Source: Diphasiastrum complanatum (lineage: Eukaryota; Streptophyta; Lycopodiopsida; Lycopodiales; Lycopodiaceae). Taken from it: DNA of 64,000 nt. A model generated the notes under the pieces. That model saw only the letters and a program-made list of their open reading frames with translations, was not told the origin of the DNA and made no database searches. Below, one piece after another: positions 1-64,000 of this stretch (positions are counted from its first letter, which is position 1; the number at the start of each line of letters is the position of its first letter). The position numbers and the translations under genes are program-made. The stretch spans positions 47,843,666-47,907,665 of the forward strand of contig CM055100.1 of assembly GCA_029204225.1 (NCBI GenBank). The letters run 5' to 3'.

Positions 1-1241
1 TGCCGAGCCTTTGGCCTTCAAGATCATTCATCATCGTCTGCTGCCACATTTTGTTTCTTCCAACGGTATGCAGCTTCCAAAATCTTGAGTTTAGGAACCA
101 TTCCAGTCTCCTCCGGAAAAATGTAGTCAATGAACTCCTCAAACCTGCATCAGCAACAATAACAAGTAAATCGCTGATCAAAAAAAACTTATGTCGACAT
201 GCATACCTTTGATGTACCATCGGCAGGAATTTTAAAAGATTATCTTTTACAAACAGAAATGTCCCATTCATAAGAGCAAACATCCACAAATCTTTACACA
301 ATAGAATAAACATGAGCAGAAAAACATCAAGCAGGATTTGCAAGCATAGGAATAAGTCTTTGTTTGTATGATAACGACTGGGATATACAGGTGTTAAAAA
401 GTGTGCATGTTTACAAATGCTAGGTGTTTTTATGTATGTGAATTCTACAAATAAACACTCCGTTCTTTGAATGTAAGCTTCTGTGACCATTTTCTCAGTA
501 TATTCTAGACAATATATTCTTCTGCCAAAAGCTAAAAACTTGTCACAATCCCTGTTCCTTAACCAAGTGGTCTGAAATTTAAAAGAATGAGATATGATGT
601 GATCGTTCCATTCAAAGCAAAAAAAGTAAAATCAGAATTACATACCAGCTGGAGTTCCATCATCAGATACTATAGGACGTTTTCTTTTCACCCTTCTTGG
701 CAATTTTCTCTCGACTATAGATTCATCACCAAGTTCACCAAAACTACGTTCCATGTCACGCCATTCTTCAAGAAGCATAACCCTTTCCTCCTTTTGCTCT
801 GGTGCTGTTGCTCTAAGATTTTCAAAAGCTCTCTCAAAAACTCCTGCACAGTCAGAAATGGTCATCGTTTATTACAAAAGATTTTGAATTAACAAAGTCT
901 TATACTGCACTTGACAAGACAAATGGTGAGAATATGATGAACACAATCAAAAATTATGGAGTCAGCCTTACAAGTGTGATTCCAGCATCTTCCCCAGGAA
1001 GCCGCAAATCAACCATACCTCTTGATCTAAGAACTCGACGAAGATTCTGCTCCTGTAGGATGTCTGCATCAGGCTCTCTATTTTCCTCTTGAGCTTTTAA
1101 CTCCTCTTCAAGTGGGACTGCAGCTTCGAATTTGGCATAGGTCAACCACACCTTTAGGTGTTTCGTTCGTTCAAGCAATCTGTCATAAATTTGTCTTGTC
1201 CTTTCGCTCTCACCTTCAGAGATTTCAAAATCTATATATGC

Positions 1242-4039
1242 CTGAAATAACAACACAAGTGACAATGTTGATGATTGAAGGTTTATACTCCAAAGAAACG
1301 TAAAGCTTGACATGAAGAGGAGAATAAGCAGACTTTAAGCTTTAAGCATATAAAACATCAATACTTGGAAAGATTGAAACTTGAATCAAAAGAGAACGCA
1401 TAACCATGATTCATTTGCATGACAGCTCTAGAGTGGAGATATAATAACATCTTAAATATCTAAACAGTGACACAGTTACATGACATAAGTTCACATCAAA
1501 CATCTCAAACAGACGACATTATACACACTTCTGAACTGATGCTTTAACAGGAAAATCAAAATAGTGATTTTATAATCTCGACCATAGGAATTACACACGG
1601 CAGAAGTTTACATCAAGCATCTCAAACTGGTGATTTTTTGAGCTCAAATTCAGATGCCACCACCCTTGAACTACATCAACTGATCTCACAAGAATCGGAG
1701 CCCTTATCATTACCCTGAATGTATTAATTTGAAAACGCATCCACCAGTAATATCATGCGAAGCTCCAAAGGAGTTTTGAAGCCTAACAGGCACCTGCAGC
1801 TCGAGAGGCCAATTAGAGGTTGGTCAAGCACGGTGCATGTCACGTGGCAGAGGTTACACCATGATAATGCTACCGCCCACAATGAGGCTCTATGCATTCA
1901 TCACGTGCAAGAGCACTAGGTCCATGTATGGTTGCTCTATTCTATTGAATGGGCGGAATGGAAGGACTGTCACGTGGCCCAGTGTCCTTTGTGGAGACAG
2001 CTCAAATTTGATATCCAGAAGAGTAAATGAGTCAAAATATATCATGAAAGTGTGGCCTATGGCCAAAGGAGTCAGGTCATGGGCCTATGTGCCTTGCATA
2101 ACATTGAGCAGTACATGTTGATAACACCAGCATAAAAAACCATCATGTCTACAAGTCGTAATCCTCATCTTTGAACGAGCTCTCCTCACCATCACTGGTA
2201 GGTGATCACAAGGATGAAGTGAGTCCTTTGGAGAAGTGTGATGCATCAACCCCCATGCATCTCCCTCTCGCTCTCCATCTATCAGGTCCATCACAAGCTC
2301 ATTGGGGCTCTGCTGCCTCTGCCTAAGATGCTACTGCTACTCCCTGGCTCAACACACAAATTTGTGAACCTAATTCAACAATATGCTTTTTGGCAAAAAG
2401 ACATTAATAAAGCTCTCTCTCTCTCTCTCTCTCTCTCTCCCCCCGAAAACAATAAGGAAAGTACATCTAGATAAACTATTTAGCATTTTATCTATGTGTA
2501 CTTTCCTTCTCACAGCTGAGGAAGCTTATCTTTTGAAAGCTTTGTTGCACGCACAGATGACTAGTGTGCTTCGCCAAGAAGGGCGAATTCTATTCTCTAG
2601 AACTGAGTGTATATGGATGACTCTAATGGAATCCATAGAATGTGTATAGTCCTTGGAAGTTGCAGGATAAAGGTATAGGTTATCTTTATTTTTTCAATGT
2701 CAAATACCATAATAATATACATATATGTACATCCAAGGAGGAGTGCTGGAGTATTGTTCTTCATCCATATCAAGCAGCCGTATATTAGAGTACGATTGGA
2801 CCGTGTGCCAACACCCATCAGTTAGGCTTATAAGCCTAGTCCTATATTGTTAAGCCGCATTACTGGCACAGGAATTTGAACATACATAAAATGTACCATG
2901 TCAAATTGAACACCTAAGAGGCCTAGGTGTTAAGTTACTAATTTTAAAAAGGCCTTACCGTTTACTAGGTGCCTTATTAAACAGAGTCTGTAATAAAGAA
3001 AAGTGATTGTTGGTTGTTCACTTTCCAGATATTGTTAACCTTTTGCCATAACCTTCCGCCGTCCAATTCCCAGTACCCTTTTGCTATCCATCTTCTAGAA
3101 CTAGAGAGTAATCTACTACTATATTATGTCTTTTGTACGCATTGTAGCAAGAGGAGGATTCCACTGTCTATTGCTATGTTTTGTTGATTCCATTGTGTGC
3201 TATTATTTTTCACATATGAGTTACAAGATAATGGAGATGGAATTTTTGTACGGGATCTTTGATTTCATTACAACAACTAGACATGATCCCCCAATTGTGG
3301 CAGAGGTTACACATACAAATGGGACAAAGGATCATCCAAATTCTTCTATTGGTTCTATATAGCTCGGGATCAAGTATGCTTGAATACATCATTTTGTCAA
3401 TCTTCATCCGTTCTTGCTATTGTTCCAAATGAGCTTACTTCAATTGAGGTTCATGGATTGTGTGATTAGGCACACGTCTATGGAGTTCATCTTCTCCTTC
3501 CTCTAGCTCTATGAGAGGTATGTGATGTTTCTTTGGTTCTATCAAAGATTCATTTTCCTGTAGTGGCCGGTATACATGTTAATGTGTTGCCAGTTCTACA
3601 GAAACTTCTCATCCTTTATGCTACTTCTAGTCAAAACACTATTGTTACATGTGACTTGGGTTATTACAATGTTTTATATGGTCCTCTTCCTACAGCAATG
3701 ACTTCTATATTGGCAAAGCCAGTTCCCATTTATTCTATATGTGGTTCCTGGTCTATATGTCTTGCATGGGATGTACTTGCTTTAAGTCCTATTAATGTTC
3801 TACGATAGGACTTGATTATGATATATGATATTAATCCAGTATTTTTTGTAGAATATTGCTATTTGCTATGATGCATTGTCATTTATGTACATTTGATGCC
3901 ATATTTAAAATTGTTTTCATAACTCCTTGAAGGTTACACCTAGCACAACATAACTAAGGATACATGCAATTTCCTGCAAATTTGCATCACTTATTATTGG
4001 GACCATCTTTGTGCATAAGGATTTTTGAAAACTGCAAAC
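1242..4039. other. Crooked-neck intron 4 (2.8 kb), no recognisable gene
   Basis: This is the intron between exons 4 and 5. It holds a CT microsatellite at about 2412-2439 and AT-rich unique-looking DNA. Short open frames at 3126-3362 and 3533-3808 have no recognisable motif and lack coding character. Nothing else can be supported. Confidence 0.6.
2412..2439. repeat. (CT)n microsatellite
   Basis: About 14 CT dinucleotides followed by a C-run, inside crooked-neck intron 4. Confidence 0.9.
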
Positions 4040-6989
4040 CTTCCATAATATTTCAGGCATATCGAGTACAGGTTGTGCAATTGCCAGCTCAAAGATTGCC
4101 CTGCCCTATCCGTTTCTCCAAGAGACCTTTCCAATTCTGCATATTTACTCCAGGCATAACAGTTAGCTGGAGCCCATTCCAGATACTTTTCATACAATGA
4201 TCGGCAGCGATCGAGGTTGCCTAGTTGCAATTCTGTTTCAATGTATGTTTTGAAGATCTGCAAGGCAAATAAAATTGTTAATATATGATGCACAAACTAC
4301 AGATTCTTTTTTGAGAGTTCAAAATCACAAAACCAGAATGTGCAATGTGGGCCTCACAAACCATAATATATATCAAATATCAAGAAAAGAACATGGAACA
4401 ATAAACTCTTACAGTTGCTTCTAAACTCTTCCATGAGAAATTCTGATACATCTCTAAGTTATCGCTCATGATTCGCACACTATTTGTTTGATTTCAAAGA
4501 ATAGGTGGAATTTCAATGGGAACAAGCAAGCTCATCAGAAACCTATTCTAACTAGCTGCAGCGGAACCTGCAGGGTTTTGTTAGCCATACGAATGTTATG
4601 AAACTATCAAGACAAACCACACTACTACTTAAGCCTAAGAATGAACTAGCAAGGAAACAGATATTTGAGCGTTTGAAGTAAACAAACAAGACAGCTTGTT
4701 AGAACTCCTAGAATTCTCAAAAAAAAAGAAGATTCATGATAGTAACAATACTGGTTGTAATACAAGAACATAGGACATTTTCCAAGGTATGAACGTACTT
4801 TGTCCTTGGGAGCCATGCCAATTGCATTACCCAAAATCTGTCGTGCTGCTTTCAGGTTCTTCTGTCTAATCTCAAATTGGGCAGCCATCAACCATATTTT
4901 TGCAAATGAAAATTTTTTATGTGGAATCAGTTTTAGGCATTCCCTGCAAACAGAAAAATTCTGTGAATACAGAAAAAAGAGCAATACTCATACAATGTAG
5001 CTACTGTGCCAGAAGCACTGTTAAGCAGGCTTGAGAATATACAGTGGATGTGTACAAACAAACACCTTTTACTAGAGCATGAGGTAATGCTAGGAACATA
5101 GGTTGCTACCTATAGACATCACGTGTTCTCTCCATATCCTCAGCCTCCAGCTCCTCATATAATGCATAATTAATCCTGAATCAAAATGCCAATAATGAAC
5201 TTTGTAATGCTATCTCTTGTGAGCTTGGAATATATCCAAATACACAAATTTCTATTAAAGAGGTCGGTGGATCATCAGGCAATGCTTAGAACAAAATAGA
5301 CAACCAGCTACAAGGAGCAATAAAATCCACATCAAACCAACATAAAAAAAGAAAAACAACATAGTTGGCAAGCACTACTATTTATGGACGCAAGCATGAG
5401 TCCAAAGTTGCTATCTAGGTTGCAAGAGAGCGTGAATTTTTTAAGGTAGAGTAAATGAAAAGTTGTAATAACAAATAAGAATAAAGATGAGAAACTTAAC
5501 AGGTCTTCAACAGTAAGCAAAAGTTAACGAGAAACAGAACACATAGAAAAACCAGACTAAAGCAAGCTCCTTCGCTTGCAGTTTTCTGAATTCTGTGATT
5601 AATCATCATACCAAAGCTGAAATCCGAGGAAATGACCATTAGTTTCAATAAATTTCCTGAAAAAATAACAAAACAATTAAGCCATTTATGATGAAATACA
5701 AGCACAAAATTAAAGTCAATGTTACAACTTACTACGTACTCTGGCTGCATTCTTTTATTCACTATATCAACCAGAAAACAGGATTAAGTCAAGCATATAA
5801 AGCTTCAGGACATTGCAATTTATCTCCACTGAACATCCAATTGAGTATATGAATCTCCAGGACAAATTTGTCCACCAAAAGCATTACTGTGTCTGAACCA
5901 AAAAGACTACCAAAGTCAAAACGATCTCAAACAGACAAATCATCAATGAATGTGACATGGCCTAGCATATATAATCAGATGGGACAGTTACAAAACATGG
6001 CGAATGTTTATATAAATTCATATTCATGAAAGAAAAGGTAAAAATTCAACTACACGAAATATGTTTCCAAATACTTCCTGTGCTGAAGAGAAGGTATGCA
6101 TAAACAGATGAGACAATTCTCCAATAAAAGTTAAGCCAAGAACAAATGTCAATGAGTTTAACAATATTAGCAAACTTATCTATTTCAAAGCAACAATCTG
6201 ATTTTTGTTTCTGAGCCAAAAGCTCCAAATGCGAAGGCTCTAAAAGCTTTTTATTGATTTCCCCTTCATTTGTTGCTGAACATTATCATATCATGAATTA
6301 ACTTGTTCATGTGAAACTTGACATCTTCCAAGTTACCCTTCCTTACATAGTGAAGTGAAGCAGGAGACTTGAAGCAAACTAGGTCAGTTTTCTTTCGTTT
6401 GTACAGGTGTTCATAAGCTTTACTAGTTCTATGTGTGCATCCTTGAGTGAAATTTTAGTCGAAATTCTATTAATCAAAGGAAGCTTGGCTTTAATGCAGT
6501 AACCACTTAGAAATACTAGTTACAGCAGTTTTGCTAGTTGCAAGCAAAACATGTAGGTCTCTTTATTCCTAAACAACTACAAAAGGAGAATTTGATACCA
6601 ATGAAAATTGTAAAGCAAAGCTTGATAATTTTTTACTAACCTCCTTCAAAAGGGGAAAAACACCATAAATTCTTACTGAAAGATTACTTCATTCAAAAAA
6701 ACACAAGACTTCAAAAAAAATCATTTGAGCATTTAACCACAAACAAATTACAAACGTTTTATGAAAGTTACTAAGATTTAGAAGAATATCCATCTTAGGT
6801 TAACATGATGTATCAGCATTGGAAGGACTTTAGCTAGGACATAATCTAGGACCTCAACCCACATAATCTAGGACTTTAGCTCTCCATTCCAATAAGAAAC
6901 CATTGAACTCAGAAAGATTCTTAAATAATGTAATAAACTTGGTGAAACTTTTAAAGATCTTAGCAAACATGCATCAGTGAAAGGAAAGG

Positions 6990-8990
6990 CCGTGACTTTG
7001 AAAATGCCTCTCAAAATGAAGAGGAAGAGTTACAGGTATAGCAATATGGATCGGTGTTAGGTAAAGACAACTCTCAAGTGGCAGGCACGGACCCCTAGAA
7101 GGCCAGTAGGGGGGCAGGTGCTCAGGAGTGCGAGTCACTTGCCTCATGAGCAGTTCAAGGAAAAGCACATTGCGTTCAAGGGGTATTCGGGTATATTTAT
7201 AAACTCCGAGCACAACCTATCACCATTCAGATGGTATGGTTGAAAATACATGGCTGGGTGGTAATTGATGAGCTCTCTCTACCCCTGCCGTCAGGTTCAA
7301 AGTCTTCTTACAATGGTATCAGAGCAGAGGTGAGATCTAGAGGCATTTAGAGCCTTCTGCAAAACTTAGTAAATACTTGGTAACTCCAGTAGAGATCCTC
7401 ACCAAAAAAAGAAAGAGGGAGGAAGCAAGATCATGCTTCAGCAAGAATAGCTCGTGAAGATCATGAGAGCCAAATAAGGGGAGGATCTTAGCAAGAGCGA
7501 GTGAAAGAATAATGTGATGAGAGAAGGAATCTCATAAGGCAGCTAGACATCATGACAGGAGTAGCCTATTGAAGACCATCAAATTCGGCAAGCTAGATTG
7601 TAAAGTGGCCATGGAATCCCAATAGTTGTTTTGAGAGGCCATTGGATCGTTGGACTAGCTCGGCCCATGTCAAGCGTAGCCAACACTGCCAGCTACTGCC
7701 CAAACAGGATTAGAAACAAGGAAACCATTGTAGAAAGGGCTGTTCGGAGGAAGCCACGCAGAAGGTAACTTCTATGGCTTCATGCTTGTGAAAGACAGGT
7801 TGAAAGAGGAAACTGAGAACGTTAAACATCGTGATTGCAGCCATGTGTGTCCACTGTGTCATGGCCAGGCTATGCATCGATATTCAGAATAGCTTGACCT
7901 GTCAATGACGGAGGAACATAGAGTTGAATGAGTGAAACAGAGCCATGATTTTATGGTGGCAGAAAAGTACAAATCTTTTGCCAGGGAGACAGATCTTTTG
8001 CCAAAGGAAAGTTTTTGCAGTCTAATGGATGGGGTAAACTCTGAGTAAAAGGGACCAAAATAATTATTTATGGCTAACGATTTAAGTGAAATTGTTATCA
8101 AAATTTATAACCAGCTGGATAAGTAGCTTGTGGATACAACAAGAGTGTAAAGAGAAGAGGGCAGATTGGCATAGGCAGCCATTAAGAGCACCACGTGGCC
8201 GAAGTGCTGGTGATGTGAACCGGAAGTGTCGAAATGAGGGAAGGTGAAGGGGGTGGAGAAAAGATAGGGAAATGGAGAATGGCATGAAAAATGAGAGAAA
8301 AATTTGTGGCTACAATTTGCTCAAAGGGGTGACCGATCTACATAAGTTTGCTCTAAGTGGCCTCATGAAGGTTAGATTAGGTTATTGCCTGTTTTTCATG
8401 ATCCGTCAGTCATGAATTAAAAAGCTGCACAAAGAGCTGAAATCAGTGAATTTGGGCTTCAAAGTATAGCCTGTGTTACAAGAAAAAGGCTTTGTTTAAT
8501 CCTGATCAGGTCAAAAGAGATGTTTCGAGATGTTTCAAGGATGTGACTTCTCAAGGAAAAAAAATTGTTATGGCCTTCGTACTAAGGGACATTTTCAATC
8601 AAGGATTGCACAATAGGAGCAGAGGATGGCATGCCTAGTATCAAGAACGTTTCCAGGTAAGGCCCAAGGTGGATACAAGCAGTACCCATAAAAGGCCAAT
8701 AGGGAACAAGTAGCAAGCTTGCACCAATAGGGGGACAAGTGCCAAGCGTAGGAGTAGCTTTTGCTCCTATGTGTTCCCAGCTTTTTTGCAAAAGAAGCCA
8801 CTGACCAATAGGCCCCATTTCCATGACAAGAACTTCAGAATTGAAAGATGAGAACAAAACCATACAGACATCAAGTTGCAAACAAGATTTGGATGACAAT
8901 AATAGACTATAAAAGCTCAAAAGACATCTTAATTCAGATTTAGACCAAACATTCAACAAAATGCTCAAGAGAAGAAGGAAGCAAAGGAAG
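6990..8990 (+). mobile_element. LTR-retrotransposon relic in crooked-neck intron 1
   Basis: Intron 1 (5176-8997, 3.8 kb) contains the sequence TGGTATCAGAGC at 7314-7325. This is the standard plant initiator tRNA-Met primer-binding site, preceded by a CTCTCT/TCTTCTTAC tract that looks like an LTR 3' end. No gag or pol frame is recognisable downstream. It is therefore a 5' LTR plus leader relic, or one decayed beyond recognition. The exact LTR limits cannot be set without a second copy. The left part of the intron (5176-6990) is AT-rich and featureless. Confidence 0.45.
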
Positions 8991-10142
8991 ATCATACCAC
9001 AAATAAATATAGCGTTGCCAGTAGCGTTTCTCCTCTGCAGGAGGGACATTGGCTATTGCCCGCTCGTAAACCTCTCTAATTTTCTCCTTGTCACCCACAC
9101 TTTCTTCCAATCTAACATAGTCAAACCACACATCATAATTGAAGGAGTTTTTTCTCACCTCCTCCTCGTACTGAAATCTCTTACCAACAATAACATCTTC
9201 AATACCTTCTCGGTCACCATACTTTTCAAAGGTAACAAACTTGCGGTAGAGGTCTTCGGCCTGACCCTTTGGAATGTGATCCAATGCATACTTGTAAATG
9301 CATCTTGCTCTCTCTACTTCTTTACATCTCTCTTCAAATTGAGCAAAAGCCACAAAAAGCTCCTCTGTTTGCCCATCCTCGCCAAGCTGAGAAACTGCTC
9401 TCTCATAACAACTTCTTGCACGAGCAACCTCTCCATTCTTGAATTCAAATTTAGCATAGCGCACCCAAGACTTAACTTCTGGAAGGCATTGCACATACTT
9501 CTCAAAAATGCCCCTCGCCCTTTCAACCTCGTTGTGGCGGAGCTCAAATTTGATGTAAGCTGACCACCCATGATGATCAGGCTCCCAGGCCATCCATCTT
9601 TCAAAAACCTGCCTCGCGCCGGCAACATTCCCTAGCATTTCCTCCATGTGAATGTATTTATACCACAGCTGGTCTATCCTTGGAAGAAGGGAAACTGCTC
9701 TATCCCATACATTCCTAGCATGGTTTATGAATTTGTTCTTCATCTCCATCTCTGCATACCTCAACCAAAGTGTTGTGTTTCGGTAATCCACTTCTAGGGC
9801 TCGCTCCCAGATCGATCTCGCCCTCGCAAAGTCTCCTTGGCCTCTTCCCATTGCGCATACTTCACCCACACACTGATGTTCCACCGCACTCGTCTGATCA
9901 AGTCCTCAAACTCTTTCCGCCGGCGGAGTCTGTAATCTCCAAGCTCTTCGGCATCAGTTATCTTTTGCTTGGGAGGACGAATCTCAGCCTCTTGGCGCTC
10001 CCGTGCTTCCCTCAAAATCTGCTCTGCTGTGATCTGGATGGGGCGGGGGTTTTGTTCTTCACCCGTGTCGGCCGTGGCAGTTTCACTTCCGTCTCTTTAC
10101 GGGTGAGGTAGCCCAGAGCAGGATCTCCGTCTTTGGAACCAT

Positions 10143-10620
10143 ATCTATATGATTCACAAATCCCCTCTCTATCCTTATTGCATACCAATCATCAACACAA
10201 CATATGCAAATCTCTTTCATAGCTGCTTTGTGTGAGAATTCCGCCTTGTTCTCATTCAAACTTTTTGATTCATACCTATTCCTGCTGCTGCAGATTGAAG
10301 GTTGAGCAAGCGGTGAGCATTCTTTCCATCGCCCTCAGCAAAGGCGTGTACATCCTCCTCCCTCCTCTCTTCTTCTTCTTCTTCTTGTCGGATGGCGTGA
10401 ATCAGTTTGCGCTCGAGTGACGATCCGCCATCGCTGAAACCTGCTTCCTGTAGTGGCTCTCTCAAAAACCCTAAACCCAAATACATACTAGGACGGACCG
10501 TCATGTCCTATTGGGAGGACCCACCTCTTTAAGGGCGCCTTTCCAATCAAAAGGGTGGTTGCCCCGGGTGAACGGGGGTTCCTATGGAAAACCCTAAATT
10601 AGCTGCTGAGGAGAACGGGT
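10143..10620 (-). promoter_or_regulatory. Crooked-neck 5' flank with two telo-box motifs
   Basis: Two AAACCCTAA telo-box motifs (about 10466-10478 and 10588-10598) lie 320-460 bp upstream of the crooked-neck start codon. They are typical promoter elements of plant housekeeping and ribosome/splicing genes. A TTC/CTT-rich stretch (about 10360-10387) is a probable 5'UTR pyrimidine tract seen from the opposite strand. The motifs are seen directly; a promoter role is inferred from position. Confidence 0.4.
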
Positions 10621-12920
10621 CACAATGTTCGGCAAGGAAGTGTGTGTGGGTGTGATGCACTTCTTGAGTGAATGGATGACATGGAAGATGCACGCTCTAA
10701 GAGCGTCTTTTCATGTGGCTTGTTCACCTATGGAAAGTGGCATCAATCAAAAGAACGGCAGGTCGATCCCCTAATGAACGAACAGGCTTGCAAAAATAAT
10801 GAACTTCCTACGTGCTGGATAGAACATGTCAACTGGTCACTAGAGAAAGTGTGTGATGCACTTCCCACGTGACCGAGTGATATGGCAAGATGCTCTGATG
10901 GCAACTCAAGGGCTGGTTACCCTTTTGGTCTCTTGGAGGCGAAATCGGCCAAAATGCCCACACACAAACCAACATTGCCACATATTATTGCAACCTACTA
11001 TAGTAGGTGATCATTATTTTTTTAAAAAGGAGCCAACCACCATCCAACAAGATTTTTTTGCAATTAACAAAAACAAGTCTTGCATCACTAGCTTTTTCTT
11101 TATCCCCTAACTTTAGGATGCCATCGAATACCCACAAAGAAGCTTATGTGGACAAATAACAATTGAATGTGTTTGTGTGCATGAAGGTGGGGGCCACATG
11201 AGCACTCCCATCGTGGCGTGCCAACAAATCTACCGTTGGGTGGTTTCCCCCCAACTCTTTCTCAAAAGCACGTAGACACAAGCTCCTCGACTACACACAT
11301 GTGGATAGGTGAGTTGTTATAGCGAGTCACGATTCCCTCTTGACCCTGACTATACATACGTTCACCATGTGCATAGGTGACTTGGTGTAGCAAGCCACCA
11401 TTTCTAAAACTATTTGAAGCCTTCTCAAGCATTTGTTGACCAAATTTCACATTTATGTATGTACACTTGTCATATGAGGCCATACATTCCAACAATCATA
11501 GTAAGTAAGTCGCTTGTGGCAAATATTTTTTGGGTCGCGTCTCGAAGCTCTTGTGTGCGTGACTCTGTGTCTAAAGTCTCCATCAGGGTACCCCCCCACT
11601 TTGACATTAAGAGCTTCTTCACATATGAATTTCTATTATATGTTGAGATCATAGACCTAGAGGCAATCTCCACAAAGGAGGAAGAAGGATATTTCTTGTT
11701 GATCCCAAGGATGGTCATCTATCCTTGCCAATGATTGTTGGGCCAATTTTTGAAAAAAGTTTCTCGCCATGTTCTCCTCTGTACTCCTTTTTGTTCTCTA
11801 TCAGTGTTGAAATTTGACGCCCCCGTCATGCCCTGCAAAGGCCAATTTGGATGCATTTGACAAACACTTGTAATTTTAGGCCGTCAAAGGCCAATTTGGA
11901 TGTATTTGACAAGCACTTGTAATTTTAAAGCCGTCAACACTGAAGTGCATAATCTGTTTTAAACCGTCATTATGATGGGCTACAATTTATTTTAAGTGTC
12001 ATAAGTTAAGGTGCTTGTATAAGTTGTAATAAGTACATGACACATTTTTTTAGCTTGAAATTTGACTCTTTGCAAGTTTCAAAATTTATAACTTAATATA
12101 TTAGATTCACAACTTCAAATTTCAAAAACTTTGCACTTTAGCATAGGCCATAGGAGAGCTTGGCCTAAATTTTGAAGTTTGAATAATGGGCTAGGTTGCA
12201 ACTTGCCAACTTCCAACTTGAAGTTATCCAACTTTTCAATTTTCAAAGTTTCAAAATTCATAATTCAATCTTCATATTGTGGTTTGGGCTTCATGGAAGT
12301 TGAAATAACTTGAAGGGCTAGTGGGCAAGATCAATATGGATTCAGCCTAGAAGCGTCCAGTCTGGACAATCTTATACATTTTTTACCTGGAATTTACTAT
12401 TAAACTTTTAAAATGAAATTTGCATGAACGTAACATCCTTTGCAAAATAAAATTGAAGGGCATGTTCTATGTAAGGACGTCACATGACGGAGGACATGAA
12501 CATTGTGAAAGACGTTATGAAAATAAAGCGTGAAGGGCAACCCTGAACATCAAATTTAAACATTGTCTATCATATTTGAGCACACTATGGCAAGTAACAC
12601 TTTACACACAAAGATCAAGGTCCTTTTAAGATTGAAGGCAAGTTGCTACACCTACAATAAATCTTGTACTTTGCTTGGTTGTTGTTTCACATGTTGCTTG
12701 TGATTGGCCATTTGGATTTGAGGTATCATTTCTAACTTGACTTACAATCAATGGTGTCAAGTTCAAAAAGCCTAATGTGCCAAAAAGGAACTTCCATCCA
12801 CCTCATCTACCACATATTGGCAAACCAACCCAAGCATAGTGAAAGGCCATCTGATGAGTTGTCATCGGATGGCCATCTGATGACAGGCATAGTGAAAGGC
12901 CATCTAAGTTGTCATTTGAT
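10621..12920. other. Intergenic DNA with a 49-bp duplication
   Basis: No gene is recognisable. A near-identical stretch of about 49 bp is tandemly duplicated at roughly 11837-11935 (unit starts AAAGGCCAATTTGGATG). Short frames in this stretch lack any motif. Confidence 0.55.
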
Positions 12921-12921
12921 A

Positions 12922-12922
<1 letters not shown>

Positions 12923-12972
<50 letters not shown>
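12923..12972. repeat. (TG)n microsatellite
   Basis: About 25 uninterrupted TG dinucleotides. An open frame reading through it as C-V repeats is an artefact of the repeat. Confidence 0.95.
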
Positions 12973-12975
<3 letters not shown>

Positions 12976-12977
12976 AC

Positions 12978-13082
12978 TTATGCTAATAGGTTCAAGATTC
13001 AACTTTGTACAATCCTACATTGTTTTATAGTTCTGTCTATTCATATTTAAAGTTGCTAACGATTTAACTAGCTACCTATCGA
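12978..13082. repeat. Inverted-repeat partner of 40440-40560
   Basis: About 105 bp here match the reverse complement of 40440-40560 at roughly 80% by eye (shared core CATATTTAAAGTTGCTAAC). It is probably a fragment of a dispersed repeat, perhaps LTR-derived. The family is not identified. Confidence 0.55.
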
Positions 13083-13139
13083 AACCAATCTCTCTCTTTT
13101 TAGTCTGCATCATCTTTTGATAAGCATTTTTTATACTAG

Positions 13140-13542
13140 CTTGTTGGAGGGTTTGCATATATCGAGGCAACCCTAAAACTCCTACGTCCGACACCAGTTT
13201 TACTTCAGAAGATTCTTCTTATGATCTTAATATATTCTGTAATGCATCAGACATCGAAGTAAATTATTGAGAATAATGATGCACCGGATGATGGAGAAGA
13301 ATTCTTTGATGTTTGCAATGCAGATGATGATATAACTGAATCAGAAGCTGTAGACCATAATTCTGATAATTCTAATGTAGATGATAAAGATACAGATGAC
13401 GAATTTGACGAATCTGAGCAAGAATTTGGTAATAAAGACCAGGCTGACAACAAGAAGAAATCTATGGAGTCAGCCATACACGAATTCATGGCCATACACG
13501 AATTCAAGATTAAATTGAAAATCATCTTTAAAATCAACTAAT
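13140..13542 (+). pseudogene. Exon-like fragment encoding a strongly acidic Asp/Glu-rich peptide
   Basis: Read on the plus strand, this segment gives a Ser/Asp-rich stretch (SFTSEDSSYDLNIF). After one frame break near 13258 it gives a long acidic run including DDGEEFFDV, NSNVDDKDTDDEFDESEQ and a short KKK patch. The composition bias is too sustained to be chance and resembles acidic tails of chromatin or nucleolar proteins. No domain is recognisable. A 15-bp duplication (GCCATACACGAATTC) lies near the end. It abuts a reversed copia LTR on the right and may be a captured gene piece. Function unknown. Confidence 0.3.
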
Positions 13543-14045
13543 TGATGCTAAATGATCGACTATTTATACTAATAAGAAATTTTGTTTAGGTAGCTTATCC
13601 AATTAGGGTAGCTAATTAGGTCGTAGGTTGCAATTGGAATTTAGCCACAATGAGCTCACTTATCCAGTTTAAAAAGTTTAGTTATCTTCGTAATGAATTG
13701 TAATTCCATCCAGTTTAGCCTTAAACAATCCTTCGATAGACCAATGTCAAAGCTACATGTTGTTCGATTCTCATATATTTCTACAAACATTGTAAAAGAA
13801 TGAGTAGGATTATAGGAAAATAATCCAACACTCCCTCTTAATCTGAATTCATAAATGCCTTGACCTTCAAACTTACTTATGCTCAAAACTTCTTGTGTGC
13901 ATCCAAGCTTAGCGCCTTAGTAAAAATATCAATTGTCATATCTCTTGTGTTCAACAGTACTACAAGTTTACCTCTTTGTCGAGAACTTTTCTTTTGACAT
14001 AGTGATACTTGATTTCGATGTGCTTACTCTTGGAATGAAACCTAC
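13540..14045 (-). mobile_element. Copia 3' end: RNase H tail, polypurine tract and 3' LTR (A type)
   Basis: Reading leftward on the minus strand, about 14040-13870 encodes the end of a copia RNase H domain (SKHIEIKYHYVKRKV). This is followed by a purine tract (13840-13831) and an LTR start TGTTGGATTA at 13830. A TATA-like TATAAATA occurs inside the LTR (about 13565-13575). The same LTR type recurs in plus orientation at 30969-31190. Coding sequence is damaged by stops. Confidence 0.65.
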
Positions 14046-14154
14046 TTTAAGAAGAAAATAAATCAAGATGAGAAGCAAAGAAATCTAACTCTAGATAAGG
14101 ATGGTTTCGATGAACAAAATTCAAATTATTCCATTGTTCTGTCTTCTTGGTTGT

Positions 14155-14618
14155 TGGCTAGTGTGGAGATAATGACCCTTGGTGGATTGATAATGGAACT
14201 AGCTCACATATGACATTTCATAAGGAGGAGTATTACTCATCATTGGTGACATATGAAGGTGACAAGAAGGTGATATACACGGCCAATGATGGCAAGTGTG
14301 CAATCAAGGGGATTGGCACAATTCCTATTTCATTCTCTACTAATAGCAATGTGAATTTGAAAATGTTTTATATATTCCATCAATCACTAAGAACCTTCTT
14401 AGTGTTAAAGGTCTTAAGGTGGAGTTTGATGGAGATGTTTGCTTTATCAAAAAGGAAGGGGAAGTTATTGCAAAAGGGAATAGGCAAGGAAAATTGTTCA
14501 AACTTAATGCTTGTGTTGTTGCTAACCAAGTTGGATGTATGAAAAAGGAGCAATTGTCAATGCAAAGGTATGGCACAAGAGATTGGGGCATTTCAACTTC
14601 AAGTCAATAGAGCTTATG
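14155..14618 (+). mobile_element. Copia A, 5' half: protease and GAG pre-integrase region
   Basis: The frame carries the copia protease landmark WWIDNGTSSHMT, then a NLLSVKGLKVEF stretch and the pre-integrase HKRLGHFNFKS. It stops at 14618 inside a five-base TTATG that is repeated (as CATAA) at 25983-25987, where the other half of the same element resumes in opposite orientation. Two or three frame breaks are present. This half is therefore an interrupted piece of one copia element and is not functional. Confidence 0.8.
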
Positions 14619-15101
14619 GTTGAAATTTTGATAGAATCTAGTGCAATATGCAGATCACATCACACAATCACCATAGCCACTCCTCACAAGCTCTCAAAGA
14701 TGGCACAACAAAAGTTAAGTCTATTATGAAGAAACACTGTACATATAGCAAAGTCCCAAACTGCATGGGCTCAACAGGTGTCACTAAACTGGCCTACCAC
14801 CTGCCAAACTAGAGTTAGGCCCAATATGGCCACATATACTGACAAACCCAGTACATGCCCCTGAGTATAGCATAATGAACTCAAAATCACTGTACAGGCT
14901 AATTTCTTCCTACGTGTGGCTACTCGGCTATCCCAAGTAGCCGGCTACAGGATCAGTGCCCGCTGATATGACAATAGTGGGTCACGTCCCGATCACTAAT
15001 GAAAACAGTAAACTGACTAACTCTACATTTATTACAGTATCACATTTGAATCTTATAATAATGAATCAGATCAAAACTTATTTCTAACTCTCTCCCTTAA
15101 G
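14619..15101 (-). mobile_element. B-type LTR (3' LTR, reversed) with polypurine tract
   Basis: About 472 bp match, in reverse complement, the segment 25988-26460. The left edge (GTTGAAATTTTG) is the complement of the other copy's 3' end. The right edge (TTTCTAACT) is followed by CTCTCCCTT, i.e. AAGGGAGAG on the minus strand, a polypurine tract. This makes it the 3' LTR of a minus-oriented retrotransposon whose interior lies to the right. It is inserted in copia A with a TTATG target duplication. Confidence 0.8.
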
Positions 15102-15670
15102 CTCAAATGTGATAAGAGTGAAAAACAATAATTTGTAGCAATGTCTGGAGTGTCCAAAAGATGTTATGCATATCCTGCTACTCTGTACTTGACTCACACT
15201 CAAGCACACCAACAAACCACCAGGTTTGACTCACAAAGTATCATGTAAACACAATGCTCATACAGAGAGTCTACCATACTCTCGACCAACTGACTCGTCC
15301 CCAATCCGACTTGAACACAAGTGGACCACATGAGCGACATGGCTCAAACTAAGGAAATCTCACTGCCACCATGAGACTTACATCCTCCATCTATCTAGGC
15401 TGACATCCTATCAGATACTTACAAGCACAAACATGTAAAACTGACATAAATGAACGACTGAGTCTCAACCTGAGGAAATCTTACTACCACCATCCAGATA
15501 GACAGCTAGTAGACAATGACAAGTCAATGAGCATAAAATGACTACTTTGTTTCACTGTAGCAAATGCACAACCACATAAAACTCCGACTCAGATCTAGAC
15601 TTTCGTGACAAGGCAACATGCAAGCCCACACACACTCATGCAAACCAACACGAATGATAAAGCGTCAAAT
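15102..15670 (-). mobile_element. B-element 3' interior, non-coding
   Basis: This follows the polypurine tract on the interior side of the B LTR. No coding frame is recognisable. The composition (repeated GACTCAC/ACTCGAC words) is unlike the gene block to the right. The junction with that block falls near 15660-15690. Confidence 0.4.
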
Positions 15671-15689
15671 ACATGACCAAGGCCTGATG

Positions 15690-16593
15690 TGCTCTTGTTT
15701 GTACTGCATGAAAATGGCAAAAGATGTAACTAGGAGTATAAGAATTACTAGAGAATATGCAGATCCAATCTGGAAGCCTGTGCTGCCTATCCTCTTAAAA
15801 AATGTGCATGTTTGCACTCTTCATGCAGAAGTTAGATTAATAGAAAAGATCATTTATCTTCATATAGTTTTTGCTTGGAATACTAAGCCAGCATCATTAG
15901 CAAAGGAAGCTATCTCTCGATTAGAAGATGTTTTATCAAAAGCAGAACTCCATAAAGGACATGTCAAATTCAAAAAGATGAAAAGCTTTCAGGAAATAAT
16001 GAGAACATGCCAACTAAGCCAAGCATAGGAGGAGCAAAAGCACGTCGTTTTCTATCAAATCATACTGGTAAGACTTCTAATATTCAACACTCAATCTGGA
16101 CAGATATTATTGCTGCCACTCAGGACTTCGAGAAAGACGGCAAAACCAGAGTACTAAAAGTTGATGTATGGAAAAAGCTTGATAGTATGATTGCTATTTT
16201 AAGAAAAGAAAAATACTCTGATATTGATAAGAAAGCTGTCCAAAGGACTTGTGTCGAGTTTGTTAATGCAATATCAAAAGCATGGGGAGAAGATCACATC
16301 ACTCATTACATGGTTAGTATAAAATTTTCAAAATGCTTTCAAATTTTCATATATATTTAGATCTAAACATAAGACTAACATTATGATTTTGACATATGCA
16401 GCACATACTAAAAGATCATACAGCATTTTTTGCGAATACATATGGAAGCTTGAGTGTATGGTCATCACAAGGGATGGAGAAGTCACACTGGCAAGCACGA
16501 GCAACATCTCATCGAAATACACAACATGGAGGAACCAATGAAAAACGAAACTACATTTGTCAATTGTTTCAGTGGTTCTACCGCAGAGTTTAG
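15690..16593 (+). pseudogene. Transposase-like protein, C-terminal part, one frameshift
   Basis: A plus-strand coding block without an N-terminus. It reads LKNVHVCTLHAEVRLIEK and FAWNTKPASLAKEAI, then after a one-base frame break near 15985 LSGNNENMPTKPSIGGAKAR. It continues to THYM at a GT donor (exon end 16312), then exon 16402-16593 with HILKDHTAFFANTYGSL, SSQGMEKSHWQARATSH, QHGGTN and a stop. The order 'LHA..R..EK - KPS..G.KAR - HYMHIL..H - YG.L - Q..EK' resembles uncharacterised transposase-like proteins of large eukaryotic DNA transposons. That assignment is from memory of patterns and remains uncertain. The 5' part is missing at the junction with the B element. It may be the mobility protein of the 15.7-22.9 kb block. 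Confidence 0.45.
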
Positions 16594-16804
16594 TTTCGAC
16601 ATATAACAAAGTCCACACAATACAACAAGTTCAGAAAAGCATGCAAGTTCATACAGGAAGAGAAAATTAGATGATTGCTGAGTAGATCATCATTGCTGAG
16701 TAGAAGATCATCATGACATGTTCAGAATTGCTTTGCAAATTCATTGAACAAGAGAGGAGCAACACCCAATGTAAATGTATTGATTGTATTATACAAAGTG
16801 TCAA

Positions 16805-18321
16805 CTATTCATCATCAGATCTTGTATCAGATTCTATGATAGTATTGTCATGAAGAAATTCTCTGCTAGCGTATGCATCTAATAGATGTGCATTATCCTT
16901 ATTTTCACTAAGCTCAATATAAGTGGAATACAACAAATAATGGGAGCTCCTTAAAGGAACATTCCCATCAGTAAAGCCTAAAATGTTCAAAACATAAGAT
17001 CTTTTGACAAAAATGATCTTATTTGTCTTAACAAATTTATGTCCTCCTAAATAAAATGATAAAGCTTTAAATGCCATTATAAGACTCTCCCCGACTAGGC
17101 TCAGCTTGGAATGAGCAATACAGATCTCACTCTTCAAGAAATGCCGAAAATAGTGGCCCAGTCCACTGTCCCTCTGGAACAAGGATGCGTGTTGTCTGAA
17201 ACCACCTCGTCTCGCAGCAAAATCATCTATTATGAGAGCATCCTGCAATAGGAAATATGTTAGCAAAAACACATTCAATGATTGAAAACATTCAAATGCA
17301 AGGAAGATTAAACACTTACACATTCTTCATTATCAGCAGCAACCAGATCAGGATGATCAATATAATGACCACGTACTGAAGTGGAATCATCAGTGAAATG
17401 CATTAATGATGGACGAGGGAAGCCCATCTGGGATTGAAATGCCGTGAATTCTTCATTGGATGGTCTGCCTTGCCCATCCTCAACTATATTTGATAAAGTC
17501 TTATTCAGACATTCTTCACCGGTCATAAGACCCTCCTCATCATCAAAATCAATACCAGCAACAAGGTCATCTGTCTCAAAATCTACAAAGTCGGAGAATT
17601 CAAAAATTGTGCCGGATAATAAACATAGAATATCGTCCTCACGATAGTCAAAAAATTTACATAAATCAGTAGTAGTAAGATATACATCGTCATTAATATA
17701 ATATACAGGCAAATTGAAAAGACATTTCGAATCCTCCATAGATTTGGATTCATCATCAGATGTATTTTGGCCAATGAAAGAATCTCGGAGAACATCAGTA
17801 TTTAAATAAAAGAATTCACTTTTTCTATCAAGAGTGTCGATAAGAAAGTGATTGATATCCTTAATGGCTGATTGAACAGAGGAGGGTGCAAAAGGAGGGC
17901 CAGCAACAGGAAACTCATCATCATCTGGAATCTGAACTAAAAGAAAAAGTACGAAACCACTCTGATATTCAACCAATCGACATTTCTTGTTGCAATACGG
18001 ACACACAGAACTACTTTTGAAAAGATCAAACAATTTGGTGAACATTTTATCCAGTCTATGTCTAAAAGCTGAGAAGAAATGAACAAGATCAGTATAATGC
18101 ATGTACTGGAGCTGACCTATGGAGAAAACAGGCTTGCTAAGTATATCTTTGAATTTGACATAATGTTCATAAAATACGTCAAAATTTGGTGGTGCAGTCC
18201 TGAAAACATGTAGATGTGGCTTGAGTAGGCTGTGGAAGTAGTCCAGATTTTCAGTAATCCCAAATTCACTCAGAAATGAACTCAAGCCTGATTCTCGTGA
18301 AGATGATGAGGAAGAGGCCAT
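16805..18321 (-). CDS. Intact two-exon protein with a CxxC-xxx-C zinc-binding cluster, unknown family
   Basis: Exon 1 is 18321-17320 and exon 2 is 17242-16805 (GTAAGT donor, TTGCAG acceptor). Together they give an uninterrupted 479-residue protein, the only undamaged gene of the 15.7-22.9 kb block. The start chosen is the ATG at 18321 (MASSSSSSRESGLSS); an in-frame upstream ATG at 18369 would add 16 residues. Around residue 110 lies CPYCNKKC, a probable zinc-binding knuckle, preceded by a helical segment (HYTDLVHFFSAFRHRLDKMF). The middle is acidic (DDEEGLMTGEE). Exon 2 has DFAARRGGFRQHASLFQR and GHYFRHFLKSEICIAHSKL, conserved-looking but unrecognised. It is transcribed divergently from the histone-protease gene. 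I do not recognise the family. A role in the element's DNA binding or transposition is only a guess from context. Confidence 0.6.
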
Positions 18322-19156
18322 GACAGTAGCGTGAATATCGCACTTGTGAACGTGGGAGAACTGAACCAAAACTAACTATCAAAATGACACAGAAGATGGA
18401 TATGTACGGCAGACAGATACATAATATCGCATTTGTGCACGAGTAGGTATATTTGCAAGCAAACGGACAGCAATGAGCGCGCACAAAAGCGATATGTCGC
18501 GAATTTCGAGAATGCAAAAGGTAAAAAATTATTCGGTTTCTGTGCCATTTATACTAAATTTTTGCACGTGTGGTCAACGGACTTATGACACGTGTCTACT
18601 TTCAATTCGACAACAGGCACAGGCACGTGTGAGATGACACTTGCACATGTGTGAAATGACATCTAGACACGTGTCGCATGTTCATTCGATTGCTCATAAA
18701 CACGTGTCGCTCTCGCATTCGATCGTACAAATTTCAAATGTGTAGTGTGACAGGGTGACACGTGTCGCTCTCGCATTTGTTTGTACAACTCCCACACGTG
18801 TGACAGGACGTTCTTTCGCACGTGCGAACCCCAATATAAAATCACAAATTTCGATGAATTTTTTTCACTTTTTTTTTTTTCGTTTCGCATATCGAATTTC
18901 TGCGCGCCCTTCACAATCAAAATTCCTCTTACTACCTTCCATGCGCACAGGTTCGATACGTCTACCTACATGTCACCCCATATCGCACTTGTGCGTCTTT
19001 CCTCAAATCTAATCGGTCTCTCTAATATTCGGCTCGCATAGGTCCGATATACCGTACATTTTGTCTGTACATAGCGGTCCTCTACGTGTTCTTTATCATC
19101 CCTTCCTTCTCATCCTAACCTTCACGCACAAGTCTACTATCACATAGTTCACGCCC
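18322..19156. promoter_or_regulatory. Shared divergent promoter region with an array of eight CACGTG palindromes
   Basis: Between the starts of two divergent genes. CACGTG occurs at 18565, 18589, 18624, 18668, 18701, 18759, 18795 and 18819, mostly as (A)CACGTGT, plus a degenerate CACATG at 18644. A separate 14-bp word, ATATCGCA(C/T)TTGTG, occurs at 18335, 18424 and 18980. A segment of about 24 bp starting TCGCTCTCGCATT is repeated at 18707 and 18765. CACGTG is the plant G-box bound by bHLH and bZIP factors. Repeated copies near a transposon's genes could equally be binding sites for an element-encoded protein. Confidence 0.6.
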
Positions 19157-20887
19157 ATGGATAGGAGAAAGCAGACAAGGAGAGACTTCTTCTCTCCTGG
19201 CTAATCCTCATCTCCTGCGGTTGCCATCACACCACTTGCTAGACCTAGAACGCGCAACCGCAGCAAGTGGCTCTCTGAGATACGCAAGTATCAGAGGTCA
19301 ACAACTCTGTTGATCCCAAGAGTTCCATTCTACCGTGTTGTCCGGAACATAACAAGAAATGATCTCGGACAGCACGCTAGATTCACACTAAGTGCTCTTC
19401 GGTGCCTTCAGGAGGCTGCTGAAGATTATATTAGCCTTTTTTTTTAGGATTTTTTTTTGCTTGCCATTCATACCAAGAGGGTTACCATAATGCCCAAGGA
19501 TTTTCAGCTTCTGATGAGAATGAGGGATAGGTACTGTAGGTTATATGTATCTCAGCCTACTGCTCCTAGACCAACTCCCGTAGATAGGACTCATCTTCCT
19601 ATGAAGCATCCTAGGAAGCAGACAGCTCCCAAGCGTGCTCCTAAGAAAGTGAAGCCTATCCCAGAATCCATTGTAGATAATGCTGTTGTTGATAGTGCTG
19701 TAAATATAGCTACCTCTGTTTTGGATACTCCTATAATTGTTGTAGATACTACACATCCACCACCTCCTCCTCCTCCCAATTTCTATACATATATAGATTC
19801 GGATGATTACCTTAAATTTGAGAAAGACATATCGGATGCTATAGATACAATTGGTACTCCTTTTTGTTTTAGACTAGAAGAACTTGATTTTAGTATTAAT
19901 TTTAGAGTTCTAGATTGCATGGATCTCAAAGACAGACGGGCTTCTATCAGTGATCCTGTGATAGTGTCCGGGCTGACACTCTTGCAGTTTGACATTGCAA
20001 GAGATTCATCAAACGAGTTGCTGGTGCTGAATAACTTTATGCTTCAGGCCTTCAAGGAGAAGAATGACACATTGTCATAGTGTCTGACAAGTGGATTCAC
20101 ACCAGCAACAAAGTATCTGGTCATTCCTTATCATACCAAGTAGGATATATTAAGTGCTTCTTCCTGTTTTATGCATTAACATTGACATTTTCAATTTAAA
20201 TAGTTCTCAGAATTGTCGCTAAAGTACTTCAATCTTATTTTGCAGTGACCACTAGAGATTAAACGTGATCTCTATTAAGAGATCTGTAAATAATATTATT
20301 AAATGTTCTTGTGTCAAGATGAATTTGGCAAAAAATACGCATAAGAATGTAGATATATTCATTCCATATCTAAGTAAATATATTCCTACAGACGTTTCCC
20401 ATTCCGTGGACTGGCAGATCGTCAGCTTGGAGGTAAACTTTGTCTTTCTTAATAGCATTTTGAAATCAGTATTCTAATGAAATATTTTCAATCTAATTCA
20501 TTCTGTTTCATAATTGATTTTTTTGTGTGCTGAATTATTTTGCAGTCACCCCAGCAAAATGATTCATTCAACTGTGGGTGGTACACATTGTACAATGCCA
20601 AGTTGTTTTTTGAGTGGTTCATCCTTCAACAAGATGTTGATATTTCTAAGGTAATAAATTCTGTTTATTCTTATTTTGGAATCATGATTAGTTTTTTATT
20701 CTGGTGATGTTATTGGCCATTACTAATACATGAATATTCTACTTTGCAGTTTACACTTCCTGAGTACACATCAAGCCAGGTATACAGATTTAGACAAGAA
20801 ATTATCCTGAGTATACTGGCTAGGGCAAGGCTTCAGCCTCCCGTTATTGATGATGGTGCAAAGGATGATGTAGTACTACTAAATTAA
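19157..20887 (+). pseudogene. Centromeric-H3-like histone fold fused to a C48 (Ulp1/SENP) cysteine protease, four in-frame stops
   Basis: Exons 19157-20139, 20246-20432, 20546-20650, 20750-20887 keep one frame through three GT-AG introns (470 codons). Residues 3-9 (RRKQTRR) resemble the H3 tail around Lys4. Residues 41-60 (EIRKYQRSTTLLIPRVPFYR), 84-92 (LQEAAEDYI) and 103-116 (AIHTKRVTIMPKDF) are the H3 alpha-N, alpha-2 and alpha-3 signatures. AAEDY, KDF and a loop 1 one residue longer than in canonical H3 favour CENH3. After a Lys/Pro-rich linker with seven prolines comes the protease: LNNFMLQAF (near 293), KYLVIPYHTNDH with the catalytic His (codon 330), WQIVSLESPQQN and the nucleophile in NCG (Cys codon 400). 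The position of the catalytic Asp appears substituted. Stops at codons 16, 97, 308 and 331 (the Trp after the His) inactivate it, yet there are no frameshifts. Histone and first protease motif share exon 1, so the fusion is not a splice-prediction artefact. Confidence 0.82.
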
Positions 20888-21082
20888 GATCAGAAAAATT
20901 ATAGATAACATAGAACAAAAATACATGTATAGACTTCATAGAAAAATATACATTGATATATCAAATGCTGCTCCAGTTTATGAATTTGGGAGCACAAAAT
21001 ACATGTACAGATGCCCAACTTGGGCTTTCATTTATTGAATGAAAGGGTGTATACACAGATTTTTACTATAGTTTATTTGAAA

Positions 21083-22455
21083 CTATTGTTCTCCCACAAT
21101 GGTGATTGTTGTAGGTAGATCTTTGCAGCACGTTATCAGCTCCTGTCTTTTTCGCATCTGTGACATGGCAAATATAAGTGAATGTGCAATTGTAAACGAT
21201 GACATTTTCTATTATTTTGTTCTATTTTGAAATGGCAATAAACATTAAAGTACTTACGAGTCTTCCGTTGATGAGAAATCTAAAATATGTTGGTAGATTG
21301 GTTTGTAATAGCATGAGCTCTGTTATGATAAAATCAAGCTTCCAGTGCTCTTCCACCTCAACCATAGTCAAATATTTCTCATTGTAGATAATGCTTATCT
21401 CCATTCGGTTTGTGTGACCATTTAGTTCAAAGTCTTGATCCAGTGGTAGCCATGTACCTTCAATTTTCTTGTATCTCTGGTAGCTAAATGTGAGACTGAG
21501 CATTTGCTTTTCGATATGATAACGAAAGATCGTTGAGGACTTTTTAATCCTGCATTCTATGTCATTATTTGTTTTACTATCCCAGCCTGATCCATGAGAT
21601 CTGACAAAGTCTCATCTGATAAATCCTTGCAAACAAATAAAGTTGGTGTCCTACGAACATTAACACTCGAGAAAAAATCAACAAATGTATGCAATGAGAT
21701 AAACCAACTTAGGTGAACAATTTTCGAGCCTGTGCTTATCTTCATAGCATTTTTAATATCAATGAGTAGCTTGCATCTCAAGGATTCGAAAACAATGCTG
21801 TCAGGAGTAGGCCACTCATCACTTTGAAAACTAGGCAATGGAATTGCTTCGAGCTTGCCAAAACCTCCATCTGTCTGTGGCGTATATAAAGATTCATAAA
21901 AATAAATACCACAATCTGCAAGTTCCTTTGGACTTCTTCCTCTGTATTGTAGCTTTCCAACATCAAAGTGAATCACGTCTAATATTCCTACAAGTGATTG
22001 TGCGGGCTCCCATTCACTTATGCATGATGGATATAAATCTGAAAGAAAAAAACAATGTTGAAGCATTTAAATCATAATCTGAAAAGCATCAATAAAGGAA
22101 ATCATCTATGATTGCTGTAGAGTGCATATGTTTTGATATACTTACAATTACATTTTTTATGATCATGAGGATTGATATCATGTACTTTGATTTTTGAATG
22201 CATATATACATGTTGCACTAAGACTTCTGATATCAATTGACCTCCCGGGATAGTCTTAAACTCCAAAATTTTTGCCTTCCAATAAGATTTGTAAGTCATT
22301 TTTGCTCTTTTCTTTTGTCGAAAATTGCCCTTTGATGATGGATGCAGCAACACCCATGAGTTCTTTGTATATTTTGTTGGCTTCCAGTTATCAGCTTCAT
22401 CTTTCTCATTGTAAAGAATCACAGAATCGATTGTAGATCTGGGTCTCCTCGCCAT
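21083..22455 (-). pseudogene. BAH-domain-like protein, three exons, one frameshift
   Basis: Exons 22455-22146, 22038-21258 and 21157-21083 are joined by GT-AG introns with matching phases; stop TAG at 21085-21083. The start is the ATG at 22455 (MARRPRSTIDSV); an upstream ATG at 22467 is also in frame. The first 130 residues have the order expected of a bromo-adjacent-homology (BAH) chromatin-reader domain: NSWVLLHPSS, then YWKAKILEFK, a beta-strand pair ISEVLVQHVYMHS, then LYPSCISEWEPAQSLVGILD, like the ELF-S-H-D-x-IP-x-S-I-x-GK segment. The remainder (FGKLEAIPLPSF, FVDFFSSVNVRRTPTLFV) is unrecognised. A one-base shift near 21583 breaks exon 2. It lies convergent to the histone-protease gene and about 460 bp from the block's terminal repeat. 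BAH assignment is by pattern only. Confidence 0.5.
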
Positions 22456-22885
22456 TGCTATTTTCAAAGCTTGGGCGCCAAAAATCTCTCTGATATGTTA
22501 CTTAATTTTAATTTTTCGTATCACATTTAATCTAATGTGAATGCCAACATAGTCACAGTTACTGCGTATACCATATTTTATGTAACTGTACATACTATAT
22601 TTCTATAACTATAACTAGTATAGTTAGAAAATTTCATTATACTAACCAGCATAGTAAAGTAAATTTAACTTGAGATATTGACATCGGGCAAATTAGCACA
22701 TGTCGAGCAGGAAGAAGAAACCAATGGGATACGTCCATGCTGCCCGGACACAAATTTCAAAGTTTTCTATATTGCATTTTTATTTTTTAGATAATTTGAA
22801 CTATGTTACGTAGATTTCAAATATGTGCATTTTTATTGGGCCTGATGACGGTCGAAACTAAAGAAAAAAATAAAAGTATCTTTAC
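22456..22885. other. Right flank of the gene block, presumed BAH-gene promoter
   Basis: AT-rich, no coding frame. It lies between the BAH-like start codon and the terminal repeat at 22886, so it should hold the promoter and subterminal sequence of the element. Confidence 0.4.
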
Positions 22886-22920
22886 AAAGGGTCTTTTTGA
22901 TATTGAGAACTCCTCTAATG
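22886..22920 (+). repeat. Terminal repeat of the gene block, copy 1
   Basis: Thirty-five bases identical to 27922-27956. Read outward-in on the minus strand it begins TAGAGGAGTTCTCAATATC. Its outer edge (22917) is followed by ATG and directly by copia C pol sequence. The second copy has copia C protease sequence at its outer edge. Removing the repeat at each side rejoins the two copia halves in frame with an AT duplication. This fits a terminal inverted repeat of a DNA transposon that inserted in copia C. Confidence 0.7.
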
Positions 22921-24105
22921 TATATACTGAGTCACAATCTTGCACTTTCTGTGAGTTGTTCAGATGCTAATTTATGGCATCAAAGATTAGGTAAAACATG
23001 CGTTCAATCTTGTATATGCATCATAACAAAATGGTCAAGGACATGAATATAAACGCTATTACTATAGCTAATCAATCTGTTTGTGAAAATTGCTTACTAG
23101 GGAACCAACCTAGAACTAGATTTCCAAGAAGACAAGCCAAAAGGACGAAGTCCATTTTGTCACTGATACACAGTGACTTATGTGGTCCTATGAGCGTACC
23201 TTCCTTGGATCAAGCTCTATATTTTATTACATTCATTGATGACTACTCCGGATTTACTAGAGTCATGTTCATAAAAAACAAGTTAGAAGCGTTCAATTGC
23301 TTCAAAGAATTCAAGCAATATGCTGAGAATCAGACTGGTCAGAGAATCAAGGCCTTACGGTCTACTTCAGGGGGAGAGTACTTATCAAATGATATGAAGA
23401 ACTACCTATCTTCATGTGGCGTGCACCATCAGTTTACTACGAGCTACACTCCACAACAGAACAGAGTAGCTGAGCGGAAGAACCGCACATTGTTGGAAGC
23501 TGCACGATCCATGACAGTCAACGCGCATTTGCCCATAATAGCACTATACATTGATGATTCTCTAATCAACAGCAATTTAAATCAGTTACTACTAGAAACC
23601 AAATCTCTGTTTTCATCAAAATTCGAGATGACTGATTTAGGTCCAGTCCATTACCTACTTGGAATGGAGATTCACAGAGATCGTGCGAGCAGAAGGATCA
23701 CCATAAGCCAACAATCTTACCTAATCAATTTACTTTGCAGATACGGCATGGAGGATTGCAAACCCATAGATACTCCTATGGATCCAAGATGCAAGCTATT
23801 CAAAGACATGTGCCCCACAACAAAGGCAGATCAACAAGAAATGTGCAAGTACCCCTATCAATCAGTCATAGGTTCTATCATGTACTCTATGATCTGCACA
23901 CGGCCTAATCTTGCATATGTTGTAAGCACATTGTCACAATTCATGTCCAATCCAGGCCTACAACACTGGAAAGCCCTGCAAAGAGTTCTGAAGTACATTC
24001 AAGCCTCAAAGCAATGTGCCTTGAGTTACAACAGAAATACAGAAGCTGCACTCTCATTGATTACCTATTCAAATTCCGATTGGGCAGGAGACGTGGATAC
24101 TAGGA
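22918..24105 (+). mobile_element. Copia C, pol half with internal deletion
   Basis: Starts with the pre-integrase WHQRLG (frame-shifted), then the integrase zinc region NQSVCENCLLGNQPR, the catalytic-core start HSDLCGPM, IDDYSGFTRVMF and SYTPQQNRVAERKNR. At about 23530 the frame jumps in phase from integrase (RSMTVNAH) to the reverse transcriptase YIDD region (ALYIDDSLI). It then runs through SSKFEMTDLGPVHYLLGMEI, YQSVIGSIMY and RNase H SNSDWAGDVDTR. The first RT motifs and integrase C-terminus are deleted, leaving a 395-codon open frame that looks like an intact ORF but is a deletion fusion. Confidence 0.8.
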
Positions 24106-24111
24106 TGCAAA

Positions 24112-25015
24112 AAATGCAACACTTACATGCAGTTTCTGACAAACGACAATTAGGGCAAAAAGTGACACTGCATTTTTACATGTAGTTTCTGACAGGCAAA
24201 AAACTTGACACTACAGTTTTACACGAGATACTACACAGGCGACACTCTACATAAATACACAGTATTCCATGTACATACTGTCTACGTACGCTTCAATAAC
24301 AACTGTTCAAATCAGGCAGTTAATCAACTATTAAGCAATCTTGTAAATGTAAAGATAGAATAATACAACATCTTCCAATTGCTATAAATGTAAATGAGTG
24401 ATGAAGATATTATACATAAGTCATTATAAGTCGTCTTATATCAGAGGATGATCTGACAGAGATACAACGACCAGAACGGGTCTTTCAATAGCTAACTCCT
24501 CAGAGTTAGTGATTATATATATAGAGAGAGAGATATTCAGAATGTTAGCAATTGTTTTGAATCTGTAAGTAGGATCACGCGCTTATCAACGCAATTGTAT
24601 TGTGATCTGATCGTTATTACTACAACTTTATTATATAGATTCGCTATTGTTCTACATCCTTTTGCATTCTTGTTGAATGATAATGACTCTCACTCCTCTT
24701 ACACAAACATTATTATCATAGAATTGTATGGCTATCTTTGATGCCTAAATTGATTCTACATTCTCTTCATATAAGGTTATCAATAATAGAGGATTGCATG
24801 GCTGTCTTAGATGCCTAATCGTTTTTCCGCAATCTCTCTTTCACGGCAGTCTAAGACTCCTACACTGATAATCTGATTCAACGCAAAAGAACAGCTCATA
24901 ACTCCATTCTCTAAGTAATCCACGATCCTGTTATTAAGAATTTTGTTTCATCAATTGACATCAATCTAAATGTCCACCGATGTGGTATCAGAGTTGATGA
25001 TTTCTATTTTTTCCT
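24112..25015 (+). mobile_element. C-type LTR with primer-binding site
   Basis: About 870 bp closely similar to 37930-38790 (shared words include TTTTTACATGTAGTTTCTGA and TATATATAGAGAGAGAGAT). It is followed by TGGTATCAGAG at 24983-24993, the initiator tRNA-Met primer site, and a leader (TTGATGATTTCT) matching the minus-strand leader at 29341-29362. It directly follows the truncated copia C pol and is cut at about 25015 by copia A sequence in the other orientation. Confidence 0.7.
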
Positions 25016-25985
25016 TGTTTCATCTACACATGTAATTTCATCAAAATAGGTTAGAAAAGCATAGTTTGTACCTTCAACCACTTGCTTACCCTTTTCATCA
25101 TATGTGAGCCTTGAAGTTTTTTGCCTTAACCTTGTGTCCTCCTTGGCTTTTGACTGAAAGATGCCTCTTCACCATCACCATCCAAAGTATCATCAACATT
25201 GTCATCAACATAAATAATGTTAGATCCAATAACCACATCACCATTAGAATCAACCTTTAGCATGTTTCCTTCATAAAAAATGACATCTCTTCCTATGACC
25301 ACTTTCTTAGTTGAAGGAATGTAAACTTTGTTACCCTTCCTCACCTCACTATAACCAACAAATATACCTATCTTTGAATATGGATCCTCCTTTGTCCTAT
25401 CATCAAGGGTAATGTTGATATAACATACACATCCAAAAGTTTTGAGATACTTGACACTTGGCCTCCTACAAATAGAATCTCAAAAGGTGTCTTTTCATTC
25501 AAAACAACCCTTGGCCACCTATTACATAAATAATTGGCACACAACAAAGTTTCACCCCAAAAAGGTTTAGGGCACCTAACCTCATTTTTTATCCCATTTG
25601 CAACACAAAATGCTTTGAACTTGGTAGAAATGTACTCAGCACCATTGTCACTTCTCCAACACTTGATTTTGGTGTTGAATAGGAACTCCCTCGCAATCTT
25701 GCACTTGAAAAAGACATCATACACCTCATCCTTGCTCTTTAGTAGATACACCCAGCAAAATCTACTAACATCATCAATAAATGTCACATACATCTTAGCA
25801 CCACCATTGCTAATTGTAGTAATACCATGAATATCCAAATGCACTAGTTGGAAAGGCTTACTAGATCTAGATATAGATCTCTTATAAGGTAATTCATGTG
25901 ACTTTGATAAAGCACATTGCTCACAAACATGATTCATGCTAGTTAGAAATTTGGGAAGACAAAAAACAATGTGCCTCGTTGTCAT
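25016..25985 (-). mobile_element. Copia A, 3' half: integrase and linker
   Basis: Starts at 25985, immediately beside the CATAA duplication, with LPKFLTSMNHVCEQCALSKS (integrase zinc region). Then come HLDIHGITTISNGG, FIDDVSRFCWVYLLKSK, KCWRSDNGAEYIS and, after a frame break near 25490, the C-terminal linker KVYIPSTKKVVIGRDVIFYE. It continues the frame of 14155-14618 but in reverse orientation. It ends near 25020 before the reverse transcriptase. Non-functional. Confidence 0.8.
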
Positions 25986-26473
25986 AACAGTTAGAAATCA
26001 GTTTTGATATTGATTCATTATTATAAGCTTCAAATGTGATATTGTAATAAATGTAGAGTTAGTCAGTTTACTCTTTTTAGTAGTGATCAGGACGTGACCC
26101 ACTATTGTCATATCAGCGGGCACTGATCCCGTAGCCGGCTACTTGGGTTAGCCGAGTAGCCACACGTAGGAAGAAATTAGCCTGTACAGTGATTTTGAGT
26201 TCATTATGCTATACTTAGGGGCATGTCCTGGGTTTGTCAGTATATGTGACCATATTGGGCCTAACTCTAGTTTGGCAGGTGGTAGGCCAATTTAGTGACA
26301 CCTGTTGAGCCCATGTAGTTTGGGGCTTTGCTATATGTACAGTGTTTCTTCGTAATAGACTTAACTTTTGTTGTGCCATCTTTGAGAGCTTGTAAAGAGT
26401 GGCTATGGTGATTGTGTGATGTGATCTGCATACTACACTAGATTCTATCAAAATTTCAACTTGGTATCAGAGC
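25983..26473 (+). mobile_element. B-type LTR (5' LTR) with primer-binding site
   Basis: CATAA (25983-25987) is the target duplication. The LTR runs about 25988-26460 (edges CAGTTAGAAATC and AAATTTCAAC). TGGTATCAGAGC at 26462-26473 is the initiator tRNA-Met primer site. It is the inverted partner of 14619-15090. With the polypurine tract at that copy, the two LTRs define one retrotransposon B inserted into copia A and later split by inversion. Confidence 0.8.
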
Positions 26474-27921
26474 GTCAGGGTGATGTAGGTATGCACGATC
26501 CGGTGAAGCTATGGGATAGCGTCTTTCACCAAGAGAAATAGCACTCAAAGAGTCTCAGGAGACAGGACTCCATGGCCAGAACTCTCTCAGTAGTTCGGTG
26601 ATTGTTGAGCGGAGCGGATCGTAAGAAAAAATAGGGCAGTGGCAACTCAAAGCTGAGTGGATTTTGCAATCCATTTATAGTGGGAAGAGAAAGAAGCAAT
26701 TTTGGGAACTGGCAAAAAGTGGCCTAGTTGAAGAAAAACGCAAAGTCACGGATCTTTCTCTGTACTTGATGGAATTGGGCACTGTAAATTGCTACCCATG
26801 AAGGTTCTACTGAGGCCAAGCTAATCCTAGAAGAATGGAGTCAGCCATGAAGCATGTCAAGAGCAATTGCCTTTCTCTCAGGCTATGGAAGGAAAAAGCC
26901 TGCTAGGGTTTACAGTCTAAAAACCGAAGAGTTATCTCAATAGGAAACCTTTTGTGGTCCTGTAACTAGTTGAAGATGGGCATTTTTGGAGGGCGACCTC
27001 AGTCAAGTGGAATGCTGCAAGATGAATCCCAGAACAAGTCTGAGAGACACGCAAGAAAATTGCATTTCTTGACAACTAGGGTTTCTATTGATAAGTTCAT
27101 GGATCTTTCTTCATTGTCAGTGTTTTTCAGATTGGTGAAATCACAGTGAAGGTCGCACTGGCAAGACGAAATGGCTTGGAGATGGTCGTGGATGGCCGCG
27201 GCCTATAGAAGGAGGCTTGAAGTTTCGAAGTGCAAAAATGAAAAAACTTCATTAAAAAAATTTCATATTGAAATGGAAATTGGGATCGGCTTGAAATATG
27301 GGCTAGCTTGGAGGTACACACATTTTGGCGATCACAGGTGATGGAAGTGCGAGGTGGTGCCAGTTGGAAGCCATTGGGCAAGATAGCGGACTTGCATTGG
27401 ACGAGCTGTGTGTGGGACACGCAGAGGATGAAGAAGAGTCAATAATCACACTTTGGATGCTCTTGGCGAGTGGTGAGTGTGATGATTTTGCGGTTTTGCA
27501 GTCCGTAAGTCAATTTTGATTAAGTCATTGTAGCTGTGGAGCAGTGTATAAGGTTTGTCATCGAAGAGATACACTTCAACTGCCAGTTTGGATAAGTCAA
27601 GTCAATTTGCCATATCAGTATTGCATCAGGGATGCAGATTTCAGTGATGATAGGGTGCAAATCATTTGGTTTGGGCCATGAAAGATCTCACAGGGTCAGT
27701 TGGAGGGATATAAAATATTGTTCTTTTCGTAACCAATGGAGGGAATATTTTTGAATTTAGTCAAGTTATACTACGAACTGTTAACAATTCTTAACTGTGA
27801 CTATAGACACTGTGGTTAGATCATTGGGAGTTGGGGAGGCCTTGGAGTGGTGTGGGCAAGCAAATAAATAATATTGTTTTATTTATTTTGATATTTTTGT
27901 ATATCCTACATGGCATTCCTT
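26474..27921 (+). mobile_element. B-element leader and junction DNA, non-coding
   Basis: Follows the B primer-binding site. No gag frame is recognisable. The short frames at 27127-27519 show no motif. The last about 80-100 bp before 27922 may be the inner flank of the terminal repeat. The exact boundary is not visible. Confidence 0.35.
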
Positions 27922-27956
27922 AAAGGGTCTTTTTGATATTGAGAACTCCTCTAATG
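27922..27956 (+). repeat. Terminal repeat of the gene block, copy 2
   Basis: Identical over 35 bases to 22886-22920 and in the same orientation. Its outer edge meets the end of the copia C protease frame (minus strand), exactly where copy 1 meets the start of the missing half. Two direct-oriented copies at matching insertion points imply that the two halves were inverted relative to each other after the insertion. Confidence 0.7.
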
Positions 27957-29365
27957 CAAATTTTCTTCTCTAAAAGTAGAGAGGATTTCTTTTGAATTCT
28001 CATCTAAAATAGTACATCGGTTGGCAGTGAACAAAGCTCTATAGCCCTGATCTGTAATCTTGCTAATAGACAATAGGTTCTTTGTTAACTTGGGTACATA
28101 AAGTACACCATTAAGCTGCCTAGTGATGCCATCAGAGAATTGTAGTCGAATAGAGCCTTGGCCTTCGACTTGATGTGAACTGGAGTCACCAAAAAAGATA
28201 TACTTTGATTCTGTAGCTGTGAGTGTAGAGAAAAGGTCTTTGCATGGCGTCATGTGCTGAGAAGCACCTGAATCGAGATACCATTGAAGGGCATCTCTAC
28301 TGGGTTGATCTTGTACCATCAGCGCTTTATCACCATCTTGCGAACCTCTAACTATGTCAGAGTTGCCTTCTTGTTGTTGCTGCATCTTCTTCCTCGCTTC
28401 ATTGTGCTTGAGGACGCGACAGTCTTTGATGTCGTGGTTGGTTCTTTTGTAGTATCTACAAAATAGCTTGGTCTTGGATGATGATTAACTGTGTTGCTGT
28501 TGTTGTGGTTGTGATGCTACTGGTTGTTCTGTCTTTGTCTTCTTATCCTTGAAGTCTTTCTTCTTCTTGGATTGCTGTTTGTTTGAGTAAAGTGCCATGG
28601 ATTTGGTACTTGTTGTCGTAGACAAGCTTTTCCTCCTAACTTCTTCCTGCAACAAACTTGCTATCAATTTTTGGAGAGAAAGCCCAGGAGTATTGCTAAG
28701 GAGCAATACTAAATTGTCGTAGGAGGATGGAAGACTGGCAAGAAGAGACATGGTAGAGTGTTATTCTGAGATAGGCAAACCTATTGCAGCCAACTGGTTT
28801 AGCAACTGTTTGAACTCATTCAGATGGTCGCTAACTGAGGTGCCTTCAGTCATTCTAAGTGTCAGTACCTTCTTCCTCAAAAAGAGACGAGTGGAAACAT
28901 ATGAGGTCTCGTAGATGCTTGTACGGATGTCCCATGCTTCTTTGGAGATGGTGTTGTTTGATACATGAGCAATCTGAGTATCCTTCAGATTCAGGGATAC
29001 AATGACAAGTGCTTTGCCATCGTGTGCTTCCCATGCTGGAAGCAGTTCAGGTTCTGCCGGTTTGGCTATTGAATCATTTACGCATCCCCAAAGCTCCTTC
29101 TCGATCAAGATCATCCTCATCTTAAATTTCCACATGTGAAAGTCATCTTCGTTGAATTTGTTGATCAAGCGGATCTCTGAGGTTGAACCTTCCATTGTAA
29201 TCGAGTAGCAGAGATAAAACACAAATTGAATGAACCAGTTTTATAGAACTAGAACGTATTAAGTTCTATTATAAGTCCTAGAATCTAATGATCTGATAAA
29301 CCTGTGGCTCTTATACCACTTTTGTGGGATGCGAGAAATAGAAATTATCAACTCTGATATCATGG
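27954..29365 (-). mobile_element. Copia C, gag-protease half with primer-binding site
   Basis: Minus-strand gag starts at the ATG at 29194 (MEGSTSEIRLINKF, UBN2-type gag with FHMWKFKMRMIL). It continues LLASLPSSYDNLV, a lysine-rich linker and a decayed zinc-knuckle region near 28480-28400. Protease follows: WYLDSGASQHMTPC, KYIFFGDSS, LYVPKLTKNLLSISKI. The frame runs into the terminal repeat and stops at 27953. A primer-site relic (TGATATCAGAG) lies upstream at 29352-29362. Two or three frame breaks lie in gag. Confidence 0.8.
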
Positions 29366-29379
29366 TAGACAATTTACAA

Positions 29380-30968
29380 TATGATTATGTCGTTGCAGGA
29401 ACTATTGCCAACCCTCCTAAAATTAGATACTCTTGTTATGATTGTCACTTACTCACTCGACCTTCTAGAACACAAGAAACACATTGATTATGTACCATTA
29501 TGTGAAATTCTTTTAGGAGAAGAGCAAGTGACTTAAGAATGTTCAAAATCTCAGAAGACGAAGCTCTTAGTGAATTATGCAAAGAGTCTCTTGAAGGAAT
29601 TGAAAAATGTCAGTCAAAACAATGATACAATTGTTAAAAAAATTAAATTTTATTCGAAGAAGCAAGAAGGGACTATAGAGTTGAAATCACCAAGGGTGAT
29701 TCCACACATGTGGAGTCCATTCCCACATGTGAAGGATAGCCTAGGTTGGCTAGTACATAACCTCAAAGGCTAATAAGGCAAATAGTCAAGTTTTCAAAGT
29801 TAGAATTAACTTTTCTTCAATTTTAGGTTCTTTGGAGAGGTGCAATTTGATTGGATGGCTATAGATTTTGTATTTGACTTTAGGGGGGACAAAGGACAAG
29901 TCATATGGCTGTCTCACACGTGTGAAATAGGTCAAATCATCCCAAGCCTCATGCTTTATGTATACACTCATTTTGGAGCTCATTATGTAGACACAATTTT
30001 GGAGTTAAATTGAGAATTTTTCATGAAGCTTGACAAAGTGGATCAGAAAAGATCGAAGTTGCAAGTGATAAGAAGAAGGAAAAGGATGTGCCTCAATGTA
30101 AGCTACCGAAATGGTACATGAAGCTCATGGATGGCAAGGAAGGCAAGGTTGTCGAGTCTAGCAAAGAGGGAGAGCTACGATGTTTCATTAGGGAGAAGAT
30201 GGAACCTAATATATTTTAGGCTAATCTTGCACTGATGACCAACATCATTCAATCTATTGAACTCTCTTGCTTTGAGGAGGCCAAAGATTGAGAGATTTGG
30301 CAAAAAGCAATGCAAGAGGAGATTGATTCCATCAAATCCCAGGACACTTGGCAGATAGTGGATCTTCCAAAGGGCAAAAAATCCATTGGCAACAAATGAT
30401 TATACAAGACGAAGTATAATGTCGATAGAACTCTCACAAAACACAAAGGCAAGAATTGTAGTAAAGGGATATGCACAAAATGAGGATATTGATTACAAAG
30501 AGACATTTTCTCCCATAAGCAAGTGGAATACACTTTGTATGGTTATCGCCTTTGCGACATTGTTTGGATGGAATCTACATCAAATGGATGTAAAGTATGT
30601 CTTTCTAAATGAAAAACTTGATGAAGAAGTGTATATGGAGCAACCACGTGGTTTTGTGATACATGGCATGGAAGACAATGTATGTAAATTGAAGAAGGCC
30701 TTGTATGGATTAAAGCAGACACCTCGTGCTTGGTATAGCCACTTCAACGAGTATCTCCTACGTAGAAATTTGATATGCACTTCTTCAAATTTCAAATCTT
30801 TATTACTTTGCCCATGACTCTACCATCACACTGATTGTGCTACATGTAGATGACCTCCTAATTATAGATAATTATGAGGATTTGATTAGTGCAATCAAAA
30901 AGGATTTATCTTCTAGTTTTTATATGACTAACCTTGTATTGATGCACTATTGTTTGGGAGTGGAAGTT
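29380..30968 (+). mobile_element. Copia reverse transcriptase fragment
   Basis: Preceded by decayed sequence, a typical RT entry appears at about 30270-30420 (EEIDSIKSQDTWQIVDLPKG). It is followed by RIVVKGYAQNEDIDYKETFSP, LHQMDVKYVFLNEKLDEEVYM, CKLKKALYGLKQTPRAWY and the catalytic LHVDDLLI near 30840. It stops at LMHYCLGVEV, where an A-type LTR fragment begins. Frameshifts and stops make it a relic. It may be the missing RT of copia A. Confidence 0.75.
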
Positions 30969-31190
30969 TTTGGATTATTCTCCTATGATCCTATAGTAAT
31001 CTACATCTATTCATTTATACAACCCTGCAGTTTTTACTCATTTTTTTTATATAGTCTACAAAAATACACGAGAACCGAATAATAGGTAGCTACGACACTT
31101 GTCTATCGCAAGATTGCAAAAGGCTAACTAGATTGAGTTACAGCTCATTACGAAGATAACTAATTTTACTAAACTGGATAAGTGACTGTT
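30969..31190 (+). mobile_element. A-type LTR fragment (plus orientation)
   Basis: Starts GGATTATTCTCCTATGATCC and contains CATTACGAAGATAACTAA and AAACTGGATAAGTGA. It matches in reverse complement the LTR at 13540-13830. It is fused directly to the truncated RT. Confidence 0.6.
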
Positions 31191-31705
31191 GGAAATTAAG
31201 CTTCCAGTTTTCTCCTTGGAATTATGAATCTTTGTTTTGCTACCTGCATTTTTATCGTGTTTTTGAAAACAGATGCAGAACTGCAAAACTACTCTATTTC
31301 TGCGTGCAAACTTTCACTTGGTAAAATACACGGGATCTTGCACATAGTCCATAATTTGGATCAAAGAGTAACCAATTCTGATTCATTTCAACATTCGAAT
31401 GTCAAGAATCTGAAGTACATTGAAGGCCTGGCCACCTTTAATGTCTTCAACATCATTTGAGCCCTTTTACGGTTCAAAAGCGGTCCAAATGCAATCGACA
31501 ACAAAACTGCAACATGCCAAAGGCAACAGCTACGGTTTATGTGCTAAAGCAACAAGCCATTAAGCACTGCAAAGTCAATATTGCGAAGACCAAAGGAAAA
31601 TCGCAACACTACGGTTTTTTACGTGCTAAGGCAACAAGTCGTTAAGCACCACAAAGTCAAAACAACGAAGACTAAGGAAAACTGCAACCTACATGCTAAG
31701 GAAGA
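31191..31705. other. Unassigned repeat-derived DNA
   Basis: No gene is recognisable. The right part (from about 31570) contains diverged copies of the 39-bp unit annotated next. Confidence 0.4.
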
Positions 31706-31861
31706 CCGCCAAGCACCATTACGGTTTCTACGTGCAAAGGCCGACCGCCATGCACCACTACGGTTTCTATGTGCAAAGGCAAACTGCCATGCACCACTAT
31801 AGTTTCTACGTGCAAAGGCAAACCGCCAAGCACCACTGCGGTTTCTACATGCTAAGGCAAG
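31706..31861. repeat. 39-bp tandem repeat, four units
   Basis: Four 39-bp units, each starting C(C/T)GCCA(A/T)GCACCA and containing (A/G)GTTTCTACGTGC(A)AAGG. Diverged partial units lie on both sides (about 31600-31700 and 31862-31890). The length is a multiple of three, so open frames run through on both strands. There is no evidence that it is coding. Confidence 0.85.
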
Positions 31862-31889
31862 CCGCCAGGCACCTCCGAAGGGAAACCGC

Positions 31890-32889
31890 AAGGAGCCACT
31901 TTAGGGACCGAAAGGAACCGCCAAGGGCAACACTGAGTGAATCTTACGAAGACCAAGGGAGGACTCAACGAAACTACAATATGCCGCTACCGCAATGGCA
32001 ATGGTTTCTACGAAGACAAACGACACCGAACCACAAAGCCAACCTTACGGTTTAAGTGAAGACCAAAACCGCAAGAAAGCGCAATCTACGTCTTACGACA
32101 TACATTGCACCCATTACGAACTGCCAAGCCAATATTACGGTTCACTATGACTTCTACAACAACACAACTTCACGCTCCTGAAGCAGAGTTCAAATCCAAA
32201 TGATGTACATATGTCGTTGTACACTACTTCACGACCAAGTACACACGTAGAACTAAACTAATCTTGTAAATATGGATTAGTTAAATGCGATTATTGTAAC
32301 AAACGAGAACGTCATGTATAAATACATCTCCAGCTCTCATTAGCTGGTGTGCACAAGGGTGAAAGATTTAGCATATCTCTTACATCTCAATTTTAGGTTG
32401 TAGCATACAATTGTTACTCTTGTTTAATTACAAGTAGTTAATGTAATATACAAGCAACAGTTCTTCATCTGTGTCTTACGTAGATGTTTTGTATGTGTTG
32501 TGATCTGATTGCATTACTCTATTTTGCTTGATGCGCTTGTTTATTCACTCTGACAGATCACGGACGTCTCTGACTCCTCTGCATCTGATCAGACTACGGT
32601 CATCTCTGACGCTTGAGGAACAAGTGCAAAATCTCTGCACCATAGTTCTTCATTCCATAATTGAACATTCCAACTCTAATCATTGATAGTAACTCTTACA
32701 CTCTTCGATGGATGCGATCACCCTGATACTTGATAGCGCATTTGTTTTTAAAATCGGTCCTATATCGGGGTGAGAGCTATTCTGCACTATTTTCTTTCCT
32801 CCCGTTCGGATCGAACAATGGTAATAGAGCCTCTCGGCTTACTAGTTCTATCTCCTTCATTCGTTCCATCCATCCACCATTCCACCAGT
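31890..32889 (+). mobile_element. Presumed 5' LTR of copia D
   Basis: No coding sequence. A TATA-like TATAAATACA near 32318 and the primer-binding site immediately after 32889 suggest this is LTR sequence. The left edge is not resolved because no second copy of this LTR is in the window. Confidence 0.45.
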
Positions 32890-33905
32890 TGGTATCAGAG
32901 CTCGAGTTAAGTAAATCGAGAGTCTATCTATTTCAGTTACTGTCAACATGTCTTCTACAGATAACACTTCGTCTTCTTCATCTAATGAAGTTAGAGTCAT
33001 TGACAAGTTCAACGGATCTAACTTCTACATCTGGAAGTTGAAACTCCGGATGATGCTGATAGTAGACAGAGATCTTTGGGATGTTGTAGACGGGTCTGAC
33101 CCGCAACCAGACGACGCATCTTCTACTAGCAAAGGCTTGGAAGATGAAAGATCAAAAGGCCCTAGCGTCGATCACTGTAAATCTGGCTGACTCCCAGATT
33201 TCTCACGTTACCACCTACAAGTCCTGCAAGAAAGCACTAGACTTGTTATTTAATTTGTATGAGACTCAAGATAACCATGCGGTTACACCTTAGGAAAAAG
33301 TTCTTTACGTTGAGAATGTCTGATTCTACCACATCACTTTTCACATCAACAGCTGCAAGTCCATGTTGGATCAACTATTAGCCGTGGGATGTGCCATTTA
33401 AGATGATGACGCCGTAATGACCCTACTCTCTTCTTTTCTGAAGTCCTATGAGCACTTCGTTGTCATGATCTCCACACAGCTTGACCTGACACTTCAAAAG
33501 GTGATCGATCATCTACTTCAAGAGGAAATGCTGAGAAAGACCAACGATCTGTATGTCAAAGACAAGTCCCTGGCCCTATACACAAAGAAGAAGAACAATT
33601 CCAAGGACAAGAATCAGGTGCAGCAACATCAGAAGGCTTACACTCAAGCTGAGAACAATGAATTGTGAGAGAATGTCGCATCCGCATCTACAACAAGGCT
33701 AAGAAGCAACAACAACAACAACAACAGTCCAACTCCACCAATGCGATGGAGTTCAAGGAGAATATCTTTGATGACGACAAGCCATTAGATTTGGTAATGG
33801 CTTACAACAATAGTAGTAACAAAGACTATGATAGCTAATACCTGGACAGTGACACAACACAACACATGACACCCTGACAGGAGTGGTTTACAAAATACAT
33901 AGCTT
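32890..33905 (+). mobile_element. Copia D: primer site, gag and protease start
   Basis: TGGTATCAGAGC at 32890-32901, then gag from the ATG at 32948 (MSSTDNTSSSS, VRVIDKFNGSNFYIWKLKLR). Decayed middle gag follows (LLSSFLKSYEHFVVM, LQKVIDHLLQEEMLRK), then a glutamine-rich stretch and the protease motif YLDSDTTQHMTP near 33840. Protease is cut at about 33905-33937, where pol follows in the opposite orientation. Several frame breaks. Confidence 0.75.
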
Positions 33906-33937
33906 GTACCAGACCAATATTCATCTACCTCAGATAT

Positions 33938-36090
33938 TCAAGCACCATCTGTGTTGAAGGCAATGGGACCTTCTGTTTTGTCTATGTGGATTTGAATACC
34001 AAGACAGAAATGAGCTTCGTCCGGATCGGTCATGTCGAATTCGGAAGATAGCATTGTCTTGGCCTCTTTTATCATATCGATATTGTTGTTAAAAAGCAAT
34101 GTATCATCCATGTATAAAGTGATAATGATAAAAGATTGTTGCACTGCTTTGAAGTAAACATTTGAATATGAAGAGCTAGGTGTGTAGTCGTGATCAATAA
34201 GGAAAGTATTGATCCTTTCAAACCATGCTTGAGCAGATTGCTTCAAGCCATAAAGTGCCTTATGGAGTTTACATACATGATTGTGTTTACCCTTGATAAT
34301 GTAACCTTCGGGTTGCACCATGTAAATGTTTTCTTCGATAACTCCATTGAGATATGTTGTCTGTACATCCATTTGATGTATTTCCAAATCTACTGCAATG
34401 GCAAATGATAGCAAAAGTCGAATAGAAGAATGCTTGACTACTGGACTGAAGGTCTCAGTGTAATCGACGTTGTATACCTTATAAAATCCTCTGGCGACAA
34501 GTCGTGCCTTTCTCCTATTGATGCTTCCATTTGCATTGTACTTGACTTTGAAAATCCATTTGCAATCAACTACGTTTCTGCTGGCAGGTTATTTGACAGT
34601 TGTCAATGTCTGGTTCTTGATAAGAATTGAATACTCTTTATCCATAGCTTCTTTCTAGAGATCTAAATCAGGCTGACTGAGTGCCTCTTTAGATAAACGT
34701 CGGTTTCTGAACAAGGTAGGCTGCAGACTCGTCGATATACCGGTTAGGTGGTCTGCTAGTTCTTGAAAATCTTCTAGGTAATAGAGGAAGTTGATCATTT
34801 CCATCATACTGTAGTTGCTGAACTACAACATTATCATCTTCTGATTCACCATTGATTTGTTGTTCGTCAAAAGTAGAAGAGCTTGGACCTTCAATGGGAA
34901 TAGTCGACTGAGGAATTGGAAAGTTCAATGTGTCAAAAGAATCTGACAGGTCGGCTACATGGAAACTGCCTTTTCCTTTGAGGTCTTGAAACTGATCTTC
35001 GATGAAGATGACATGCCGGCTAGTGAATATCTTCGACTTGATGGGATCGAACAACTTGTAGGCTTGATCTAAAGCAGTGTAGCTGATGAGAACACATTTG
35101 ATACTCTGGAAGTCGAGCTTCTTCCTGAGATCACGAGGAATCTGCACAAAAGCAGTACATCCAAAAACTCGTAAGTTTGATAAAGAAGGTTTGGTACCTG
35201 TCCAAACTTTGAATGGTGTTTTGTCTGAGAGACCTTTAGTAGGACATCTGTTCTGAATATTGGTTGTTGTTGAAACAGCTTTAGCCCAGAAGGACTTTGG
35301 AAGTGTTTCATGTGATAACATGCACTTTGCCGATTCAACTAAGATTCTGTTCTTTCTCTCAGCAAGACCAATTGACTAGGGCGAATAGGAGGTAATGTAT
35401 TGTTGCTCAATGCCGTTGTTAAGGCAATACTCCTTGCATTCGGTGATGTATTCTCCCCCGTTATCTGACCTCAGTGCTTTGATTCGTTTGCTAGTTTGAT
35501 TCTCAGCATGCTCTTTGAATTGTCTGAATTTGATGAAAGCCTCTAATTTTTGTTTAATAAAATAAACAGTTGTTCTTTTGGAAAATTCGTCAACAACAGT
35601 AATGAAATACTTTGCATCTAGCAATGAAGGAGTTTGCATAGGTCCACATGTATCTGTATGAACAACATCTAACAGAACTTTTACTGCATGCCTATGGTTT
35701 GATCTAAAAAGAATTCTAGCCTGCTTTCCAAAGATGCAGCTATGACAGACAGGGGGATCGACCTTACCAAAAGGATGGTCGAGATCAAGAATCATAGATT
35801 GTCTGGACATGTTCAAAATATATGCATAATTCAAGTGTCCTAAGCGATGATGCCATAGTAATGCTTTATTGACTAAAACAAAGGATTTCAAGACTTGACT
35901 AGACTCAGAATAACAATGTGCCAATCTATATAAGTAACTCTGCCTCTTGCCGAGTGCAAGGATCTTATTACTCCTATCAATAATTTTGCATTGATCAGAT
36001 TCGAATTCTACCTTATGACCTAAATCTGTAATTCTACTTACTGATAACGGATTTGTAGAGAGTTTAGAAAAACCGATTAGTCGATTAGTA
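33938..36090 (-). mobile_element. Copia D pol, inverted relative to its gag
   Basis: Minus strand from about 36090: protease end (LSVSRITDLGHKVEFESDQC), pre-integrase LLWHHRLGHLNYAY, integrase zinc region VCHSCIFGKQAR, core HTDTCGPM, YFITVVDEFSKRTTVYF and RSDNGGEYI. After a break come CPTKGLSDKTPFKVW, the linker and RT pieces AIAVDLEIHQMDVQTTYLNG, KALYGLKQSAQAWF and LYMDDTLL, ending at LGIQI near 33960. With the plus-strand gag to its left this looks like one element whose pol was inverted in place. Confidence 0.78.
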
Positions 36091-37520
36091 AGAAGGAGAA
36101 TAATCCAATAGAAGGTCCTTTTTGTAAATTGCTTGTCATTGTTCGGCGGGAGCTCTGAATAGGTATCGTTGGTATGTTGCAGATGTTGTCGACTTGTCTA
36201 CTTCATAAAGTGCTTCAATTGAGAACTAGAGCAAGTTCAAATTGATCAATAAGGTGGTAATGAGGTCTTGAAGCATGGATGAGAAAAGTGAGATGAAGCT
36301 TCAAGATTAATAATATGGTGGAACATGGGGGGAGGAATGGGTGTGGAAAAGGGATGATAGGGATCTTGTGTGTGTTATACCTGTTCATAACCAATGCTCA
36401 GTGTACAATTTTTTAAAAAGTCGTTGTTTGCCTTTGAAAATGATATTTGTCCGTAAGGTTGTGCTCTCATAACTTCAATATCTGATTGACGTGAGATTCC
36501 TTCAAATAACGTAGGCCTATGGATTGCGCTTGTTGATGACTTGTGTTTCTTGTGGCCTCCATAGATGATTGAATGGATGATGTACAACAACAGTAGTATG
36601 GGCTTGAGACACGATTATGACCACTGATCAATGTACATTTGTTCAATGAAGTATCTTGTTGGCGTTGGTAGGAAGACTTGTCGTCTGCGTCGGTTTGCAC
36701 ATAGCTTTGGCCTTTGATGTGACTTGAGAACCCTTCACTGGTACAAGCTGCCACTTTATTGATGATGTGATGGCCATGGTGAGTCAATTGGAAAAACATG
36801 GATATTGTATCGCTTACGTAAAAGCAATTGCTTATTGAGAATGGCAGTGGTGGGGTTGTCACGAATATTCCATCTTGTTGGGAAATGGATTTTTTGCTAG
36901 ATCACACAATTGTTGTATATGATAAGATGCTCCTTGTGTTGCCAAACTGAGCATTTGTTGTTGAAGTCCCTTGACTGCTCTTTTTGTTCCTATTGAAAGT
37001 TGTTGAAATCATTGGTAAAGATGTAGAGATATATCCCAATGACAATTCGTGTGATACTGCAACTATAGAAGTAGAATAAAATTGCCGATGAAATAGATTA
37101 ACTTAAATTGTTGCAAGATCAAATAGTGTACAATACAATGTGAAGTAACACAACACATGAAACCACACAAGGGAGAACACTCAAAGAAGAAAAGATAAGC
37201 ATGTATTGCAAATGAGGTTCTTCTCAAAATGGACTCTTCCACTCCTATATATATTTGGAGTGGTGGTCACTTACAAAAAGGCACTATGGGAATAACTTAA
37301 CTCTGAATTACATTGGTGCCATGGGACAAACCCCCAATAGGCCATTGTGACTAACTTTTACATAACTTGAAATTACATATTTATGTGTAGTGCCCATGGC
37401 AATTTAAACTTAGAACTAAATAACTTAAGCAATTACAGATAACGTAAAAGCCTAAACTTGATGGGCAAGTTCGACGTTTAAATCCTATCATGCTTGTATT
37501 TTTAAAGATGTTCTACATGA
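36091..37520. other. Unassigned DNA in the copia nest
   Basis: No convincing coding frame. A TATATATATTTGGAGTGG stretch near 37240 looks LTR-like on composition only. Confidence 0.35.
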
Positions 37521-37524
37521 TGGC

Positions 37525-37724
37525 TAGAATATTCTTTTGAAAATCCACTTGCATCCAATTGCATTCTCGTCCTTAGGAAGCTCCACCAATCTCCATGTGT
37601 TGTTCTTCATAAGAGCTTGATGCTCAGGATCCATTGCTTGGTGTTGGAATTTAATGTAACTCCTACTCATCCCAACAACCTTTCTTCCTTCTCTGATTTT
37701 TACTCTCTCAAACGAAACCTGCAT
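37525..37724 (-). mobile_element. Copia reverse transcriptase N-terminal fragment
   Basis: A short minus-strand frame reads AMDPEHQALMKNNTWRLVEL and AIGCKWIFK, the conserved entry of the copia RT domain. It is truncated on both sides. Confidence 0.75.
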
Positions 37725-37929
37725 AAAAGCAACTGTTTTTTAACAGTCTGCATATTTGAACTAATTGTCGCTACAGTCTGCATTTTTCCTCAGGTTTTTC
37801 CACAGGCGAAAAACTCGACACCTGACAATATCACTTCCTTTTACCTTCCTGAGCAACTAAGTGTTTAGTGACACTTATGTAAGTTGTTTTTGGGCCATTT
37901 TGGCACTTCCAGAAAAGCGACACTTTTTG

Positions 37930-38790
37930 CATAAAATGCGACACTGCATTTTTACATGTAGTTTCTGACAGGCGACAATTAGGGCAAAAAGCGAGACTAT
38001 ATTTTTACATGCAATTTCTGACAAGTGAAAAATCTGACACTGCAGTTTACACGAAATACTACACATGCGACACTCTACAAAAATACACACAATATTCCAT
38101 GTACAGACTGTCTACGTCTTCACGTTCCAATAACAACTGTTCTAATCAGGTAGATAATCAGTTGTTAAGCAATCTTGTAAATGTAAAGATAGAATAATGC
38201 AAGATCTTCCAGTTGCTATAAATGTAAATGAGCGATTGAAGATATTATACATAAGTCATTATAAGTCATCTTATATCAGAGGATGATTTGACAGAGATAC
38301 AACGACCAGAACAGGTCTTTCAGTAGCTGACTCCTTAGAGTTAGTGATTATATATATATAGAGAGAGAGATATTCAGAACGTTAGCAATTGTTTTGAATC
38401 TGTAAGTAGGATCACGCGCATATTAGCGCAATTGTATTGTGATCTGATCTTTGTTACTACAAATTTGCTATTGTTCGACATCCTTTTGCATTCTTGTTGA
38501 ATGATAATAATTCTCACTTCTCTTACACAAACATTATTATCAGAGAAATGTATGATTGTCTCTGACGCCTAAATTGATTCTACATTCTCTTCATATCAGG
38601 TTATCAGTAATAGAAGATTGCATAACTGTCTCAGATGCTTAATCATTTTTCTGCAATCTCTCTTTCATGGCAGTCTAAGACTCCTACACTGATAATTTGA
38701 TTCAACGCAAAAGAACAGCTCATAAATTCCATTCTCTAAATAGTCCACGATCCTGTTATTAAGAATTTGGTTTCATCAGTTGACATCAAT
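37930..38790 (+). mobile_element. Solo C-type LTR
   Basis: Closely similar to 24112-24980 over its length in the same orientation. The left side contains partial internal duplications of the unit with TTTTTACATG and TTTCTGACA. No primer site or gag follows on the right, so it is a solo LTR or truncated element. Confidence 0.7.
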
Positions 38791-40430
38791 CCAAACGTCA
38801 ACATGTACACATCTCTTGGATGCAAAGGTGGGTTTTGGATTTGCCTAATTGGTAGCTCTAATGTTTTCCATCTAGATGACATATACAATTTCTTCTCCTT
38901 CAGTTTTATATGACTATAATTTTTTTTCTTTGCATGGATCTTCACACTTGGTGACAAAGACTACATGTGTCTTACCTTTGCACTCATATGCAACATATCC
39001 TTCCTCATCACAACTTAGCTTATACATGTTGGATTTATTCCTCTACTCTCTTAAATCTCATGCTAATCTATTTCCATTCATATAGCTATGGTTTTACATG
39101 CATTGTCGCACAATTTGCAAAACTATTCTATTAATTAAAAACAGGCATCAGAATGGCAACCGACTTGGTCGTGGCACGCTCGGCTCCGAATAGTCAAAGC
39201 CTTCTCATGCCACTTCTTGTATTATGCAACTACCTTGACAATGACAATAGCAGCCCCAATCTACTCAAGACGACGCAACAGTTCTATTCCCTTCTTGTAC
39301 ATAGATCTACACAATTGTAAATTATATATAGAGATAACAATTTTAACCAAATATACAATCAGAGACAGACATTGTAGATGCTTTCATGCATCGATTTTTC
39401 CTTTCAGACTGATTGTCAGTAATAAGCTCATAGCTTTTACAGAGCGGAGTTAGCTTCCTGATCATGCGGTTTTGCCCGCAATTGTCTTGTGTGCTCATCG
39501 CATCAATCTGACTTGTATTTGCATACACATTAATCTGAATCGACTATTGTCTTGTTGTTGCGTTTAGATATTTGTCAGCGTTGCATGCTTTTGCTATTTC
39601 GTTTTCTGTTTGACTCTCTTACTACTTTGTCTGACTGTCTGCTCTTCTCGCTTCTGCAGCACAAATAATTTCTCTGTGTTCACCTACGTAATCCAAATCT
39701 ATGACATAGTCTATTCGTAATCTCTTACATAATGAATAGAGTATTTTTTTATACAAGGTGAAATATATCCTGATAAAATAAGGATCCATGATGACTTTGT
39801 AACATGTGATAGATTTATCGAAAAATATATGTATCCAAATCTTGCGTCACGCAGTGCATGCACGGAGGAGATTCCACTTTCTCCCGACAATACACTCGAC
39901 ATGACTTCTAGTCAAGCATTGAGGTATCTTTCTTTTAGCTTGCAATGTACACAATTGAGCTTTTGAATCGTCCATTTTCTTCAATTGTTTTGCTAGATCT
40001 CTCTTCCATAGAATTTTCTCTTATGAGTCATGTTTCTTAACTTCAACTTCTTTATATCTTCATGATGTCAACTTCATCTTTTTACAAACTTATCCTATCA
40101 AAATGTTTCTAAATCTAAACTACAATTACTCGTGGTTGTCTCAATATTGAAATCTATTTCTATCTCCCCAAATGAGCTATCACTTTTTTTTTTCTCTTTA
40201 TCAATATTTTAGGTCTTCTCATTCTCTATATGTGAGAAGTTTCACAATTTTTCACAATAGTGATTACGTCTTCCAACTGGTTCATTTGGCCTTGCTTGTA
40301 GTATCAATCCATTTTCTTTGGTAATCCATCTAAAAACCATTTGATTTGCATCGTTGTGGGATAGTAATGTAGTCAAACTTATCGATTTATCCTGCACTTA
40401 GGAACTACTTGAGGCACTATAGACAACTAT
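38791..40430. other. AT-rich DNA, no gene recognised
   Basis: Short frames only, none with motifs. The stretch CCTTTGCACTCATATGCAACATATCCTTCC region (about 38970-39010) resembles antisense copia linker sequence but is too short to assign. Confidence 0.35.
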
Positions 40431-40439
40431 GGTAGTTCC

Positions 40440-40560
40440 GATAGGTAGCTGGTTAAATCAAATAATCAGTTAGCAACTTTAAATATGAATAGATAGATCT
40501 ATAGAATAATGTAGGGTTGTACATAGTTGAATCTTGAAGCTATTCTAAACAACTAGTGGA
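40440..40560. repeat. Inverted-repeat partner of 12978-13082
   Basis: See the partner. Shared core GTTAGCAACTTTAAATATG. It lies 27 kb away in opposite orientation. Confidence 0.5.
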
Positions 40561-40969
40561 GCTAGTATTAAAAATTGTTATTAAAGATTATGTGAAAATA
40601 AAAAGAGAGAGATTTACAAGCAAAATTCATGCACTACAATATTTTAGAATGAATTTTGAAAGGTATTTCAGATCATTGTGAAAAATTGATAAGGTAACAC
40701 TAAGATGCCCAAGATTATTGCGCAGGCAATCAATGCTGAGCTAGTTATAGTTTGTACTTGTCTGAACGAGCACCTAAATAACTTCAACTTCAACTTGTTT
40801 TAAGCACTCTGATTCTATGAAAAAATGGAGTGCCATTATTGGTTTGACAAGAACATAAAGATTATGATAGCTACCAAGTTAAGTACTTGATACTAAATAT
40901 GATAGTTGACATACCAAGTACTTACAGTACTTTGTACAAGCATCAGATCATAGCTAATTTGAATTTGTA

Positions 40970-41415
40970 GGGCCCCGTAAGCAATTGTAAAGGCTTGTAA
41001 GTGGGTGTAAAGATTTGTAAGCAATCGTAAAGCATAAGCCAGTAAGCGGACATAAAGACCCATAAGTAGCTTTAAAGCATAACCTCATAAACAGCCATAA
41101 AGGCTCATGAAGCATAAGCCCGTAAGCAGTCATAAAGTGTAAGCCCATAAGCATACATAAAAGCTCGTAAGCAGTCATAAAGCTGTATGCAAGCGTAAGG
41201 TCTTAAGCAGGGCATAAAATCCCATAAGCAAGTGTAAGATTGTAAATAGGTCTCTAACATTGTAAGCAAGAGTAAGGTCGTATACAGGCTTAAAAGCATG
41301 TAAGCAAATGTAAGTCTGTAAACAAGCATAAAAGCCCATAAGCAAGCGTAAGGTCATAAGTAGTCATAAACAATTGTAAGTAGTTGTAAACAATCGTAAA
41401 TTGCCATAAACAACC
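40970..41415. repeat. Degenerate 20-25 bp minisatellite
   Basis: About 20 irregular units built on GTAAGCA-N-(C/T)(A/G)TAAAG, for example TTTGTAAGCAATCGTAAAG. Open frames reading it on the minus strand as tyrosine/leucine repeats are artefacts. Confidence 0.8.
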
Positions 41416-41419
41416 ATAA

Positions 41420-44400
41420 TCCTAACAAGTGTATTTCTGCACTATTCCGTAGTCTTTTGTACTTTCACAGACTGTTCCATAGTTCTTTGTATTTCTACAG
41501 ACTTGTTTGATCCTCATAAAATTCTAACAATCTTGAAATTATTTAGACTTTAAGCTTTATTCTCATTTAATGTGTCTTTCTTTAGGTGTGGTCATTTCTT
41601 AATTTACTTTTTTTGAAAAGTGACAAAAATTTGATATTAAAGGTTAGTTTGCACCTGTATCGACAAAATCCAAAAAAAATCTAGCCTTTGCCTCTTCAAC
41701 ACTAAAGCCCATTGCTATTGACATGAATATTATTGAGTGAGAAAACATGCAAGGCATCAACTCCACGGAGTTAGTTGTCTGTGTTTGTTCCAAAGTTGCA
41801 AATGGTCAACTCCCTTTAGCTGAAATGGAAAAGGAATTCCAAAAATAAGTTTTTTTATTCTCTAAGTTTTTTTTAGGGGATTATTTTTAAAAAAAAATTA
41901 TATTGTAAATAGATAAATAAGATGAAATTCTAATAAAATTTCTAAAATTTAGGCATTTATTATTCATGAAAATTCAAGAGGCCATGGTCATGGGCTTGAA
42001 CTACCAAGATTTTGAAAAATGCCAAGTCTCTATCTTCTAAGCTCAAAAGATGAAGCTTTATTTCCAATTTTGATTCTTTTTAAAGATGTTGTATGTAACT
42101 CCTTCCATACTAAGCATAACTTCTTTCATTTAATATTCAAAATGTTGAATATTTTTACATTTAATCTGCTTTAATCAAAAGAACACATTATGCTAATTGC
42201 AACTGGTGAAGCAAAGTTATGTAATGAGGTGGAATATATGCGATTTATTATTATTCTCTTGACACCAAACGCTCGATGTTGTACTACAACATCATCAACC
42301 AAACTTCTTTTGACATTATTTGATTTTTCAACATCTACAAAAAAGTTGAAAGATCCCATGACCGACTTTGTGGCTTGTTCGTACCAAAAGCCGCAACAAA
42401 TAAGTTATTTGATTAAAAAATTTCTCTGCAAATTGGGTGTTACATTTATTTAGTGCTAGTGGTACGACAAGTGCATATGCTATTCAAAAGGGCAATCATG
42501 TTACTTTTGTAGATTAATGAATTTATTTTCAAACATTTATGTTGTTTGGCATGAAAAAAATTCAAGCCAAGTATGGCATCTTTGGTCAACTTGTGCATTT
42601 CATACAAGTGTCATAATTGCATGAGGCAAGCACACTAGTAGGCATAACAACAACAAAAATAGTTGAAGGCTACTCTGCTAGCCTCCTCTATTTGACATCA
42701 AAGAGAATTACAATCACTAGAAACTAGACCAAGTAATTCCAATGTTAGATTTCAAGACTAGTTTCCAGACAAAATTAATATGAAGAAGAACCTTGCAACC
42801 TCCACTCGAAGGTGCATTGTCATTAAGTGTGCTGCATAATTACAAGGCCCTCCCTTTATCCTAGAAGATACAAATCATATAGAAACAAGCACATCTCATG
42901 CAAGGAACAAAATAGTCAAGGAAATTTGGCCTAAATAGGAATCAAATTAGTGCATTGACCAATTTAAAGCGGTGTGTGAGACTAAAACTAGGGTTTGAGT
43001 ATGATCTAACTCTAGAATTAAAACTAGATGCTATAGTATGTCACGTAAGTGGGAAATGAGATGGAGGTGAACCTAACCAAGCATATACCTAATATCTTAA
43101 TTGCATTTGAGGCATATTTTTTTAGAAAGCCATCTAGCTTATGAGACATAATACGTTCACTCAACATACGCACCATATAAATTGTTCATTATGCATTTTT
43201 TCTCTCTCATTATGGCATACGCACCCTTTGTTACCTCAGTGTTTGCTTTTTAATCTCATTGAAAGTCATTGAGTTAATATATCAATAAAGTAATAATGTA
43301 AGATAAAAGTGCCATTAGAAGTAATGAAACACCACACCAATTCCGCAAGGTTCGGTTTCTGGACGCGGCAATGGCATCACCCAACGTGCTTGTCGTCCAC
43401 CTGCCTCTATAGGCCTTACTTGACAAAATGTCTGAGGGACTACCCATTCCATAATACATTTATAAATGCACGCTAAGAATGTATCACACATACGCATAAA
43501 TAAAATTCCCTTGGGATTGATGGACACCAAGTATTATTGTTCACAAACAAGTCAATGCAACATTCAAACATTTGGAACATGACACTCAAATGTTTGAAAT
43601 GTTGATGGCCTTATATTAGTGTCTTTTTAGAGTTTTGACCAAGCCAAGTGCAAATGTAAAGGTTGGGGAGGCTATCTGTATATATCATGAAAGTGGTTGA
43701 ATGGAATGTGATGTGCATGAAAGCATTCAATCTAGTGCAATTAACAAAGGTCATAATCTTCAGTGCAAAAAGCTTTTCAAATCATCTTTTTAGGATGAAA
43801 AGTCCTTAACTAAAAAGAAAAAGATTTGGTCAAGACTTGATTGAGCATCACATCTACACCCCTGGGGGAGATAAGTTTGGAGATTTGAGATCTCAACACA
43901 TTCAAACTATATCTCATTTCAAACGCGTTTGAAGGCAACCCTGAAAGTGGTCAAGATTCCCACCTAAAATCATATACAAAATTTCATACTTGGTGCTATA
44001 AACTCTCACAAGCAAGATGTATGAATGTAGGAATATAACCAAATGTAACAGTTGTCTCCGAGGAAAAGGGTGGACATATTTTAGATCTCCAATAAAAAAA
44101 TCCGAGTCCAAAGACAGCAACTAGTATCAGCAAGCATTAGGTCAAACTGAACAAAGCAAGGGTTTTCAAGGACAAGGTTGCGGGTCCCAAGAGCATTTGA
44201 AAAGAGTGATAAAGATTAACCGTCTACGATTACATAATTGAACACAACGGAGTCAATGTTCTTGAAGAAACTCAACATTTTCGTCACATTTTGCAACACA
44301 CTTGGAGTATGTGGTCTTCTAAGGCAACCAGATAATCCAGATATACACACCAGTAGTAAAGTACAAATTATCATCACAAAATCTTATATATAAAACTATT

Positions 44401-46013
44401 GGCACAGGAACAAAAAAATGGACACGGTTTCGCAACAACAAAAGCAGAGACACTGTGAAGCTATTACTTTTACAGACTCTTTAGGGGTTTTTCCACCAAA
44501 AATGCTCGATAAGTCTCAAACTACTTTACATCACCATTTTTTAAGGCTCATTATTAGTGCTTGTGGGTGCTTCATGCGTTTTGAGAATAATGCTTTTGAG
44601 CAAACATTAAAATCAAGTTTGCACCTATTACCTGATTATTACCATATACCGGCAGCGAGCTGAAATTTGTTTCGACTGAAATTTTATCAAATGTTGCTTG
44701 TTCACCACCCTCTTAATGTCAGAAAAGTTTCAGATCACCAGCCAAATTAAAACATAAAATTTGTTATATATTTCAGCCATGAGTGGGGTTTGCAAATCTC
44801 AAATCGTCTCAGCATGCCTGAAAGCATTTTGCCTTCAGTCCTAGAGTTAAGTCGACAATGAGCTGAGTACATACTACCAGCTTCGTGGCCATGTAAAAAA
44901 CGTTTTTCCATTATATATGACCACATCCAAAAAAGTTTCTGCATACTTTGTAAATACTCAAAAACATGGAAGTTAAGCTAGCAGGTTTACAGTAATCCTC
45001 TTCATTTTTTACTTCCAAAATACGAACAGATCTAGGCGACTTCCTCAGGTATATAGAAGATGACATCTGTGTATAGCTAGTTTTCTCTTACTAGAGAGGA
45101 GATTCAGCCACTAAAATCCTAGGGACTCGAAGGCTCAATGATTTAATCAACTTATCAAAATCATACACATCCCGTGGAAAGATGTACATCTACATGCTTT
45201 ACAGAAATTTAATGAATGTCTTCAGAGTAGAAAATTACAGGAATGCTGATGAATGGAGTCTCTCTTATTTCCTTGAACTCGGAGAGGAGATCTTCCATGT
45301 CTAGTCATCTTGCAATTATTGCATGTTGCTAAGGTCTGAAATCAGCTTGCAAGTTTAGGCATTTTAGAGCTTCTTGATCAAAGACAGCCAACCTTATTCA
45401 TATCCAGCAAAAAATCAGTTATAAATGCTACATTCATAGAAGATACAGTGGTGCTTGTGATTTGACCTAGTATGGCTGTTTCAAATAAACTGGATGACAA
45501 GGAAATGAATTTCATTACCAGCTTAGTTGACACCAACGTAACATACTATATCTGCTGGATCAATTGCACTATACAAGGTAACCATATTGAGCATCATCCT
45601 GACTTCCCGCATAACAATGACAGATTGAAGAAAAAGGGACATGCAACTGATACTACCCAAAAAGCATCAAACAATTTGGACATGTTGCAAACCCTAACTC
45701 CCCGTCATCTGTCTCATACAAACAGAACACATGCAACAGATATAAAACTTGAGCATGGACAAACATGCTGAGTTTGATCTCTTCACTAGACGAGACTCAG
45801 CCTTGAATGTAGGTTGTGGAAAGAGAAAGCCATTATAAGCCATTATCTTCAAAACTAAGATAAATCATGACGATTATGGTGATGCCATTTTGATGCTATG
45901 CTTCTAGAAATATGCCACTGAACATGTTACACAACCTCGCAACATATAAGAATCGACGGACATACCTTAGTCGTGCCTTTTGAATCTCCGCAAATTCCAC
46001 TTAAAATAGCACA
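41420..46013. other. 3' flank of the O-fucosyltransferase gene, no gene recognised
   Basis: AT-rich, with scattered short frames without motifs on either strand. No LTR, primer site or terminal repeat could be recognised. Confidence 0.45.
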
Positions 46014-46053
46014 CTACTCAAAATATAGTCCACTGCTAGAAGGAATCATACCG

Positions 46054-49000
46054 TCAGGCTGCTCTTTCTCTTGAAGTTTCGATCTCCTCATGCTGGTTTG
46101 ACACTTGTTGATTGTGGAACAAATCCATAATCGAACTTGAAGGGCACTCATCTGCTGGATTTTCGCTCTGAGGTTTGCAGAAACACTCGGGCCAAGGATT
46201 GACAAAGAATGGTTCTGGTGGTATTCGAGGACGGGGACCTCCAAACCAAGTGTTCCGCATCACAGTCCTCACATTCTGCTCAAAATCCTTGATGTTGCCC
46301 TTTTCATGCTCCATCAAAATTGGCGCAAGTGCCTTTCTATCAGGTCGAATAGTTGTTCGAAACCCATAGTATAGTCTATGTCCCAAAAGATTGTTGGCAA
46401 AGTCGCTTGGTCCATCGTAATTGGGCATGAAAATGTCTGCAAGTAAACTCACCGTATAGTCAACAGCAGGCCCTAATGAGGCTCTACCTTCTGCATTGAT
46501 GGTTGCTAGCTCCTCTGCTTTTAGAATAGTAGATCTATTTTCCAACCTTGGGAACAAAGCCAGCAGCTTTTGGAGAAAGCGCTCCCCGCCAAAAAGATCA
46601 CCAGAGGCAAGATATATTTGACTGGAGTTGCTGAAGCCCATAGAGTGCAGAATCAATCCAACCTGCAAAATGAACACAAATCATTTACCATTGCGGTAAA
46701 AATATTAATCCACAGCAATCTATGATGTCAACAATATAAGGAAAGGAATAAAGAGACTATCTCTTTAGGTAGTTCTCACTAAAGCCTAACAGGAATTTGA
46801 GTGCAACAAAACAATTTGGGCATAGCAGTTATCACCTCCTCTGGAGTTAGTGGGCATTTTCCAATCAGTCTCCTTCCATTGTGTACAAGCCTTCTCACAG
46901 CGAAGTTCTGTTGCCGATATTCTTTAAGAAGTTCTTGTTCCGCGGGTGTAAATATATCAAGGCACCTACAGAGTGAAAAGAAAAAGGCCTAGCGTCAAAG
47001 GCACTGATAAAAGGAGTACAAGCTAATAAATCCTGCAGGGCTAGTGCCAAGGTTACAAACTTCCTGGTTAATGAAGAACTTACTGCTTTATGTGGCATTA
47101 ATTGTGATTTCAGTATAAAATTGTGAGTGAAGCTCCAACTTATGATATATATGCATTCTCTTCTAAAAAGTGATATCGAAGAAATATCTCAGTTGGAACA
47201 GACGTGCCACAAGTCCACCAGTTGTGTTCATGCTCATTACTAAATGACAGCTAACACTCTATCTGGAATCCTCATTTTGTTGCAGCTAGCATTACCAATG
47301 CAATTGCGGGATTCAAAGTGTAAGCCTGATTATATGATCTAACAAGGACCTTACGAGCATTTTATAATAAGAATTGTCATTTCTAAAGTGAGATGGCAGA
47401 CTTCTGTACATGACTTATTCTAACAACTTATCGAAGATGAACAGTCATATAATGAACACATTGTCAAATTGCCAGTTCATCATCATAGGATCCATCTTCC
47501 CAGACCCTAACTAGGTAGACTCACACTTCACATGACTTTAAAATAGGTTCCAATACTGGCCACAGTAATGAATAATCAACTAGTCGAACCAGAAAATTTA
47601 ACATATCATCGACTTTGAATGGACTATTCTTTTTGTATACATGAATAAAGGAGATCAAATGCAGAAAATATCCTCTAGAATTAACATTCATGCTGCTTAC
47701 CCAGAAAAAGCAAGCATATCCATTTCAAATCTCAGGTGCATGGCTAAAAAATTCCCTTCAGAGCGCAGCCGTTGTACGATTTTACTGCCAAGGTCAATTA
47801 CATCCTCTTTAAACCGAAGTGCATGGAAGTTAACTCGGCATCTGAGTCGTTGGTATTCATGATTTTCAAGCTCTTCTGCCAACCGATGTGAAAAAGGAGC
47901 AAGATACACTGCACCATGTTCCTTCAGTTTCTCTAAGGCTACAGTTTTATACCAACTTGGAGATGCATCTCGAGGGGGTTGAAGCTGCAAGAATACCAGA
48001 GAAAACAGGTACTTGTCAATCGGAGCTCGTTCCATCGGTGGCATATTAAGCTAATATAGCAACGGCCATCAGATCTACAATGGTTCAGACAAGCTAGGCA
48101 CCTGAAAGGGTTTCAGCCTCTTGGTTTTATTCCCAGAAACATAAAAGGATGGTAGAGCCTTCACAACCTTTACATCATACTTCAATGATTGAATAAAGTG
48201 CTCCACGTCATAAATACCTGAAAAGCCACTGATAAATAAATCCTTGATCAGCTAAAGTCACAAGCTCGTTCTGGAGTGCTGCAGTTTACTGCTTGTCCAT
48301 GCACATGGTTAACCTAACTCAGGTAAGAAAAGTCTGTGGGAGGGACAGGTTATAGTATACTTGATATCATTCCAGAAGGAACTTGAGTCAAGCTCAGGTA
48401 GCACCAAGGCAGCATTCATGATTCTTGCAACCAGAACTGCATTGCATATCTGCCATACAGCATCCAGCAAAAGTGGTTAGTTCCTAAAGTTCTATATTAT
48501 AAGCTTGTAAATGATTGAGCTGATGAATTTCATAGGCGCCCGGAATTACATCAATTTATATCAACAGTGTAATTATTGTTTGAAAACAAAAGTCATCATT
48601 TGATTGACATTTGTTAACAAACCAGCAATGCACCATGGAATACCATATGGGATAAGCTAAAAGAGTAGCACATAAAAATGTCTATTGCAATTACCCAAGT
48701 ACCAATTTACCGATAATTTAGATGTTAAAAAGTTGTATCGACCATAATAAAAACCCATGCATGTAAAGAAGCATTCCAAAATAACGAACATGAATCCTAG
48801 CTTTTTCAGCTTGAGAAAGCTTCAAAGATACTAACAGCGACACGTTGCTGATTAAGTCCACCATTGCAACGCACTAACATGTAACCATTTCGTTTACCTG
48901 AAGGCACTGCAGAATCACAGAAGTGCATTATTTACAAGTTCCAAAATGGTAACTAAAAATATCTCCTACTTGCAAATGTTCCACAAAATCATGTGAAGGA

Positions 49001-52000
49001 CATTATTTACATACAGAGCCAATCAGGAGACCTTGGGTAAGATGATGCCCTCCAGCCAAATGAAGGTGAGCTAGTCCACAAAAGGTCGACATCAATCTGC
49101 ATCCAAAGAACCTTCAATTTTGTATGTAAACAAGCCAGACCAAGAACCAAGAAAAAAAGCTAGCTGCATATTGTAACTCATGCTTTAAGACCTGCAACCA
49201 ATTGTCAATTTCCAAGTTAAAAATGCAGCATCCTGCTGAAAGCTCTTATAGAAAACCATGGTTGGATGTAGTTCTGGTTTACATTGTGCTCATGCCTGGA
49301 CAGGCTAGCATGTGGCTTGTGTCATTGCCTCAAAATCTACCGATTCCCAGAAAAGCCATGGGAAAGTGGCTGTGACGAAAATTTGAACTGAACTCTTTCA
49401 ATGATTTGTCAATTATTGAGTAGAGTGGATCAGAAGGTAGAGCAAGGTAGGATCAGTCCTGGCTGAGTGGTTTTGACGACCAATTTACAGTGAGTGGAGA
49501 ATTGAGCAATTTCGGGAACTAGTTATGGTACCCAAGGTTTCGAAAACCAACTCACAAATCTTTCTCTACAGGTGACGGAAGGGCCTGTTTGAGCACGTGA
49601 GTGCACTGGACACCATAGGATCAAGCCAAACTTTGATGGACGGCTGAGATTGAGAGAATCTGGAACATGGGCCTAATTGGTGCTTTAATTTCGCATGAGT
49701 CTCTCTAGTTCAAACATCAACTAAAAACCGCATCAACTAGAATAAAAATCTCCAGGCTAAGAGGATCTGAAGCCACCCAAAGTTCAGAATCACCCATTCT
49801 TCATTGAAAATCTTTATAATGAAGTTTCAGTTCATCTTGCTATTGCTTAGTAAAGGACTATCCTTGGCCCAGAGGGCACCTTTTTGGGCCAGACTGAGAA
49901 TTCCTACATGGAGCTAGTGGACAGAAGATTGACCTCGGTCAGGGAGAAACACATTTCGGAGATGCTTTACACCATTCCGATGAACGGACCTAGGGACATG
50001 TTGCATTTGCTATTTGAGAACCATGGGCATTGGGACCATATTAGAGGCATTTTTTTGGCTGTAGACATGTGTCCAGACACTGGACCAAGTGTCCTAGTGA
50101 GCATATGACACGTGTCCTGTTGACCAGTCAACTCTCCTACTTTTAGGAGGTTAGTCTAGCAGCCTCTAAATTAAAACCCGGTACCCTATACCAAATACAA
50201 GCAGGTCAACAAGTCAATTAAAACCTGCTATTTTTCTTACAAAACACCATATTTCAATATTTTTCTTACAAAACACCATATGTGAGCCATTTCAATATTT
50301 ACAATTCACAAGTCCAGTGTGTTCAAGCTGAGGTAAGAACATAAGTACATAACATTCCTTCCCTCCACAAGGAACATCATCCACGATGGTAAAATAAGGG
50401 TACTGTGCATGCGAAACGTGCGCGTCTCCCAGGTAGCATCAGTGAGAGCCTAGAGGTCTACTGTGCCACACAACCAAGCACTCACAGATCAAATGGTTTC
50501 TAAGTTGTCTCTCTCTCCGGTCCAATGCTCTGTCAGGTGCATGAATCACCTCCCCATGCTCCTAAACCAAAACAAGTCCATCAGTTAGCAAGTTATCACC
50601 CTCATGTAAAACCCTTTTTAAGCGTGAAACACGAAAAACAAGATGAACTTTACACTCCTGAGGTAACGCTAGTTTATAAGCAGCATATTAAGCTTTTTAA
50701 CTATCTTCCAGGGTCCACAATAATGCAGAGATAACTTATAGCACTTCCCTGTCTTAAGAAAAGATGAGTCCTTTGGAATCAGGAGAAACAGTCTCCTTCC
50801 TTGAACTCTCTTGGTGTGTGATCCCGATCAGCAAATGTCTTTGCGCAATCCATCGCCAGTTTCACATTTTTCTTGGCTAACTCAAGCATCTATACCATGT
50901 GAGTTAGAAATTCTACAACACTAGGCACTTTATGAGCCATTCCTACAATAATTGGACGAGTTGGCCTAAAACCATAGTTCAACTTGACAGGACTCATCTT
51001 AGTAGAAGCATTCCTTTTATCATTATAAGCAAACTCCAACAATGGCAAATATTTTTCTCATTGCATTTGCTGAACACTTATGTATGCCCTAAGCATGTCC
51101 TCTATCGTTTGGTTAACTCTCTCTATTTGACCATCCGTTTCAAAGTGATCAATAAAGCGTACACATCTCTATCAGACATTATGGCCTACAGTAACCCATG
51201 AAGTCTAAATACATGCTGTATGAATAGATTAGCTACCCCAGGTGCATCTATCTTTTTATGGGTTGGTACAAAATGAGCCATTTTTGTGAGTCTGTCAACC
51301 ACAACCATTATGGCATCATGTTGAAGCTGTGAACGAGGCAAGTGTGTAATAAAGTCCATCAAAACACTCCCCTCTTCCCTCTGGAATAGGCAAACGGTGT
51401 AACGATCTAGGAACTTTAATCCTTTCGACTTTGTCAACTTGACACTTAAAACAACGTGTCACATAACTATGGACATCTTTATTTTTACGTTCGGATCAAC
51501 TCACAAGTTTTATCCACACTAGGATGACCTGCAAGGTTTTATCATGACAAGAATGCAAGATTTTCTTACGCAACTCCTCAAAAGCTGGAATGAGAAATTT
51601 ACCATTCATCTTTGACAAAACCATTCTCTATGGTGTAGTTAAGATAAGTGCAAGCAAAGGGAATAGAGCTCTCCTCTTGAGACTCTGCATGGCCATGACT
51701 CACCTCCAGCTCCACTCTCTTACACTGAAGATCCTCCAGTTGAGCACTTATGTCATTTTCAATGACCACAAATGACATTTGATACACTATCTGAGACAAT
51801 ACATCTACCACTCTATTTTCTGCCCCTTTCTTATATGGAATTTCCATCTGAAATTCTTGCATAAGTTCAGACCATCTCGGCTATCGACCTTTGAGATCGG
51901 GATGTTTGCAGAAATACCTAAAGGTATCATGATCAATGTACACATAAAACTCGGATCCGTACAAATAACTCCATACTATGGCAAACAACTCTTTCTCATG

Positions 52001-55000
52001 AGTTGGATAATTTCGTTGTGCTGAGGTGAGCTTCTTGCTCTCAAAGGCTACAAGCCTTTCCTCCTACTCTCACTAGTACTAGTAATCATATCCAATAGAA
52101 AACAAACATACATACTTTCACAGCAGTTACCTTACGCAAGTGCATAGCTGAGAACAGTGGTCCTGGAGGCACATCCCGCTCACCATGGATGGAATGAAGC
52201 TTACCAACATGCTGAAACTCATACACATGATTATCCCAAGCTATGTAAGGCTTTCGCATTGCGTGCCAACACATCCCCAGAACAACATCAAAGCACGCCA
52301 AACGAGTTATCTTAAAATCCAACTCCTCAGAATAACTATAAATAGTTAAGGGCATACTCACAACCCTCGTGTGAAGGAGCCGTTTCCACCTTCCGCACCA
52401 TAGAAACATTCATCAATCAAAGACAATCAGGATCAGCTTCTTGCAAGATCTCTTCTACATCCATTGGCTGCTGTTGTTGCTCTACTTGAAAATTATAAGT
52501 GGTTCTCATCTGGTTACGTGGACATTCCTTCCACCGATGTTGTCCTAAGCATCCAAAACAGAAATTTTCTTTTTGCCCTCTCTTGGTCCTGTGGCGACAA
52601 CATAGAGCGTTTATCCCCTTGGGCATTAGGCTGCCCATACAACCCTTTGTCTGTCGAAGCACCAACCCCTATACCCTTTTGGCCACCTGGAGCTTGCCAT
52701 TGCCCTTCTTGAAACTATGCTTACCCAAGGCATTTGGCCCCCTTGGGCTTGACCATGGGAGGTTCCCACAGTTAGTTCATGGGACTTCTTCCCATCTTCA
52801 TGGTAAATAGTCATCTGAATGGCATTCTGGACAATATGTGTTTGCCCCTTTCGCACAAAAGGCCGCAAACTCTCCCTAAGTCTTTCAATGAAATGAAACA
52901 TACATAGGCACTTCCTCAGGGACCCCTCTCTTCTCAAGGAGAGGGCAAAGCTTCAGATGAGGCAGAGCCTAGTAGTTGGCATGACCTGCCTTCTGGTATT
53001 GGATCCTCGACACCACCTCCAACCACCATGCCACAGCATCCACTTGGGAGAGGGAGAGGTAGACGGGGCCACACTACACAGCTGGGGGGTAGGGACTACT
53101 ATGTGTCCACCCTCGCTCCCAGAGCCATAGCAGAGGCAGAGGTTGCAACTCGACAGTTGTTCTACACCTGCAATTTGTCATTCCATCTGGCTACAGTGAG
53201 GGTGATAACTACAGTGAGTGCTATCGGGGAGGTGTGGCCGGGGCCGTTCTGCGAGCATCTTAGGACGAGGGACTCCTTGATGAGCGGGCTTCTATTGACC
53301 AGAAGCTAGGGCCCCTCAGGAGGGCATGGGCCCAATATGTACTATGCACTCTAATATTAAATACGCTATGATAAATTGCCAATGCAAGTTTTAACTTTAG
53401 GTTTTCAACATTGCAAATTGCAATTTGCCCTTTTCGGTTTTTTGTCTTTCAAGTTTGAAGGTTCAACTTTTAAGTTAAGTTTAAACTTTCAAAGTTCAAA
53501 CGGTCTGACTTTGCATTTCAAATTTAGGTACTTTGAACTGCACTTCAACTTTGCAAATTGCTAATATGACATGTATTATGTGGCATGTCGTATTCATGTT
53601 TAATCATGATTGATCATATCATCATTGATCGTTGCAATTTGCCATGATGTTGTCACTTGTGAACTAGGTATGGTTGCACGATCATATTTGATGGTTGGAG
53701 GGATGCAAGGAAGCACCACATATTGAATATCCTGGTGTCTTCCTGCATGGGGACGATGTTTCTGAGATCCATTGACACCTCTAGGGTGGTAGTGACGGTC
53801 GATTACATGTTCACACACATTCGCATTGCCATTGAGGAGGTGGGGCCACTGCTTGTTGTATAGGTATAATGATTCTAATGTGCATTGTGCTCACTGCTTA
53901 GTACTTATAGTATCATCATTCATTTATGTTACTATGTGGTATGTGCATTGTGATCGAAGGATGAATGATTGTTCAATGAGTCCCTTGAATTCCATGCACA
54001 TGCCACATTGCATTGTACAGGCTGTCACGGACAATGCAGTGAATTTCCTTGCCATGGGTAGGCTCGTTAATGAGACCTACTCCCACATCTTTTGGACACC
54101 TTGTGCTACACATCGCCTAGACCTCTTGGTCGAGGATGTAGCCAAGTTACCATGGGTCAAGGAGGTGCTAAAAATAGGATGGTCCTTGGTGAGATTCATC
54201 ACCAAGAGGCCAAGGGCCTTGGGCATTTTCAAGAAACACTCCACCCTGGATGTTTTGAAATCTGCACCCACCAGGTATGTAACTCAATGCGCAGTAATTG
54301 CTATGGTAGTTTGTGAGCACTAAGAATCTCCATAACTTATTCACTACATTTGCAAAATGCAAATTGCCACTTCAAAACGATTCTTATGCCATTGTGTATG
54401 TACTAATGCTTTGAACAATGAGCTATTTAGTTTCGACTCTCGAGTTTGAAACTTTGATGATTATCATTGGAGTATTACTGATGCAAACTCTGTTACTCTG
54501 GAATGCAATGCAGGTTTGCATTTATGTTCCTGGTCCTGGAACGACTGCTAAAAGTTCATGCGAAGATGGTCATATGGTGGTGGCCATCACAAGAGCCCAA
54601 GGGCATGAGATTCGAGTTGATCGTGCTCTCGACTTCATTTTGGGATGACGCACGATCCATTGTCGTGGGCTTGCAGCCTATCTACATTGTCCTGTGTCTT
54701 ACAGATCGAGAGGGCTACACATTGGGCCTCTTATATGAGTTCATGCAACTGCGTCGTTGCACGACTATTGCCCTAGAGAGGTATACAAGTTCTAACTAGT
54801 AACTAGTAACTATTGTTAGCTCTGTCTGTCCTGAAGGCTGACTCCTAGTACTTACTAGTTAGTAGTAACTACTGTTTGAATTGATGATGAATGATGAATC
54901 TATTATCTTGCAGGCTTGAGGAAATCCAACGCCTCTGGCAGAGCAGGTGGGAGTGGTTCCAACAGCCCTTGCATGCCATGGCCCACACACTCCATTCATT

Positions 55001-57653
55001 ATGGAGGAGTGAGGAGTAGTACCTTGATAGGGAGCTCAGGGATGGCTGAAATGCCTATATCTTCCAAGTATATCCTAAGATGCACGAGCAGGATAAGCTA
55101 CTGGATGAGATCCAGGTATTCAGGCAAGAGACCATGGAGTTCTCCTCTGGACTAGCGCGTTTGAGAGAGGATAATAAGCTGCACAAATCCAATTGATGAA
55201 TCAAGATTGTTGGATCTTGGTACTTAGTTACATTTTTTTACTTACATGAAATGGCTATTAGAATTTAGCTAGTAACTACTTCGTACTGTTTGCATAATGC
55301 AGTTTAGTATTTACCTGTACAACTGTTGACAATGGACATGTGTGCACCTCGGTCTCGATCCTCACCATACACACCACAAAGAGAACTAAGACGATCTAGC
55401 TTTGAATTGCAACTACACACTGTCATACCTATCAATGTGGCTACTAATAGCTCCTCATTCGATATGGCACTTTCAGTTAGAGCATTCAACTAATGAATAT
55501 TCTCAGCTCCTATGATCCTTTCTATGATGGAGTTATTGAGTCATATATTCTCATTAGTATATGTTAGGATTTTGTCAAGGTAGATTATGACTTGCTATAT
55601 GGCATCATCCAACTAGCCAGTGATGGACTTGAATCAGTGTTTGCCATTCCTAGTCCTTATTACTTCTTCTATTGTACATCATGAAGGGACACAAGGTGTC
55701 CCTTGTTTGTGGTTTCATGCATAAAGCACACCTCATTGTTTACCATGAGTTGAAAATTGATTGGTAGAACTTAAGTTTTGAATTGAGATATCTCCAAAGA
55801 GCGATATCAAAGTTTTGTCAACAGGGGACATATGAACGCTCTAGAAGGATCTCCTTGCTCCAAAAGATTGGATAGCTTTTCATGGGTCCAAGAAAGAGGG
55901 ATGTGTAGGCGAGCAACAAAACATTCTGGCTGTGATAGAAGATTAGTACAAATGTCAAGAACTATAAACACGAACAAATGAAACAAAAGGCATTGTTCAA
56001 AGGGCCATTTAAATTCTTTCAATGTTTCCATAGCTCATGATTAGGTGTGTTCAGATCGGCATTTCATTCGTCAAGGATCTTGAGTCTTGCTCATATGGAT
56101 GAGCCATGAGATCAACATGATGAGGTGCATCCATAATCACTACATCATGCACATGAATGCACATGACTTGTATTGCCAACCACTCAATTATGTAGCTCAC
56201 ATATAGCCATAAATCCAACTCTTCCTTATCACCCTGACAAAGTTTACTCCTATTGCTATTATCTAGCACTCCTTTGAACCAATTCTCAAGGATGGTGATT
56301 TGGCATTCATGAGCCTTAAAAATAGGCTTGGGTTTTTTGTAGACCCCCAAATCCCCTTATGCTATTACTACATGACATTTCTAGCAATACAACTAACTTG
56401 GTATTCAAGCCACTTGGCATTCATGGTCCCTTCAAATAGCTTGTGATTTCCATGGTGCTATATATATTCTACTGGCACTCTAGTTATATTAGAGTGGCAC
56501 AGTGGAAGATTGGTGGCAATTTTTATAGTCATCTAAGACAGTTCATTCATTGAGCTAGCTTGTTGCACTTTCAGCTACGTTAGGATGTACATGATTGTTG
56601 GTTGATGGATAGTGTCAATACTCCATGCATTAGGGATCAAAAATTGTTTGGCATCCATGGTTGTGATGTATCCCTCTAGCACTCTTGATTCATCACACGA
56701 TTGAGGTCGTTTTGGTTACATGTGTAACAAACACCTATCAATACATGCTAGTTGCAACCCACTATCGCTATGGACAACAAACAGTTTATGAGACACGTTG
56801 TAGGCCAAAACTCTCTTGAGTCTTGTGTCTCATCATTAAAGACACGGTGGTACCAAGTTTGGACGAACATAGTGGACTCCTTGGGTCACTAATCCAATAG
56901 GCAACAACAACAGTGTATGTATTTGTACAATCTTGGTGTTACATGCATTGCCTACACTCCTCATGTTGCTTTCTTTTGGCACTCCCAGTTCATCCATATA
57001 GCTTAGTAGAGTCCACGTCATCAGTTGGCAGTTATTATTAGCTTCATGACATCCATTTCATGCTGTGATAATTTGATCTATAGTTAGCCGTAAAATACCA
57101 TACATGTTGCAAGTATTATTATAGTATCAGGATGATGACTCTCCACTAGAGCCATAGATGCATGCAAGCAATGTAAATTTGTAACATATGCTTCTTACAT
57201 TTGTTTATCTTCTTGAAAATGTCAAAGGTTGATACATTTTATGGCTAAAATTTTGACAACAAACACCATGCAGAAAAAATCAAGGAGAATTGAGTTTAAC
57301 AAGGAAACACTACAGGAAACAACAATAAGCAAATACAGGATTTGGTTTTTCCCATGTCAATGTAACAAGAAGTTAACATGAACAAACCACTTTGCAAGTA
57401 AAAATTAGACAGACCAAAGAAACCTTCAAAATCAGAAATACTGCAAGAGTAGCAAAGTTTGTCAAGTACAGCAGAAAAAATAACGCGCCTGGGACTGTTT
57501 ATTGACCATATGTCCAAAAAGCCGTGACCACAGAGAGAAGATGCAGAGGGCCAACACAAATCCTGAGACTGAAATTCGACCAACAAAGCCCTTCATTCTT
57601 GAAGATACTTGTTTCCATTGACGCCCTGTTGCTTGTCCTCGTCTTCCACCCAT
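46054..57653 (-). CDS. Plant O-fucosyltransferase family protein (GT65-like), type II membrane protein
   Basis: Exons recognised: 57653 to about 57480, 49096-49015, 48906-48836 (acceptor 48897 also fits phase), 48449-48361, 48228-48102, 47984-47701, 46965-46836, 46662-46054 (stop 46056-46054). From 49096 onward all phases match, splice sites are GT-AG and there is no frame break. Signatures of the plant family (formerly DUF246): NGYMLVRCNGGLNQQR, ICNAVLVARIMNAALVLPEL, SGFSGIYDVEHFIQSLKYDV, LAPFSHRLAEEL, MHLRFEMDMLAFSGC, GKCPLTPEE, YLASGDLFGGERF, DIFMPNYDGPSDFANNLLGH and RLYYGFRTTIRPDRKALAP. Such enzymes are Golgi type II proteins; several act in cell-wall or adhesion phenotypes. The first exon (MGGRRGQATGRQWKQ, then the hydrophobic ISVSGFVLALCIFSLW) supplies the expected anchor. 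Its link across the 8.4-kb intron is inferred and other N-terminal exons may be missed. Confidence 0.85.
49097..51185. other. O-fucosyltransferase large intron, left part
   Basis: No coding frame is recognisable. The stretch 49370-50560 has repeat-like composition, including GACACGTGTCC near 50110, and may be decayed LTR sequence of the neighbouring gypsy element. Confidence 0.35.
51186..52937 (-). mobile_element. Ty3/gypsy relic (gag, protease, RNase H, integrase pieces)
   Basis: Minus-strand pieces in element order: gag ending in a zinc knuckle CFGCLGQHRWKECP (52937-52417); aspartic-protease-like region with FDVVLGMCWH (52409-52086); RNase H region with RNYPTHEKELFAIV, FKYFCKHPD-like and YKKGAENRVVDVLS (about 52060-51780); integrase with MDFITHLPRSQ and HDAIMVVVDRLTKMAHFVPT (51437-51190). 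The order gag-protease-RNaseH-integrase is diagnostic for Ty3/gypsy. Much of RT is missing and the frames are broken. It sits in the O-fucosyltransferase intron, same strand as the gene. Confidence 0.75.
52938..55196 (+). mobile_element. hAT transposase relic, antisense in the O-fucosyltransferase intron
   Basis: Plus-strand exon-like blocks. At 53120-53240, TRQLFYTCNLSFHLATV; at 53667-53860, DUF659-type IIFDGWRDARKHHILNIL and SSCMGTMFLRSIDTS. At 54008-54283, AVTDNAVNFLAMGRLVNETY and HIFWTPCATHRLDLLVEDV; at 54503-54781, SFWDDARSIVVGLQPIYIVL; at 54914-55196, LWQSRWEWFQQPLHAMAH. The separators look like introns with GT/AG ends. The BED zinc finger and C-terminal dimerisation domain are absent. 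It is the same family as the copy at 59.4-63.7 kb (shared ILNILVSSCMGT) but far more decayed and more AT-rich. Confidence 0.75.
55500..57470. other. O-fucosyltransferase large intron, right part
   Basis: A minus-strand frame at 56350-56051 (99 codons, starting MGVYKKPKPIFKAHECQ) has coding-like composition with tryptophans and acidic residues but no domain I recognise. The surrounding 55.5-57.1 kb could be an unrecognised decayed element. No other gene is visible. Confidence 0.35.
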
Positions 57654-58569
57654 GAAACTTTCACGAGAATGCTTTTGCACCCTGCACATGGTCAAGCACA
57701 AGCATTGATGTCCTAATAAATTCTTTTGGCTGTTAAACTCACTAAGGTATATCATACACAAGATAAGATTTTTGGTACCCTCAAATCCTATTTGATTCTT
57801 CAAATGACTTGAAGGAAAGCTAGCAAGAATGTCAAAGTTAATACCCCAAGCCCATGTTAAGATCCACCCGCACGTAAGAACTTTCATGCAAAGTTAAGAC
57901 TCTTAAGCCCAAGATCCACCATCACAAATGAGAGGTCATATGGTCCTGGGTTCTCACTAAGGAGCTGCAAGGTTTGAGGGATGCAATTCTCACACCCTAT
58001 TCATGATGCTGATATACAGCATGCTGGGATACATGAAATTCATCGTTCCAAAACAAGTAACTTGAAAAGATCCAATTTCACTTGAGCATGCAATTAATTT
58101 CTTCACAGAACATACTTAACATACATAGAGAGGGGCCTTCCAAAAAGACTAGAGATGTTGCCACAAATCTGGTTCTTTGGAAAGATACCTACCATTATGT
58201 GTATGGACATGGACTACCACATGCATGAAGCAATATAAATATCATCACTAAAGAATATCAGAGCAGGATCATTGCACACAAATAAATTTGTTACACATTT
58301 GGTACCTTCTGAGAAAAACAATAAACCCATCATGGCTAAAACACCAAAGAAAATTGCCAAAAGAGCCAACAGAGTGTGCCAAAAATTACATCACAAGGTA
58401 GACTGACAAACTCTGTATCTAGCAGTAGAAGTAGACCTCTTGACATCATATAATGTGCTACAAGAGCTTTGAAACGCTGATGTGCCTACACTTAAAGACA
58501 GACTCAGGCAGCCAAAAGAGAGTAACATTAACCATGAGGGCAAATAATAACCCAAACATCTTTGCTGAA

Positions 58570-58800
58570 GTGAACAATAGTAGTATCTATTCTTCTTAAG
58601 ACAATCTTCCACATATTTTGCTTGCAAGATTAATATTCCGTTTTTCTCCTTCCGTACTTCTACACCCAAGCACTAGTTTTAGAAGCCCATATTTCTGAAT
58701 CATATCAAATTTCTCCAATAACTTCTCTATGCTTCACAAATCCAGAGAAACACAAGATCATCAACATAGATCGCAACTGCTGTAGAGTGAGGCATCAGCA
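58570..58800 (-). mobile_element. Copia reverse transcriptase fragment
   Basis: The minus strand reads the RT catalytic segment AVAIYVDDLVF (58790-58757). After a break it reads LGVEVRKEKNGILILQAKYV (about 58675-58600). Truncated both sides, about 1 kb upstream of the O-fucosyltransferase start. Confidence 0.75.
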
Positions 58801-58827
58801 TGCAAGGACAGAATCGTGTAGAATCGA

Positions 58828-58843
58828 TTTTTTTTTTTTTTTT
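58828..58843. repeat. Poly-T run
   Basis: Sixteen or so T residues next to the copia RT fragment. Confidence 0.85.
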
Positions 58844-59004
58844 AGGCAATATGGGTATCAGATGAAAGCTCTGATCGAGGGGATTATGATTGTGTAGTTT
58901 GCCGACTGTTTCGGGTGCGAAACACCAAAAAGTGTGTTTTCACTCGGGGGGTTGGAAGGCCAAATCATGAAGAGGCCTTACCGTCGGGGCTGCCCCCAAC
59001 TGTA

Positions 59005-59090
59005 TCCAGCGGTACCAGGATCCGCGGATCCCGGTACCGCGGATCCACTGTGGTACCGCGGATCCATGCTGATCCGCGGTACGACAATAT
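59005..59090. repeat. Palindromic subterminal motif cluster left of the hAT gene
   Basis: Within 85 bp, CCGCGGATC or its complement GATCCGCGG occurs about five times, alternating with GGTACC. Clustered palindromic subterminal motifs are the usual transposase-binding sites of hAT elements. Terminal inverted repeats themselves are not identified. Confidence 0.55.
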
Positions 59091-59407
59091 ATATTATTTT
59101 TTAATATATAATATTTTTTAATATTTAATATATTACTATATTTCTTTTTAACCTAAACCCCCCCCCCTCGCTTCATCTCTCTCCCTGCCCGTCGCCCTAC
59201 TGTCCGCGCCCTCCCTGCTATTCGCACCCTCTCTGTTGTATGCCCATCGCCCTACTGTCCGCGCCCTCCCGGCTGTCTTCGCATTGCACTGATCGCGTCT
59301 GCCCCTGCTATTGCTATTTCGGCCTTTATTGTGGTTTTTTCAAGCCTTCCGACTCCTATCGCACTCATAGAGATCTTTGCCTTCTTTCCCCAGTCCTTTC
59401 TACAGAG

Positions 59408-62400
59408 ATGGTGCATTCCAACCTTGCCGATCTGTGGGACGAGGTGGACATTGTCAGGCGGGTTCCCGACAAGTCTAACAAGTCCGATGCAAGGATCGTG
59501 CGCTGTCGATATTGCCTGACCGAGTTCGTTGCCACCCTCACTCGCCTTAAAGGCCACCTACTCGGTGCACGCGCGAGAGATGGTGGCACACTGAATGTTG
59601 CCCCCTGTGCCAGCATGTCCGTTCCCGTCAAGCAGCAACTTTTGGATACCTACGGGCCACGTCTTGTGGCGGGGGAGAACACCATTTCGGAGGGTGTTCT
59701 TCGGTTTTGCACCGCTCCTTACGTGGTTGACCCCGAGATGCTGCCTGCTTGGCTGGCACGCACGAGGAGAGGGAGTGCATCCTCGTCCAGTCCCTTTGCC
59801 CCTCGACCCCCTCAGACAGTTCTGCCTCACGCACCCCCATCTGCACCCATTCCGGTGGATCCCGTCCCACCGCGTCCGCCAGTTGCCACTGCGGTTCCAC
59901 CACCACCTACTGTTGCTCGCACTCCCCCAATTTACGACTTTCTCATGGACTCTCCGCCTCCCGAGCAGGAGCAGGCCCCGTATGCCAGTGACGAGGCCTT
60001 CCAGGATGTTGAGGAGATCCCTTCCTCCCTCCCTTCACATCCGGATGACTTCCCTACCCAGCAGTTTTCGTATCCCATGCCAGATGTCCACCCTCCGCCA
60101 GTGTACCCCACTTACGCTGCTGCACCCATCCCGGCCAGTGCATCCCACTCTCCCCATTCCACGTCTACAGCTGATGCATCCACTAGTGCCCAGCCTGTCG
60201 CGTCATCATCCATTCCCATCACGTTCGGTGCACCGTGCTGGAGGTCCGCTACCCGTCGCCCAACTGGGAGAGTTCTTAGGCAGCAGAGCATTCACGGCAC
60301 GCATCAGCCACACATGGATAGAGAGGCCACACAGGCCGTGGCCAGCCTGATTTATGAGCTGAACCTTCCATTTGCCATCACCGACTCCGAGCCCTTCAGA
60401 AGGGCCTTCTGCCTTGCACAGTCTGTCAGCCCTAGCTAGAGAGTCCCTAGTTCAGAGGTTGTCCGCACACACATGTTGAGGGATAGGGGTCGACTCATTG
60501 TCTAGAGAGATGGAGCCTCTACGTCACCACTGGGCCACTTACGGTTGTAGCATCATGTCCGATGGCTGGACTGATGTCAGGAGGAGGCCGATCCTCAACA
60601 TATTGGTCTCCAGCTGCATGGGCACACAGTTTTTGAGGGCAGTGGATTGCAGCAGGGGGGGGGAGAGTCATATCTGCAGAGTTCATGTTTGATGTCATCA
60701 GGTCTTCCATCCTGTCCATAGGCCCACAGCATGTCGTCACAGTGGTGACGGACAATGCCACGAACTGCATTCAGATGGGTGTACGGCTAGAGGCCGAGTT
60801 CCCTCACATTGTTCATACCCCCTGTGCCGCGCACGGCATAAACCTTCTGATGGGGGACATAGGTGCACTTCCCTGGGTTAGAGCCATCGTCTGTGAGGCC
60901 CTCTTCCTGGTGACAAAAGTCACCAGGAAGAGGCGTGTTCCGGGTGTTCAGCCATCTGGACCTCCGTAAGCCAGCCCCCACACGCTTTGCATTCGACTTG
61001 GTGGTCATCAACCGTCTGATCAGGTGTAGGGCGCAGCTTCTACAGATGGTTGCCAGTGATCTTTGGTGTGCCAGTATGTTTCGGCGCACTGAGGATGGGG
61101 AGCACTTTTCTTCCACGATGAGGGGAGACCAGTTCTGGAGGGATGCACAGACATTGTCAGGACTGCTTCGACCACTTTACATTATGCTCCACATGGCTGA
61201 CAGTGAGGGGTCGACACTTGGACTGGTATATGAGCTCATGGACCGGATTGGACAGTTCCTGCAGCTGCCCATCTTGCAGCCAGAGAGGTAAGCAGTATAG
61301 TAATGTAATTGGCCTTTATCTTTTCAGTACTTGCTAGTTTGTTTTTCTGTCAATGTTAAGTTTTTTCGTAATGCCCTACACCACATGCCTCTCACCTGCA
61401 GGATGGCGGAGCTGAAGTTCATCTGGGAGACGCGATGGAACTACTTTCACAGGAGTATCCACAGCGTTGCACACATACTGCATCCCCTCTTCCTCTCTCC
61501 GACACAGATCGCAGACAAGGAGCTCGAGGCCGATTGGCTTCAGTACATTCACAGAGTGGGTCCACACATAGGTTTGGATCCTATCAGGCTCATGGAGGAG
61601 CTCGCTGCATTTCATTTCGGCATGGGCACATTTGGCCACCCGGCTGCTCAGGATCTAGAGAGGAGGCAGCTACCCATTACCTGGTGGACCATGTTCGGTA
61701 GCACATACCCATCTATACAGCGTCTTGCACTGTGTGTCCTTTCTCAGGTATGCATCTCATTTTATCCTCCATTGCTGTGTTTCGTTGAAGTTCCACCCTT
61801 GCCACAATGTGCTGAAGTATTTCAATTCACGTACCACAGGACTGTGCTGCCTCCGTGTGTGAGCGTAATTGGAGCACATGGGCACTCATTCACACGAGGA
61901 GAAGAAACCGGTTGTCAATGAGTCAGTTGGAGCGGTTGGTGTTCTGTAGCACCAACGCACGTCTCGCCAGGAGACTTCCGACCATTACGAGCGCATTGCA
62001 GGTGATAAGCTAATCTTCCATAGCATGTTGGTTGACTCCTGGTATGCTGGTTTCATTTCTTGATAGAGTTGTCTCCCTGACATGCAAATTTTAAACTTTG
62101 CAGACGAAGATATCTGATTTGGAGCGCCAGGTTGACTTGCCTACGGATAGCACCCATCCCATGCCTGCAGATGACCTGGGCACACAATTGATGGCAGAGA
62201 GAGAGAGGGCTCCGAGATGAGAGAGAGAGAACTTGGGCTTGAGCACAGAGAGCCTCCATTGTACGAGGCAGATGAGCCAGTGTTAGAGGATGATCAGGAT
62301 GAGGATGAGCCCATTTGGGTTGTGTTCGCCAGATCAGTGCAGGATGAGGCATATGATACAGGTGTTGGGCACACGCCTAGAGCAGGGGTCACAGGTGCAT

Positions 62401-63739
62401 CACGTGGTAGAGGTGGGACACATGCCACAGATTATACCGCGAGACGGGCAGGGCACACAGGGGGGGCCAGTGGCATACCTTCTTATGTTGATATGATGGA
62501 GGAGGCTCTTGATAGGGGGCAAAGTGATTTGGGTTTACCTTTCGCAGCTGCTTGGATGCGTGCATCACAGAGCCATAGGCATTTCTATGACAGCACACCA
62601 GAGGAGTCACCAGATGACTTTGATTGTACCGATTGGGAGGCCATGCAGAGTCCGCATGGTGCATAGGATGAGGCACGGGATGATCCAGAGGATGGTGCAC
62701 ATGATGAGTCCCAGAGCCCAAAGCATTTGTATTCGGATGCCCAGCTGGACGACTTGATTGCAGACTTGGATTCAGAGGCCCAGCAGATGCCGAGTGTCAG
62801 GGCGCCCCCATCCTCTCTAGCCAGCATGCCCTACACAGAGTCTCAGCCAGAGCAGCTACACGAGGTGCCTGCAGTTCCTCCAGTTCCTCAGAGGGTGTAT
62901 GTGCACCGCACAGCACCTCCAGTGCCACCGATACCGTTGAGGCCTACAGCCCCTTCATCGCCATCCACTTTTGCAGCAGCCGGTCTCCATGGCAGGCCAC
63001 CATCTGTGCCCAGATCTTCTCTTGCAGCGCCCACATCTACAGACGCTCCTCCAGTGGCAGCACCCACAGCACATCCTCCTCCATTGGAAGCACCCACGGC
63101 ACCGACTCCTTTGGCAGCACCCACAGCATCGGCTCCTTTGGCAGCACCCAGGATGTACCAGTACCGTCCACCGCAACGCCCCTTTCAATACTTATCGCCG
63201 CTGTACTTGCCTCCTGCAGGGACGGCCCCTCCACATCCAGTTCCTCCACCAGCAGCAGGCTCACGGGCACACACTCCTCGGACCTATCCTCCACTATCAG
63301 CTGCACAGGGACACCCATCTTTGGCTACTCTATCCCAGTCGGCCGCAGCTTGGCCCCAACCTAGTCAGCCAGGTGATCTGCATGGGGGTGATGAGGCATT
63401 GACGGCTCCCCTCGTCCGTAAGAGGCCAGGAAGGCCCAAGAGTGCACCAAACAAGAAAGGCAGGGCACAGAAACTACCAGGGAAGAAAGGACAACCTCGC
63501 AGGGCTCCAGTTGCTGGTAGAGGTGCAGTATTACAGCCAACTGCAGCAGATGTTGTTGGTTTAGCCTCTACTTGGGGGCTGATGCAGAGGCAGATTGGGA
63601 GGATGAGGATGACGAGTCTTCCCCCTCGGATACACAACCCATGCCAGTACCAGACAGGCATAGATATCAGTTGCAAGAGTCAGCTCGGGGCCCTGAGTTG
63701 TCTCCGGAGCTATCATCAGAGTTTGAGGCAGAGCATTGA
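59408..63739 (+). pseudogene. hAT-family transposase with BED zinc finger and AT-hook tail, several lesions
   Basis: Start ATG at 59408 (MVHSNLADLWDEVD). Exons 59408-61287, 61402-61747, 61840-62001 and 62104-63739. Domains in order: BED zinc finger (VRCRYCLTEFVATLTRLKGH), a proline-rich linker, LIYELNLPFAITDSEPFRRA, DUF659 (GCSIMSDGWTDVRRRPILNI, VVTDNATNCIQMG, CAAHGINLLMGDIG), PAPTRFAFDLV, and the C-terminal dimerisation motif CERNWSTWALIHTRRRNRL. A long tail unusual for hAT follows: repeated AAPT/PP, an AT-hook VRKRPGRPKS, and an acidic end (EADWEDEDDESS). Lesions: stop at 60437-60439, shifts near 60500, at a run of nine G (60655-60663), near 60945, in a GA-run near 62215 and at a G-run near 63573. 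GC is much higher than in the surroundings. Confidence 0.8.
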
Positions 63740-64000
63740 TTGTAGCTCTTTCATTTTATTTTCAGCAGTTTGATATCATATTCCATGTTTGGCGACCAGA
63801 TGGTCGAACACTGTACTCAGACCATTTTTCATATTATATTTAGTGTTGGACATATTCTATTCATTGCACAATGTGTATTTGTCAATTTGTAATTGTGATG
63901 TTCTACTTGCAGTTTTACTTCAAATCGTGTGTGCGTGTTTTCAATTAGTTTTCACTACAGAGATTGAGAGCATATGCAAAACACATAAATACAACCCCCC
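63740..64000. other. 3' flank of the hAT gene
   Basis: AT-rich and non-coding. The right terminal repeat of the hAT element is expected here or beyond the window; none was recognised. Confidence 0.4.

What the first reader, a model, noticed from the sequence alone, without database searches (positions are those of the whole stretch)
19157..20887. A histone H3 fold fused to a Ulp1/SENP-type cysteine protease
One reading frame, continuous through three phase-matched introns, encodes an H3 core (EIRKYQRST, PFYRVVR, LQEAAEDY, AIHTKRVTIMPKD) and then a C48 protease (PYHTNDH, WQIVSLESPQQN, NCG). The histone and the start of the protease share the first exon, so the fusion does not depend on splice prediction. 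C48 proteases are known in plant Mutator-like and other transposons. A histone-fold fusion to one is, as far as I know, undescribed. Such a protein could be built into nucleosomes and remove SUMO or related modifiers locally.
Basis: partly seen in the sequence, partly recalled or inferred. Interest (0 to 1): 0.9.

Follow-up and report, generated by a model that had tools for sequence, protein, structure and literature searches.

The report
Jumping gene encoding histone-protease fusion
A clubmoss genome carries a many-copy jumping gene that encodes a histone H3 joined in one protein to a SUMO-protease-like domain, with undamaged copies elsewhere in the genome; the combination seems undescribed and may help the element to escape silencing.

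Summary
The H3-C48 fusion is real. In this window it is a damaged copy: no frameshift, splice sites kept, but four in-frame stops (codons 16, 97, 308, 331). I fetched 30 of them, picked mainly for long open frames: 20 are the same element (family A), 1 a sister (B21), 9 a distant lineage (C). Two of 21 family-A copies keep all 470 codons open through the same three introns; one scores Histone 1e-27 and Peptidase_C48 1.1e-10. Selection is purifying on the H3 part, and on C48 in 2 of 3 pairs. The gene lies in a 9-kb DNA transposon with 35-bp terminal inverted repeats and four genes: transposase-like T, B, H3-C48, D. Lineage C has an H3 without C48. The H3 keeps many nucleosome-contact residues, but its tail lacks K9 and K27. 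Best guess: an anti-silencing or chromatin-targeting protein. The triad Asp is usually missing, so protease activity is open. Ten literature searches listed no such fusion.

The parts
15694..22920 (+). Remnant of a family-A transposon (genes T, B, H3-C48, D); its left end is missing here
   Evidence: 94-95% DNA identity over about 7 kb to two copies that have both ends
22886..22920 (-). Right 35-bp terminal inverted repeat
   Evidence: 35 of 35 match to the left terminus of copy A19; found at the right end of 6 of 10 further copies
27712..27956 (-). Left-end 245 bp of the same element type, inverted, 5 kb away
   Evidence: 94-96% to the left ends of copies A15 and A19
15694..16608 (+). 3' part of gene T (transposase-like), one intron and one frameshift
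   Evidence: tblastn pieces 58-89% in family A copies, 36-49% in lineage C copies; A against C 45% over the aligned part; translation
16805..18321 (-). Gene B, two exons (18321-17320, 17242-16805, set by eye), open throughout; unknown fold
   Evidence: translation; homologues in copies A13, A15, A17, A19, B21; no Pfam match of note
18322..19156 (.). Region between the divergent genes B and H3-C48, with ACGTG-containing repeats
19157..20139 (+). Exon 1 of H3-C48: tail with K4-type tip, H3 fold (about codons 37-124), linker, start of C48; stops at codons 16, 97, 308
20246..20432 (+). Exon 2: catalytic His codon 330 (20250-20252), stop at codon 331 (20253), Asp site codon 348 reads Cys
20546..20650 (+). 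Exon 3: Gln394 and Cys400 (20573-20575) of C48
20750..20887 (+). Exon 4 and terminal stop
21222..22455 (-). Gene D, about two exons (22455-22144, then from 22039; set by eye) with at least one frameshift here; function unknown
   Evidence: homologues in A13, A15, A17, A19 and in lineage C copies C09, C23, C27

Best explanation
SHOWN: the locus is a decayed copy of a many-copy DNA transposon, about 9 kb, with 35-bp terminal inverted repeats and four genes. One gene encodes a single 470-residue protein: an H3-type histone fold followed by a Ulp1/C48 protease-type domain. Two intact copies were found, and the H3 part (less firmly the C48 part) has been under purifying selection. INFERRED: the host is Diphasiastrum complanatum; the H3 half pairs with H4 and places the protein in or on chromatin. 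Its tail keeps the K4 tip but lacks K9 and K27 and their ARKS context, so such nucleosomes could not take the H3K9me2 and H3K27 marks that silence plant transposons (roles of these marks recalled). The C48 half acts locally on SUMO or a related modifier, or binds it without cutting. Net effect: an anti-silencing factor, or a chromatin tether, of the transposon. Identity about 0.95; anti-silencing mechanism about 0.35. The confidence given is for the whole statement.
For: Two intact copies and the shared splice pattern. Pfam on intact copy A19: Histone 97.3 bits, C48 42.2 bits. Of 20 fetched family-A loci, 19 have C48 downstream of H3; in A17 it is missing after a deletion. Same four genes in the same order in A13, A15, A17, A19 and the window; inverted repeats at the ends. 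Median dN/dS between subfamilies over 110 non-independent pairs: H3 0.13, C48 0.31, linker 0.56; bootstrap upper bounds for H3 0.26-0.36 in 3 of 3 pairs, for C48 0.50 and 0.54 in 2 of 3. R69, R83, K115, R116, T118, K122 in 21 of 21 copies, H113 in 20, D123 in 19; first 36 codons hold 0-2 lysines. An older lineage, B21b, has H3, linker and C48 pieces at 44-58% identity, decayed. Precedent for Ulp1-domain genes of plant transposons whose carriers counter silencing: KIU/VANC, PMC13317346, passages, which also say that the function of the Ulp1 domain is unknown.
Against: No expression, protein or localisation data. The triad Asp is present in 2 of 20 other copies only. Pair A19-A13 gives C48 dN/dS 0.66 with an interval that includes 1. 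Only 2 of 21 copies are intact. H3 residues R63 and R49 are mostly Pro and Ser; R72 is kept in 16 of 21. Lineage C has H3 without C48 (no match at E up to 1 in 5 of 5 copies with 20 kb read), so such elements do not all need the fusion. No target-site duplication seen in 3 copies with both ends.
Confidence: 0.5

Rival explanations
1. Chromatin-targeting rival: the H3 fold (with H4 or a histone chaperone) tethers the transposition machinery to chromatin or chooses target sites; the C48 half processes SUMO on the transposase or repair factors. Silencing is not the issue.
For: H3 fold conserved under selection; an H3 gene without C48 stands beside T- and D-type genes in lineage C. PMC2836005 (passages) proposes that transposon Ulp1 and OTU domains act in transposition or repair.
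Against: No direct evidence; does not explain a retained K4 tip with loss of K9 and K27.
Confidence: 0.3
2. Decoy rival: the protein binds up H4, H3 chaperones or H3K4 readers, and C48 is a dead SUMO-binding module; it perturbs host chromatin without entering nucleosomes.
For: Triad Asp missing in 18 of 20 other copies; Cys present in 15 of 20. R63 is Pro in 18 of 21, R49 is Ser in 18 of 21.
Against: His (18 of 20) and Gln (19 of 20) retained; C48 part under constraint in 2 of 3 pairs.
Confidence: 0.2
3. Two neighbouring genes or chance frames wrongly joined (artefact).
For: Stops at codons 308 and 331 separate the domains in this copy; the stretch 225-316 has no significant match on its own.
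Against: Copies A15 and A19 are open from ATG to stop; 19 of 20 fetched family-A loci have C48 downstream of H3.
Confidence: 0.03

Closest known systems
KIU (VANC with Ulp1 domain) of Vandal-type Mutator-like elements; ULP genes in MULEs
   Same: C48/Ulp1 domain in a multi-gene plant DNA transposon; possible anti-silencing role (PMC13317346 and PMC6117577, passages)
   Different: 'histone' occurs 0 times in the main text of either paper; gene T has no Pfam transposase match and no target duplication was seen here
H3L of the Pyrenophora tritici-repentis hAT-type element
   Same: histone H3-like gene inside a terminal-inverted-repeat DNA transposon in many copies (PMC3538342, passages)
   Different: Fungal; the passages report a separate H3L gene and a hAT transposase and mention no C48 fusion
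Ginger1 transposons
   Same: Ulp1 domain in a DNA transposon (PMC2836005, passages)
   Different: There Ulp1 is a C-terminal domain of the transposase; 'histone' occurs 0 times in that paper's main text
Centromeric H3 (CENH3)
   Same: QEAAED, RFT and an extra loop-1 residue recall CENH3 (CENH3 features recalled)
   Different: Outside the CENH3-like group in the free trees; undecided, for a tree holding them together was 3.7 log units better in one set and 1.5 worse in the other (AU p 0.64, 0.455)
P0002, unnamed Logan assembly protein, 322 aa
   Same: H3 part groups with family A and B21a (96/95); long C-terminal extension
   Different: No C48 match; its tail against the window's linker and C48 start is near noise (47 of 500 and 460 of 500 shuffles as good); long branch

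Membership tests
Histone H3 fold | Significant match to the core histone profile | tested here: met
   1e-26 in the window, 1e-27 in an intact copy
Histone H3 fold | alphaN, alpha1, alpha2, alpha3 topology; closest folds are H3 | tested here: met
   Low-to-moderate model (pLDDT about 57-78 in that part, mean 52.8) with the four helices; the 50 PDB matches shown are nucleosome entries, best E 1.2e-5, TM about 0.5 on the target, rmsd 8 A, 53% identity, so largely carried by sequence. TAG was read as Glu
Histone H3 fold | Nucleosome incorporation | not testable with these tools
   Many contact residues kept, R63 and R49 not; no experiment
CENH3 | Phylogenetic placement with CENH3 | tested here: inconclusive
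Peptidase C48 (Ulp1/SENP) | Profile match above curated cut-off | tested here: met
   26.1 and 42.2 bits against 20.7
Peptidase C48 (Ulp1/SENP) | His, Gln, Cys of the active site | tested here: met
   18, 19 and 15 of 20 other copies, damaged ones included; all three in the window
Peptidase C48 (Ulp1/SENP) | Catalytic Asp | tested here: not met
   Cys in the window; others Gly 9, Cys 8, Asp 2, Tyr 1 of 20; the site was placed by alignment to recalled Ulp1 and SENP8 sequences
TIR DNA transposon | Terminal inverted repeats with homology ending at them in several copies | tested here: met
TIR DNA transposon | Target-site duplication | tested here: not met
   0 of 3 copies with both ends, judged by eye from printed flanks
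Mutator-like, KDZ or hAT superfamily | Pfam transposase profile on gene T | tested here: not met
   No transposase family up to E 1 for the lineage C gene T or up to E 10 for the window piece; a full family-A T was not scanned

The most novel reading that the evidence does not exclude
An unrecognised superfamily of multi-gene DNA transposons carries its own histone H3 as a standard component: an H3 whose tail cannot take the silencing marks, in one branch fused to a SUMO-protease-type domain, so that the element makes its own silencing-resistant chromatin.
Probability: 0.3. Interest if true: 0.93.

Novelty: new variant of a known kind. Interest (0 to 1): 0.84.

Why it matters
Transposons are silenced largely through marks on histone H3. 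An element that encodes its own H3, without the main silencing lysines and linked to a SUMO-protease-type domain, would be a new counter-move in that conflict. It would also make a direct test possible: does a transposon-made histone enter chromatin and protect the element? It further offers a source of odd H3 variants and a ready histone-enzyme fusion.

Tried and rejected
Two-gene or artefact reading: rejected by intact copies. CENH3 origin: suggestive motifs, trees cannot decide. P0002 as a second intact fusion: its tail does not match C48. Viral contigs, 6 scans, and genome contigs, 2 scans: no relatives. Three protein searches (each limited to a length range): the 8, 22 and 79 proteins listed all bear PF00125, none PF02902. 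NCBIfam: nothing for the fusion. Gene B fold: useless model, pLDDT 33. Rfam: no match in the window. Copy number beyond: not obtained, because the genome search answered once only. Target-site duplication: not found in 3 copies.

Full report
OBSERVATION. Pfam finds Histone (1e-26, residues 28-123) and Peptidase_C48 (8.8e-6, residues 317-441). In exon 1 the frame has 3 stops against 24 and 29 in the other forward frames; 0 of 5000 Markov resamples matched its 210-codon open stretch. The C48 half scores above all of 1000 shuffles against yeast Ulp1 and against human SENP8 (sequences recalled); the stretch 225-316 does not (410 and 338 of 1000 as good).

THE HOST GENOME. The genome search answered once. 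It placed the window at G000:C9:47843666-47907665 in a 1.74-Gb assembly. Contig C3 (82,785,387 bp) has exactly the length listed for the contig of a Diphasiastrum complanatum protein (P0075); hence the host name, an inference. The histone profile gave 153 matches, with 6325 first-look candidates of which 150 were scored. Of the rows listed, 13 score 163-165 bits (taken as canonical H3); then comes a gap to 109.5 bits and a long list of divergent H3 folds, many in open frames near 330 codons. The 140 lower matches include the window's own copy and may include host variants such as CENH3.

COPIES. I fetched 30 of these divergent loci, chosen mainly for long open frames and therefore not a random sample: ten with 20 kb each and twenty with 2.6-2.9 kb. 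By tblastn, 20 are the window's element (family A), 1 is a sister (B21) and 9 belong to a distant lineage, C, with H3 45-51% identical. All 16 family-A loci and 3 of 4 have C48 downstream; in A17 it is missing after a deletion. With the window, 21 family-A copies were aligned. Two (A15, A19) are open through all 470 codons with good splice sites. Six of 21 have no stop in exon 1, and 11 of 21 keep all splice dinucleotides. Intact A19 scores Histone 1e-27 and C48 1.1e-10.

CONSTRAINT. Between the two subfamilies (110 non-independent pairs) median dN/dS is 0.13 for H3, 0.56 for the linker and 0.31 for C48; within subfamily 1 it is 0.54, 1.08 and 0.54, as expected if many copies are dead. Bootstrap over codons in three pairs: H3 upper bounds 0.26-0.36 in 3 of 3; C48 upper bounds 0.50 and 0.54 in two pairs, but an interval of 0.29-1.72 in A19-A13, where A13 is cut short; the linker intervals include 1 in 3 of 3. 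The introns differ by 6-8% only, although H3 dS is about 0.5; this mosaic is unexplained, perhaps recombination between subfamilies.

THE ELEMENT. Copies A13, A15, A17, A19 and the window share the order T(+), B(-), H3-C48(+), D(-). Homology ends at a 35-bp inverted repeat; A15 spans 9305 bp and A19 about 8.7 kb. The same repeat was found on the right side of 6 of 10 and on the left side of 2 of 10 further copies examined. Three copies show both ends (A15, A19 and the C16 copy); by eye none has a target-site duplication. In the window the left part is missing (homology starts at 15694), and a 245-bp left end lies inverted at 27712-27956. Gene T of families A and C is 45% identical over the aligned part and contains, in family A, GDLKTLKCMY...CLYC and QGMEKSH, which I recall as motifs of RNase-H-type transposases; Pfam gives no transposase. 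So 'transposase' is a likely label, not a tested one.

OTHER LINEAGES. In lineage C the H3 fold ends a protein with a long proline-rich N-terminal extension (seen in C09, C11, C23). Around it tblastn finds D in 3 of 5 copies (C09, C23, C27) and T in 3 of 5 (C11, C23, C25); C23 has both, and B-like frames are seen by eye in C11 and C23. No C48 was found within 20 kb in 5 of 5 copies at E up to 1. B21 holds one H3 with a different C-terminal extension and a second, decayed stretch, B21b, with H3, linker, C48 start and exon 2 at 44-58% identity. All these lineages were reached through their H3, so elements with T, B and D but no H3 would have been missed. The H3 tree groups family A, B21a and the unnamed assembly protein P0002 (96/95). 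Whether C belongs with them is not settled (AU p 0.107; held tree 20 log units lower; with P0002 added, support 50/2.8). A CENH3 origin is neither shown nor excluded.

MOLECULAR READING. In 21 copies R69, R83, K115, R116, T118 and K122 (H3 numbering; their roles as DNA contacts are recalled) are invariant, H113 is in 20, D123 in 19 and R72 in 16. R63 is Pro and R49 is Ser in 18 each. The tail reads mostly MDRRKQTRRDFFSPG: the K4 tip is recognisable, the K9 and K27 contexts are gone, and the first 36 codons hold 0-2 lysines. At the protease site His, Gln and Cys stand in 18, 19 and 15 of 20 other copies, damaged ones included; the Asp site is Gly 9, Cys 8, Asp 2, Tyr 1. The model of the H3 part has the H3 helix order, at pLDDT about 57-78, and its PDB matches shown are nucleosome entries.

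INTERPRETATION. Shown: a real, selected, transposon-borne H3-C48 fusion with two intact copies. Inferred: chromatin entry, resistance to K9/K27-based silencing, and SUMO-related action. The nearest functional precedent is KIU/VANC of Vandal elements (PMC13317346, passages). The nearest histone precedent is H3L in a fungal hAT-type element (PMC3538342, passages). In print: ten searches listed nothing that by title or start of abstract describes an H3-C48 fusion. Searches listed only 20 of 29, 52 and 53 papers, and the library lacks most subscription papers. [quoted passage not shown] it does not treat this case.

Noticed in passing
window 16805-18321: Gene B is open throughout (two exons) although its neighbours T, H3-C48 and D are broken; no Pfam match of note.
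   Followed up: partly
window 27712-27956: Inverted left end of the same transposon, near a Copia-type gag (28764-29240): rearrangement or second fragment.
   Followed up: partly
family-A loci, codon 331: The Trp after the catalytic His is TAG in 6 and TGA in 1 of 20 other copies; recurrent G-to-A changes may reflect decay of methylated cytosines.
   Followed up: no
family-A loci, exon 1 versus introns: Between subfamilies H3 synonymous divergence is about 0.5, while introns differ by 6-8%: a mosaic gene, unexplained.
   Followed up: no
proteins P0010, P0012, P0015, P0017, P0018, P0020: H3 folds at the C-terminus of long unfamiliar N-terminal extensions, listed from ENA with no name, a layout like lineage C; possibly other mobile elements.
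   Followed up: no
L009-L012, L023-L028 (lineage C): Distant element lineage with an H3 protein bearing a very long polyproline stretch and no C48 found.
   Followed up: partly
window 24123-24974 and 37952-38799: Direct duplication of about 860 bp at 89% identity.
   Followed up: no
window 31689-31873: Short-period tandem repeat inside an open frame.
   Followed up: no
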